Shown: piece after piece, positions 1 through 48,535 of the stretch
How the letters are laid out: each line of letters starts with the position of its first letter
How positions within the stretch are numbered: the first letter of the stretch is position 1
NCBI GenBank assembly: GCA_023666615.1
Contig: JAMPBQ010000001.1
Coordinates: forward strand, 30,539 to 79,073
From: Clostridium sp.
Lineage (GTDB): Bacteria > Bacteroidota > Bacteroidia > Bacteroidales > Muribaculaceae
Reading direction: 5' to 3'
DNA length: 48,535 bases
Notes under the pieces: model-generated
The model's input: only the letters and a program-made list of their open reading frames with translations
Database searches by the model: none
Told to the model about the DNA's origin: nothing
Translations under genes and position numbers: made by a program

Positions 1-1
1 G

Positions 2-154
2 GCCACGCCGCAGATGAAGCTGCACGAGGCCGCGGCCGCTGGCAACATTGAGGCCATAAAAGCCCTGCGGCAGGCACAGGCCCATAACCGATTCAACGAA
101 CTTGTCAACAATATGGACGATGACGAACTTGCAGCGAAGGCCTTCGCGGATTGA
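2..154 (+). CDS. Partial phage protein upstream of terminase (C-terminal end)
   Basis: A reading frame open from the window's left edge gives about 50 residues and stops at TGA 152-154. The visible part is Ala-rich and helical (LHEAAAAGNIEAIKAL) and ends in an acidic helix (NNMDDDELAAKAFAD). It overlaps the start of the next gene by 35 nt, typical of tightly packed phage operons. Position directly before the terminase genes suggests a small terminase subunit or a packaging partner, but no domain is visible in the fragment, so the function is a guess from context. Confidence 0.6.
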   Translation, partial: ATPQMKLHEAAAAGNIEAIKALRQAQAHNRFNELVNNMDDDELAAKAFAD

Positions 155-797
155 CTTTGACTCAATCGATCCGGGACAGATATCGCGCATACTCAAGACC
201 GGCGACATCTCTTCCCTTACCGAAGCGGAAAAGGATTATTACGGCCTAATGGACATTGTGCGCGGATTCTGCGCCCGCATGCTTATGCCGGGCGGAAACA
301 GAATCGTCACCAAGTCAGCTATCATAAAGATACTCAAGTCGGAGGCTTACGGCCTATCCGACTGGATGGCGCGCAGGGTGTACAACGACGCAATTAACTT
401 TTTCTATGCGGATGACGGTGTTGCGCCGCGCGCATGGGCGGGCCTTTACGCCGAAAGGCTCGACAAGCTGGCCAACCTGGCTGCGTCGATGGGCAAGCTC
501 AAGGAGGCTAAAGGATATATTGTGGAGGCCGCCAAGCTCCGCGGATGCTACGACGGCGATTCAGCGGATATTCCGCAAGAGCTTCTTGAGACCGCCCCAG
601 TGGTGATATACACTTCGGATCCCGAGAGCATGGGCGCGCCCAAGGCTGACCGAAAGGAGCTTGAGGCATTCATTGATTCAATACCGGATTTGCCCGAAGT
701 GTCACGCCGCAGGGTAAAGGAGGATGCGGGGATATCCAGACGCAGCCTGCTGGACAGGATGATAGAGGACGCAAGGGATTTTGGCGATGGGGAATGA
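120..797 (+). CDS. Terminase-associated phage protein (possible small subunit)
   Basis: A 225-residue mostly helical protein. ATG at 120 is preferred to the in-frame TTG at 102. It overlaps the upstream fragment by 35 nt and the large terminase by 11 nt, so the three are probably translated together. Residues about 40-110 are helical with basic patches (NRIVTKSAIIKILKSEAYG) that could form a DNA-binding unit; the C-terminus is charged with a basic stretch (SRRRVKEDAGISRRS). The position immediately before the large terminase fits a small terminase or packaging accessory role. I recognise no clear family signature, so the function rests on synteny. Confidence 0.6.
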   Translation: MTNLQRRPSRIDFDSIDPGQISRILKTGDISSLTEAEKDYYGLMDIVRGFCARMLMPGGNRIVTKSAIIKILKSEAYGLSDWMARRVYNDAINFFYADDGVAPRAWAGLYAERLDKLANLAASMGKLKEAKGYIVEAAKLRGCYDGDSADIPQELLETAPVVIYTSDPESMGAPKADRKELEAFIDSIPDLPEVSRRRVKEDAGISRRSLLDRMIEDARDFGDGE

Positions 798-2484
798 TTT
801 TGGAGAGGGAGCTCAGACGCGCTTTGGAAGCGACGCCCTTCTGTTGTGCGACTGGATTGACACCACCAACTTTGTTGCCATAGGCGGCCGCGGCGTGGCA
901 AAGTCGACTGTGATATTGGCCAGGCGCTCTGAGCGGTGCGTACGCCTTATGCCAGGAGCGCCGATTGCCATTGTGGCCAATACGTATTCAAATCTTGTAG
1001 ACAACATCATGCCGGCCGTGCAGAACGGGTGGAAGCTTTGCGGCCTAGTAGAGGGCCTGCATTACATTAAGGGCAAGAAGCCTTCGGAGGAATGGAGGCG
1101 CCGGTGTTCTGTGATAGTGGACGATTATCGTCACGTCTACAGCTTTTGGAACGGGTCGGTGATATTCCTCGGATCACTTGACAATCCTTCTTTGCTGGCG
1201 GGCAAGTCTGTGGCCCATGTGCTCTTCGACGAGGCTAAGTACGCATCCGATGCCAGAGCAGCGCGGGTGATGCCAATACTGCGAGGCGACGCTATCACAT
1301 ACGGGCGTTGCCACCTCTACGGCGGAGTGACTGTCACCACCGATATGCCGGATGTGACGGAAGGCGAGTACGATTGGTTCTTCCGCTACGCGTCGGAGAT
1401 GGATCCTCAGCGCATAATCCGCATAGTGCAGGCCGCAGGCGAGCTCAACCGCCTTCGCCTTAAGATGGTGAGGCTGTCCAGGCTTAAGGCGCCGGTGGAG
1501 GCCAAGGCCGCCAGGCTTGAGAGGAAGATTCGATACTATGAAGAGGGATTGCTTAAGATGAGGAAGGGTCAGACTTTCTTCGTGAACATGTCCAGCTTTG
1601 TCAATATCGATATTCTTACCGTGGATTACGCCAAGCGCCTTTACAATGGAGCGCTTGAATTGCATGAGTTCCTTAAGTCGGTGCTGGGCTTGCGCCCGGG
1701 AGTGAGGCGCGACGCTCGCTTTTATGTTCTCTTTGGAGAGGCGCACAAGTATGCCGACGGCACTCTGTCAGGCGAGGCCGCATTCTCTTCTTCCGATCTT
1801 CGATATATGGATCCTACTCGCCCCCTCGATGGAGGCATGGATTTCGGCAATATGCTTTCGCTTGTGGTGGCCCAGGACGATGGCGGGCGTTACCGCATCC
1901 ACAAGAACTTCTACGAGATTCCCCCGGGATGGTTCCGCGAAATCGCCGACCAGTTCCTGGAGTTCTTCAGCGCTCACAAGCGCAAGGAGCTTAGCCTATA
2001 CTATGACCGGGCGGGCAACAGCTACAGTCGACAGGGCGAAGACTACGCCGCAAAGATCAAGGAGGCAATTGAGAAGGATGCGTCCGGCAGGCGCACCGGC
2101 TGGTCGGTTGCGCTGATGTCGCGCAAACAGTCCACTATTCCTCAGTTCGAGGAGTACAATTTTATGCAGGAGCTTCTTCGCGGCGACAATCCAAGGCTTC
2201 CGGCCCTTATGGTTGACGAGCTGAATTGCCCAGAGATGATTTCCAGCATCGAGGGCGCGCGCGCCGAGGTGAAGCATAGGGGCAAGATGAAGGTTGTGGC
2301 CAAGGTGAAGAAGACTGAAAAGCTGGAGCCGAAGAAGCTTCCTCGACTATCCACCAATTTCTCCGACGCGTTCAAGTACCTGATGATGCGCAAAGAATGG
2401 CGCAAGGCGGCCAAGGCCCAGGAATTGGGCGGGGCGGCGGATGGCGCCGTTGACCAGTGGCTGGCTGATTCATTTGCCGACTGA
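787..2484 (+). CDS. Phage terminase large subunit
   Basis: The 565-residue packaging motor translocates DNA into the procapsid and cuts concatemers. The N-terminal ATPase domain shows a Walker A loop GGRGVAKST (residues 33-41) and a Walker B VLFDE with D148 and E149. The C-terminal RNase H-like nuclease domain has three well-spaced acidic residues: D352 in GGMDFG, D407 in YYDRAGN and D527 in NFSDAFKY. Length is normal for the family. ATG at 787 is preferred to TTG at 781; it overlaps the upstream gene by 11 nt. A long AT-rich gap follows, so transcription of this module probably ends or is controlled there. Confidence 0.93.
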   Translation: MGNDFGEGAQTRFGSDALLLCDWIDTTNFVAIGGRGVAKSTVILARRSERCVRLMPGAPIAIVANTYSNLVDNIMPAVQNGWKLCGLVEGLHYIKGKKPSEEWRRRCSVIVDDYRHVYSFWNGSVIFLGSLDNPSLLAGKSVAHVLFDEAKYASDARAARVMPILRGDAITYGRCHLYGGVTVTTDMPDVTEGEYDWFFRYASEMDPQRIIRIVQAAGELNRLRLKMVRLSRLKAPVEAKAARLERKIRYYEEGLLKMRKGQTFFVNMSSFVNIDILTVDYAKRLYNGALELHEFLKSVLGLRPGVRRDARFYVLFGEAHKYADGTLSGEAAFSSSDLRYMDPTRPLDGGMDFGNMLSLVVAQDDGGRYRIHKNFYEIPPGWFREIADQFLEFFSAHKRKELSLYYDRAGNSYSRQGEDYAAKIKEAIEKDASGRRTGWSVALMSRKQSTIPQFEEYNFMQELLRGDNPRLPALMVDELNCPEMISSIEGARAEVKHRGKMKVVAKVKKTEKLEPKKLPRLSTNFSDAFKYLMMRKEWRKAAKAQELGGAADGAVDQWLADSFAD

Positions 2485-2850
2485 CGCGCCGCAAAGCTAC
2501 CGAGTTTTCTCATATTTCACTCCGAAGGGGCGGTAATTACTTTTGCCCGTCAGAGCGGGCCGGCCAGCGGCGTGTCTCGAAAATTCGTCTTCCGCTGATT
2601 TTGCTTCGTATTGCGGGGATTGCCAGGCGTTTGGGAATTTTTATTCCAAAATTTTCAGTGTATTTTCCTCATTTTTTGCTTGTTTTTGCTGTTTTTTCCA
2701 AAGCTTCCGCACGCGATTCGGAGAATTTCTTGATTCTCAATTGCAATCTTTAACATCTTGGCGGAACTTTTTCCGTTAAGTAAATTTTATTTTTATTAAT
2801 AACATTTATTAACTTTTTTTTTTTTTTGTTCACAATTTTCTTCCGAAATT
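2485..2850. other. AT-rich intergenic stretch without a convincing gene
   Basis: About 365 bases between the terminase and the structured leader. The stretch becomes very T-rich, ending in a run of about 13 T near 2816-2827. Short hairpins are visible, for example GAGAAT paired with ATTCTC near 2729-2746. A 78-codon frame at 2543-2779 has low-complexity Phe/Cys-rich content and is not believable as a gene. The T-run may include a terminator for the terminase operon and the -33 element of the next promoter. I see nothing else. Confidence 0.5.
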
Positions 2851-2852
2851 TG

Positions 2853-3079
2853 CAACGTCAACCAAGTCTGGTACACGCGCCAGCAAAGCCGTTAACGCGG
2901 CTCGAAATCCTTCGGGCTTTTCTTTTGCCCGAATACATACGATATAAGGCGATAGCCTTCTCCACCCATTAAGCATCACGACTTTGTTGTCGGTTTGCCG
3001 GACTTGTTTGACGACATGGAGAGGCCATCGCCTTTTTATGCATAAAAACATAGTCAAACTTCAAACAAGTCCCAATTCA
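2853..3079 (+). promoter_or_regulatory. Structured 5' leader, copy 1 (A-hairpin-B-A'-B'-A'')
   Basis: A non-coding leader ending 7 nt before ATG 3080. Segments: A 2856-2871; conserved GTTAACG block at 2891; hairpin TTCGGGC 2911-2917 with GCCCGAA 2927-2933 (9-nt loop); B 2947-2964; a small hairpin CGAC/GTCG at about 2979-2992; A' 2998-3013; B' 3017-3033; A'' 3061-3072. A pairs with A' over 16 nt with one mismatch and one G-U; B pairs with B' over most of 17 nt; A' pairs instead with A'' over 12 nt perfectly. A/A' and B/B' interleave, forming a pseudoknot. The same order recurs at 11873-12086. Transcription probably starts after AAATTTGCA (about 2846-2854). The ligand or effector is unknown. 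Confidence 0.75.
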
Positions 3080-3421
3080 ATGAAACAATCAACGCTTTTA
3101 CCCATTGCGGACGCGCCGTATGGAGACGGAGTGAAACGCCACCACATTGATGGAATCATTCACCCCGCACCTGATAATTTCCTTAACATTGCGTCTGAAA
3201 TCGGCGCGATGGCGCACAAAGGTCTGCGACTGGCCTTTGGCGAGGGCGCCACTAATGCCGTTCTCGCAGCGATGGCGGCCGTTATGGCCTGGCACTGCGG
3301 AGCTATCTCCGACCCCGTGGCCGGAGGCGCGCAGATAGCCGATGACTGTCTTTGGGCGTCGCCATGGCTAGCAGTCTGGATCTTCCGAGAAATAAAGGAT
3401 GTCTCAAAAACAAGTATATAA
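3080..3421 (+). CDS. Phage protein of unknown function behind structured leader 1
   Basis: A 113-residue protein. ATG at 3080 is chosen because it lies 7 nt after the A'' segment of the leader; the frame stays open further upstream but that part is leader RNA. The N-terminus is polar with HHIDGIIHPAPDN; residues about 50-100 are Ala/Trp-rich and hydrophobic (AVLAAMAAVMAWHC, WASPWLAVWIF), so one or two membrane segments are possible. No family recognised. It stands alone after the leader and is followed by a separate promoter, so its dose is probably set by the leader. Confidence 0.65.
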   Translation: MKQSTLLPIADAPYGDGVKRHHIDGIIHPAPDNFLNIASEIGAMAHKGLRLAFGEGATNAVLAAMAAVMAWHCGAISDPVAGGAQIADDCLWASPWLAVWIFREIKDVSKTSI

Positions 3422-3467
3422 TCACCTTTATACGTTAAATAACACCATACAAATTAAAATTTTTCGC

Positions 3468-3475
3468 TATCTTTG
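3468..3475 (+). promoter_or_regulatory. Promoter -7 box TATCTTTG
   Basis: A perfect Bacteroidetes -7 element TAnnTTTG lies 50 nt before ATG 3526; no clear TTTG is seen 19-21 nt upstream. Together with the following TTGCGAAAGACAA it resembles the promoter and first transcribed bases of leader 2 (11865-11888), but no A' partner follows here. Confidence 0.6.
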
Positions 3476-3525
3476 CATTGCGAAAGACAATACAACAGCC
3501 ACCAACAATAAATAAAGAGAACGAA

Positions 3526-4275
3526 ATGGAAAACAATCTGAATTTGACCGCCAAGGCCGTCCAGGCAATCGAAGCCCTTCAGCATAACGCTGGCACATAC
3601 AGCTATTACCGCGATGCTCTGCAGCGCATATTCAGGCACATTCTTATAGACTCCGATGAAGTGGGAATGTCAAGCTACGAAGCGCTGGCCACGCTTCGCG
3701 CCCTTAACGCCATCTCCGATGACCTGCGCGCCATCGCGGGCGTGGATCTCCCAGTTGAGGTTGACGAAGATGATGAGGAAGAAGAATCGGAAGAGGAGCT
3801 TGACGAGCCAGGGGAACTGAAATACGACCTTGGCGTGGCCAGCGGTAAGCTTCGGGAGGCAATAGCAGCGACGGAAGAAGCCGCATGCCATGCCGAGCGC
3901 TCAGGCGCGGCCTACGACATCATAGCTTCAGAAATAAGCTGCGCAAGCCTAGAGCTTGACGAATGCGCCGCCAAATTTGACAGACTATTGGAGAAGGCTC
4001 GCGGCTTCGGCCAAGAGGGGGAGACTGACCCTACAGTCAATGCCAACAGCTTCCTTTGTTCGGCATGCGGTTATGGCTGCAAGACCTACGAACTGGCGCA
4101 GGAAGCCCTTAGATCTGCTTATCAAAGCGACGATTTCACTCCAAGAGACCGCGAAGAGCTTGAGAAGGCCGTTGAGGAGGCCAAACGCTCGGCCGCGCGC
4201 ATCGACGCCGTCACCGCGGCGCTGCACAGAAGGCTGAACTCAGGATCCAGGCAAGAAGATGCTAATCCACAATGA
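3526..4275 (+). CDS. Acidic phage protein of unknown function
   Basis: A 249-residue protein. ATG 3526 is chosen over an upstream non-ATG start because the promoter box lies only 50 nt away. It is helical, with an Asp/Glu run of about 20 residues near residues 78-100 (DEDDEEEESEEELDEPGE) separating two helical halves. The second half has a short Cys pair motif (CSACGYGC) that could bind a metal, and ends in a charged helix. It is transcribed apart from the terminase genes and is followed by a strong terminator, so it is a single-gene unit. No family recognised; an acidic DNA-mimic or accessory protein is possible but unproven. Confidence 0.7.
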   Translation: MENNLNLTAKAVQAIEALQHNAGTYSYYRDALQRIFRHILIDSDEVGMSSYEALATLRALNAISDDLRAIAGVDLPVEVDEDDEEEESEEELDEPGELKYDLGVASGKLREAIAATEEAACHAERSGAAYDIIASEISCASLELDECAAKFDRLLEKARGFGQEGETDPTVNANSFLCSACGYGCKTYELAQEALRSAYQSDDFTPRDREELEKAVEEAKRSAARIDAVTAALHRRLNSGSRQEDANPQ

Positions 4276-4357
4276 CAGCCGGGATAGGCCGGCAAAAGTA
4301 TTTTGGTAAATATATGTTTTATGGCATGACCGGAGATTGGTCAAGACATGCTCAAGG

Positions 4358-4386
4358 AAAGCGCCCGCTGCGAAGCGGGCGCTTTT
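4358..4386 (+). terminator. Intrinsic terminator
   Basis: An 11-bp stem AAAGCGCCCGC (4358-4368) with GCGGGCGCTTT (4375-4385), 6-nt loop, followed by further T residues. It ends the single-gene unit 3526-4275. Confidence 0.85.
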
Positions 4387-4447
4387 TGCGTCCTTCGTTG
4401 CTTGCAGAAATATTTGGAAATTTGCGTCTAAACAGATCAAAAAGAGT

Positions 4448-4720
4448 ATGAAGCATTTGAAGGAAGAATTTGACAAGCTCACATTCAAGGAATTTATCAT
4501 ATATGGCCTGGCAGTGGTCGTGATGGTGGCTGGAGTCACCTTGCTCTTTACTGGAATGTTCATCCCGCCCGAAGGCGAAATCCACGGCTCTGTGCTCTCG
4601 GCCTTCGGAGGCATCTGCATTTTCGTGGCGTCGCTGCTGGGCATTACAATCCACTACGCCAACGAACTGGAAAAATTCAAGGCCAGCGTGCAGGAACGCC
4701 TTGACAAGATTTCGCAATAA
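4448..4720 (+). CDS. Small two-helix membrane protein, holin-like
   Basis: A 90-residue protein with a charged N-terminus, two hydrophobic segments (IIYGLAVVVMVAGVTLLF about 18-35; LSAFGGICIFVASLLGITI about 50-68) and a charged coiled C-terminal tail. Size and topology match class II-type holins, which open the inner membrane at lysis. It lies 18 nt before a spanin-like gene, which strengthens the lysis assignment. The motif FIPPEGEIHGSVL between the helices is distinctive. Other small phage membrane proteins would look similar. ATG 4448 is used because the region before it contains the previous terminator. Confidence 0.6.
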   Translation: MKHLKEEFDKLTFKEFIIYGLAVVVMVAGVTLLFTGMFIPPEGEIHGSVLSAFGGICIFVASLLGITIHYANELEKFKASVQERLDKISQ

Positions 4721-4738
4721 CATTTATTCTCTCGTACA

Positions 4739-5293
4739 ATGAGACATGGGAAATTTCTTTATCGCCTGTTCGTGCCTGCTGTGCTTGCTGTTTGCTGGAT
4801 GCTTTGCGTGCTTGGCCTTTTTGGCTGCAGGAGCTACCGCGCGGCCTTCAAAGAGCAGAAGACAGGAGAGGCCAGAACCGTGCGGACTGATGAGCGCCGC
4901 GATTCTTGTGGCGCATTCAGCCATTCGGCGTCAACAGAAGCTGACACTGCCATGCGAAACGCCAGAACGGCCATTCGCATTGACATTGCGCGTGATTCAT
5001 GCGGAAGGCCTGTCAGAATTGATCTGCAGGCAGAAGAGGGCATGCGGGAAATCGTTAAGAGGAACGCTGAATGCTCGCAAGAGACGGCAAGCCATCGAGA
5101 CGAGCGGCTGCTCCAAGCCACCGATTCATTGGATACCTTCTGCGAGGAAAAGGAAGAAGCTGCGCAGGAAGTTGACCCCGGCATACCTATAGAAAAGGTG
5201 ATCGGGCCTGCGCTGCTGGGGCTAGCCATATTTTATATTGTTTTTATATTGGCCATAAACGGGCTTAAACTATGGAGACAAAAGGAAAAATAG
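4739..5293 (+). CDS. Lipoprotein with C-terminal membrane anchor, u-spanin candidate
   Basis: A 184-residue protein. Residues 8-29 form a signal sequence ending in a lipobox LFGC with Cys30 as lipidation site. A long polar, charged, partly helical middle follows, and a C-terminal transmembrane helix lies at about 155-178 (GPALLGLAIFYIVFILAI) with a basic end (KLWRQKEK). A lipid anchor at one end and an inner-membrane helix at the other is the architecture of unimolecular spanins such as phage T1 gp11, which bridge and fuse inner and outer membranes in the last step of lysis. It follows the holin-like gene directly and overlaps the next gene by 22 nt. An alternative is an ordinary phage lipoprotein. 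Confidence 0.65.
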   Translation: MRHGKFLYRLFVPAVLAVCWMLCVLGLFGCRSYRAAFKEQKTGEARTVRTDERRDSCGAFSHSASTEADTAMRNARTAIRIDIARDSCGRPVRIDLQAEEGMREIVKRNAECSQETASHRDERLLQATDSLDTFCEEKEEAAQEVDPGIPIEKVIGPALLGLAIFYIVFILAINGLKLWRQKEK

Positions 5294-5562
5294 ATTTGTT
5301 TCGCGCCATCGAGGAGATGAGGGCGATAAGCCGCGCCGGAGGCACGTTCGCCATGAAGTTCCGCAAGTGGAATAGGCAGACAAAGTCCGGAGGCGATTTG
5401 GCGGTTGTCCCTGCAGCCAGGCTCAGGCCAAGGGCTGCGGATGAGGATATCGCCAACTCAAGCCACAAGCTGTTCTTCACCGACACAAGCACGGGCCTTG
5501 CCCGCAACTGCTGGCAAGCGCTGATAATGGAATTCAACGGCATGAGCACTGTGCTAAACTAA
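5272..5562 (+). CDS. Small phage protein between lysis and portal genes
   Basis: A 96-residue basic soluble protein, starting inside the end of the spanin-like gene. It begins METKGKIDLFRAIEEMRAI, contains a basic middle (RKWNRQTKSGG, ARLRPRAADEDI) and ends 14 nt before the portal start. No family recognised. The tight coupling to the portal suggests a structural or assembly role. Confidence 0.7.
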   Translation: METKGKIDLFRAIEEMRAISRAGGTFAMKFRKWNRQTKSGGDLAVVPAARLRPRAADEDIANSSHKLFFTDTSTGLARNCWQALIMEFNGMSTVLN

Positions 5563-5576
5563 TGCTTTAAGGAATT

Positions 5577-6932
5577 ATGATACGCAGGAGCGGAAATTTC
5601 GGCTTCGTTAGCAACGCAGCCGGAGAAATATACTCATTCAGCATGAACGCAAAGGGCAAGGGATGGTCGCCATCAACCTTTGCGCTAAGGGGAGGCTCGG
5701 CGGCATCCTTCGGCTACAAGTACATGAACGTGAACGGGGTGCCCATCATTCCCTTCGGAGCGGACAATGACCTTCCTGGCCGGGTGTGCCAGTTGCTTGA
5801 GAAGTTCTATGCCGGGGAGGGAATCATGGGCAAGAAGGTGGGCCTGCAGTGGGGCGAAGGCCCCAGGCTCTATCTTGACGCCGTGGACAGCAACAATACG
5901 CTTTACCGGCGTTGGACTGTTGACGAAAAGGTGGAGGCCGAACTGCGCGCCACCGACTATCTCACGCAGATGCACCGATGCCTGATTGACCTTTGCCACC
6001 TTGAGGGCTTTTGGGTGAAATTCACGAGAACGAGGGGCGCGCGCATAGGGCAAGGGCGAATCGCTAGGGTGGAGCACGTGCCGGCTGGCAAGGTGCGTTT
6101 TGTGTGGCCCGGCGAGGGAAAGAAGCCGACGCATGCGATGATGGCAGATTGGCCTTTTGCCGATCCTCAAAATTCAAGGGTTTATCCGCTCTTCGACCCT
6201 GAAAATCCATTCAGGCATCCCGTATCTTTGGGGTATTACAATGTCTACAGCTATAGTCATGACCATTACAGCGTGCCGCGGTTCATTGGAGCATTCGACT
6301 GGCTTGAGTTGGCGGGGACGCTAGCCCCTCTATTGGCCACCTACAACGAGAACGCCTCAGCAATCTCAAAGCACATTGAATCGCCCCAATCATATTGGGA
6401 CAAAGCGGAGGAGAGGATAAAGGCCTATTGCCGGCAGGCGAAAAGGCTCTATAAAAGCGAGATGCTGGAGAAATTCAAGGATGAGGCTATGGAGAAGTTT
6501 GCCGGAGCCATGTCGGGCAAAGAGAACGCCGGGAAGTTCTTCCACACTTCGCAGTTCTGGAACGAGGAGGCCAACAATTTCGAGGGCTGGAAAATCACGG
6601 CTATTGACAACAAGGTGAAGGAATACATCGAGGCTATGGTGGCCATCTGCAAGAAATCTGAGGCGGCGGCCACGTCGGGATTCGGGCTTGATCCATCGCT
6701 TTCCAACCTGATACTTGACACGAAGCTGGGGTCAGGCTCGGAAAAGCTCTATGCGCTTAAGGTGTACAACGCCACGGAGACCGCCATTCCGGATATGGTG
6801 CTGTGCAAGCCCTTCCAGCAGTTCATAGACGCCAACCATCCGGGCGCGGGCCTGAAGATAGGCCTTTACCGCACAGTAGTGGAGGCGGAAAAGAACGTCA
6901 ATCCTGAAAATCGACTTAAAGCCAATGCGTGA
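5577..6932 (+). CDS. Phage portal protein
   Basis: A 451-residue protein in the expected place after the terminase genes and of usual portal length. The N-terminus has a small beta region followed by IIPFGADNDLPGRV, resembling the segment by which Bacteroidetes phage portals begin. Later parts are helical, with a long helical stretch near residues 265-325 (ERIKAYCRQAKRLYKSEML) matching the stem/wing/clip layout. Portals form the dodecameric ring at one capsid vertex through which DNA passes and to which the tail connector binds. The assignment rests on size, order and fold impression rather than a diagnostic catalytic motif. It overlaps the next gene by 8 nt. Confidence 0.75.
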   Translation: MIRRSGNFGFVSNAAGEIYSFSMNAKGKGWSPSTFALRGGSAASFGYKYMNVNGVPIIPFGADNDLPGRVCQLLEKFYAGEGIMGKKVGLQWGEGPRLYLDAVDSNNTLYRRWTVDEKVEAELRATDYLTQMHRCLIDLCHLEGFWVKFTRTRGARIGQGRIARVEHVPAGKVRFVWPGEGKKPTHAMMADWPFADPQNSRVYPLFDPENPFRHPVSLGYYNVYSYSHDHYSVPRFIGAFDWLELAGTLAPLLATYNENASAISKHIESPQSYWDKAEERIKAYCRQAKRLYKSEMLEKFKDEAMEKFAGAMSGKENAGKFFHTSQFWNEEANNFEGWKITAIDNKVKEYIEAMVAICKKSEAAATSGFGLDPSLSNLILDTKLGSGSEKLYALKVYNATETAIPDMVLCKPFQQFIDANHPGAGLKIGLYRTVVEAEKNVNPENRLKANA

Positions 6933-7617
6933 CCTTTTCAATTCATTGCCGGCAAAATCGGAAGCGCCAGCCAACGAAGGCGGCCGCGAATTCAACGACG
7001 ATCCAAATAAGGGAACGCCGTCGAAGGGCCTTACGCTGAGGCCAAGACAGATTGAGCGCCGCGCATTGGCAGAGATTGAGCTGGAGAACATTCTGCCATG
7101 GCATTTCAAGGAGGGCGAGGCTTACCATATATTTTCGTACGGCGGCATCGACTCCATAGCTTTCCTTCGCTCAGTGCTGAAGCAGCAGCCGCTGGAATAC
7201 CTGGCTTGCCAAACATTCGGCATGTCAACATCCCACATAGCGCAGCTGAGGAAATGGACGAAGGATGGAATCATTGGCCGCCTTGACTTTTACGTGGGCG
7301 AGGTGTACAAATACAAGTACATTGACGTTTACCTGGCGCTTAAGGAGGTGGTGGCTCCCACTGGCGGCCGAGTAGGCATTCTCCGCAACCACGCGAAGGT
7401 GATGGTGGGATTTGGCGACCGCTTCGACTTCGTGGCGGAGGGTTCGGCTAATTTCAATGTCAATCCGCGCAGCGAGCAGATGTGCATTACGGTGGATACG
7501 GGGCTGGCACGGTTCTATAAGGAAGAGGTTCTTGATCAAATGAAGGTGGTAAATCTCGACAAGTACGATTGGAAACCATATAAACTTAAGAGAGATGAGA
7601 GAGATTCGGCTGTTTGA
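6925..7617 (+). CDS. Phospholipase D-like (HKD-type) protein in head module
   Basis: A 230-residue protein with one PLD half-site: H156-A-K158 in NHAKVMVGFGD followed by EGSANFN (S174, N176) and E184. This is the HxK...GSxN...E order of the PLD/Nuc superfamily, whose members usually dimerise to build one active site and act as nucleases or phosphotransferases. The N-terminal 50 residues are polar; residues 66-110 form an alpha/beta region with FSYGGIDSIAFLRS. Reading frames overlap on both sides, so it belongs to the structural operon. A nuclease or end-processing role during packaging is possible; a non-catalytic structural role is the alternative. Confidence 0.65.
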   Translation: MRDLFNSLPAKSEAPANEGGREFNDDPNKGTPSKGLTLRPRQIERRALAEIELENILPWHFKEGEAYHIFSYGGIDSIAFLRSVLKQQPLEYLACQTFGMSTSHIAQLRKWTKDGIIGRLDFYVGEVYKYKYIDVYLALKEVVAPTGGRVGILRNHAKVMVGFGDRFDFVAEGSANFNVNPRSEQMCITVDTGLARFYKEEVLDQMKVVNLDKYDWKPYKLKRDERDSAV

Positions 7618-8563
7618 CCGCGATGGCAATGGCGCCGCTGAGCTGCTGGAGGCCATAGGAGTGATTTCCAACGGAGTGACATTCGACAAGTGGAAGCCGT
7701 TGCTCCCGTTTGGCGTAAGGGATGTTGTGGCTATCATTGGCCGCGAGCCGGTGGAGGCGCTGGCCAGGTTCTATGAAGGGTATGAAGAGCCCTCTAGCGA
7801 GTTCCCGCCGTCATCGGCAATGCCATTGAGATACCTTAAGCAGGCTGTGGCTTTCTTCACCTGGCTGAAAATCATCCCCACGCTTGACGCCCAGCATGAC
7901 GAGGCGGGGCGCAGCCGCCGGCTGGGGGAGAACGAAAAGGGCTTGACCGCCCTGCAGGAATACAAGGACGAGGCTAATATCCAGCGCTTGGCATACGAGG
8001 CGGTCGACGCCCTGGTGGAGGCTCTTGATGTTGGCGAATATTCATTTTGGATCTATTCTCCTAAATGCCGCCAGCGCGACGGCCTTCTGATTCGAAGCAA
8101 GGAGGAATTCGATGAATGCTACGCCATAGGCTCGCACCGGCTTTTCCTTACTCTTTTGCCCATAATTCGCGAAGTGCAGGGCGCAGTGGTGGCCCCTGTG
8201 CTGGGCAAATATCTTGACCGGCTTCTGTGTATCGGAAGTGAAGGCGACTGTGGCGATTTGAAGCTTATGAAGGACACTGCAGCCAGGGCCGTTGCTCTGT
8301 TGACGATGAAAAAGGCCGTGGAGCGATTGCCCGTGGAGGTCATCCCCGAAGGAATCGTACAGGTGCAGCAGTCCCAGCCGGTTAACTCCAGGCTGAGGGC
8401 TGAGCAGAGCGCGCGTGCGGCGGTGGCGGCTTCCCTTGGGGCTGACGCCTATGCGGCGCTTGAGTATCTGCAGATGCTTGTGGCGCGGAAGGAGGAAAAT
8501 GGCGCCGATGCCGACGTTTCAGCCATCGGCCCAATAGTTCACAGCAAAGGCATGTCATTCTGA
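7595..8563 (+). CDS. Head/connector-region protein, DUF6712-like
   Basis: A 322-residue largely helical protein. The segment LKIIPTLDAQHDEAGRSRRL, followed by ENEKGLTALQEYKDEAN and later GSHRLFLTLLPIIREVQ, resembles a conserved Bacteroidetes phage protein that I recall as DUF6712; that name could not be checked here. Two places downstream of the portal it may be a head-tail connector or, less likely, a coat protein. It overlaps its neighbours by 23 nt and 1 nt. The C-terminal 70 residues are Ala- and Glu-rich helix. Confidence 0.6.
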   Translation: MREIRLFDRDGNGAAELLEAIGVISNGVTFDKWKPLLPFGVRDVVAIIGREPVEALARFYEGYEEPSSEFPPSSAMPLRYLKQAVAFFTWLKIIPTLDAQHDEAGRSRRLGENEKGLTALQEYKDEANIQRLAYEAVDALVEALDVGEYSFWIYSPKCRQRDGLLIRSKEEFDECYAIGSHRLFLTLLPIIREVQGAVVAPVLGKYLDRLLCIGSEGDCGDLKLMKDTAARAVALLTMKKAVERLPVEVIPEGIVQVQQSQPVNSRLRAEQSARAAVAASLGADAYAALEYLQMLVARKEENGADADVSAIGPIVHSKGMSF

Positions 8564-9327
8564 TGAAAACGGTGGTCACAAGGGGCAAAAGGTTGGAGAT
8601 TCCCGAATGCGTGGGTGAGCTGACTCCAAAACAATACGAGTATTACGCTTTCTTGGCGCTGATGCTTGGGTCGGGGGCTATCGATGAAAAGCATTTCCGA
8701 GTGCGCTGGATGTCATACCTGCTTGGAATGGGAATGGCTGACTATACCATCCTCAAGTCATGCCATATAGCCGAGATAAAGGGGCAGGAGTCTGCAATCG
8801 ACGGTTTTTTCAAGGGCGGCCGGCTCGACTTCAGCGCCACGGCCAACCTATTGCCTAAGTATCGGGGCTATAAGGGGCCAGGCGACTGGCTGGAAGGGGT
8901 GGCATTCGGAGAGTTTGTTGAATGCCTGACGCTGATGGAGGCCGCGGCATCGGGAGGCGAGGGCGAGGCTGATGAGGCCTGCAGGCTTATAGCGCGAAAG
9001 CTTTACCATATTCCCGACGCTGATAAGGTGCCCGACATGCTGGCTTTCCATGCTCCAACTCTGCTGTCTTCGGTGTGGAAAGCCTTGCAATCGGCGCCTG
9101 TCGAGATCAATGGGCGAAAGATAGATTTCCGTATTATATTCCGCGGCTCTGGTGTGGTCAAGCCCGATGACAACACGGGGTGGACGGGAATAATTTTCGA
9201 GGTGGCACAGGCTGGATTGTTCGGCAATGTGGCTCAAGTGGAGCAAACCGACATGTGGGCGGTGCTGATGTATCTGTACAAGTGCAAATTTGAATACCTC
9301 AATGAAGTGAGGAATAACAAAAAATGA
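8563..9327 (+). CDS. Phage protein of unknown function in head-tail module
   Basis: A 254-residue protein whose ATG overlaps the previous stop (TGATG). It begins with a short beta segment, then ELTPKQYEYYAFLALML, a helix-rich middle, and a second beta-containing region (VEINGRKIDFRIIFRGSG). The C-terminal helix MWAVLMYLYKCKFEYLNEV is amphipathic. No family recognised. Its place between connector-type genes and the endolysin suggests an assembly or tail-chaperone-like role, which is an inference from order only. Confidence 0.65.
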   Translation: MKTVVTRGKRLEIPECVGELTPKQYEYYAFLALMLGSGAIDEKHFRVRWMSYLLGMGMADYTILKSCHIAEIKGQESAIDGFFKGGRLDFSATANLLPKYRGYKGPGDWLEGVAFGEFVECLTLMEAAASGGEGEADEACRLIARKLYHIPDADKVPDMLAFHAPTLLSSVWKALQSAPVEINGRKIDFRIIFRGSGVVKPDDNTGWTGIIFEVAQAGLFGNVAQVEQTDMWAVLMYLYKCKFEYLNEVRNNKK

Positions 9328-9328
9328 T

Positions 9329-9781
9329 ATGGATCTTTCAGAGTCAATCAAGAAAAAAATCAAGGCCTGGGAGGGATGCAGCCTTCAGGCCTACAAGTGT
9401 CCGAGCGGGGTGCTTACTATCGGATTCGGTCACACCGGCTCCGACGTTAAGCCTGGGATGAGGATTTCACAGGCCGAAGCCGACGCGCTGTTTGAGGCGG
9501 ATATAGCCAGGTTCGCGGCATCGATGGAGCCGCAATTGGCCAGACTGGGCCTGCGGCAGTGCCAGGCTGACGCCCTCGTTTCGCTTTCTTACAATATAGG
9601 GTCGCTGGAGAAGAAGGCGCCTTCGCTGCTGGCCAAGGTGAAGGCTGATCCTGACGACCCTGCAATCCTATTGGAGTTTATGCGGCACGTCAACGCCCGC
9701 GTGAATGGCAAGCTGGTGCCATTGGCTGGCCTGGTAAGGCGGCGCGAAGCTGAGGCTAACCACTATTATGGACGAGTATGA
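9329..9781 (+). CDS. Endolysin, GH24 lysozyme
   Basis: A 150-residue phage lysozyme that hydrolyses the MurNAc-GlcNAc bond of peptidoglycan at lysis. The family's E-x8-(D/C)-x5-T active site is present as E15, C24 and T30, followed by IGFGHTG; downstream come the usual helical lobe (LVSLSYNIG) and the RRREAEANHYY end. No signal or anchor sequence is evident, so it needs the holin to reach the wall. It is translated from the head-tail operon, more than 4 kb away from the holin- and spanin-like genes. ATG overlaps nothing upstream (1-nt gap) and the end overlaps the next start by 4 nt. Confidence 0.92.
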   Translation: MDLSESIKKKIKAWEGCSLQAYKCPSGVLTIGFGHTGSDVKPGMRISQAEADALFEADIARFAASMEPQLARLGLRQCQADALVSLSYNIGSLEKKAPSLLAKVKADPDDPAILLEFMRHVNARVNGKLVPLAGLVRRREAEANHYYGRV

Positions 9782-10215
9782 CAAGCCTTGCGAGATACCG
9801 CGAATATTGGGAGCGCATGGCCACGCGGGTCGATTCTATCGATGGCGCGCTCCCCATTACGCTGGATGAGCAGATGGGAAAGAAGATTCAGTCGCTTCCG
9901 GCCGATTCGGTCACGCTGTTCGTCCTCCCTCCGCTTGCCGAATCTGTTGCGAAGAATGCCGATTCATTCAGGGAGGTTAACAAGTGCGTGGTGTTCCTGA
10001 TGGAGAAGTATGATCCGCAGAGGCGAAGTTCGTTTGATGTGCTGGAGGAGACGCAGCCTGCAATCGAGAGAGTGAAGAAGCTGATGCTGTTGGATCAATC
10101 GGCCGGATGCCCAGTGATGCGCATCGATGCGGGCAGTATTGACACTGCGCCGGAGACTGAGCTTTACGGGCGTTTCGCCGGTTGGTCGATAGGCTTCAAT
10201 ATTATTTCATGCTGA
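9778..10215 (+). CDS. Phage protein of unknown function after endolysin
   Basis: A 145-residue protein starting at an ATGA overlap with the endolysin. It begins with a helical MTSLARYREYWERMATRV and contains a beta-alpha pattern (SVTLFVLPPLAES, KCVVFLMEKYD), ending in a short beta segment (GWSIGFNIISC). No family recognised. Position before a tail-completion-like gene suggests a head-tail joining role. Confidence 0.6.
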   Translation: MTSLARYREYWERMATRVDSIDGALPITLDEQMGKKIQSLPADSVTLFVLPPLAESVAKNADSFREVNKCVVFLMEKYDPQRRSSFDVLEETQPAIERVKKLMLLDQSAGCPVMRIDAGSIDTAPETELYGRFAGWSIGFNIISC

Positions 10216-10216
10216 T

Positions 10217-10630
10217 ATGGAAGCAAGCGAAGATCCGGATGTAGTGTTTAAGTATTTCAGGGACTACGTCAACCGCGGATTCAGCAAGATTTTCAACGAG
10301 CAGCGTCGCATTGCAGCCGCGAAGATTTACGGCAAGCAGGCGCATCGAACGGACGGAACTCCGCGAAGTCGCTCCGGCCGGCTGCAGCGTGCGTTGGAGT
10401 CTCCATCCTTTTCTCTGTCCGGCTCCGGCTCCAGTCTGTCCGCTTCGGCGCGATATCCCGCCTATATCCGATTTCTCGACATGAAGCGGCTAGGCAATTA
10501 CCGAATCTATAACCGCCCAATTTGGGGCATACTCTATAAGGAGACGTTTCGCGACCTTAGGTACGAGTTCTACGATTGGCTGGAGAAGTTCGTCAAAAAG
10601 TCAATTTCGGGAAGCTATCAACAGGCGTAG
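10217..10630 (+). CDS. Tail-completion-like phage protein
   Basis: A 137-residue basic protein, 1 nt after the previous stop. The order of a helical N-terminus, a SGRLQRALESPSF segment, a Ser-rich beta region and RYPAYIRFLDMKR resembles the tail-completion proteins of the HK97 gp10 type, in which an SGRL-like segment precedes a beta-sandwich. Similarity is by pattern only. It is the last gene of the head operon and is followed by a terminator. Confidence 0.5.
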   Translation: MEASEDPDVVFKYFRDYVNRGFSKIFNEQRRIAAAKIYGKQAHRTDGTPRSRSGRLQRALESPSFSLSGSGSSLSASARYPAYIRFLDMKRLGNYRIYNRPIWGILYKETFRDLRYEFYDWLEKFVKKSISGSYQQA

Positions 10631-10653
10631 ACGGCCTATCTGGCGGCAATAAA

Positions 10654-10677
10654 AAAGCAGCCGGAGACGGCTGCTTT
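10654..10677 (+). terminator. Intrinsic terminator
   Basis: A stem AGCAGCCG (10656-10663) with CGGCTGCT (10668-10675), GAGA loop, flanked by A6 upstream and T residues downstream. It could act in both directions: for the head operon on + and for the mazF remnant region on -. Confidence 0.75.
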
Positions 10678-10702
10678 GGTTCTGAAATAGTTTTCCTAAA
10701 GT

Positions 10703-10870
10703 TTAATAATCGAACATGTCAAGCAATACGTTGGTTATAACGTGTTTTTCCAGCTCTGATATTTCACCTATTAAATTGCCAAGCCTGGATTTGTCAATGG
10801 TTTTTAGTTGGTCGATTGCCGCATAGCTGTCATTTGCCAACCCGCTTTGGGGCGTTGCCTTAATTAATAC
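10703..10870 (-). pseudogene. mazF-family toxin remnant (C-terminal half only)
   Basis: The - strand frame encodes about 55 residues matching the end of MazF/PemK mRNA interferases: VLIKATPQSGL, then AAIDQLKTIDKSRLG and GEISELEKHVITNVLL. The N-terminal half, with the catalytic core start, is absent. The frame runs across 10870 into sequence that is the antisense of a repeat copied from the end of gene 12269-12544, so the toxin was cut there by recombination. No antitoxin gene adjoins it. The fragment should be inactive as a toxin. Confidence 0.8.
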
Positions 10871-10934
10871 CCCGCCCGACGCCGACCTCCCCGAAAACGA
10901 CACCCCGGCATTCACCATCTGAGCCCTGGGCCTC
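10870..10934 (+). repeat. Direct repeat, copy 1 (65 bp)
   Basis: This segment matches 12492-12556 at 61 of 65 positions. It encodes the tail DADLPENDTPAFTI and stop of gene 12269-12544 plus the start of its terminator region. It abuts the mazF remnant exactly, so it marks a recombination junction. The remaining gene body is absent here. Confidence 0.9.
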
Positions 10935-11058
10935 TGGCCTATTGCTTAATTAACCCAAGATTGAAGGGCCTCCAGGCTCTTTCCTATTTTCCACCGAAAT
11001 TTTTCAGTGAGATTTTTTCTAAAAAAATAAAAAGATAGTAAATTTTATGCCTCTTAAT

Positions 11059-11089
11059 TTTGTTATAAGGATAAAAATTACTACTTTTG
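11059..11089 (+). promoter_or_regulatory. Promoter of hicAB
   Basis: TTTG at 11059-11062, 19-nt spacer, TACTTTTG at 11082-11089: a full match to the Bacteroidetes consensus. Transcription would start near 11096, leaving about 14 nt before the hicA ATG at 11110, which supports that start. Confidence 0.85.
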
Positions 11090-11109
11090 TGATGTCGAAT
11101 CAATACAAG

Positions 11110-11304
11110 ATGAAACGTTACAAAGTAAAAGAGGTCATAAAGATGCTTGAGGCCGATGGTTGGTATCTCTCATGTTGGAAAGGCGACCACCGGCAATTCA
11201 AACATAACGCAAAGAAAGGCCGCGTGACTGTCCCGGGAAAACCGAGCGACACGCTTGAACAAGAGATCTTAAACAGTATTTTCAAACAGGCGGGATGGCG
11301 ATAA
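11110..11304 (+). CDS. hicA: HicA-type toxin, mRNA interferase
   Basis: A 64-residue protein with the double-stranded-RNA-binding-like HicA fold. The family signature is intact: KMLEADGWYL, then KGDHRQFKH with H27 as likely catalytic residue, RVTVPGKP and a C-terminal ILNSIFKQAGW helix. HicA cleaves mRNA until neutralised by HicB. ATG 11110 is preferred over the in-frame ATG at 11092 because the promoter predicts a transcript start near 11096. The antitoxin gene begins 27 nt downstream. In a prophage such pairs usually stabilise the element or block competing phages. Confidence 0.93.
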   Translation: MKRYKVKEVIKMLEADGWYLSCWKGDHRQFKHNAKKGRVTVPGKPSDTLEQEILNSIFKQAGWR

Positions 11305-11331
11305 GCCAAAATGCACAAAAATGATGATAAG

Positions 11332-11742
11332 ATGGAAACAATAAAAGTAGAAGTCTCGTGGAGCGGAAAAAATTATGGGGGCGGCTGGGGATATCCCGAG
11401 GTCGGAGCGATAATAAGTACAGGCAAAACTCTAGAGGAGTTTAAGGATGAATTTGTCTCCGCACTTGAATTTCATGTGAAGGGAATGCTCTCCGATGGTG
11501 ACACTGTGCCACAGTGGCTCGCCGACAAGGACTATAAAATCGAGTACGACCTGAAAGCATCGGCTCTGCTGCGCCAAGCAGAGCGTTTCACCACTATGGC
11601 GGCGCTCAGCCGCGTTACCGGCATAAACCAGCGCCTTCTCTCAAATTATGCCTCAGAGGTGAAGCGTCCCCGTCCGGCTCAGCTTAAGCGCATCGTGGAT
11701 GGCATTCACCAAATTGGGCAAAGTTGCCTCGCGCTATGCTGA
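11332..11742 (+). CDS. hicB: HicB-type antitoxin with DNA-binding end
   Basis: A 136-residue partner of HicA. The N-terminal half is the RNase H-like HicB fold (KVEVSWSGKNYGGGWGYPEV, TGKTLEEFKDEFVSALEFH); the C-terminal half is a helix-turn-helix (MAALSRVTGINQRLLSNYAS) that probably represses the hicAB promoter. ATG 11332 is preferred over 11311 because the homologous region starts at METIKVEV. It is followed by a clear terminator, so the pair forms a two-gene unit. Confidence 0.92.
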   Translation: METIKVEVSWSGKNYGGGWGYPEVGAIISTGKTLEEFKDEFVSALEFHVKGMLSDGDTVPQWLADKDYKIEYDLKASALLRQAERFTTMAALSRVTGINQRLLSNYASEVKRPRPAQLKRIVDGIHQIGQSCLALC

Positions 11743-11793
11743 AAACATGTCAGTGGTGATTTGACGCCCCATTGACATAGGCCCATAGGCCTT

Positions 11794-11831
11794 AATTCCT
11801 TTGAATTCTAAAGTCGAAGGAATTTTTTTTG
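11794..11831 (+). terminator. Terminator of hicAB
   Basis: Stem AATTCCTT (11794-11801) with AAGGAATT (11817-11824), then a run of T to 11830. Confidence 0.8.
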
Positions 11832-11840
11832 CTCAATGTG

Positions 11841-11872
11841 TTTGGTAATACCGAAAATCCATGCTATCTTTG
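11841..11872 (+). promoter_or_regulatory. Promoter of structured leader 2
   Basis: TTTG at 11841-11844, 20-nt spacer, TATCTTTG at 11865-11872. It fits the Bacteroidetes consensus and would start transcription close to the A segment of the leader. Confidence 0.85.
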
Positions 11873-12086
11873 CAGTGCGAAACACAACGATGTTTGTCAT
11901 CGCCGAGGAGTCACGGTTAACGGCTCGAACATATTCGGGCATTTTTTATGCCCTTACATAAAACAAAAACGGCTACGGCTGTCATATCCATACAACTTTT
12001 GGCTCTTCGGAGTGACTACGTTGTTGTGTTTCGCGACGGGATATGGCAGCCGTTTTTCTGTCTGCAAAGCGAAACACAACAACGTA
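11873..12086 (+). promoter_or_regulatory. Structured 5' leader, copy 2 (A-hairpin-B-A'-B'-A'')
   Basis: Same architecture as 2853-3079. A 11877-11889; conserved GTTAACG block at 11916; hairpin GGGCAT/ATGCCC 11937-11953; B 11975-11989; small hairpin CTC/GAG near 12003-12012; A' 12019-12034; B' 12039-12053; A'' 12069-12084, followed two bases later by ATG 12087. B/B' is a 15-bp pairing with one G-U. A/A' pairs over 12-13 nt; A'/A'' is a perfect 16-bp complement. A/A' and B/B' interleave as a pseudoknot and exclude A'/A''. The alternative helix ends right at the start codon, so it should hinder ribosome binding. Confidence 0.8.
11890..11961 (+). CDS. Possible 23-residue leader peptide
   Basis: ATG 11890 directly after segment A opens a frame of 23 codons ending at TAA 11961, spanning the conserved block and the hairpin (LTARTYSGIFYALT at its end). 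The matching frame of leader 1 ends similarly (VNAARNPSGFSFARIHTI, stop 2945-2947) but has no standard start codon, so the likeness may come from RNA conservation only. If translated, the ribosome would disrupt the A segment and hairpin. Confidence 0.3.
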   Translation: MFVIAEESRLTARTYSGIFYALT

Positions 12087-12272
12087 ATGAACAAAAAGAA
12101 ATCACGCCGCGTGGATTCCGAAAAAGTCCGCGGCATTCTCGCGGAACTCGCAGAGGCAATCTGCCTGGCTCAGCGCAAAGTCACCCTCTCTATGCAGGGC
12201 AACACCTTTGAGATCCACCTTGGGGGCGCGTCGGTCAACATCACCGTAAACGAGGAAGGAGGCAGGCTATGA
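12087..12272 (+). CDS. Small phage protein behind structured leader 2
   Basis: A 61-residue protein with a basic start (MNKKKSRRVDSEKVRG), a helix (ILAELAEAICLAQRKV) and a beta-like end (GNTFEIHLGGASVNITVNEEGG). ATG lies 2 nt after segment A'' of the leader, so its translation should depend on leader folding. The stop overlaps the next start by 4 nt, so both proteins are likely co-translated. No family recognised and no resemblance to the gene behind leader 1. Confidence 0.7.
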   Translation: MNKKKSRRVDSEKVRGILAELAEAICLAQRKVTLSMQGNTFEIHLGGASVNITVNEEGGRL

Positions 12273-12544
12273 GAATAATAGCAGCGGGCGCGCAGATCAC
12301 AACCGCCGTAGTGGAAGTGCTGGAGACGCTGCAGGGCCAGCCCGACATTGCCAAGCTTTACATCGGCGCCATCGACTCCATCACACGCGCGGCCATCGAG
12401 GGATTTTCTGGCAATGACGAGCGCGACGCCGAAACCCTCTCAATCCTGCGCGCCCTGCAGATGATGCGCCGCGACATCGAGGCGCTGGCCTCCCCGTCCG
12501 ACGCCGATCTCCCCGAAAACGACACCCCCGCATTCACCATCTGA
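12269..12544 (+). CDS. Small phage protein, partner of 12087-12272
   Basis: A 91-residue acidic, mostly helical protein, starting in an ATGA overlap with the preceding gene. Helices at about 8-22 (TTAVVEVLETLQGQ) and 45-75 (DERDAETLSILRALQMMRRD); the end DADLPENDTPAFTI recurs as a fragment at 10870. No family recognised. It shares the leader-controlled transcript with its neighbour and is followed by a terminator. Confidence 0.7.
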   Translation: MRIIAAGAQITTAVVEVLETLQGQPDIAKLYIGAIDSITRAAIEGFSGNDERDAETLSILRALQMMRRDIEALASPSDADLPENDTPAFTI

Positions 12545-12556
12545 GCCCTGCGCCTC
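12492..12556 (+). repeat. Direct repeat, copy 2 (65 bp)
   Basis: End of gene 12269-12544 and start of its terminator; matches 10870-10934 at 61 of 65 positions. The two copies bracket hicAB, leader 2 and the two small genes. Confidence 0.9.
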
Positions 12557-12586
12557 GGCAGACCATTCTTGCCTGGGCGCTTTTTT
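12550..12586 (+). terminator. Intrinsic terminator
   Basis: GCGCC (12550-12554) pairs with GGCGC (12576-12580), supported by an inner GGCA/TGCC pairing, followed by six T. It ends the leader 2 transcript. Confidence 0.7.
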
Positions 12587-12660
12587 ATCATTTGGATGAT
12601 CGGAAAAATCAAAAATTTGCTTAACTTTGTGGAAAATAGTTTTATGAAAGGAGCATGGCT

Positions 12661-13461
12661 ATGAAGATAAAAGTATTTTATTGGCTTGTATACGAGGCTT
12701 GTTTTATCGCGTCGATGATTCTGGGCATGGCAGCTGAGTCGTGGATGCCTGATGATTTCCTTGCCATTGTCCTGCAGGCGGCCGCGTTGGCCATTATACC
12801 GTTGATGATAGTTGGCCCGCTGCTCCAGGCTCTTTTGGACAGCCGCTTCCCCGGCTGGCTCTACGTGCCGTTTTCCGAAAAGCGGAAGAAGGCTCTTGAG
12901 CGCCAGAAAAAGCGTGATGAGGTTGCTAAGGAGAAATTCAAGGAATTGGAGCGGGCGCTTCTGTATCCATTCTATTCTCTTGGCCGCAAGCACACGATGA
13001 TAAGCGATTTCTGCTGCGATAATCCAAAACGGGTCAAATGGCTGAAGGATAGCAAATATTATGTTATGTGGCGAACAGATGTGATTAATTGGGCAAGAAA
13101 CAATATCAGCCGCATTAAGTTCTTCAACTTCAATGATGGAATCTTTATGTATATTTTTGACTCCGAGCAGGGATACCGCGATTTGGTGAATCTAACGGAA
13201 AAATACAATTTCACGCCTAATCCTAATTGCAAAGTGGATTGCTGCATAGAGTTAAATGACGAACGCCTTCCGAAAGATTACTTTGAATTTCCAGGCCTTG
13301 TGTGGGAGGATGAGGATATTGACGAAAGCTATTTCCCGGCGGAAAAAAGGCGCACGGCCGCGGCCGACGCATTTGCGTTTGGCGCCGGCGTGGGCATCGG
13401 AATGGGGCTATTCGGAGGCGGAGGAGGCTCTTCATCAGACGGTGGAGGCTGCGCGGGCTGA
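12661..13461 (+). CDS. Phage membrane protein with Gly/Ser-rich tail
   Basis: A 266-residue protein. ATG 12661 is favoured because AAGGAG (12648-12653) lies 7 nt before it, an unusual clear Shine-Dalgarno for this phylum; ATG 12655 is too close. Two N-terminal membrane helices (VYEACFIASMILGMAAE and IVLQAAALAIIPLMIVGPLL) precede a basic coiled region (KRKKALERQKKRDEVAKEK) and a soluble domain with Cys residues (ISDFCCDNPKRVKWL). The tail is Gly/Ser-rich and ends GGGCAG. A TAACTTTG box at 12622-12629 is a likely -7 element. Function unknown; as a gene between island and tail module it may be an accessory (moron) gene, for example in surface change or exclusion. Confidence 0.75.
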   Translation: MKIKVFYWLVYEACFIASMILGMAAESWMPDDFLAIVLQAAALAIIPLMIVGPLLQALLDSRFPGWLYVPFSEKRKKALERQKKRDEVAKEKFKELERALLYPFYSLGRKHTMISDFCCDNPKRVKWLKDSKYYVMWRTDVINWARNNISRIKFFNFNDGIFMYIFDSEQGYRDLVNLTEKYNFTPNPNCKVDCCIELNDERLPKDYFEFPGLVWEDEDIDESYFPAEKRRTAAADAFAFGAGVGIGMGLFGGGGGSSSDGGGCAG

Positions 13462-13530
13462 TTCCCCGCTGTCCTTCAATGGCTGAATCTTAGGTCGTAA
13501 TTTTGCCTAAAACAAAATTACACCTTTGAT

Positions 13531-16500
13531 ATGGCAAAAGTCAACGACGACAAAATTTCAGTCGAACTCAATTTAAAGGCCGAGAAAGCCAATGAGGAAA
13601 TCCACCGGCTGACCATGGCCACTGAGGAGCTGAGGAAGCAGAACCAGGCCTATCGCATGGAGAAGGCCCGCCTCGAGAAAGTGGAGGGAGACCACACGGC
13701 GGAATTCAAGAGGCTCAACGACGCTATCGACGCCAATACTGAAAAAATCCGTGCCAACCAGCGCGCGATTCAGACCGAGAGTGAAAAGATTGACGTCTCG
13801 CGAAAGACAGCGGCCCAGCTGAAGAAGGGGCTGCGGGAGCTGCAAAGAACGCTGAGCAACACATCAAGGAGCCTGCATCCCGAAGCATGGAGAAATACCG
13901 AGAAGGAAATCCAGCGATATCGAGAGGCCTTGCAAAAGGCTGAAAAGCCCACTCGCTCTATTTGGAACAGCCTAAAAAGCCTGCCAAGCCTGGCTAAAAT
14001 GGCGGAGGGGAGCTTTTTGGCATTGGGAGCGGCCATCGTTTCGCAAGTGACCGGCGCTTTCAAGCAGCTTGTTTCCACTATACAAGACTTTGAGAAGGCT
14101 AACTCAAAGCTGGCGTCGGTGCTCGGAACAAATCTGCAGGGCATATCCTCGCTTACCGAGCAGGCAAAATTTTTGGGGCGCACCACTTCAGCCACGGCTT
14201 CGCAAGTGACCGGCCTGCAGACTGAACTCGCAAAGTTGGGATTCACTCAGAATGTCATCGAAAAGCTCACTCCTTCGGTGCTTAAGTTCGCTAAATCGGT
14301 TGATGCCGACCTGTCAAGCGCGGCGGCATTCGCAGGCGCGGCCATGCGGATGTTCAACAAGGACGCCGACGACGCCGAAAGCGTGATGGCGTCATTCGCC
14401 GTGGCCACAACTAAATCGGCCTTGGACTTCGACAAGCTAAACAGCAGCCTGGCAACCATTGGACCGGTGGCGAATGCCTTCGGATTTTCTCTTGAGGACA
14501 CCATAGCCCTCCTTGGCGGCCTGGCCAATGCGGGATTTGACGCCAGCTCGGCCGCCACGGCCACGCGCAACATCCTTCTCAACCTGGCCGATTCATCGGG
14601 CGACCTGGCGCTGGCGCTGGGAGGCCCGGTGGCTAACCTCGACGATCTTGTGGCGGGCTTGGGCAAGCTAAACTCCGAGGGCGTAGATCTGGCAAAGGCG
14701 CTCGAACTGACCGACAAGCGCAGCGTGGCCGCCTTCACAACATTCCTCAACGGATCCTCCTCAATCAAGGATCTGCGGGATTCAATCACCGGCTGCAAGG
14801 GCGACTTCCAGCAAATGGCTTCCACCATGGCCGACAACTCCGCCGGGTCATGGGCGGGATTCCAGTCGGCAGTCGAGGGCCTTTCGCTTAAATTTTTCGA
14901 CTTCCGCATTGCGATAAAATCCATATACGAGGCCGCCACCGACTTTGTGAATTGGATTGGCGAAATTGCAGAAGCATTGATGCCGCTTGGCACTGTGATG
15001 GGTTGGGTGGCCAAGGCGGCGGCCGCGCTCGTATATGGAGTCTCAACCCTGGTGGGCTGGATCACCAAGCTGTTCAAGCAGACATCGCTCGGGCGCGCGA
15101 TCTTAAACGGAGTCATAGCCGCCCTCGCGGCCTACAAGACTGCGGCGCTCGCGGCCGCTGCGGCCACCAAATCTTATTGGACAAGCCTGGCGGCTGCTTC
15201 CAAGACAGCGCTATCCTTTGTCAAGACTCTGGCATTGAAGACAGTGGCAATGGCAAAGGCCGCATGGGCCGACGCCAAGGCCATAATAGCCACGCGCACA
15301 TTCAACGCCGCCCTCCTAGCCAATCCGATAATGCTCGTTATCACCGCAATTGCCGGCCTGGTGGCTGCAGTAATCGGATACACTAGCGTCACGGACGATG
15401 CCGCCGATGCGCAGAAGCGGCTCAATGAGGTGGAGGAGATCGGCGCGAAAAACAAGGAGGATAGGCTGCGGCGCTCGGATGAAATGGTCCAGAAGCTTGC
15501 GTTGGAGAAAGACAAAATCAAGGAACTCCTGGTCGTGGCCGAGAATGAGGCTTTGTCGAAGGAAAGACGAGAAAAAGCAGTGCGCCGGCTCAATGAGATA
15601 TGCCCTGAATACAATGGATACATCGACAAGGAGACCGGCGCGCTGCGCGGAGCCAACAAGGCCCTAGCTGACTACATAGCCAATATGGAAAAGCGAGCTT
15701 TGCTGACGTATTACAAGGACAATTACGAGCAATACGTCAAGGACATTAAGGATGCCGAGCGAAAGCTGCAAAGGATGTACGACAACACCCTCGCGGCCAC
15801 GGTTAGGGAAAGGGCCAAGCCGATTATGGATGCATTCCCCGAACTTTCCGAAATGGAGGCTAGGGAGAAAGCATGGAATAGCCTTTACGCTGAATGGAGC
15901 CGCGCCGAAATAAAGGACGACTGGCTAAATGAGGCCATTTCCGAATTTGTAAAAGCCGATTTGTCGATACAGGATTTAGAGAATGACTTCTTTGACCTAA
16001 AGACAGACATGGCGCGCGACGGCCTGGATTTGGCCGACATTATCGCTGAGGAGGTGGTGAGGCCGCTTGGAGGCGTCGACAAGGCGGCCTCGGAGGCTGT
16101 AGCTCGACTGAAGGAAATTAACGCGGAGCTGAAGAATCTAAGGAAGCAAGACCCCCAAAGCGATGAGGAGCTGGAGAGGATACAAACTCGAATCAAGCTT
16201 CTGCAGGAGGAGAAGAAGGAGCTTCTTGGGAAGGCCAAGGCTCGAGAGCCCGGCACATACGGGAAGGATTCTTTGACTGAAGCCACGGCTCAGGTGGACG
16301 ACGCGCACCAAAAGCGGCTGCTTGAGATCAACAAGCGGAACATATCGGCTACTGAAAAGACCATAGCCAAGAACCGCGAGCAGATTCGGTATTGCGATGA
16401 GCTGGCGCAGGCGCTGGAGGGCCTGCGGTCGAAAACCGACGCCACTCACACAAAGACCCTTGACGCAATCACCGCAGAACAAAACAAATTGGCTCAGCAG

Positions 16501-17994
16501 TCGGCCGCCGCGCAAAAGGAAATCGACAAGGCCATGGCGCAGCAGGACAGCGAGGAGCACAGCCAAAGGCTTGCCGCCAGCGAGGCATTCTACAAGCGGC
16601 AGTCCGAACTAATCCGCGCGCAGGCCATAGCTGACCAAGACCTTCAGGAGGCGGCATCCGTCTACCAGCTGGATCTAGACCGCCAAAGCCATGAGGAACG
16701 GCTGGCTGAGCTCAAGAGATACTACGACCAGGTTTCGCAAGCCGATTATTATTCTGCGGATGAGAAGGAGAAGGCGCTTCAGAAACTGGGCAATGAGATC
16801 TCCGCCGCGCAAAGCCAGCTGCTGACCGACACCGGGAAATTCTACGAAATGATGCGCGAGGCTATGGCCAACGCCACCAGCGCGGAGGGCATTAAAGCAG
16901 GTTTTGACCGCCAATGCGTTGCGATGATTCAATATTACGAGGCTCTGAAATCGACAGCAGGAGTATGCGCGGACGATATTGTCGCGCTCGAGGAAGAAAA
17001 GCAACGCCGAATCGCCGCTCTAAACTACCGGCGACTTGAGCAGGAGTATCAACTGCAGGAGCTCACTGGCCTTTCATGGGCCGACGAGTACGATCGGGAG
17101 CTGGCCAAGCTTGAAAATTACCACGCACAGGGGCTTATTAAGGAAAAGGACTACCATAAGAAGAAGCTTGAGCTGGGCATTGCCAACGCGAAAAAGTACT
17201 TCGGCTATTATTCAAATCTCTCCGGTTCCGTGTTCTCGGCCATTCAGGAAGCGGAAATCGCCAAGAGCGACGCAAAGTACGACGTATTGATTCAGCAGGC
17301 CAAGAACAACGGCGAGGACACCGCCGCGCTGGAGGAGGAGAAGGAGAACAAGAAGCTTGCGATTCAGAAAAAATACGCTGACGTGAACTTCGCTGTGAAG
17401 GTGTCGCAGATCATAGCCGATACCGCCGTCTCGATTATGAAGGCGTTTGCCGACCTCGGCCCGATAGGCGGCGCAATTGCGGCCGCCATGCTGACGGCAA
17501 CGGGCGCCGCGCAATTGATGACGGCAAAGGCCGAACGAGACAAAATCAAGAACATGCAGCCCGGAAATACGGCCGGAAGCTCGTATTCGCAGCAAGCCAA
17601 GACAGAAAGAGCGCTTACGGGATATTCCGATGGCGGCTATACTGGCGATGGCGACCGCTACGAAGTGGCCGGCGTTGTGCATAGGGGAGAATACGTTGTG
17701 CCCAAGCCTATAATGGACGTTCCCGCAGTCGTGGACGCCGTTGGCGCGATTGAGGCCATAAGGCGGAATAAGATGCTGGGCGCAGGCCCAGCCGCCCAGA
17801 CATCGGCCCCGGGATACGCCGACGGCGGCCTGGTGGCCGGAGTCTCCGTGGAAGGCGCCGCTGACCTGGCCGCGGCGGCCAAGGAGCTGCGAAAGGCATT
17901 GGGCAACATTAGGGCTAATGTGGTGTACAAAGACATTGAGCGCGCCGGCGAAGGCATAGAGCGTTCGCGTGCGCCTTTCACTCGAAAGCGTTGA
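13531..17994 (+). CDS. Tail tape measure protein
   Basis: A 1487-residue protein that sets tail length and is ejected ahead of the DNA. Residues 1-130 are coiled coil; about 185-400 match the conserved tail tape measure domain ([47 protein letters not shown]); hydrophobic segments at about 490-515 and 530-620 ([21 protein letters not shown]) could insert in the host membrane; long charged coiled coils follow to about 1330 and a Gly-rich end contains [11 protein letters not shown]. By the usual rule of about 1.5 angstroms per residue the tail would be near 220 nm. It begins the tail operon and lies 5 nt before the next start. Confidence 0.95.
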
Positions 17995-17999
17995 CGATT

Positions 18000-20372
18000 A
18001 TGCAGATTAAGGTTGATGGCAAGGCTCTTGACCTTGCCCCGGATTATTCCATCGAGATTGAGGATGCAAATCCGATTTTCAATGACCGCGGGAGCCAGTC
18101 GGCGCCCGCCACCGTGCCGCCCACTCGCCACAATATGCGGTTGCTGGGATTTCCACACAGGATTGAAGCTGGCGCAAGCCCCAACAATCCTGAGCGCGCA
18201 GCCGAGGTGGTATGCGGCGGGTATGTTCGCCGCGGTGTGGTGAACCTGACGGAGGCCAGCCCCAGCGAGGGCTTCACTTTCAATATCGGATTCGACAATT
18301 CCGAGGCCTACGCCAAGTGGTCGGGAAAGAAATTGTCGGAGCTTTCGGGATTGCCCACATACGAGCCGGAAGACACCGGCGGCGGATACCCTATTGACTG
18401 GCTGCTGGAGAAGCTTTTGGCAATATACCGCGAGCCAAGCCCGGAATCTGACGATTTCGCCGTTTTCCCCATTGCTCTGGCCGACACCGACGGCTATTGG
18501 GAGATATTGAACCGTGTAGGCCCCTATGGGCTGAACGGCCCAACTGCGGTAAATAGGCTTATTGACGGCGAGGACACGGAGGTGACGGTGCCCGCAGCAT
18601 ACGGGGTCTCGCCTTTCTTGCGAGTGTGGAGAGTGCTTGAGCTTGCCTTCGCCGACCTGGGAGTGGCTTTGCGCGGCAATCCTTTCAAGGAGGGCGAGCT
18701 GGCGAAGCTCGTGGTGCTCAACAACGCGGCCGACGCCTGCTGCAGGGGGAAAATCGACTATGCCGACCTTATGCCGGACTGCACGGTGGAGGAGCTGATG
18801 AACGCCCTGTGGGTGCGCTTCGGCCTGGTTTATTGCCTGGACAGCGTGAAGGGGGAAGTGTCGCTGCGCCTTATAAGGGACATTATCGCCCAAGAACCCG
18901 CGGTCGACATCGACAAGTTCCTTGCGGGATATCCAAAAATCTCCTATGAGACTCCCCAGTATGTGAAATTGTCGGCGCAAACATCGATAAAGGGGGCGAA
19001 GCCAAGCAATGAGAGGTTTGAGGATTTCGCCAAAGGGCTCGACGTGTCGCGCACCAGGATGGGGCTCGACGTAAGCCAATGGCGGATGACCGGCAACGCC
19101 GACGACCCCAAATGGGATGGCGACGTTCGTGAAGACTGGTGGGATTACGACCGCGATGACGGGAGAGACGATTATGACGACGGCCGTGATGATTACGATG
19201 ACGACAGGGACTATTATTCCATGCGGGCCAGAGTTGCTGAAACATCGGCCTCGGAGGCTAACACTTCTTTCCTGGCGCGCGAGTTCATAAGCGGCACTTG
19301 GTATCGGCTAGACAACACCAACGGATCAGTCCGGGCTTCTTCCTCAAGCTTTTTCTGCTGGGATCCTCAGCCCGACGGATACGATGCTCTTGATTTGGCC
19401 AGCTGTGACGAGAGCGTGCCAATAGGGGCGGCTCCGCTTGAAAGGGCATACCATGACACACGGTGCCCGTTCTATCTGTATGGCCCGCGGCATTACCACA
19501 GCTATATTAAAGGCGGGGAGACAGAGGACGGCGCCGGCGATGAGACGCCGCTGGCGTTTGTGATTGCATACACCAAGGGCGGAAAGACCTTTGGCCGCAT
19601 CACCGGCGAGGGAGACGATGGCCTGCCTATGGCGCTGGATGACGGTTCCAAGGCGCAGCTTTCCCTTCTTTTCCAGTTTAAGGACGGGCTGTTCGCCAAG
19701 TTTTGGAGCGGCTACGACGAGATTCTTCGGCATGGCAACAGATGCGTCGAGGCGCCGGCGCGCATGAATTCTGTCGGACTGCTTGGGCTTGACCTCCTTT
19801 CCGTGGTGAGGCTGGGGAGCGTGCGCTGTCTTATCGACACGGTTTCCTACTCCTTGCCGGCTAGGCGGGAAGCAGCCGCCACCCTCAAATTGAGGACTCT
19901 GCAGACACAAGGGGAATATGACATCAATAAGGAGCAGGGCGTGCCTGACTTTTCAGTCGCCACACGCAGCCTGGCGTGGAGCCTGGTGTCTGAAACATTC
20001 GGAGAGAGCTTGGATACGCTGACTGCGCGTTCGGAGGCCGTCCAAGGCTTCATAGAGAACACGGGCTACGAGGGGCATGGCGTGGATGGCGACTATTGGT
20101 ATGTGGACGCGTCAAGTGCCAAGCTGAAGGGAGTTGAGAGAATCGCGCCGATATGGGAAGAGGATGCATCCTTGCCAAAGCCAATGGCGTTGGGGCAAAC
20201 GATAACCCGCAAGTATAGCGCAGAGCTGGAGTATGAATTCTACGAGATCCATGATTTCCACGGCCAGGACGGAAATCCCGATGACTGGGCGCTGTCCAGC
20301 GCGCCAATCGGCGTGGGGCGCATACTTGCGCAATACGAAGTGAAGCTGACCGCCAAGTGGGTGTTCGGCTAG
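18000..20372 (+). CDS. Large tail/baseplate protein
   Basis: A 790-residue protein, ATG 18000 preferred over TTG 17991. It follows the tape measure, where distal tail and hub proteins normally lie. The N-terminus is beta-rich (MQIKVDGKALDLAPDYSIEIED) with a distal-tail-like start; a middle section (DCTVEELMNALWVRFGLVYCLD) resembles baseplate hub sequences of Bacteroidetes phages. Residues about 380-405 are an Asp/Arg/Tyr repeat (DDGRDDYDDGRDDYDD). The C-terminus returns to beta structure. No catalytic motif seen. It probably joins tail tube and fibres. Confidence 0.7.
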   Translation: MQIKVDGKALDLAPDYSIEIEDANPIFNDRGSQSAPATVPPTRHNMRLLGFPHRIEAGASPNNPERAAEVVCGGYVRRGVVNLTEASPSEGFTFNIGFDNSEAYAKWSGKKLSELSGLPTYEPEDTGGGYPIDWLLEKLLAIYREPSPESDDFAVFPIALADTDGYWEILNRVGPYGLNGPTAVNRLIDGEDTEVTVPAAYGVSPFLRVWRVLELAFADLGVALRGNPFKEGELAKLVVLNNAADACCRGKIDYADLMPDCTVEELMNALWVRFGLVYCLDSVKGEVSLRLIRDIIAQEPAVDIDKFLAGYPKISYETPQYVKLSAQTSIKGAKPSNERFEDFAKGLDVSRTRMGLDVSQWRMTGNADDPKWDGDVREDWWDYDRDDGRDDYDDGRDDYDDDRDYYSMRARVAETSASEANTSFLAREFISGTWYRLDNTNGSVRASSSSFFCWDPQPDGYDALDLASCDESVPIGAAPLERAYHDTRCPFYLYGPRHYHSYIKGGETEDGAGDETPLAFVIAYTKGGKTFGRITGEGDDGLPMALDDGSKAQLSLLFQFKDGLFAKFWSGYDEILRHGNRCVEAPARMNSVGLLGLDLLSVVRLGSVRCLIDTVSYSLPARREAAATLKLRTLQTQGEYDINKEQGVPDFSVATRSLAWSLVSETFGESLDTLTARSEAVQGFIENTGYEGHGVDGDYWYVDASSAKLKGVERIAPIWEEDASLPKPMALGQTITRKYSAELEYEFYEIHDFHGQDGNPDDWALSSAPIGVGRILAQYEVKLTAKWVFG

Positions 20373-20419
20373 GGCCGTGCGTCCTTTAGGCATTGTCAGG
20401 CATTCCGCAATTTTGCCGC

Positions 20420-20623
20420 ATGGAAAGAAATGACATATTGGCCGCGCCCCAGGTTGAGGGATTCCAAGCCCTCAAGAAGATTTGGGGGGCTGAGCATACG
20501 GGAGATTTTTTTGAGTTTATGGCCACACCTTCGGTTGAAAGGGATGTGTTCATTGATTCTTGCATGAGCGAGGATGGCTGCGGCGCAGACGCGGGCGTGG
20601 CTTCAGCGATAATCAAAGTGTGA
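20420..20623 (+). CDS. Small phage tail-module protein
   Basis: A 67-residue protein, starting at MERNDILAAPQVEGFQ; ATG 20420 is preferred to an upstream TTG. It contains two Cys in CMSEDGCGADAG and ends in TGATG, overlapping the next start. No family recognised; probably a minor tail or assembly factor. Confidence 0.6.
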   Translation: MERNDILAAPQVEGFQALKKIWGAEHTGDFFEFMATPSVERDVFIDSCMSEDGCGADAGVASAIIKV

Positions 20624-21723
20624 TGGGATCAGTTGACTCTGGCTATGCGTGGACACGCAATCCAATTGTGCTTCGCGCTGATTTTTCGCCGGCAAGCGAT
20701 CCTGCCGGCGGAAGCCTTTCCATTTCCCTTGGAGCTGAAAAGGTCTATGAGGGCAAGTTCTCGAACCCTCTTGAGCTGGACGTCTCCGAGATAATCGACG
20801 CGCGTGTGCCGTATCTTCCCGATGCCGGCGACTGGAGCGGCGAGGCGCTGATTCCGATAACGGAAGACCCAGGCGATCTGTCGGACATGACCGCGCTGTG
20901 CGTGGCCGACTACGGCGGCGCGCAGGCTGAGTGGGAATTCCTGGCCCTCCCGGGCGGCATTTCCAGGCAAGCCTTCAGGGAGTTCTCTGCAGGCAATACG
21001 GATGTGTTCGCCAAAAGGTTTCTTTCCCTGTCTTGCAATTTCTTTCTGACAGTACGCTCGGCGTCTTCGCTTATGTCGATTAAGGAGACTGAGCTGTGTC
21101 CTCTGTATTTCTTGGTGAACAGGGAGAGGGATTTTCTGGCGGTGAAGGCGTCGGTGGGCGGGTCTATTGTGTTCTCTAATCTTCAGCCTGGCGTTTACGC
21201 TCTGGATCTGAATGAGCTGCGTCGGCGGTTTGTGGAGGAGCATGATGTTTTGCCCAGCGTGTTCAGCGTTTACAAGGGCGTCGACACACTGGCATGCCGC
21301 ATTGTGATAGAGAAGGCCGAGGCGTCGAAGGAGAGGTACGTTGTAAAGTTCCGCAATTCCCTGGGCGTGTTCGAGGCCATCGAAATGGTGGGGGCTTTGT
21401 GGGAGAATCCGGAATTCGAGGAGGGCGCTGTTTTCAGCCGCGCCGATTCCGTGGCCGGGGGATTCGTGCGTGGACGCGAGCGGATCGAGATGGCTAGGTC
21501 TCTGAGCCTGTCTACGGGATTCAAGAATCCCAGCGAGGCCATGCTCCTGATGGACATGGTGGCAAGCGAGGAGGCATACCTGCTTGGGTGGAGGGATTGG
21601 CCGGTGAAGGTGATTCCATCGATGGAGGATGCTTCAGTTCGAGCCAGGCCTGATGTTCCGCAGAGCTTTGTCGTCAAGCTTGACATAGCGGATTCTGATT
21701 CAAATATTTTGCATGGCATATAA
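20623..21723 (+). CDS. Tail protein, beta-rich
   Basis: A 366-residue protein, ATG 20623 overlapping the previous stop; the open frame upstream is out of place. It is rich in beta-strand patterns (IVLRADFSPASDPAGGSLSI; PLELDVSEIIDARV) similar to distal tail and upper baseplate proteins of Bacteroidetes phages. No enzymatic motif seen. Position between the hub-like protein and the fibres suggests a baseplate component. Confidence 0.6.
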   Translation: MGSVDSGYAWTRNPIVLRADFSPASDPAGGSLSISLGAEKVYEGKFSNPLELDVSEIIDARVPYLPDAGDWSGEALIPITEDPGDLSDMTALCVADYGGAQAEWEFLALPGGISRQAFREFSAGNTDVFAKRFLSLSCNFFLTVRSASSLMSIKETELCPLYFLVNRERDFLAVKASVGGSIVFSNLQPGVYALDLNELRRRFVEEHDVLPSVFSVYKGVDTLACRIVIEKAEASKERYVVKFRNSLGVFEAIEMVGALWENPEFEEGAVFSRADSVAGGFVRGRERIEMARSLSLSTGFKNPSEAMLLMDMVASEEAYLLGWRDWPVKVIPSMEDASVRARPDVPQSFVVKLDIADSDSNILHGI

Positions 21724-21735
21724 AATTTATTTAAG

Positions 21736-22245
21736 ATGGTTCGCATCAATTACAAGTCTGATTTCGATTTCCTGATGCCGTTTATGGCCCAGGGCTCAAG
21801 TGGCCAGTCCGTAGATTTGGGATGGCCTGGTTTTGATTGGGAGATGCGGTTTTGGACTGACAGGCGCCAGGGCTCGGTCGTAGCTTCACGCCGCGGAGAT
21901 GTTTTGACAAATTGCGCAAACGACGATGGCAGGATACGCATAGTGCTCAATCGGCACGGCCTGGGCGTGGGGCAATTGATGGGCGAATGCCACGCCCGAT
22001 TGCCGGAAAGCCTATATCCTGATGGTTGCCGCGATGTGTTCATTCCATTTAAGCTCAACATGGAGCTCGTGCGCGACGCTGGCGACATGCCATCCTTATC
22101 CGACGCCCAGCTGGTGTTTCCCATGATCAAGGGCGACAAGGGAGAGCCTGGAAAGGACGCGGAGGCCTCACAGGAGGCTGTGGAGGCGGCGCTGGAAAAA
22201 TTCCGCATAACTGAAGAGGATATCGAAAGCCTATTTGCCTTATAG
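21736..22245 (+). CDS. Tail protein with short collagen-like segment
   Basis: A 169-residue protein. Residues 1-120 are beta-rich; residues about 131-142 are a collagen-like GDKGEPGKDAE, followed by a helical C-terminus (ASQEAVEAALEKFRITEEDI). Short Gly-X-Y stretches are typical of trimeric phage fibres and their attachment proteins. It probably links baseplate and fibre. Confidence 0.6.
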   Translation: MVRINYKSDFDFLMPFMAQGSSGQSVDLGWPGFDWEMRFWTDRRQGSVVASRRGDVLTNCANDDGRIRIVLNRHGLGVGQLMGECHARLPESLYPDGCRDVFIPFKLNMELVRDAGDMPSLSDAQLVFPMIKGDKGEPGKDAEASQEAVEAALEKFRITEEDIESLFAL

Positions 22246-22288
22246 GCAAACAATCAACAATTTTAAACAACTTAAAAACAACGAGACA

Positions 22289-22846
22289 ATGGCACAGACA
22301 AAGTATCTGGACATGGCGGGCCTGCAGGCCCTGCTTGACAAGCTCTTCGCGCGCGAATTCCGCGGGATGGGCCTATCGAAGAACGACTTCAGCGACGCGC
22401 TGAAGCAGAAGCTGGAGAGCATCGCGGCGCCCGAGGACCTGAAGACTCTCGCCTCCAAGGTGGCTAGCCTTGAGACGCTGGTTGCCAAGGACAGCGACGG
22501 GGTGATCAACAAGTTCAACGAGATCGTGGCGTTCCTGACCGGCATAGGTGACGACAAGACGCTGGACGGCCTGATGAGCGACATCGCCACAAAGGTGGCC
22601 GAAGCGAAGAAGGCTGGCGCAGACGCGGCCTCGGCGCTAGACGCGTTCAAGGGCACGGTGTACAGCAAGGAAGCGGCAGAAGGCAAGTTCGTGGCCAAGG
22701 AGGCAGGCAAGGGCCTGTCGACCAACGACTACACTACGTCGGAGAAGGCGCTTGTTGCGACCATCGCCGGCAAGCTGGACGCGGCAGACGTTGCGAGCAT
22801 CAGCGCCGAGGAGATAGCGTCGATGCTGACGGCGGCCGGCGTATAA
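22289..22846 (+). CDS. Tail fibre-like protein 1
   Basis: A 185-residue helical protein. ATG 22289 is chosen because the MA..KYLDMAGLQALLDKLF start matches the start of the next fibre gene; the open frame before it is ignored. The KGLSTNDYTTSEKALVATIAG segment is a recurring motif of tail fibres. It seems short for a receptor-binding protein and may be an adaptor or trimeric coiled-coil stalk. A GC-rich hairpin lies downstream. Confidence 0.65.
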   Translation: MAQTKYLDMAGLQALLDKLFAREFRGMGLSKNDFSDALKQKLESIAAPEDLKTLASKVASLETLVAKDSDGVINKFNEIVAFLTGIGDDKTLDGLMSDIATKVAEAKKAGADAASALDAFKGTVYSKEAAEGKFVAKEAGKGLSTNDYTTSEKALVATIAGKLDAADVASISAEEIASMLTAAGV

Positions 22847-22869
22847 GCCGCGGGCTAGCAAACAATCCG

Positions 22870-22890
22870 GGGGCGGGGCTGACCCGCCCC
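22870..22890 (+). terminator. GC-rich hairpin between fibre genes
   Basis: An 8-bp stem GGGGCGGG (22870-22877) with CCCGCCCC (22883-22890). No T-run follows, so a partial terminator or mRNA-stability hairpin is equally possible. Confidence 0.4.
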
Positions 22891-22919
22891 TCAATCATTA
22901 ACCTAAAAACAGAAAGACG

Positions 22920-24155
22920 ATGGCAAAGAGAGAATATTTGGACAGGAGCGGGCTTGTGCAAGTGCTGGTGAAGGTTGGCGACAGGCTTGAGGAACTGGAC
23001 GGCTTGCCACATTTCGTGTGGGCGTCTAGCATCGACGAACGCGATGTGGCCGAGAGGACAGTGGTTGTTCCGGAAAAGGTGGTCTGGGATGAAGTAGGCG
23101 AGAGGTTTCTGGCCTTCAACAGCGGCGTCTACTACCAAAACTGGCCTGGAGTGGAGAAATGGATGAACGTAGATGACGGAGAACCCCGGAAGGGAAGCCG
23201 CATATACATTGGCGAGGATGAGGATGGAAATTATGGAGTGTACGTTTTTCTAAGCTACATGCAGCCGCAACGCCTGGCGACGATGGGCGACCTCCCCAAG
23301 CAGGGTCTTGACGGCAAGGACGGGGTTGCTTACTGGCTATGCCCGTCGATAGGGGCGGTGAAGAGGGCCGGGGACAAAAGCCCGGAATTTTCCACGAAAG
23401 CCTTGTCGGCCACGGCGTACATATCAGAGGGGGGCGTCGTGAGGGAGTATTCCGAGGCTATGGTAAACATAGCCCCGATAGTGTACAACAGTGGAGAATA
23501 CAAGGCGCTGACGGGCGAGACGGCGCGATGCGGGGAGCCGGTGGAGATAGACGGCCTATACACTATGTCGAACGATGTGGTAAGAAATCTCAACAAGCTT
23601 GCCACGAACCGGTTCCGCTTCACGCTGTACGGAGAAAGCGGGGAAGCGGTGGCCACGGCCGAGGTGCCCATTTATACTGACGGGGCCACCGGGGCGAAGG
23701 GCGACAAGGGCGACAAAGGGGAGGACGCGGCCGCTGCGGCGCCGCTGCGCAGCTTTATGTTTGAGCTGGGCGCAGGGTTCGCGCTGCGCCCAAAAGCATA
23801 TGACCAATACACCCATGATGGCTGCATCGCCCTTGAGGATCACGAGACGGCAGAGTTTATGCAGTGGCTTACGCAAGCCGGGTCGGAGCAAGGGTATTGG
23901 GGCTTCCCGCCCAGCATCCTGGTGCCAGGGCTTGTAAGGAGCACGGGGCTAGCCTTCACGCTTCCCTTCCGCTGCGTGGGGCTTGTTCCGAATTCGTTCA
24001 ATGATGACCAGGATCGCGGCGGCATGATTTACGCGCTGCCAGATATGGCAAGCCTCTTTGGCGGGGATGGGCAATGGATGTTCGAGCTGTGGATTGGCCC
24101 CGGGTACGAAAGGCCCGAGATAAGGAACTTCAGCGAAGAGCCGGGGATTCTTTAG
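22920..24155 (+). CDS. Tail fibre-like protein 2 (probable host-recognition protein)
   Basis: A 411-residue protein, last in the tail module, the common place for receptor-binding proteins. It begins MAKREYLDRSGLVQVL, the same motif as the previous gene. Residues about 253-272 form a collagen-like segment (GATGAKGDKGDKGED) followed by a hydrophobic-aromatic C-terminal domain that ends GPGYERPEIRNF. Single-residue Gly-X-Y repeats fit a trimeric stalk with a distal tip. The C-terminal sequence is not one I recognise. Confidence 0.7.
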   Translation: MAKREYLDRSGLVQVLVKVGDRLEELDGLPHFVWASSIDERDVAERTVVVPEKVVWDEVGERFLAFNSGVYYQNWPGVEKWMNVDDGEPRKGSRIYIGEDEDGNYGVYVFLSYMQPQRLATMGDLPKQGLDGKDGVAYWLCPSIGAVKRAGDKSPEFSTKALSATAYISEGGVVREYSEAMVNIAPIVYNSGEYKALTGETARCGEPVEIDGLYTMSNDVVRNLNKLATNRFRFTLYGESGEAVATAEVPIYTDGATGAKGDKGDKGEDAAAAAPLRSFMFELGAGFALRPKAYDQYTHDGCIALEDHETAEFMQWLTQAGSEQGYWGFPPSILVPGLVRSTGLAFTLPFRCVGLVPNSFNDDQDRGGMIYALPDMASLFGGDGQWMFELWIGPGYERPEIRNFSEEPGIL

Positions 24156-24242
24156 GCGCGGATGTCAAATTAAAAAAAGGAATAGAGATGGAAGAATTGT
24201 TTTCAAGAGACAAGACGTGGCTGTTCTTGGGGATATTTTTCT

Positions 24243-24276
24243 GCGCCCCTGCCTCTCTGGCGGGGGCGCATTGTTT
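24243..24276 (+). terminator. Probable terminator at end of tail operon
   Basis: GCGCCCC (24243-24249) pairs with GGGGCGC (24263-24269), extended by an inner GCC/GGC pairing; a weak T-rich stretch (ATTGTTTC) follows. It separates the + strand tail operon from the - strand integrase. Confidence 0.55.
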
Positions 24277-25428
24277 CTAAAGATTGCCGGAGAATCGCTT
24301 TGTCTCTTCGTGGACGGGCTGATCGCGGCCCTGCAAGTACTTGTTGGTGGTCGAGACATCGGTGTGGCGAGCCTGGTCGCGGGCAATCACTATGCCCTCG
24401 CTGTTGGCCAAGTCACGCAGGCCGGAGTCCTTCAGGCTGTAGAACTGGAATTCATCCTTCCATTTCAGGGCCTTGCGCACCTTCAGCCATCTTTTGCGAA
24501 AAATCTCACTGGATGCCTTTTCAATGGACGGCCGCATGTCCCGTCCGAAAATATAGGTTTCGCCAGGAAGGCTCAATATCCCCAAGTCCAGCATCAGCCG
24601 AATCGTATCGGCGTTGAGCCCAACCTTGCCGTCGCGCTTGTTCTTTGAGACAGAGGCAGGGATGAACACCGACTGCTCCTTCACCGAAATGTCGCAGACA
24701 CGTACGTTCACAAGCTCGGTGGGTCTGATGAAGGTGTAGTACTCCATGCGGCAGGCCAGGAGGAAATAGGGGTCGCTCTCCTTTAGGTGTTCGGCCAGGC
24801 GGCGCAGCATCTCAGGAGTGAGCGGCTGTCGCTTCTTCGGAGCCTCGGCCATAGTCCTTATCTTCTCCGCGGGGTTTTCGGATATGTACTTGCGCTCAAT
24901 CAGGAATAGGGCGAGCGAGCTGCACCACCCCCTGTAGTTGTTGCGGGTGCGAGCCCCGCACTCTCGGTCGAGGAGAATCCAGTCCAAAAAGTCTGACACC
25001 AGTTCCCTATCGTACTGGTAGACATACTTTGGCGTGACAATCCTTGAGGCGATGTACTCGCGGAACACAGAAAGCCGCGAGGAATAGGACTTGCGCGTCT
25101 TGTACTTGTCCATCCTCTCGATGAACGCCCCGTATCGGTCAAGCACGTCAGAAAGCAGCGAGTAGCCGCGGCAGTCCTCCGCGATAGCCCATGGCGACCA
25201 TCCGCCGCGCAGCTGTTTGATCAAGGCCTCGATCAGCTCAGCTGCGCGCTTGCGTCGCTCGCCTGCCTTGGGTATGTTGTCGAGCATGTACTTCTTTCGC
25301 CTCATCATGCCAGTGGCGGGGTCGAGGCATCTGAAGTCTACGTACCAGTTTTTCTTCGTGTGGAGGCGCGGGTATGTGAAAGGAAGTATCTCCTTGCGCG
25401 CGCCAGGTTTTTTCCCAATTGGGCACAT
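24277..25428 (-). CDS. Tyrosine recombinase (integrase)
   Basis: A 383-residue integrase starting at ATG 25428 (MCPIGKKPGARKE); a longer frame to 25533 would include the tRNA terminator. An N-terminal arm-binding segment and SAM-like core-binding domain lead to the catalytic domain: R in FIRPTEL, K in ASVSKNKRDG, the box FYSLKDSGLRDL in which Lys replaces the usual second Arg, RHTDVSTTNKYL with the nucleophile Tyr at its end. The variant box is, to my knowledge, common in Bacteroidetes phage integrases. The gene lies beside the tRNA-Ser 3' end, so it probably catalyses integration there. Confidence 0.93.
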   Translation of the reverse strand: MCPIGKKPGARKEILPFTYPRLHTKKNWYVDFRCLDPATGMMRRKKYMLDNIPKAGERRKRAAELIEALIKQLRGGWSPWAIAEDCRGYSLLSDVLDRYGAFIERMDKYKTRKSYSSRLSVFREYIASRIVTPKYVYQYDRELVSDFLDWILLDRECGARTRNNYRGWCSSLALFLIERKYISENPAEKIRTMAEAPKKRQPLTPEMLRRLAEHLKESDPYFLLACRMEYYTFIRPTELVNVRVCDISVKEQSVFIPASVSKNKRDGKVGLNADTIRLMLDLGILSLPGETYIFGRDMRPSIEKASSEIFRKRWLKVRKALKWKDEFQFYSLKDSGLRDLANSEGIVIARDQARHTDVSTTNKYLQGRDQPVHEETKRFSGNL

Positions 25429-25525
25429 TTTTTTAACATTCTTTGTGAATAAAGAATGCCGCGATTGGTGAAATATGGATTGAGCCCCGGGGCCTAAAAG
25501 TCCGATTATAGTCCGAGGCCGTTTC

Positions 25526-25572
25526 AAAAACAAACCCTAACAAACATATATTCAGTCTGTTAGGGGTTGTTT
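25526..25572 (-). terminator. Terminator downstream of tRNA-Ser / attachment region
   Basis: A 15-bp near-perfect inverted repeat: 25528-25542 and 25558-25572 with one mismatch, loop 25543-25557, and TTTTTG following on the - strand. It adjoins the tRNA CCA end directly and so overlaps the likely prophage attachment region. Confidence 0.75.
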
Positions 25573-25662
25573 TGGCGGAGAGGACGAGATTCGAACTCGT
25601 GGTAGGATAACTCCTACGGCAGTTTAGCAAACTGCTGGTTTCAGCCACTCACCCACCTCTCC
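25573..25662 (-). tRNA. tRNA-Ser (GCU)
   Basis: A 90-nt - strand tRNA: acceptor GGAGAGG (25662-25656) with CCTCTCC, discriminator G, encoded CCA, and a long variable arm. The anticodon loop TTGCTAA gives GCU, reading AGU and AGC serine codons. Its 3' end is the probable integration target of the prophage on its left. Confidence 0.95.
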
Positions 25663-25690
25663 AGGGTTGGTGCGTCTGAATTTGACTTTG

Positions 25691-25722
25691 CAAAGGTAGG
25701 AGCTTTTTTTTTATTTACCAAA
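25691..25722 (-). promoter_or_regulatory. Promoter of tRNA-Ser
   Basis: On the - strand TTTG (25722-25719), 20-nt spacer, TACCTTTG (25698-25691): full Bacteroidetes consensus. Confidence 0.85.
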
Positions 25723-25739
25723 TTTTTTTTGGAGTTTTT

Positions 25740-26291
25740 TTAAGGGTTGTATTTTGTCATGTGGTATCCGAGACTCCATAGCTCTACGGCGGCGCCGAAA
25801 TAGTATAGCTGGTGGAGACAGCGCACGTAGGCATTGAAAGCGTCGGGTGTGCCGGGCTCAAAGGCTTCGCGCATGAGGGCGTTGTAGGTGATTGTGGCTA
25901 TGTCTCCTACGGATTTGGCCACTCTCGCTTCCTGGTCTGGGTTGAGCTTCAGGATGTCCTGGCATATGTATTCGTCCATATTGTCGTATCCCTTTCCCTT
26001 TAGGAGAATGGATGCGTATATGTCTTCGAATTTAGAGTACATTTCCCAGTCTTCGTCCCACATGTATGCCAAGGCCATGCCTATGTACATCATCCATCCG
26101 AGCGAGGCAGTGGGGTAGGAGTTGAATTCGCGCACCCCGTCGGGGAGGTATGCCATGCATATTTTCTCCCAACGGTCCTCTATGTCGGGGATATCGGGCA
26201 GAATTGGGTCAATCGCTCCACGGTTGGCCAGGGTTGTGGCCAAGGTGTCGTGGAGCGTTTTTTCAAATTTGTCAAGGCGGGCGGTGTCCAT
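25740..26291 (-). CDS. Conserved-looking hypothetical protein
   Basis: A 183-residue helical, aromatic-rich cytoplasmic protein (GWMMYIGMALAYMWDEDWEMY; YYFGAAVELWSLGYHMTKY). No signal or membrane segment. It begins 6 nt after riboflavin synthase and is likely co-transcribed. I recognise no family; the strong aromatic clustering suggests a compact helical fold. Confidence 0.75.
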   Translation of the reverse strand: MDTARLDKFEKTLHDTLATTLANRGAIDPILPDIPDIEDRWEKICMAYLPDGVREFNSYPTASLGWMMYIGMALAYMWDEDWEMYSKFEDIYASILLKGKGYDNMDEYICQDILKLNPDQEARVAKSVGDIATITYNALMREAFEPGTPDAFNAYVRCLHQLYYFGAAVELWSLGYHMTKYNP

Positions 26292-26297
26292 ATCTTG

Positions 26298-26903
26298 TCA
26301 GGCTTTTGGCAGCATTCGGGCAATGTATTTGCCTATGATGTCGAATTCAAGGTTTACGCGCGTGCCCACCTTGATTTGCTTAAAGTTGGTATGCTCGAAT
26401 GTGTATGGGATGATAGCCACGCGGAACGATGAAGGCTCGCTGTCGCAAACGGTGAGACTTACCCCGTTTACGCATACCGATCCTTTTTCCACTGTGCAGT
26501 ATCCTTGTGCAGCCATCTTCGGGTCGGCTTCATATTCAAATTTATAGTACTTGCTGCCGTCTGCGTCCTTTATCTCTGTGCAAACGGCTGTGCAATCGAC
26601 ATGGCCTTGTACGATGTGGCCGTCAAGGCGGCCGTTCATCAACATTGACCGCTCGAGGTTAACCAGGCTGCCGGGCTTGAGGTCACCAAGGTTGCTGCGC
26701 TCGAGGGTTTCGCGGATTGCCACTACGGCGTATGTGCCGTCTGGCGCAATTTCCACTACTGTGAGGCATACACCATTGTGCGCCACCGACTGGTCTATCT
26801 TCAACTCATTTGCGAATGTGCATTTTACGCGAAGCTTTACGTTGGAGTCTTGATTAATCACTTCTGTGACCGTGGCGGCTTCTTCTACTATTCCAGAAAA
26901 CAT
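26298..26903 (-). CDS. ribE: Riboflavin synthase, alpha chain
   Basis: A 201-residue enzyme that dismutates two molecules of 6,7-dimethyl-8-ribityllumazine to riboflavin. Two lumazine-binding repeats are clear: the first with MFSGIVEE, SVAHNGVCLTV and GRLDGHIVQGHVD, the second with KGSVCVNGVSLTVCD. Length is normal. It lies 13 nt after the GH31 gene on the same strand and 6 nt before the hypothetical gene, with no FMN riboswitch visible. Confidence 0.96.
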   Translation of the reverse strand: MFSGIVEEAATVTEVINQDSNVKLRVKCTFANELKIDQSVAHNGVCLTVVEIAPDGTYAVVAIRETLERSNLGDLKPGSLVNLERSMLMNGRLDGHIVQGHVDCTAVCTEIKDADGSKYYKFEYEADPKMAAQGYCTVEKGSVCVNGVSLTVCDSEPSSFRVAIIPYTFEHTNFKQIKVGTRVNLEFDIIGKYIARMLPKA

Positions 26904-26916
26904 ATTATTGCTGATG

Positions 26917-29301
26917 TTAAAGTTTTACGGTTAGAGTTGTGGGTTCGGCGGGGAAGAATACTATATCCATTATGGCTGAACCGTCCGCATATCCCATTTT
27001 TGCCGAGCCATGCGTTATGCCCATGCTTTCGGGCTTTGAGATGCCCTGGACTTTTACGCGGAGGTTCAGCGGAACGGGGGCGCCTGGATATTCGCCGACG
27101 CTGGAGATGTCGATAGAGATTTTTTTCCCGTCGGGGGATACTTGGCCTTTGAAGTTTATGAGGCGATATTCGCCGTTGGCCAATGATGAGGCAGACATGC
27201 GGTTGTCGTCGTAGAGCGTGTATTCGGAATCGATGCCGGGAGTCGGGTAATAGTTGATGGTCAGGCGCGCGGGGTTATAGTCGGCGGTTGATTCCATTTC
27301 ATAGTCGGCTTGAGGAATGAAGGCGCCTCCACGCACGAATAGCGGAAGCTTTGATAGCGGCGCGTCATAGTCAATTGTGCTCTTGCCTGCATATTTTTTT
27401 GATGGGTCGGAGTAGTCGATCCAAGTGCCTTGCGGGAACGTAACTTTGCGGCTGTCGGCGCCTTTTTGCATCACCGGCGCCACAAGCACTTCCGCGCCCC
27501 AAAGGTATTCATCATCAATGTCGTCGTAATCTGTTGTGCCGGCCTCTGTGAAATTCAGCGGACGCACCAAGGGATAGCCGAACATGGCATTTTCGTAAGC
27601 CAATGTGTAATTGTATGGCAGCCAGCGGTAACGTTCCTTGATAAGAGGAAGGATTATGTCGGCGTACTGTTCATAATGGTATGGTTCGGCCTTGTATTGC
27701 GCATGGGTGCGAAGCATGGGCGAGAACAGGCCCAGCTGCAGCCAACGCACGTAGAGCTCGGCATCTTCAGGGTGCGCAGGGTCAACGGCAAATCCGCCAA
27801 CGTCATGCCCCATGTAGCCCAGGCCGCTCAGGCCCGAGTTGAGCATAATGGTGACTTGAGGCTGCATGCCCTCCCACGAGCGGGATACGTCGGTGCTCCA
27901 TGGGAATACGCTGTACTGCTGCAGGCCTGTGGTGCCGCCGCGCATCATCGTTACGAAGCGGGTGTCGGGATAATTCTCCTCAAACATGTCCGCCACAATT
28001 TTGCTCCAGTCGTTGCCGTACATATTGTGGTAAAGCCGAGCCGGAAGGCCATTGTGATGCAGCCCGCTTTCGGGATGCACTTCGGGCTCTCCAAGGTCGC
28101 CCCACCATCCGGTGACGCCCATTTCAGTGAGGGAATGGTACCTATTCTTCAGCCAATTTTGCGTTTTTGGGTTTGACACGTCAAACATGCCACCTTCTCC
28201 CACCCAAATGGTCACGTCTTGCGGATTCATGCCGGTGCTGTCGGCCAAAAGCATGCCGTCCTTTGCCAGCTGCTTATAGTTGGCCAGGGCCTTGCCGTTG
28301 CGCAGGACATATGGTTGTGAAATGGCGATGAGATTAACGTTTTGGTCTTTAAGCTCAGAGAGCATTTTCTTGGGGTTGGGCCATTGGCTTTTCTCCCATG
28401 CCAGGCGCCCCATATCCTGCTCTTTGCCGTACCAGTAAAGGTCCAACACAATGCCGTCAACGGGATATCCTCTTGATTTAAGGGAATCTATGGCGCCGAG
28501 GGTTTCCTTTTCATTGTGGTAGCCGTATTTTGACGTGATATATCCGAGGCTCCACAGCGGCGGCAGGGGCTGTCGGCCGGTAAGGGCTGAGAGTTGATGC
28601 ACGACTTCGCTGATTTCGTTTCCGCCATTTACATAATAATAGCTTATGGCGTCGGGTGACTCTGTGGTGTACGTTATGCGTGAGTTTTCGCCAAGGTGCA
28701 TTTTAGCCGCGGCGAAGTCATCAAATACTATTGCGAAGCCGTCGGAGGATATGAACAGCGGCATCGTAATGTTCATTTGGTCGATGCGCGGGTCGCCTTT
28801 GGTGTAACCATAATTTTGACGGTTGTATATCACCAGGGTGTCTCCGCGGAGGTTGAGGCTATGGCCGCGCTCGCCTGCGCCGTAGTATGACCCTGTGGAT
28901 GTGGTGAAGAGCTCCATCGACTGTTCATTTCCATCTATTTTGTGTGTTCCCGGGGAGCTTATGATTTTGTTTGCTCCGCCGTTGACCACCACCTCTCCCG
29001 TGGCATTGTCAATCGTGACGACAAGCCCGGGCAGCTGAAGCACTTGGCTGTTGCCGGCCGAGAATGTCTTGCCCGGGTTTTCGGCAGGCATGGGCGCTGT
29101 GATTGCGCTTGGCCCCAGCTTTTGGTCCGGGGCGGCGTTAGTCACCTTTACGATATTCTTGTTAATGGCTGCCACCGTTACGGTGCGTCCATCTTCGGTC
29201 TTCGTGACAATGGTTTGAGCCCAAGCCGAAGAGAATGAAAAACCGATGGCGGCTACGGCCGCAAACATCGGTTTGATAATATTAGAGGTGATCTTCTTCA
29301 T
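26917..29301 (-). CDS. Glycoside hydrolase family 31, secreted
   Basis: A 794-residue enzyme. Signal peptide at 1-28 (MKKITSNIIKPMF...SSAWA). N-terminal beta domain, then a (beta/alpha)8 barrel with DGIVLDLYWYG, the nucleophile Asp near residue 400 in GWWGDLGEPE, and the acid/base Asp near 498 in GYMGHDVGGF; C-terminal beta domains follow. GH31 enzymes act on alpha-glucosides or alpha-xylosides. The WGDLGEPE form recalls 4-alpha-glucosyltransferases of the family, so an oligosaccharide transglucosylase is possible. Substrate cannot be settled from sequence; it is not in a recognisable polysaccharide utilisation locus here. Confidence 0.92.
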   Translation of the reverse strand: MKKITSNIIKPMFAAVAAIGFSFSSAWAQTIVTKTEDGRTVTVAAINKNIVKVTNAAPDQKLGPSAITAPMPAENPGKTFSAGNSQVLQLPGLVVTIDNATGEVVVNGGANKIISSPGTHKIDGNEQSMELFTTSTGSYYGAGERGHSLNLRGDTLVIYNRQNYGYTKGDPRIDQMNITMPLFISSDGFAIVFDDFAAAKMHLGENSRITYTTESPDAISYYYVNGGNEISEVVHQLSALTGRQPLPPLWSLGYITSKYGYHNEKETLGAIDSLKSRGYPVDGIVLDLYWYGKEQDMGRLAWEKSQWPNPKKMLSELKDQNVNLIAISQPYVLRNGKALANYKQLAKDGMLLADSTGMNPQDVTIWVGEGGMFDVSNPKTQNWLKNRYHSLTEMGVTGWWGDLGEPEVHPESGLHHNGLPARLYHNMYGNDWSKIVADMFEENYPDTRFVTMMRGGTTGLQQYSVFPWSTDVSRSWEGMQPQVTIMLNSGLSGLGYMGHDVGGFAVDPAHPEDAELYVRWLQLGLFSPMLRTHAQYKAEPYHYEQYADIILPLIKERYRWLPYNYTLAYENAMFGYPLVRPLNFTEAGTTDYDDIDDEYLWGAEVLVAPVMQKGADSRKVTFPQGTWIDYSDPSKKYAGKSTIDYDAPLSKLPLFVRGGAFIPQADYEMESTADYNPARLTINYYPTPGIDSEYTLYDDNRMSASSLANGEYRLINFKGQVSPDGKKISIDISSVGEYPGAPVPLNLRVKVQGISKPESMGITHGSAKMGYADGSAIMDIVFFPAEPTTLTVKL

Positions 29302-29365
29302 ACATTTGATTGTTCAGAGGCTTGTCAAAGTCCCTAATTTATGGATTTGGTCGCTGCCGGGCGAG

Positions 29366-30940
29366 TCAAGGATCCATATTGTTGAGATAGTCCTGAAGGG
29401 GAATTGATGATGCCTTGGGGCTATTGTATGGAGTGCGTCTCGCCTTTTTCTTCTTTGAGAGCTTAGCGTGAGTTACGATGTTCGTGAATTTTCTGGAGGC
29501 CTTTAGCTTCGGTCCCCATTTATTTATAATGGATTTGCGGTCCACTTTGTTCATGTCATCGTAAAGGCCTTTCAGCGCCGGGAATTTCTCCATCTCGGAT
29601 TTTTTCCATGTTGAGTTTTTGTCCAGATAGGCGATGGCGGCGTTCAGGTCATTTTCAGGCTTGGCGGCGGGAATGGCCTGTTCCGGCTTGGGCTCTTCTG
29701 GTTTGGGTTGTGCGGTAGTTTCCGCCGGCGCCGGTTCCTCGGCCACAACCGTGGGTTGAGGCTCCGCGGTTTGGCTTTCTGTGGCGGAGATTATGGCTTC
29801 GGCCACAGCCCCGGGTGAGGACGATTCTTGTGATTGTTCAATAGGCTGCTGCGCGTGGGGAGTCTCTATCGGTTCATCTTCCCTTCCGCATGTGAACATT
29901 AAAGTAACGGCAACGCCCAGAAGGAAACCTCCGGCGGCATACAGCGCCTTATTAATGGCATCGGAATATTTGTCAAAGAATGATTCTGAATCCTCTTCGC
30001 GGTTGTCGGTTTCGTATTCCGTGATTTCGGTCTCCGGCTCATCCTCTACTGCATACGCATGTCTGCGCTTCTCTGGCTTTTCCTCCTTTGCTTCCTCGGT
30101 CGCTTTGTCTACTGGCTTATCTGACAAGACTCTAACCGGACGAGTGTACTCTTCAAAGTCCGGAGCCTGCATTTCGGATTTGCTCACCGTAACGGGCTGC
30201 TTCACGTTTGGCGCGCCGGGCTTGGTCCAGATAATGTCGAAAGTGCGGTCCATAGGGGCAAGATACGGAACGTCAAATGGGCATGTGTAAATCGTAGGCT
30301 TGTAGCCATCCGCTTTTGACGTGTCTGGAGGAAGGAGGGTTGCCATGGTCTCCTTGGGGGCCGAAGTGAGGTTTGTGCCCGATACATTGTCGGAAATGGA
30401 GGAATCCACCAGCAGAACGCCGGCAAAAGGCAGATAGCATGCCTGATAGCGGAATCTTCCGATAAGGTCGGCAAGCGACGCGCCCGTGTTTCCGCCATAA
30501 TACCTATATGCGTAAGCTTTACCGTGGGAAGGCGCGAAAATTGGCGCAAGCGGATTGTCCTCATATTCGTGATTGAAGAGCTGGCGTATTTCTCCAAACA
30601 CCTGGTTGGTGAGTGAATGCCCCGCAACCTTCTCCGCCACGAAATCAACCGTCGAAACAAGGTCCTTGTCGGAGATCATGCAAGAATAGGGGGCGAATAT
30701 CCAAGCCGCAAGGTAATTGCCGATGACATCGGGGATTGTGCGCAGGATGATGATGAAAACGCCTGTCTCCGTGTACTTCATCAAATAAAAAATGTTTTTT
30801 GATGAAGCTTGGTAGTCGACCTGGCAAACCGCGCCGCGCAGATCGCCCACCAAGGCCTTGACCTCTGGCTGGGCGTTAATTTCCACAACGTTGCGGAAGT
30901 CGCCTTTCGACATTGTTATGTATAGCTGAAGCTTATTCAT
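29366..30940 (-). CDS. Bitopic membrane protein with acidic/proline-rich linkers
   Basis: A 524-residue protein. Residues 1-240 form a globular cytoplasmic-type domain (YLMKYTETGVFIIILRTIPD). An acidic linker (about 260-330) precedes one membrane helix near 335-352 (ALYAAGGFLLGVAVTLMF), then a Pro/Glu/Ala-rich linker (TTAQPKPEEPKPEQAIPA) and a basic C-terminal domain (NSTWKKSEMEKFPALKGLYDD). This layout resembles bacterial regulators or division-associated anchors that span the inner membrane, but I recognise no family. A consensus promoter lies just upstream. Confidence 0.8.
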   Translation of the reverse strand: MNKLQLYITMSKGDFRNVVEINAQPEVKALVGDLRGAVCQVDYQASSKNIFYLMKYTETGVFIIILRTIPDVIGNYLAAWIFAPYSCMISDKDLVSTVDFVAEKVAGHSLTNQVFGEIRQLFNHEYEDNPLAPIFAPSHGKAYAYRYYGGNTGASLADLIGRFRYQACYLPFAGVLLVDSSISDNVSGTNLTSAPKETMATLLPPDTSKADGYKPTIYTCPFDVPYLAPMDRTFDIIWTKPGAPNVKQPVTVSKSEMQAPDFEEYTRPVRVLSDKPVDKATEEAKEEKPEKRRHAYAVEDEPETEITEYETDNREEDSESFFDKYSDAINKALYAAGGFLLGVAVTLMFTCGREDEPIETPHAQQPIEQSQESSSPGAVAEAIISATESQTAEPQPTVVAEEPAPAETTAQPKPEEPKPEQAIPAAKPENDLNAAIAYLDKNSTWKKSEMEKFPALKGLYDDMNKVDRKSIINKWGPKLKASRKFTNIVTHAKLSKKKKARRTPYNSPKASSIPLQDYLNNMDP

Positions 30941-30967
30941 TTCAATAATTTTGGTTCTATCTCAATG

Positions 30968-30999
30968 CAAAATTACTCCATCCTATTGAATTTTACAAA
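30968..30999 (-). promoter_or_regulatory. Promoter of the 29366-30940 operon
   Basis: On the - strand TTTG (30999-30996), 20-nt spacer, TAATTTTG (30975-30968). It fits the consensus and may serve the run down to 25740. Confidence 0.8.
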
Positions 31000-31104
31000 T
31001 TGAATCGCAAAAAAACTCTCCAAATAATTGTTGCGAGGGAAAATTTCCATAATGCGGCTGAAATTTCTGTGCCCACAAAGGAATATAGAAATAATATGAA
31101 ATAT

Positions 31105-31142
31105 AAAAAAACTCCAATAGATTCCACAATCCATTGGAGTTT
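31105..31142 (-). terminator. Terminator of tRNA-Thr
   Basis: Stem AAACTCCAAT (31109-31118) with ATTGGAGTTT (31133-31142); on the - strand a run of T follows the stem. Confidence 0.8.
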
Positions 31143-31157
31143 AATGATTTAAATTTG

Positions 31158-31230
31158 AGCCGCGAGTGGGACTCGAACCCACGACCTTTTCGTTACGAAT
31201 GAAATGCTCTACCAACTGAGCTATTGCGGC
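31158..31230 (-). tRNA. tRNA-Thr (CGU)
   Basis: A 73-nt - strand tRNA without encoded CCA. Acceptor GCCGCAA opens at 31230; the D-arm AGCTCAGTTGGTAGAGC and the T-arm GGTTCGAGTCC are standard; the loop TTCGTAA gives anticodon CGU for ACG threonine codons. Confidence 0.95.
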
Positions 31231-31268
31231 TTGTGGGCGCGATTTGCTTCCGCGCCGTTTTGATGGTG

Positions 31269-31300
31269 CAAATTTAGGAATTTTATTTTATTTCCACAAA
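31269..31300 (-). promoter_or_regulatory. Promoter of tRNA-Thr
   Basis: On the - strand TTTG (31300-31297), 20-nt spacer, TAAATTTG (31276-31269). It overlaps the last codons of the upstream gene, so the tRNA has its own promoter. Confidence 0.8.
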
Positions 31301-32272
31301 TTTTTTTTCTTCTTCTTGCGGCGCAAGCTTCTTTTTTAGGTTTTTGAGCATGTCGCGCGTCATTGCGTCAAGGTCATATTCGGGCTTCCAGTCCCATTCG
31401 CGGCGAGCGCATGTGTCGTCGAGGCTGTCTGGCCAAGAGTCGGCTATGGCCTGGCGCAGGGGATCTGGTGCGTACTCCATTTCGAAGTCGGGCACGTACT
31501 CTTTGATTTTCGCGTATATGATTTCCGGATCGAAGCTCATTGAGGCGATGTTGAAAGAGTTGCGATGCTCAAGGCGCGCCGGGTCAGCCTCCATAATTTC
31601 CACGGCTGCTCGCAGGGCGTCGGGCATGTACATCATATCCATGAATGTGCCCGGCTTTATGGGGCAGCGGAATTTCTCGCCCTTTACGGCTGAATAGTAT
31701 ATGTCCACGGCATAGTCGGTGGTGCCCCCGCCCGGAGGAGTAGTGTAGGAAATGAGGCCGGGGAATCGCACTGAGCGGGTGTCTACGCCAAATTTCAGGG
31801 CATAGTAGTCGCTCAGGAGCTCGCCCGTCACTTTGGTGACGCCGTACATAGTCTTGGGCCTTTGTATCGTGTCCTGTGGAGTTTGGATATGCGGGGTAGA
31901 GTCGCCGAATGAGCCGATGGAGCTGGGCGTGAACACCGCGCATCCGTTTTCGCGGGCCACTTCCAGCACGTTGCACAGGCCGCCTACGCCGATTTTCCAT
32001 GCAAGCTGCGGGCGGCTTTCGGCCACGGCGCTAAGCAGTGCCGCAAGGTTGTAGATAGTGTCTATATCATATTTCCTGACCACCTCGGCTATTCTCGGGG
32101 CGTCTGTGATGTCCACCATCTCTGCCGGGCCTGATTCCAGCAGGGCGCCCTTTGGCTCGGCGCCTTTTATGTATCCGGCTACAATGCCTGAGGCAGGATA
32201 TATGTCTCGCAGTTTCATCGTCAGCTCTGAGCCGATTTGGCCGGTCGAGCCGATAATTAGCACGTTCTTCAT
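31283..32272 (-). CDS. SDR-family L-threonine 3-dehydrogenase-like epimerase-fold protein
   Basis: A 329-residue extended short-chain dehydrogenase. Rossmann motif GSTGQIGSEL (residues 8-17), catalytic Y143 and K147 in MYGVTKVTGE and S117/S118 before them. The PGGGTTDYAVDIY segment is characteristic of the NAD-dependent, epimerase-like threonine 3-dehydrogenases known in Flavobacteria and other bacteria, which turn threonine into 2-amino-3-ketobutyrate. Without biochemistry a nucleotide-sugar epimerase cannot be excluded, but that segment favours threonine. A TATCTTTG box lies upstream. Confidence 0.85.
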   Translation of the reverse strand: MKNVLIIGSTGQIGSELTMKLRDIYPASGIVAGYIKGAEPKGALLESGPAEMVDITDAPRIAEVVRKYDIDTIYNLAALLSAVAESRPQLAWKIGVGGLCNVLEVARENGCAVFTPSSIGSFGDSTPHIQTPQDTIQRPKTMYGVTKVTGELLSDYYALKFGVDTRSVRFPGLISYTTPPGGGTTDYAVDIYYSAVKGEKFRCPIKPGTFMDMMYMPDALRAAVEIMEADPARLEHRNSFNIASMSFDPEIIYAKIKEYVPDFEMEYAPDPLRQAIADSWPDSLDDTCARREWDWKPEYDLDAMTRDMLKNLKKKLAPQEEEKKFVEIK

Positions 32273-32336
32273 TGTCCTAATTTAGGTTTGATTGATTTAT
32301 ATCGTGGTCAAATTAGGTTGATTGGTATATTTGCGG

Positions 32337-32344
32337 CAAAGATA
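32337..32344 (-). promoter_or_regulatory. Promoter -7 box of threonine dehydrogenase
   Basis: TATCTTTG on the - strand, 65 nt before the start codon; a well-placed TTTG at -33 is not evident. Confidence 0.55.
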
Positions 32345-32393
32345 GCCATTATTCCACAAATTTTGGAGTTTTTTTGATTTTTTTTGCCGATGT

Positions 32394-32425
32394 GTTGTGC
32401 GAGAAATAAAAAATACATAAATTTG
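32394..32425 (+). promoter_or_regulatory. Promoter of outer-membrane barrel gene
   Basis: GTTG (32394-32397), 20-nt spacer, TAAATTTG (32418-32425), 35 nt before the ATG. The divergent gene's -7 box is about 50 nt away. Confidence 0.75.
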
Positions 32426-32460
32426 CGTTGTAAAAATATCAGAAACAAAACTTACATGCT

Positions 32461-32988
32461 ATGAAGAAAATTCTTTTGGTCGCCATGTTTGTCATGGCCG
32501 CTGTGTGCTGCAAGGCGCAATTCTTCGCAGGCGGCACTTTGGGCGTCGCCACGCAAAAGTCAGGTGATGCTCCGCGTTTGACTACTTTCGCTATTGTGCC
32601 CACTGCCGGTTTCAATTTCAGTGAGAGTTTCAGCGCTGGCGTTGAACTGGGATATGACTATGCCGAGCAGGACAATTCAACAGTGAATAATTTTATGGTT
32701 GGTCTTTTTGGCCGTCTTAATTTTTATCGCCATGATAATTTCTCAATTTTTGGCGAGGCCGCTGTAGATTATCTCCGCTACAAGGAAGATCATGTTCCTG
32801 GAATGGGAGGCATTGGCATTTTTGTTCGTCCTGGAATTTCTTATATGCTAAGTGATAATTGGCAGATTCTTGCAAAGAGCAATCTTTTCAGCTATTCTCA
32901 CTATAGCCTTGATGGTGAGGGATTCAATAACACTGGCTTTGCGATCAATCTCACCAACATTCAGCTCGGCATCGTCTACAATTTCTAA
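32461..32988 (+). CDS. Small outer-membrane beta-barrel protein
   Basis: A 175-residue protein with a signal peptide (MKKILLVAMFVMAAVCCKA, cleavage before Q) and alternating hydrophobic strands typical of 8-stranded barrels (FAGGTLGVATQ, SAGVELGYDYAEQ, FGRLNFYRHDNF), ending in a terminal aromatic strand (NIQLGIVYNF) as needed for outer-membrane insertion. It resembles the OprF N-terminal/opacity-type barrel family. Role unknown; single-gene unit with its own promoter and terminator. Confidence 0.88.
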   Translation: MKKILLVAMFVMAAVCCKAQFFAGGTLGVATQKSGDAPRLTTFAIVPTAGFNFSESFSAGVELGYDYAEQDNSTVNNFMVGLFGRLNFYRHDNFSIFGEAAVDYLRYKEDHVPGMGGIGIFVRPGISYMLSDNWQILAKSNLFSYSHYSLDGEGFNNTGFAINLTNIQLGIVYNF

Positions 32989-33005
32989 TTGAAATTCATC
33001 AAAAT

Positions 33006-33044
33006 AAAAACGGCGGCAAGGAAAAAAACTTGCCGCCGTTTTTT
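33006..33044. terminator. Bidirectional terminator
   Basis: A 14-bp perfect stem AAAACGGCGGCAAG (33007-33020) with CTTGCCGCCGTTTT (33029-33042), T-runs on both strands, between convergent genes. Confidence 0.92.
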
Positions 33045-33058
33045 ATGCATATAAGTTA

Positions 33059-33349
33059 TCAAATAGTGTCGACGATTTCTTGCAGATGGTTTCGGCTGTA
33101 AGGTCGGGTCTTTGGCTTGTCCGCCTTTTTTTGTTTTCTTGGCTTTTTCTTTTTGATGGTGTCAGCAGGAGCATGAATGGCGGAATCAATTTGTCTCACC
33201 AGCGCGCTGTCGGGCGTTGCCGGGGCACCGGCTGTCGAGCAGGTTGTGCGTGAGCACATCGCCGTTGCTGCGATGAAGAGAATCAAAGCCGCAACGGTGA
33301 GCAAGCCTGTGCGCTCGGCCGTGAATAGTCGGAATCTATCTTTGGCCAT
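33059..33349 (-). CDS. Small membrane-anchored basic protein
   Basis: A 96-residue protein with one hydrophobic segment (LLTVAALILFIAATAMC, about 16-32) and a Lys-rich soluble tail (KKKKPRKQKKADKPKTRP) ending RNHLQEIVDTI. It begins 7 nt after the ClC gene, so is probably co-transcribed. The N-terminus MAKDRFRLFTAERTG recalls proteins with a short cytosolic start and a periplasmic tail. No family recognised. Confidence 0.7.
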   Translation of the reverse strand: MAKDRFRLFTAERTGLLTVAALILFIAATAMCSRTTCSTAGAPATPDSALVRQIDSAIHAPADTIKKKKPRKQKKADKPKTRPYSRNHLQEIVDTI

Positions 33350-33356
33350 AGGGTTT

Positions 33357-35165
33357 TTAGTCCTCGCAGTAATGCCTTAGCACACGCCGGTAAGAGTTGA
33401 AAATCTTTGACTTCGATACGAAGCCCACGTATTTCCTGTTTTCCACGACCGGCAGATTCCATGCGCCGGTGTCGTCGAATGTCTTCATCACCTTCTCCAT
33501 GCTGTCACCGATTTCTATTTTGGCGGGCGGCGCTGACATGAATGTGGCGACGGTCATCTTCTTGTACAGGTCAGGACGGAACATGATATTGCGTATTTCA
33601 TCAAGCAGCACAAGGCCGATGAGATTGCCCTGCGGGTCAAGCACCGGGAAAAGATTGCGGGTGGATTGCGAAATGACGTCCACCATCTGTCGCAGGTTCA
33701 TATCGGGAGTTACCGCAAGGAAATCCTTCTCAATCACATTGTTCACCTTCAGCAGCGTAAGCACCGCCTTGTCCTTATGGTGGGTGAGCAGTTCGCCGCG
33801 GCGGGCCAATCGCATCGTATAGATGCTGTAAGGCATAAACATTTTTATCGTGCCGTAGCTGATGGTTGAAACAATAAGCAAGGGAAGGAACAGCGAATAT
33901 CCACCCGTGAGCTCGGCGGTGAGGAAGATGGCCATAAGCGGCGCGTGCATTACTCCGCTCATTACCCCGGCCATGCCTATTAACGCGAAGTTCTTTGCGC
34001 TGACGTCCACGCCGATGCCAAATGAATTTACGATGAAGGCGAAAAGAAATCCCGTTAGGCAGCCCACATATAGCGAGGGAGCGAAAGTGCCGCCTACGCC
34101 GCCGGCGCCGTTTGTCGACGACGTGGCGAAGGCCTTTGTGGCGATCACCAGCGCTATGAAGACGATTATAAACCATATGTTGTGGGATTCCGCGGCAAAT
34201 GGCGATATCTCAATCAGATTGCTCACGTTGCCCGAGAGAAGGCTGTTGATGCTGTCATACCCCTCGCCGTACAGCGGCGGAAACAGAAACACCAGCGCGC
34301 TTAGGATTAGGCATCCCACCAAGGTGCGCATCCATCGGTTTTTGAATCTGCGGAAGAACGTCTCCATCATATTCATCGCCTTGGTGAAATACAGCGACAC
34401 CAATCCGCACACCACTCCGAGAATCACCGCGTGGGGCACGCGAGCCATCGTAAAGTTCTCGCTCTGCACGTAGAAAAATTCAAAATCAAACCCCGTATAG
34501 CCGTAGGCGATTGTGGCGCCGGTGATTGACGCGATCAGCAGGGGCATTACGGTCACGGTGGTCAAATCCAGCATCAGCACTTCAAGGGTGAAAAGCATCC
34601 CGGCGATGGGCGCCTTGAATATGCCTGCGATGCCGGCCGCCGCGCCGCACCCCACCAATATCATCAAAATTCTTGGCGATAGGCGAAACAGCGAGCCAAG
34701 GTTGGAACCGATTGCCGCGCCCGTGTATACGATTGGGCCCTCAGCCCCCACCGAGCCGCCGCAGCCTATGGTGACGGAGCTGGCCAAAAGCGATGTGTAC
34801 ATGTTGTGGCTCTTAAGGCGGCTCTTTTTCTGCGATATGGCATACAGCACCTGGGTAACGCCGTGGGAAATGTCATCCCTCACTATGTATCTTACGTACA
34901 GGGCCACAATCACCACGCCTATGGCCGGGGCGATAACGTAGGCGAAGTTGAATCCAGCATGAATGTCAGCTCCCCATCCAATCACGATGGAGCCGATAGT
35001 GTGGATAAGCCATTTAAGCGCCATTGCGGCCAGGCCTCCGAAGATTCCCACTAAAAGGGAAAGGAAAATCACAAAGTTTTTTTCCTTGATATGGTGTTCG
35101 CGCCATGATAGGAATTTCAAGAACCATTCCGGCGCTTTCTTTGCGGCAGTTTGCGGTAAAGCCAT
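33357..35165 (-). CDS. ClC-type chloride/proton antiporter with CBS domains
   Basis: A 602-residue protein. The membrane part (about 30-435) shows the ClC signatures: ISHGV near 99 in place of the GSGIP loop, GCGGSVGAEGP with the gating glutamate E142, and GAGGVGGTFAPS. The gating Glu favours H+/Cl- exchange rather than a passive channel. Two CBS domains (about 455-600; LRQMVDVISQSTRNLFPVLD and GDSMEKVMKTFDDTGAWNLPV) may bind nucleotides and control transport. The next gene starts 7 nt later. Confidence 0.93.
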   Translation of the reverse strand: MALPQTAAKKAPEWFLKFLSWREHHIKEKNFVIFLSLLVGIFGGLAAMALKWLIHTIGSIVIGWGADIHAGFNFAYVIAPAIGVVIVALYVRYIVRDDISHGVTQVLYAISQKKSRLKSHNMYTSLLASSVTIGCGGSVGAEGPIVYTGAAIGSNLGSLFRLSPRILMILVGCGAAAGIAGIFKAPIAGMLFTLEVLMLDLTTVTVMPLLIASITGATIAYGYTGFDFEFFYVQSENFTMARVPHAVILGVVCGLVSLYFTKAMNMMETFFRRFKNRWMRTLVGCLILSALVFLFPPLYGEGYDSINSLLSGNVSNLIEISPFAAESHNIWFIIVFIALVIATKAFATSSTNGAGGVGGTFAPSLYVGCLTGFLFAFIVNSFGIGVDVSAKNFALIGMAGVMSGVMHAPLMAIFLTAELTGGYSLFLPLLIVSTISYGTIKMFMPYSIYTMRLARRGELLTHHKDKAVLTLLKVNNVIEKDFLAVTPDMNLRQMVDVISQSTRNLFPVLDPQGNLIGLVLLDEIRNIMFRPDLYKKMTVATFMSAPPAKIEIGDSMEKVMKTFDDTGAWNLPVVENRKYVGFVSKSKIFNSYRRVLRHYCED

Positions 35166-35195
35166 TGTTTATATTCTAATTAAATCTTGTCAACA

Positions 35196-36605
35196 TCACA
35201 CGCCTTTTCCCGTAAGGACGGTGCTGATGGTGTAGAAAAGTATCTTGACGTCAACGGCGAACGAAACGTTTTCGACATAGACGAGGTCGTATTTTATGCG
35301 CTGCAGCATCTGCTCCAAATTCTGCGCATACCCGTATTTCACCATTCCCCACGAGGTGATGCCCGGGCGCACTTGATGCACGAGGTTGTACTGCGGGGCC
35401 CTTTCCACAATCTGCTTCAGATAAAATTCCCTTTCGGGTCTCGGGCCCACTATTGACATTTCCCCCTTGAGCACGTTGAGGAATTGTGGCAGCTCGTCAA
35501 GGCGGTATTTGCGCAGCGTGCGCCCCAGCGGCGTTATTCTAGGGTCGTCGGCTGAGGACAGAGCCGGCCCGTCGGCCTCGGCGTCGGTACGCATTGTGCG
35601 GAATTTGAGTATCTCAAAAGGCTTTTTCTTATAACCGATGCGAGTTTGTTTGAAGATTGCCGGGCCCTTTGAGTCCAGCTTTATCAGCGTAGCGATCACC
35701 GCGTACACCGGAGCAAGGGCCACAAGGGCTATCGCCGAGGCGGCGATGTCGCCAAGGAACTTCAGATTGCGGGTCAATTCGGGAATGTCTGATTTTGATA
35801 TGTCGATTAGCACCTCTCCGGCCACGGAAGAGGTCTTGCCCTTTGAGGCGAGGAAATGGTAAGAGCCGGGGGTGACATATACGCTTTTGCCCGAAGGGAG
35901 GAGGGCGTTGATCGCCTGCATTGTCTGCTCTATGCCAATGCCGTCGGGTATGATGATGTATGACGCGGCCTTTTCCGAGGCGGCTATTTCCTTGGCTTGT
36001 TTGATGTCATATGCGGGCAAGTCCATCTCCTGCGGCCTTTCCGCCCGCGGGGTGGCGAAGGCACATATGGAAAATCCCATTTGTCGATATTTGCACTCAA
36101 GGTCCTTAGCCAATGACGCGGCCTTGTCAGGAAGGCCAAACACGATGGTGGGGAATGATATCGCGCGATTCCAAATCCTTGTGGCGGCGATCTTCGTTAT
36201 GATTACGCGCTCAATGGATGTGAAGCCTCCAATAAGCCCCCACACTATCGCGATCATCTCCAGATTGCTCAACCTATCGAATATGTCGTCGTTGAATATC
36301 GCTATGAAGAATATAGCTATGGCTCCCACAAGCGAGGTTGACAAGGCGTTGAGTATGTCTTCAAGTCGGCTCTTGAAGAAAACGGAATTATAATATCCCG
36401 ATATTGCGTAAATGCACACCATCATCAGCGGGAATGCAATCTGCCCGATGATGATTGTTGGCATTGAGAAGTACGCCGATATGCCTGGAAGCTCGCTGTT
36501 AGACGGAATCGTATAGAAGCGTATGACATTGAAAACGCACCACGCCAGGGATGCCGCCAGAAAGTCTGACAGTATGTAGGTGAGGCGTAGGCGTTTAGTC
36601 TGCAT
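35196..36605 (-). CDS. Polyprenyl-phosphate sugar-1-phosphate transferase (exopolysaccharide initiation)
   Basis: A 469-residue protein of the WcaJ/WbaP type, which puts the first sugar phosphate on undecaprenyl phosphate. N-terminal four-helix membrane region, a Rossmann-like CoA-binding-like middle (about 145-260), another membrane helix near 285-310, then the bacterial sugar transferase domain: GPAIFKQTRIGYKKKPFEI, FRTMRTDAE, RYRL-like KYRLDELPQFLNVLKG and MSIVGPRPE. Such genes start capsule or EPS repeat units; the sugar is not predictable. Confidence 0.92.
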   Translation of the reverse strand: MQTKRLRLTYILSDFLAASLAWCVFNVIRFYTIPSNSELPGISAYFSMPTIIIGQIAFPLMMVCIYAISGYYNSVFFKSRLEDILNALSTSLVGAIAIFFIAIFNDDIFDRLSNLEMIAIVWGLIGGFTSIERVIITKIAATRIWNRAISFPTIVFGLPDKAASLAKDLECKYRQMGFSICAFATPRAERPQEMDLPAYDIKQAKEIAASEKAASYIIIPDGIGIEQTMQAINALLPSGKSVYVTPGSYHFLASKGKTSSVAGEVLIDISKSDIPELTRNLKFLGDIAASAIALVALAPVYAVIATLIKLDSKGPAIFKQTRIGYKKKPFEILKFRTMRTDAEADGPALSSADDPRITPLGRTLRKYRLDELPQFLNVLKGEMSIVGPRPEREFYLKQIVERAPQYNLVHQVRPGITSWGMVKYGYAQNLEQMLQRIKYDLVYVENVSFAVDVKILFYTISTVLTGKGV

Positions 36606-36638
36606 TATATTGTATTGTGGATAACGGGCGTCTTTCCC

Positions 36639-37214
36639 TTATTTGCGGAGAATCTTGAATTGCCCTCCGGCGCTTATCTTTATGACCATTGAAGGAGCTG
36701 CGGCCGCGGGCTCATCGCGTCTTGATTGGCACACATAGTCCACTCCCTCAATAATTTCTTTGGAAATATCCTTAAAGCATTGAGGGGTGGGCTCGCCGCT
36801 TACGTTGGCCGACGTTGAGACCAGGGGGCGGCGGAATCTTTGGCAGAGCCGGCTTGAAAATTCCTCTTTCGTCAGCCTTACGGCCAGGCTGCCGTCGGGG
36901 GCGAGAAGGTTTTCGGCCACTCCCGCGCCTTTGTCATAAACGATGGTGACGGGCTTGTCCGCGGCGTCAATGAGCTGCCAAGCCACCTCCGGCACTTCCT
37001 CCACGGCGCGTTCCAGCGCTATTTCCGAGCCCACCAACGTAATGAGCGCTTTAGAGTCATCGCGCTTCTTCAGAGCGTACACCTTTTCCACGGCCTTGGG
37101 GTTGGTGGCGTCGCAGCCAATGCCCCATACCGTATCTGTGGGGTAGAGTATAAGCCCGCCCTTTTTTAGTGTCTGCACGGCCAGGTCTATGTCTTTTCTA
37201 AAATCAGTGTCCAT
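36639..37214 (-). CDS. tsaC: Threonylcarbamoyl-AMP synthase (YrdC/Sua5 family)
   Basis: A 191-residue enzyme that makes threonylcarbamoyl-AMP, the first step of the t6A37 tRNA modification. The YrdC fold is clear: GGLILYPTDTVWGIGCDA, KKRDDSKALITLV, and SLAVRLTKEEF with PLVSTSANVSGEP. Length matches the short TsaC/YrdC type without the Sua5 domain. It begins 3 nt before the FBPase gene's stop side, suggesting co-transcription. Confidence 0.93.
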   Translation of the reverse strand: MDTDFRKDIDLAVQTLKKGGLILYPTDTVWGIGCDATNPKAVEKVYALKKRDDSKALITLVGSEIALERAVEEVPEVAWQLIDAADKPVTIVYDKGAGVAENLLAPDGSLAVRLTKEEFSSRLCQRFRRPLVSTSANVSGEPTPQCFKDISKEIIEGVDYVCQSRRDEPAAAAPSMVIKISAGGQFKILRK

Positions 37215-37217
37215 AGG

Positions 37218-39218
37218 TCAAAGCGCTGTTGAGTTCTTTTCCTTGATGAAGCCGTGTCGGTAAGCAAAGAGCAATTCCCTCAATTCGTGGATTTGATGCT
37301 CCAGCTCATGGCCTTTGTCGGTGTCGTGGACAAGAATGCGGCTGTTGTTCAGTTCCACCACCTGCGTCGTGCTTACAATGTCTGTGCCGTTCCTAACGGA
37401 ATCCTCAGCGCTCGTGAATGGCTCATGCTGCACCAGCTGCAGGCCGCGGCTGTGGAATACAAGCGTGTATCCGGCAATGCCAGTGGTCTTGTGGTACGCC
37501 TTTGAGAATCCGCCGTCTATCACCAGCATTTTGCCGTTGGCCTTGATTGGGTTTTCTCCCTTGGCGGCCTTTACCGGCACATGGCCGTTGATGATGTGGC
37601 GATGCTGGCCTGTCACGCCGAAGGCGTCGAGTATGCGGTCGCAAACCTCTTCCTTGTCGCGCAGCTTATAGTACCAGCCCTTCTCCTCAACGTGAGTCTC
37701 CTTGTCGGCTATGTAGTACCGCTCGAATGTGGCCATCTTCGACTTGTCGAAAAGTGGGGAGTCCGGCCCGCACCATAGATACCAGTAGTAATCAATGGCG
37801 TGCTTGCGCTCTTCAGGCGATGTGTCGCGGTTGAAGGCTGATCGCATCATCAGCCCCAGGCGATACATCAGCTCCCGCCCGCTGTAAGATGCGTTGCCTA
37901 CTTTCACTTGCTTAAGGCTTCCGTCCTCATTTATGGGAACGGAGGCGTGGAACATCAGATTGCTGTTGCAGATATTGTAGAGGCACCCGTGCGAAAACAG
38001 AAGCGATATATGGCGCTTCAGCTTGTCGCTGATGGCGAAGGAATGCCTGAGGCCCTCCACTATGCCCTCCTCTTCGGGAGTCAGCTTGTACGGGTCGGCG
38101 TGGTCGATAGTGGGGAAATGCTTGTCTAGCATTTCATATTCCGTCCCGCCGATCGTTACCGTGCCCTTTTCATAGTTTACGAGGTGCAGGAGCTTTCTGT
38201 CGGTCATTCCCCATTCCGGGTGGCGGTCCAGCATCGCGCCTTCAAGCTTGAATTGGATTACCGCTATGGCCTTGTGCATCTGCGCAATCAGCAGCCGGCG
38301 CTTCTCCGATAGGTCAATGTCGCCGTATTTCGATGGCATGTAAATCTCGCACGGGTCATCGGCGTATGCCTCCATGGCGAATGTGGCCAATGGAGTGAGG
38401 TTAATGCCGTATCCTTCCTCCAGGGTCGCCAAGTTGGCGTATCGCAGGCTGATGCGCAGCACGTTGGCTATGCAGCATTCGTTGCCAGCTGCCGCTCCCA
38501 TCCACAGGGCGTCATGGTTGCCCCAGCTGATGTCAAATCGTGGAAACGACATGAGGGTGTCAAGCACAAGATGCGCCCCCGGGCCACGGTCGAACAAATC
38601 TCCAAGCAGGTGAAGCTGGTCAATGCTAAGCCTCTGTATCACATAGCAGATGGCAATGACAAATTCCCCGGCTTGGCCGGTGGAAATTATCGATTCTATG
38701 ATGCGGTTGTAATATCCTTGCTTGTTTTCGGTGGGCGCCTCGTGCAGCAGCTCCTCTATGATGTAGGCAAATTCCCTCGGAAGCGCCTTCCTGACCTTCG
38801 ACCTTGAATACTTTGAGGATACTTTCTGCAGCACCTTTATCAGCTGGTGGAGCGTAATAAGGTAGAAATCAGCCATGTTTGGTTCACTTTGCTGCACGTA
38901 TTCCAATTTTTGTTCGGGATAGTATATGAGAGAGCAAAGTTCGCGCAAATCACTGTCGCGCATGGTGTTGCCGAATATCTCCACCACTTTTCTGCGGATA
39001 TCGCCCGAGGCGTTGCGCAGAACATGCTCAAACGCCGCGTTTTCGCCGTGAATGTCGGCTATGAAATGCTCAGTGCCCTTTGGCAGATTCAGTATGGCCT
39101 CAAGGTTTATGATTTCCGTGCTGGCTGCCGAGACGCTGCCGAAGCTGTGGGAAAGCAGCTCAAGATAGCGGCGGTCGGCTTCTATTTGCTGTGAGGTGAA
39201 GCTGGAAGAATCGCTCAT
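37218..39218 (-). CDS. fbp: Fructose-1,6-bisphosphatase, class III
   Basis: A 666-residue enzyme of gluconeogenesis that removes the 1-phosphate from fructose 1,6-bisphosphate. ATG 39218 (MSDSSSFTS) is preferred; an ATG at 39245 is in frame. It carries calcineurin-like metal motifs FIADIHGE, LLGDLFDRGPG and SWGNHDALWMG, and the late NGHVPVKAAKGENPI and VIDGGFSKAYH segments of the class III (Firmicutes/Bacteroidetes) family. Length is normal. It is the usual FBPase of gut Bacteroidales. Confidence 0.95.
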   Translation of the reverse strand: MSDSSSFTSQQIEADRRYLELLSHSFGSVSAASTEIINLEAILNLPKGTEHFIADIHGENAAFEHVLRNASGDIRRKVVEIFGNTMRDSDLRELCSLIYYPEQKLEYVQQSEPNMADFYLITLHQLIKVLQKVSSKYSRSKVRKALPREFAYIIEELLHEAPTENKQGYYNRIIESIISTGQAGEFVIAICYVIQRLSIDQLHLLGDLFDRGPGAHLVLDTLMSFPRFDISWGNHDALWMGAAAGNECCIANVLRISLRYANLATLEEGYGINLTPLATFAMEAYADDPCEIYMPSKYGDIDLSEKRRLLIAQMHKAIAVIQFKLEGAMLDRHPEWGMTDRKLLHLVNYEKGTVTIGGTEYEMLDKHFPTIDHADPYKLTPEEEGIVEGLRHSFAISDKLKRHISLLFSHGCLYNICNSNLMFHASVPINEDGSLKQVKVGNASYSGRELMYRLGLMMRSAFNRDTSPEERKHAIDYYWYLWCGPDSPLFDKSKMATFERYYIADKETHVEEKGWYYKLRDKEEVCDRILDAFGVTGQHRHIINGHVPVKAAKGENPIKANGKMLVIDGGFSKAYHKTTGIAGYTLVFHSRGLQLVQHEPFTSAEDSVRNGTDIVSTTQVVELNNSRILVHDTDKGHELEHQIHELRELLFAYRHGFIKEKNSTAL

Positions 39219-39250
39219 AGACAAGGTTTTGTTTGTATATAGCATAGACG

Positions 39251-39275
39251 CAATCGCGGAGATGCTCCGCGATTG
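39251..39275. repeat. Perfect inverted repeat upstream of fbp
   Basis: CAATCGCGGA (39251-39260) and TCCGCGATTG (39266-39275) with a 5-nt loop. No T-run follows on either side. It lies between the zinc ribbon gene and fbp on the - strand, so it may be a weak terminator, an mRNA hairpin or an operator. Confidence 0.6.
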
Positions 39276-39350
39276 GTCTGTATGGGGTGATTGCCATTAG
39301 GCCGGATAGCTGCCTTCAGAAGGAGCGGCCTCATTCCGGACAATGGGGCC

Positions 39351-40115
39351 TTATGCCTCGGTCTCGATGCCGGCGAGCTCCGGGTCGATCATGATTCGGC
39401 CGCAGTATTCGCACACGATTACCTTCTTGTGCATCTTTATCTCCATTTGGCGCTGCGGGGGGATGCGGTTGAAGCAGCCGCCGCATGCGTTACGCTGCAC
39501 ATATACGATGCCAAGGCCGTTGCGCGCGTTCTTGCGGATGCGCTTGAAGGCCTTGAGGGTAAACTCGTCGATTTTAGGCTCGATTTGCTTAGCTTTCTCG
39601 CGTAGGCCTTCTTCCTCTTGGCGAGTTTCTGAAACGATTTCCTCAAGCTCGTTTTTCTTCTCGGCGAGGATATGCTCCATGTCGGCAAGCTGCTCTTTGG
39701 TTGATTCAATGTCAGCTTGAGTGTTGTCGATAGAGCGCTGGAATTCGCGTATGTGCTTTTCGGAAAGCTCTATTTCCAGGTTTTGGAATTCTATCTCCTT
39801 TGAGAGGAGGTCATATTCACGGTTGTTGCGCACGTTGTCAATCTGTTCCTGGTAGCGCGCTATTTTCATCTTCGACTCCTCGATTTTGCCCTTTTCCATA
39901 GAGAGCTGGTCGTTGAGGTCTTCGATGTTGTGGCCATAATTTTCGATGCGGGCGTTCAGGCCGGCGATCTGGTCTTCCAGGTCGCTGACTTCGAGGGGGA
40001 GCTCGCCGCGGATGGTCTTGATGCGGTCAATTTGTGAAAGGATTGTCTGGAGCTCGTAGAGTGAGCGCAGGCGCTGCTCCACGGTGGCTTGCTCAGTTTT
40101 CTTTTCAGTAGCCAT
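39351..40115 (-). CDS. Coiled-coil protein with C4 zinc ribbon
   Basis: A 254-residue protein. Residues about 10-185 are continuous coiled coil (two antiparallel helices as in DUF164 proteins); the end has a zinc ribbon with CxxC pairs (ACGGCFNRIPP and VCEYCGRIM). The family is widespread and has been linked to RNA or ribosome-related roles without a settled function. The gene starts just after the Nif3-like gene (4-nt gap), implying shared transcription. Confidence 0.9.
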   Translation of the reverse strand: MATEKKTEQATVEQRLRSLYELQTILSQIDRIKTIRGELPLEVSDLEDQIAGLNARIENYGHNIEDLNDQLSMEKGKIEESKMKIARYQEQIDNVRNNREYDLLSKEIEFQNLEIELSEKHIREFQRSIDNTQADIESTKEQLADMEHILAEKKNELEEIVSETRQEEEGLREKAKQIEPKIDEFTLKAFKRIRKNARNGLGIVYVQRNACGGCFNRIPPQRQMEIKMHKKVIVCEYCGRIMIDPELAGIETEA

Positions 40116-40119
40116 ATAT

Positions 40120-41223
40120 TTAAACGTATTTTATAGGATTGTCTTTAGTTGAAGTTGTGTACACCGGCACCATTGGGAAGCCTTTTTTCAGCATGTCGGC
40201 GATGAAGTCCTTAAAGGGAGCCTCGGTCTCAAAGTGGCCGGCGTCAATCAGAAGGATTTGGTCGCGGAAATCAACGAAATCGTGGTAGCGCACATCGGCG
40301 GTTACGAAGGCCTGGGCGCCCATTGAAACAGCCTTGCTGATGAATTCTCCGCCTGCGCCGCCGCATACGGCCACGCGCCTTATTTTGGTTTCCGGGTCCA
40401 TGTTGATGGCGCTGCATCTCACGGCCTGGCATCCAAGGCGCTCTTTCACCATTTCCGTAAATTCTGCGGCGTTGAGGCCTTCTTCGCTAATACCATAAAC
40501 GCCAAGTCCGATTTGCGGTTCCGAATTTAGCAGAGGGATGAATGAATAAGCCGGGGTTTCGTAGGGATGCGTCTCCAGAAGGGCGCTTTCCACGCGTCCC
40601 ATAATGTCAGATGTAAGCGCAACGGTGATTTGTGTTTCCTTCTCCGCGTGCCCTTCGCCTGGCGTTCCAACGTATGGGTTTGAGCCTTCCAATGGGCGGA
40701 ATGTGCCTATGCCGTTGATGTTGAAGCTGCAGCAATCATAATTTCCCAAAGCGCCGGCCCCGGCGTCAAAAAGCGCCAGGCGCACTTCGTCGGCCTTCCC
40801 CTCCGGCACCATGGTGTGCAGGGCCACGAGGCGTCCGCTCACCGGGGCCAAGGTCTTCTTTGGATCTACGCCAAGGCGCTTGGCCAAAAGGTAGGATACC
40901 CCGCCTTCAGCGCTGTCGCATGCTGTGTGGGAGGAATAAATCGTTATTCCCGCGGCAATGGCCTTTAGGGCGGTGGCCTCCTGCAGCGTGGTGCCGGTCA
41001 GGCGCTTCACCGGCTTGAAGAAGAGCGGGTGGTGGGAAATGATAAGGTTGCATCCTTTGGAAATGGCTTCATCCACGACTGCGGGGGTAGGGTCAAGGCA
41101 AACGAGGACGCCTGTGCATTCCGCCAGCGGCGATCCTACTTGCAGGCCGGAGTTGTCCCATTTCTCTTGAAGCGAAAGGCTGGCCGATTGTTCAATAAGG
41201 GATATGAGTGCTGAATTCTTCAT
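40120..41223 (-). CDS. Nif3-like dinuclear metal protein
   Basis: A 367-residue protein, ATG 41223 (MKNSALISLIEQS) preferred over upstream 41256. Metal-binding motifs of the Nif3/YbgI family are present: IISHHPLFF, SSHTACDSAEGG and LLIDAGHFETE. The family forms toroidal hexamers; proposed roles include GTP cyclohydrolase 1 type 2-like activity, but function is unproven. An inserted middle domain (about 120-230) is common in this subfamily. Confidence 0.93.
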   Translation of the reverse strand: MKNSALISLIEQSASLSLQEKWDNSGLQVGSPLAECTGVLVCLDPTPAVVDEAISKGCNLIISHHPLFFKPVKRLTGTTLQEATALKAIAAGITIYSSHTACDSAEGGVSYLLAKRLGVDPKKTLAPVSGRLVALHTMVPEGKADEVRLALFDAGAGALGNYDCCSFNINGIGTFRPLEGSNPYVGTPGEGHAEKETQITVALTSDIMGRVESALLETHPYETPAYSFIPLLNSEPQIGLGVYGISEEGLNAAEFTEMVKERLGCQAVRCSAINMDPETKIRRVAVCGGAGGEFISKAVSMGAQAFVTADVRYHDFVDFRDQILLIDAGHFETEAPFKDFIADMLKKGFPMVPVYTTSTKDNPIKYV

Positions 41224-41233
41224 CCGTTGTCGC

Positions 41234-42997
41234 TTATTTTTCCGGTTTTTCCACAAGGGCTATGGCGAGTTCGTCTAGCTGTTTTTGGTCCAGCGGAGCG
41301 GGAGCGTCGAGCATAACGTCGCGGCCGCTGTTGTTCTTCGGAAATGCTATGCAGTCGCGTATCGAATCCAGCCCGGCGAAGAGCGATACCCAGCGGTCCA
41401 GGCCGTAGGCGAGGCCGCCGTGAGGAGGCGCTCCGAACTTGAAGGCGTTCATCAGGAAGCCAAATTGCTCCTGGGCCTTCTCGGGGGTGAATCCGAGTAT
41501 TTCAAACATCTTGGCCTGCAGTTCGCTGTCGTGGATGCGGATTGAGCCTCCGCCCACTTCCACGCCGTTTATCACCATATCGTATGCGTCGGCGCGCACG
41601 GCTGCGGGGTCAGTGTCGAGCATAGGTATGTCTTCGTCCTTGGGATGGGTGAAGGGATGGTGCATGGCCATAAGGCGCTGCTCTTCTTCGCTCCACTCAA
41701 ACATCGGGAAGTCCACAACCCAAAGGCATGAGAATTTGTTCTTGTCCCTCAGTCCAAGCTGGCGGCCCATTTCAAGGCGCAGCTCGCACAGCTGCTTGCG
41801 GGTCTTCATGGCGTCGTCGCCGCTGAGGATGAGTATCAAGTCGCCGGGCTCGGCCTCCATTTTCTTGGCCATGGCCTGAAGGACGTCCTGCGTATAGAAT
41901 TTGTCCACAGAGGATTTCACTGTGCCGTCTTCGCCGACGCGGGCATAAACCATGCCTTTGGCTCCGATTTGGCTGCGCTTTACGTATTCTGTGAGCTGGT
42001 CAAGCTGCTTGCGGGTATAGTGGGCGGCTCCCTTAGCGTTGATGCCGCCGATGTACGCCGCATTGTCGAACACACTGAACCCGTGTCCTTTGAGCACGTC
42101 CATCAGCTCTACAAACCGCATGCCGAAGCGGGTGTCGGGCTTGTCGCTGCCGTAATACTTCATGGCGTCGGCCCAAGCCATGCGGGGAAAGGGCTCGGTG
42201 AGCTCGATTCCGCGTATGGTCTTGAATAGGTGCTTGGCCATGCCCTCGAAAAGCTCGATGATGTCATTCTGCTCAATGAAGCTCATTTCGCAGTCGATTT
42301 GGGTAAATTCGGGCTGGCGGTCGGCGCGCAGGTCTTCGTCGCGGAAGCATTTCACGATTTGGAAATACCGGTCGATGCCGGCCACCATCAGAAGCTGCTT
42401 CAATGTCTGCGGACTTTGCGGCAGGGCATAGAATTGGCCCTGGTTCATTCTCGAAGGCACCACGAAATCGCGTGCGCCTTCGGGAGTGGAGCCAACGAGC
42501 ATAGGGGTCTCTATCTCCAGGAATCCCTTCGAGTCAAGGTAGCGGCGCACCTCCATCGTCATCTTGTGGCGCAGCTCCAGGTTCTTGCGCACCGGGTTGC
42601 GGCGTATGTCGAGGTAGCGGTACTTCATGCGCAGGTCATCGCCGCCGTCGCTGTTGTCCTCAATCGTGAAGGGAGGCACCTCGCTGGGATTTAGGATGTT
42701 GAGGCTTTTAGCCACAATCTCAATGTCGCCTGTGGGCATGTTAGGGTTCTTGGACTCGCGCTCCCTGACTGTGCCGGTCACTTGCACCACGTATTCGCGT
42801 CCGAGATGCGATGCCGCCTCGTTGAGGGCCGCGTCGTCGCTGCTGTCAAAAACCACCTGAGTTATGCCATATCTATCTCGCAAGTCGAGGAACGTCATTC
42901 CTCCCATTTTGCGGGCCCTTTGCACCCAAGCGGCCAGCGTCACTTCCTGGCCGACATTTTCGATGCGAAGCTCTCCGCAAGTATTAGTCCTAAACAT
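41234..42997 (-). CDS. aspS: Aspartyl-tRNA synthetase
   Basis: A 587-residue class II synthetase of bacterial type. N-terminal OB-fold anticodon domain (about 1-105), class II motif 2 ([18 protein letters not shown]), the bacterial insertion (GAD-like domain about 285-410) and motif 3 ([10 protein letters not shown]). Length is normal for the bacterial enzyme. A TAACTTTG promoter box is 40 nt upstream. The Asx-discriminating or non-discriminating status is not decided. Confidence 0.97.
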
Positions 42998-43036
42998 AGA
43001 AAATATGATATTGTTTTACGTAAGCGTATTAACACG

Positions 43037-43044
43037 CAAAGTTA
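43037..43044 (-). promoter_or_regulatory. Promoter -7 box of aspS
   Basis: TAACTTTG on the - strand, about 40 nt before the aspS start. A TTTTG lies farther upstream than the usual spacing. Confidence 0.65.
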
Positions 43045-43077
43045 CGAAAAATAATTCATATTCCCCTCCAAAATCCA

Positions 43078-43563
43078 TTAGTTTTTTTGGATGGCCTGTT
43101 TGATGAGGGTGGAGGCCAGGGAGGGGTCGTAGCCGCGGCCGATCAGGAAGCGGAAGAGCTTTGTGCGCCCCTCGTAGGAGGAGATGGCGTCTGGAAGGGC
43201 GCGCATTTTGGCCTGTAGGGCGTGGCGGGCTATTTCCAGGTATTCTTCTTCGTTGATTTCGGAAAGGGCTTCGGCAATGGTGTCGCGGTCCACGCGCTTT
43301 GCCGCCAATCCCATGGCTATCTTGCGCTTCCCCCAATGGGCGAATCGGTATTTGTCGCGGGCGTATGCCCGGGCGAAGCGAAGGTCGTCGATGAATCTTC
43401 TTTGTTTTAGGGAGGTGATGATTTTGTCGGCATCAGCGGTGGATATCAGCCATTTGCGCATTTTTTCGCGCATCTCGCCTTCGCAGTGCTCGGCGGCGAC
43501 GCACATGTCTTCAAGGCGAGCGAGCGCCTGCTCTGGGGTGATTGTCTTTTGCTTTCTTATCAT
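43078..43563 (-). CDS. recX: RecX-type regulatory protein
   Basis: A 161-residue helical protein; ATG 43563 overlaps the prmC stop (ATGA), and the longer upstream frame runs into prmC. The three helical repeats of RecX are visible: EQALARLEDMCVAAEHCEGE, RRFIDDLRFARAYARDKYRF and EEYLEIARHALQAKMRA. RecX binds RecA filaments and limits recombination. Translational coupling to prmC is evident. Confidence 0.9.
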   Translation of the reverse strand: MIRKQKTITPEQALARLEDMCVAAEHCEGEMREKMRKWLISTADADKIITSLKQRRFIDDLRFARAYARDKYRFAHWGKRKIAMGLAAKRVDRDTIAEALSEINEEEYLEIARHALQAKMRALPDAISSYEGRTKLFRFLIGRGYDPSLASTLIKQAIQKN

Positions 43564-44408
43564 ATTGAGGCAATGGCGAATCGGCGGGCCCCCTTGTAAT
43601 CGCATTGTATCTGCGCGTCCTTGAATCCATCCTTCAAGAGAAGCCCTTGGATGGCCGAAGCGCATAGGGGATTGATTTCTAAGTATAGCTTGCCGCCGGC
43701 GCGCAGCGACTTGGCGGCGAATTCGGATATTGGCCGATAGAATTTCACTGGATCGGAATCCGGCACAAACAGGGCAGTGGCGGGTTCGTAGTCGGCCACG
43801 CGCGCATCCATTTGTGGTTTTTCGCTATCGAGCACGTAAGGCGGATTGCTCGCGATTATGTCGTAAGCGTTCTTTTCCGGCGTGAGTTTCAATGCGTCGC
43901 GGAGCTGAAAATCTACTCTCGACGCCTTGAGGAGGCTCGCATTTTCCTTTGCCTCGGCCAACGCATCAGGGCTGATGTCCACAGCCTCAACTTCCGCGAA
44001 TGGCAAATCCAGGGCCAGAGAGATGGCTATGCAGCCGCTGCCGGTGCCAATGTCCATAATCTTCAGATCGCTCTTGCTGTTCCAGTCGTCAACGATAATA
44101 TCCACCAGTTGGGCAGTCTCCTGGCGCGGAATCAGCGTGGAAGGATTCACGCTGAAGTATCTTCCGCGGAATAGGGCCTTGCCAATGGCATACTGCAAGG
44201 GCATGCCCTTCACCACCTTGTCGGCAATGTCGAACATGCGCTTTTCCGTTTCGGGGAGCAATTCGCGATTTCCGTTTATGGCAATGTCCACGGCTTTGTA
44301 TCCGCGCACATCTTCCATTATCGCCAAGGCCATAGCCCTCGCCTCGTCGGGGTCAACCGAAGGCTCCAGCATCCGCTGCAGATGCTGCTTCATGTCGCGT
44401 ATGGTCAT
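43560..44408 (-). CDS. prmC: Release factor glutamine methyltransferase
   Basis: A 282-residue SAM-dependent methyltransferase that methylates the GGQ glutamine of RF1 and RF2. N-terminal helical domain, then the SAM fold with DIGTGSGCIAISLAL and the signature NPPYV in IIASNPPYVLDSE. Length is normal. It lies 3 nt before the obg stop side and overlaps recX by 4 nt. Confidence 0.95.
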   Translation of the reverse strand: MTIRDMKQHLQRMLEPSVDPDEARAMALAIMEDVRGYKAVDIAINGNRELLPETEKRMFDIADKVVKGMPLQYAIGKALFRGRYFSVNPSTLIPRQETAQLVDIIVDDWNSKSDLKIMDIGTGSGCIAISLALDLPFAEVEAVDISPDALAEAKENASLLKASRVDFQLRDALKLTPEKNAYDIIASNPPYVLDSEKPQMDARVADYEPATALFVPDSDPVKFYRPISEFAAKSLRAGGKLYLEINPLCASAIQGLLLKDGFKDAQIQCDYKGARRFAIASI

Positions 44409-44411
44409 GGC

Positions 44412-45626
44412 CTATCGGTTGAGGTTGCTGTCGTCTTCAGGCTCGGGATATTCCTCCGCGTCCTCGTCCCATTCGTAGGCGTCATTACCCCACGAATCGG
44501 GGCTGATTTGCTGCAAATCTTCGGCTTCTTCTTCCGTAGGCTCGTACTCGAAGATGAAATTGTCCTCTTCGCGCACCCGGTGGTGGCCGTCGAGCGGGCG
44601 GTGGATGATGTCGGGCGTGGCCAGGCGATTGTTTTCGTCAGTGATGGCGCGCCACAGCATATCCTTCAGTTCGGTCAGGCCATAGCCTGTCACAGATGAA
44701 ATGAACACCGTGGGAATGTCGTTGGGCAGCGAGGCGCGTATTTGGTCTATAAGCTCCTCGTCCAGCATGTCGCATTTGGATATTGCCAGCACGCGATGCT
44801 TGTCCATAAGCTGCGGATTGAATTTCTCAAGCTCGCCCAGCAGCACTTCGTACTCCCTGCGGATGTCCTCGGCGTCGGCCGGCACCATGAACAGCAGCAC
44901 GGCGTTGCGCTCGATGTGGCGCAGGAACCGCAGTCCTAGGCCCTTGCCCTCGCTTGCGCCCTCGATGATTCCGGGTATGTCGGCCATAACGAAAGAACGG
45001 TTGTCGCGATAGCTCACGATGCCCAGCTGCGGCTCCATCGTGGTGAATGGATAGTCGGCTATTTTCGGGCGCGCCGAAGAAAGGGCGGAAAGCAGGGTGG
45101 ATTTTCCGGCGTTGGGGAATCCCACAAGGCCCACATCGGCCAACAGCTTCAGCTCAAGGATTACGCTCTTTTCGATGGCCGGTTCGCCCGGCTGGGCATA
45201 GCGGGGAGTGCGGTTTGTCGAGCTCTTGAAGTGCCAATTGCCCAGGCCTCCGCGTCCGCCTTTTAGCAGGCCCACTTCCTGGCCGTCGTCGGTCACTTCG
45301 CAAAGATACTCGCCAGTCTCGGCGTCGAAGACCACCGTGCCGCACGGCACCTCCACGATCACATCTTCTCCATCCTTGCCAAAGCTTCGTCCTCCTGAGC
45401 CGGCTTGGCCATTGCCGGCGAAAATATGCCTGCGGTACTTTAGCGGCAGGAGGGTCCACATGTTCTTGTTGCCTTTAAGGATAATGCTTCCTCCGCGGCC
45501 GCCGTCGCCGCCGTCAGGGCCGCCTTTTGGCACATACTTTGCTCTATGAAAATGCGCTGAGCCGGCTCCGCCTTTTCCGGAGCGGCATAATATCTTTACG
45601 TAATCTATGAAATTAGAATCGGCCAT
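44412..45626 (-). CDS. obgE: GTPase Obg
   Basis: A 404-residue ribosome-associated GTPase. The N-terminal glycine-rich Obg fold (about 1-158) has [20 protein letters not shown]; the G domain shows [11 protein letters not shown] (G1), [11 protein letters not shown] (G3) and ISKCDMLDE (G4, with SKCD for NKxD). The C-terminal 60 residues are acidic ([15 protein letters not shown]). A TAATTTTG promoter box is upstream. It precedes prmC in the same direction. Confidence 0.96.
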
Positions 45627-45698
45627 GGTCGTATATCTTTAAATTGTTTGTAATAATAACAATGTCAATCAGCTTTAGTTCGGAGAGAATTCTTTTGG

Positions 45699-45706
45699 CA
45701 AAATTA
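45699..45706 (-). promoter_or_regulatory. Promoter -7 box of obg
   Basis: TAATTTTG on the - strand, about 73 nt before the obg start; no clear TTTG element at the expected spacing. Confidence 0.55.
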
Positions 45707-45751
45707 TAAAAAAATTCCCTAACCATGAATTATTATCGCAACGAAACCAAA

Positions 45752-46785
45752 TCAGAAATCAGTCTCGGCAATCCATTTTGCGCATGCGTTCATTCTCTCA
45801 CAAAGAATTCGGCTTATGCCGTCTCTATTGATGCCAGGTTTGTATTGATTTAGGGCAAAAAGCAGCATTTTGCCATCAGCGCAATGATGAAAATCCATGC
45901 CTTGTGGCTTCTCCCTTGGCTGGAAACCATAGCCAATCACCTTTATTGCTCTGGCTCCAAGCATAATGCCCTCATTAAGCAGTCGTTTCTCTTCTTCGTG
46001 TATTGCAGGCGTCACAAGCACCCCTCCATTCTTGGCTATCCTAAAGATTGCAAATCTCTTTTTCTCCCATTCTACCTTTGAAAAGCTTCTGCTGAATTTG
46101 ATCTCTATTTTTTCGGGATACCTTAGCAATTGGGCATTGCCGAATGTAGGAAAATTGTGAGGCATAATGGATTTATTGTTTACGCTGGAGCTAAAATCCC
46201 AAAGATATTGGGGGCAATCCTTGGCGAAAAGATAGCTGCGAGTGAAATATCCGGGGTTGTTCCTCATAAGCCATAACCGGCGGGGATTATCTTTCACATA
46301 ATTGCTCCAAATGTCAAGCTGGTCTTTGCGCAATAGATTCTGTCGTTGAAGCCCTCTTCAAATATCGATTCTTCAGAAGGTGAAATTGGTTTTGATTTGC
46401 TTTTGAAGCATTGTGTTGATATTGTCTTTAGTCTATTCACATAAAATCCGAATGGCTCTGGGGTCGTTTCTGTTACCTGCATAATTATGTGGACATGATC
46501 AGGCATGATTACATATCTTCCCAGTTTTATAAAAGGAAATTCTTTTGAGAACTTGGATATTGCGTTGTATATAGCCCATCCGCTCCATGAAAACGCCACA
46601 TCTATCTCTTCGTTCTCTTTTTTTATTAGGTTGGAAAACAAAGGCACTTCCGCCGATTTTCGCTTTGAAAGTGTGATCATGTAGAAGCTTGGTGAGCGAT
46701 AGTTATGCCAAAGAGCCCTCCTGAGCTTGTTGCGCATAATCTTATGATAGAATTCCGGGGGGAATACTTGGGAAGGACTTTGCAT
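45752..46785 (-). pseudogene. RAYT (IS200-type HUH) transposase, frameshifted
   Basis: Two - strand frames together make one Bacteroidales RAYT protein. The first (46785-46294) carries the HUH motif PDHVHIIM with H97 and H99 and ends FEEGFNDRIYCAKTS. The second (to 45752) begins in the other frame with LRKDQLDIW and continues with NPRRLWLMRNNPGYFTRS. An expected FNDRILLRKDQLD is split near 46335-46341, consistent with loss of one base. RAYTs process REP palindromes; two such palindromes lie upstream. A sequencing error could also explain the shift. Confidence 0.85.
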
Positions 46786-46826
46786 GGGGAAGGGTTAATT
46801 TAAGCTGTATTTATGAAGGCCTGCAA

Positions 46827-46845
46827 TTCCGGCCTTTGGCCGGAA
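46827..46845. repeat. REP-like palindrome 1
   Basis: TTCCGGCC (46827-46834), TTT loop, GGCCGGAA (46838-46845): a perfect 8-bp stem. It lies about 40 nt upstream of the RAYT start and shares its layout with the palindrome at 46966. Confidence 0.65.
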
Positions 46846-46965
46846 CACGCGACACCACATCTTTTGCCGGCGCTTTACTTTGATTAAGAGGAATACGCGA
46901 AAGAGCTTTTGTTTAGGCTTGGATGGGCATATTCTCTTGTGTGGATTTTGATGTGGTTTAGGGTG

Positions 46966-46984
46966 CGGAGGCCGTAGGCCTTCG
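46966..46984. repeat. REP-like palindrome 2
   Basis: CGGAGGCC (46966-46973), GTA loop, GGCCTTCG (46977-46984): an 8-bp stem with one G-T, same GGCC core and loop length as the palindrome at 46827. Confidence 0.6.
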
Positions 46985-46993
46985 TGATTGGAC

Positions 46994-48052
46994 TTAAGTA
47001 TTGAAGGCGGTTACGCTTTTCATCAATTCGGAGGCGTGCTTGAAGTCCATGGGGGTGCCGATGTCGATCCAGGTGCCGTTGATGGGGTAATACGTCACTT
47101 TTTTGCCTTGGCTGATGGCCATTTCGATTAGGTCGGTGGCGTCGGCGCGCTTGTCGCGGGGCAGGCCTTTCAGCATGGAATTTGGGAAAATGTATATGCC
47201 GGCGTTGGCGAAATAAGAGTATGAAGGCTTTTCCTCTAGTCCCGCCACCCGGCTCTGGTCGGCCGGGTCAATCGATAGGATCGCGTACGGCACTGACACT
47301 TGGTAAGGAATGGCTGCGATTGTAATATCAGCCTCGTGATCGAGATGATGCAGAAACATATCCTCGTATGAAATTGTGGTGAGGACGTCTGAGTTAGTGA
47401 CGATCGTGTATCCGTCATCGGGCAGCGGCGCCAAAGATGCGGCGCCGATTGTGCCAAGGGGCTTGTCCTCCCTCAGGCATTCCACCTTCCCGCTCCATTC
47501 CGACTTAGCGGCGACGTGTTTTTCGATGCTTTGCGCTAAATAGTTGACGGTTATGTATATATGGTTGACGCCACAGGCCAGCAGCGCGTCAATGTTATAG
47601 TCGATTATTGGCTTTCCGCCCACTTCCAGCAATGGCTTTGGGGTGTGCGCGGTGAGGGGGCGCAGGCGCTCGCCCTTCCCTCCCGCCATCACTATGGCGC
47701 TGACAGGCAGGCAAGTGCGGCATTTTGACAAATCCAAGACGGAAATGATATGCCCTTCATTGTCAAGGCAAGGGATGAGCCTTATGCCGGCGTTGCGGCA
47801 GCGGCGTATGCCCCTTACGTCGCATGCCCCTTGGCTCAGGTACTTGAAATTTTTGTGCATAGCCATGCCCACAGGCGTATCGACGCCCGCGCCGCTCAGG
47901 AAAGCGCGGCGGAGGTCGCCCCCGGTCACGGTGCCCTTCATCACGCCGTTTTCGTCAACGGCGAAAAGGGTCATGGCTTGGCCGGAAAGATTGTTGAGCA
48001 TGCGCAGGGCCTCACGCATTGGAGCATTGGCGCTTATTATGTGCTTTTCCAT
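46994..48052 (-). CDS. CBS-domain nucleotidyltransferase (GlcN-1-P guanylyltransferase-like)
   Basis: A 352-residue protein. Residues 1-115 are two CBS motifs (MREALRMLNNLSGQAMTLFAVD; VRGIRRCRNAGIRLIPCLD); residues about 118-345 are a sugar nucleotidyltransferase with IVMAGGKGERLRPLT (119-133) and TPKPLLEVGGKPI (K139). The CBS-NTase order matches PtmE, the glucosamine-1-phosphate guanylyltransferase that opens the GDP-linked legionaminic acid pathway in Campylobacter. It overlaps the CMP-sugar synthetase gene by TAATG, so the two are coupled. The nucleotide and sugar specificity is inferred. Confidence 0.85.
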   Translation of the reverse strand: MEKHIISANAPMREALRMLNNLSGQAMTLFAVDENGVMKGTVTGGDLRRAFLSGAGVDTPVGMAMHKNFKYLSQGACDVRGIRRCRNAGIRLIPCLDNEGHIISVLDLSKCRTCLPVSAIVMAGGKGERLRPLTAHTPKPLLEVGGKPIIDYNIDALLACGVNHIYITVNYLAQSIEKHVAAKSEWSGKVECLREDKPLGTIGAASLAPLPDDGYTIVTNSDVLTTISYEDMFLHHLDHEADITIAAIPYQVSVPYAILSIDPADQSRVAGLEEKPSYSYFANAGIYIFPNSMLKGLPRDKRADATDLIEMAISQGKKVTYYPINGTWIDIGTPMDFKHASELMKSVTAFNT

Positions 48053-48535
48053 TATTTCGCTGTTTCTAAAAGTTTTTCGGCGATAAGCAGATCTATTGGA
48101 TGGTCTATGTCAATGCTTCGCTCGGCGGGCATGAGGTAGGGGGCGCGCTTGGCGAATGCGCCCATCGGCTTCTCTCGCAGCGACTTGGGGTTGATGACAT
48201 ATACCGCGCCATTCATTTCATAGGCGGGCGGGGCATCCTGCCTTCGCGTTATTAGGCCATCGCCTTTCGACACCTTCAAAAATCCGTTTTCATCGGGCTC
48301 AAAGCAATTGTAGTAGGGATTGGCCGAGCATTCCTTTACGCTCACCGCCATATCCACGTCGTCGCTGTACAGGGAAAGGCATCCAAGGATGTCTTCGGCA
48401 GTGCGCAAAGGCGATGTGGGCTGCAGGAGCACCGCGCAATCATATTCCAGCCCGTTGGCGTCGGCCCAGTCCAAGACGTCGAGCATGGCGTCGCGGCTCG
48501 ACGCCGTGTCGGTGGCCAAATGCGCGGGGCGCATG
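48052..48535 (-). CDS. CMP-nonulosonate (acylneuraminate-type) cytidylyltransferase, partial
   Basis: The C-terminal 160 residues of a NeuA/PtmB-type enzyme; the 5' part lies beyond the window. Visible motifs: RPAHLATDTASSRDAM, AVLLQPTSPLRTAEDI, AVSVKECSANPYYN, EMNGAVYVI and the end SIDIDHPIDLLIAEKLL. These enzymes activate sialic, legionaminic or related acids with CTP. With the adjacent CBS-guanylyltransferase, legionaminic acid is the best guess. The first ATG at the edge is internal, not the true start. Confidence 0.92.
   Translation of the reverse strand, partial: MRPAHLATDTASSRDAMLDVLDWADANGLEYDCAVLLQPTSPLRTAEDILGCLSLYSDDVDMAVSVKECSANPYYNCFEPDENGFLKVSKGDGLITRRQDAPPAYEMNGAVYVINPKSLREKPMGAFAKRAPYLMPAERSIDIDHPIDLLIAEKLLETAK

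Follow-up and report, generated by a model that had tools for sequence, protein, structure and literature searches.

A possible self-antisense RNA switch of P4/c4-like layout in leaders of gut Bacteroidales prophages

Why would the leader of a short prophage gene carry one address three times, twice forward and once as its mirror image? The question was raised by leader 2 of a 48,535-nucleotide stretch of DNA (hereafter the window; positions 30,539 to 79,073 of contig JAMPBQ010000001.1), which belongs to a genome of the family Muribaculaceae. The address is present as segments A, A' and A'', and two further segments, B and B', pair with each other. We propose, at a probability of about 0.42, that such leaders are P4/c4-like self-antisense RNA switches placed before prophage cargo operons.

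Leader 2 extends from 11877 to 12086 on the plus strand and is directly followed by an ATG at 12087. We observed that A, a hairpin, B, A', B' and A'' all lie where the initial annotation had put them. A (11877-11892) forms the start of the predicted transcript and pairs with the antisense segment A' (12017-12034; duplex -23.6), which is also complementary to A'' (12069-12086). A'' is a second copy of A that abuts the start codon, and these two copies form near-direct repeats separated by about 190 bp. The pairing of A' with A'' is perfect, as had been claimed; its length in an inverted-repeat search is 18 bp and not the 16 bp given initially. B (11975-11989) and B' (12039-12053) form a helix of 15 bp with one G-U pair, in agreement with the annotation (duplex -26.2 kcal/mol), and together with the U run that follows B' (12039-12057) this helix is terminator-like. 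Leader 2 folded at -85.6 kcal/mol as compared to a mean of -60.8 kcal/mol for shuffled sequences (z -5.66), and none of 200 shuffles was as good. Elsewhere in its own genome, the address of leader 2 was found at one place (with two mismatches), while a reversed control pattern was found at three.

Several smaller elements lie between these segments. H1 (11888-11902) is a small hairpin 3' of A whose 5' arm overlaps the end of A; its arms differ in sequence but pair in the relatives (by eye, uncounted). H2 (11908-11926), with a conserved CGGTTAA loop, is seen from alignment covariation, and its inner pair (alignment columns 58/68) shows double changes in 16 of 36 leaders. T1 (11923-11947), where a U run comes after a terminator-like hairpin, is in competition with H2 and H3, and a terminator scan listed it at 11923-11940. 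H3 (11937-11953) is the hairpin of the initial annotation; alignment and folding give it the form GGGC, a U-rich loop and GCCC. H4 (12003-12012), an CTCTTCGGAG hairpin between B and A', is recognized by conservation and folding. The same scanner also reported a match at 12020-12050, but this is a different pairing, as it considers loops of 3-8 only and the B:B' loop is long. We also evaluated segment C (CTGTC, 12058-12062), which may pair weakly with the GGCAG of B'. A B':C stem of at least 5 could be formed by 41 of the 46 leaders, but 64% of non-cognate combinations gave one too; its specificity was weak, the leader 2 folds did not favour it, and this pairing was rejected.

A promoter of the Bacteroidetes type, for which we take the consensus to be TTTG, about 19-20 bp and TAnnTTTG, is predicted just upstream (11841-11872, plus strand), with TTTG at 11841-11844, a 20 bp spacer and TATCTTTG at 11865-11872. 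A begins at the transcription start expected from this promoter. The pattern TTG-N18-24-TAnn(T/C)TTG, which leader 2 fits, was present in 39 of 47 leaders and in 1% of shuffles. Leader 1 of the window and the copies L169 and L174 carry an GAAATTTG variant and fall outside this pattern. A promoter and 5' end (GCTATCTTTGCATTGCGAAAGACAA) nearly identical to those of leader 2 also lie at 3466-3525 of the window, ahead of another gene.

Of 397 genomes of the host family, 39 had matches in a BLAST search with the leader 2 core (E up to 0.001); 12 of these 39 had two matches, 11 of the 12 on one contig. In the host genome itself leaders 1 and 2 are the sole clear copies, the next model match having an E of 0.097. 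Across the order, a covariance model (E up to 0.001) found 24 places in 19 of 393 genomes. The three-fold address could be read by eye in 7 of the 393, the own genome included; the other six are G748, G398, G703, G538, G576 and G415. This reading covered 12 of the 22 model places outside the own genome; in nine of the ten others a repeat scan, which also missed real copies, gave no or weak repeats. By eye, G779 and G758 kept the core and lacked the full triple, and L185, L190 and L196 appeared to be chance matches. The leader was also present on the gut phage contigs MT836345.1 and MT836146.1 and in a metagenome-assembled genome labelled Barnesiella (L026), whose match and score are the same as those of the G031 copies L126 and L159. 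Core-pattern scans of viral and genome contigs gave mostly chance hits: in seven of 21 loci read by eye only L026 was genuine, the rest of the 21 and 84 more from another scan being judged by one regular expression.

Altogether 49 distinct places were gathered, and 46 of them were used for counting. The three left out were leader 1 (which failed the promoter pattern and was treated apart), L141 (whose 5' half is absent) and L166_p1822 (wrongly segmented; by eye it keeps A:A' and its A'' hardly matches). Two of the 46 leaders share one A', so that 45 distinct ones entered the comparison of own with other partners. L163 and L164 of G391 lie about 40 kb apart on one contig with equal score; they were merged as a single core, and their addresses are not distinct.

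The initial annotation had inferred compensatory change with the pairings kept from the two leaders of the window, and we observed that this holds in the 46 usable relatives. The covariation check that it had proposed gave 295 double-change cells in A':A'', as compared to a mean of 90 and a maximum of 119 in 500 shuffles. Over 18 positions 93.2% of the A':A'' cells were paired, with double changes at every pair; sliding the partner by 1-3 positions lowered pairing to 34-38%. For B:B', 95.8% of cells were paired, with 74 double-change cells. RNAalifold on the MAFFT alignment (A1, which ends before A'') did not include the A helices, and their pair counts were made by script from registered helices. 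The blocks GTTAACG, GCTCGAA and TTCGGGC, described as nearly constant between the two window leaders, do recur in close relatives and drift in distant ones.

Since A' and A'' had been selected by their pairing, a search of shuffled leaders and pairing with other leaders were needed as controls. The stem search gave a mean of 17.6 for real leaders, as compared to a mean of 6.4 and a maximum of 11.5 for dinucleotide-shuffled ones (n=184); the weakest real leader, L138 (9.5), lies within the shuffled range. Among the 45 distinct leaders A' paired with its own A'' at a mean of -27.4 kcal/mol and with those of other leaders at -8.4, and the corresponding values for A were -23.0 and -8.7. The own partner was the best one in 45 of 45 cases for A':A'' and in 42 of 45 for A:A'. 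When the A' of others was given an equal choice of window, A:A' reached -10.4 as compared to -22.9 for the own partner, and none of 552 combinations attained the own median. G-U pairs outnumbered C-A mismatches in each helix (17:2 in A':A'', 30:8 in B:B', 29:4 in A:A' with n=45), which speaks for pairing in plus-strand RNA and not for a DNA repeat, although these ratios are somewhat biased since the helix choice scored G-U above C-A. As judged by this comparison, the leaders preserve, in the presumed plus-strand RNA, the complementarity of A' to A as well as to A'', and that between B and B'.

The address itself is variable. Sequence identity was 0.73 for B and 0.39 for A' (positions 6-17). 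In four pairs of cassettes on the same contig, the genes were 99%, 96%, 93% and 86% identical over 180 nt, with A' identities of 58%, 71%, 65% and 50%; the leader cores of these pairs were 83%, 76%, 72% and 81% identical (values given without a random baseline). Such near-identical genes with different A addresses would fit a change of address, and also a plain recombination of whole leaders. We also considered whether leaders of one genome avoid cross-talk. This idea found no support, as cross-pairing was not reduced within genomes and was even slightly stronger there than between genomes (-10.9 and -8.4; n=24 and 2046; hand-mapped genomes, minus the own genome and G011, each of which had one leader dropped).

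Folding of the growing RNA of leader 2 predicted T1 (0.89), followed by H3 (0.99) and T1 again. A:A' was predicted at a probability of 1.00 for RNA ends from 12036 to 12080, and once A'' was complete (end 12087) the fold switched to A':A'' (0.88). At the U run after B', A:A' exceeded 0.5 in 45 of the 46 leaders and B:B' in one, and B:B' exceeded 0.5 in all 46 when A was made unavailable; nested folding excludes pseudoknots, so that A:A' and B:B' are exclusive by construction and the prediction has a built-in bias. A pseudoknot with both helices together looks sterically possible. In the full-length RNA A':A'' exceeded 0.5 in 35 of 46 leaders, and A:A' was the best fold in 10 of 46. G-U pairs are fewer in A'':A' (25 of 821) than in A:A' (74 of 762), which suggests that A'' is the stronger partner of A'.

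These predictions suggest the following order of events. The RNA would be started by a host-type promoter, with A as its first bases, and A would pair with A' as soon as A' is made. By excluding B:B' with its U run, A:A' is predicted to let RNA polymerase pass. Once A'' emerges, it should take the place of A in most of the leaders, and the helix A':A'' would then cover the start codon of the first short ORF, with a second ORF often close behind. A would thus be the antiterminator, A' the exchanged strand and A'' the lock on the start codon. In a further step that we infer, A would be occupied by the A' of another leader RNA, terminated earlier, so that B:B' forms and transcription stops. A resident prophage would in this way silence copies with the same address, comparable to P4 CI and to c4 of P1/P7. 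The wider idea that these are addressable silencing RNAs of phages, with a rewritable address of 15-18 nt carried by each cassette in three registered copies, terminated leaders that draw leaders of the same address into termination as a self-propagating switch, and heteroimmunity between cargo cassettes, is tentative and we think it unlikely. As folded, the terminated RNA left the A' segment exposed to a moderate degree only (0.48, and 0.41 elsewhere; above 0.5 in 18 of 46 leaders), which, like the unreduced cross-pairing within genomes, would count against a strong role in trans.

The trans step is not needed if the leader is metastable and acts in cis only. In this case A:A' would give a brief window for translation, which would close when A is displaced by A'', so that the mRNA silences itself in the manner of latent toxin mRNAs. 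The predicted order of A:A' followed by A':A'' and the larger share of G-U pairs in A:A' agree with this explanation, as do several first ORFs that resemble small membrane proteins (by eye), and we regard it as a serious possibility, if one at less than even odds. However, it leaves the conserved B:B' helix with its U run unexplained, as well as the faster change of the A address (0.39) as compared to the equally paired B (0.73).

That the leader senses a ligand or protein through the CGGUUAA loop of H2, the U-rich loop of H3 and H4, with the A and B helices as expression platform, appears improbable. The positions in these loops rank with the most conserved ones, but a compact conserved aptamer was not seen, T1, H2 and H3 resemble an ordinary attenuator, and Rfam gave no match. 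Even less probable, in our view, is a processive antitermination RNA of the kind known from put-type RNA, which would alter RNA polymerase and let it transcribe cargo or late genes past terminators: it would account for the two matches in 12 of 39 family genomes (11 on one contig) and for the terminase-, tape-measure- and head-protease-like genes near many loci, but has no use for a three-fold address or for its abutment on the start codon. A mobile element with A and A'' as target duplication and A' as guide would explain near-direct repeats flanking about 190 bp, but is hardly credible given that the G-U bias points to RNA pairing and that positions in the late region recur.

Copies with lost pairings, which the initial annotation had named as evidence against its proposal, do exist beside the 46 usable leaders that keep them. 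Leader 1 (2856-3079, plus strand) has the segment order of leader 2, while its A and B differ in sequence; its segments are A 2856-2871, B 2947-2964, A' 2998-3013, B' 3017-3033 and A'' 3052-3072, followed by an ORF of 113 aa (3080-3421, plus strand, ATG at 3080). Its three pairings were found as claimed, but imperfect, with a mismatch and a bulge in B:B', a mismatch in A:A' and an insert that interrupts A''. Because of this insert A':A'' is weaker (-17.9), and in the full leader 1 RNA A:A' is the predicted winner (0.76, and 0.13 for A':A''). The A segments of leaders 1 and 2 cross-pair negligibly (-3.0, -3.6 and -5.0 in the three combinations computed). Further such copies are the counterpart of leader 1 in L166, whose A'' hardly matches (by eye), L182 without a matching A'', L195 (the second copy in G748) without A, and L141 without its 5' half. 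A partial self-repeat is inserted in the A'' of the leader-1-type copies (window 3052-3072, L169 2124-2362 and L174 2117-2352).

The annotation had also described the leader as a moving cassette. This was borne out, since the genes behind it belong to several unrelated families, and near-identical genes on one contig follow different A addresses. By eye, the downstream genes group into a small number of families that recur. Most leaders are followed by a short first ORF, its ATG lying at most 7 bases after A'' or overlapping the last two bases of A''. Behind leader 2 a small ORF of 61 aa ending in EGGRL (12087-12272, plus strand, with AAGGAGG at 12256-12262) is followed by a second of 91 aa (12269-12544, plus strand), with 4 nt of overlap at the stop of the first. 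Neither a closely following second ORF nor the terminator-like step of B:B' with its U run is part of the initial annotation. GG occurs within the last nine residues of the first ORF in 30 of 45 cases (in DNA mostly AAGGAGG or similar), and the second start lies -20 to +18 from the first stop in 31 of 45, mostly as a 4-nt overlap (both counted without a random control). Such a Shine-Dalgarno-like end with a close second start suggests a second gene that relies on the first being translated. Shine-Dalgarno sequences are reported to be generally lacking in Bacteroidetes (PMC6847099). AAGGAGG-type Shine-Dalgarno sequences at the ends of many first ORFs, in the window and in relatives, are a notable feature for this phylum. 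A leader peptide was rejected as a candidate, as an ORF is present within leader 2 but its frame is lost in the relatives (by eye).

Of ten ORFs behind leaders that were compared with Pfam, nine gave no match; the tenth, a Rha/antirepressor gene, is driven by the leader of L136. The ORFs directly behind both window leaders matched no Pfam family. A structure prediction of the first-ORF product with nine sequences had a mean pLDDT of 82.3 and gave no PDB match at E ≤ 0.001. PADLOC matched three of ten proteins tested. Models of AbiJ, PD-Lambda-5, PDC-S48 and a DNA methyltransferase match genes near leaders, i.e. cargo of the defence type (L214 8340-9128, L200 11137-12267, L212 8929-9774, L215 7035-8099).

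In the window leader 1 follows a terminase gene and leader 2 precedes a tape-measure gene, with a lysozyme gene also nearby. Among 26 long context loci, 12 had a terminase-like cluster, which lay upstream of the nearest leader in 8 loci and downstream of it in 4. A tape-measure-like cluster, so labelled from similarity to the gene of the window, was present in 8 (0.6-1.5 kb downstream of the leader in 6 of them), and 7 had a head-protease cluster, which was downstream in 6. Without exception, all three shared the strand of the leader closest to them.

The ORF at 11311-11742 of the window gave a weak HicB-like antitoxin match (under the Pfam cut-off), and genes like it were present in 13 of the 26 loci. 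In the window this concerns 11047-11742, and the 13 loci are L157, L161, L162, L166, L199, L200, L202, L205, L207, L210, L212, L214 and L217; of the 14 genes, 11 lie no more than 5 kb upstream of the closest leader, and each of the 14 is on the strand of that leader. A second small gene cluster in 9 of the 26 loci is presumably HicA. A stretch of 65 nt at the end of the second small ORF (12492-12556) is repeated with 94% identity at 10870-10934, upstream of the HicAB-like pair. From its sequence this repeat looks as if the cassette had been duplicated or the HicAB-like pair had been inserted by recombination.

If the self-antisense reading is true, gut Bacteroidales prophages would have an RNA switch that is widespread and takes its specificity from an address free to change. 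It would be an analogue of P4/c4 immunity in a group for which searches of the open PMC literature gave no such phage RNA, and could serve as a simple source of orthogonal regulators for Bacteroides genetics and as a handle on the timing of prophage cargo expression. On a modest reading too, it is a new structured RNA family, known from 49 distinct places.

How does this leader compare with known systems? At the gathering score Rfam had no match at leader 2 or in 20 related loci (the window matches being two tRNAs elsewhere), and this includes the Bacteroidales motifs, e.g. Bacteroidales-1 and Bacteroides-1. A permissive scan of 11700-12300 gave only sub-threshold microRNA families and AgvB, and no c4 (RF01695). 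In the table of PMC2864571, Bacteroides-2 and the GUCCY-hairpin are listed without an Rfam number; the comparison covered motifs that have one. In the open PMC literature, searched by titles and the beginnings of abstracts, no description of such a leader was recognized.

A close likeness is to the P4 immunity leader, in which the CI RNA pairs with seqA and seqC and ends transcription (PMC4825925). As described there, one antisense segment is complementary to sites up- and downstream within the leader, the layout seqA, CI RNA, seqC has the order of A, A' and A'' (compared by layout, not by sequence), and the P4 leader is linked to premature termination, as is predicted here. It differs in that the leaders studied here lie in the late prophage region (terminase, tape-measure, lysozyme) and not in a satellite before replication genes, and that they add B:B' and occlusion of the start codon. 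In the P4 system a stable short RNA, produced by processing or termination, causes termination in trans; for the leaders here such an action would be by analogy and from fold predictions. The c4 RNA of P1/P7 blocks translation of an antirepressor and sets heteroimmunity by its sequence (PMC12197685). The likeness lies in an antisense RNA located about the site where translation of a phage gene begins, and the relative L136 drives a Rha/antirepressor gene. As for its layout, c4 is part of the leader of the gene that it targets, works by way of a coupled first ORF (icd) and has two boxes; it is not known to have an upstream copy of the A kind. In contrast, the leader here has one address, A', together with the upstream copy A, and no match to RF01695.

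The IsrK-orf45-anrP region of Gifsy-1 (PMC4825925, PMC12197685) is similar in that a prophage RNA carries a short ORF coupled to an effector gene. IsrK is also active as a separate small RNA, and the leader here has no Rfam match. In trp-type attenuators and hok-type latent mRNAs, mutually exclusive helices form in order during transcription, and the helices of these leaders would arise successively in the same manner. They differ from both in having no conserved leader peptide (by eye) and a three-fold address that is rewritten between close relatives. Together, these comparisons have led us to conclude that the leader would work like a P4/c4-type self-antisense leader and is a member of neither family.
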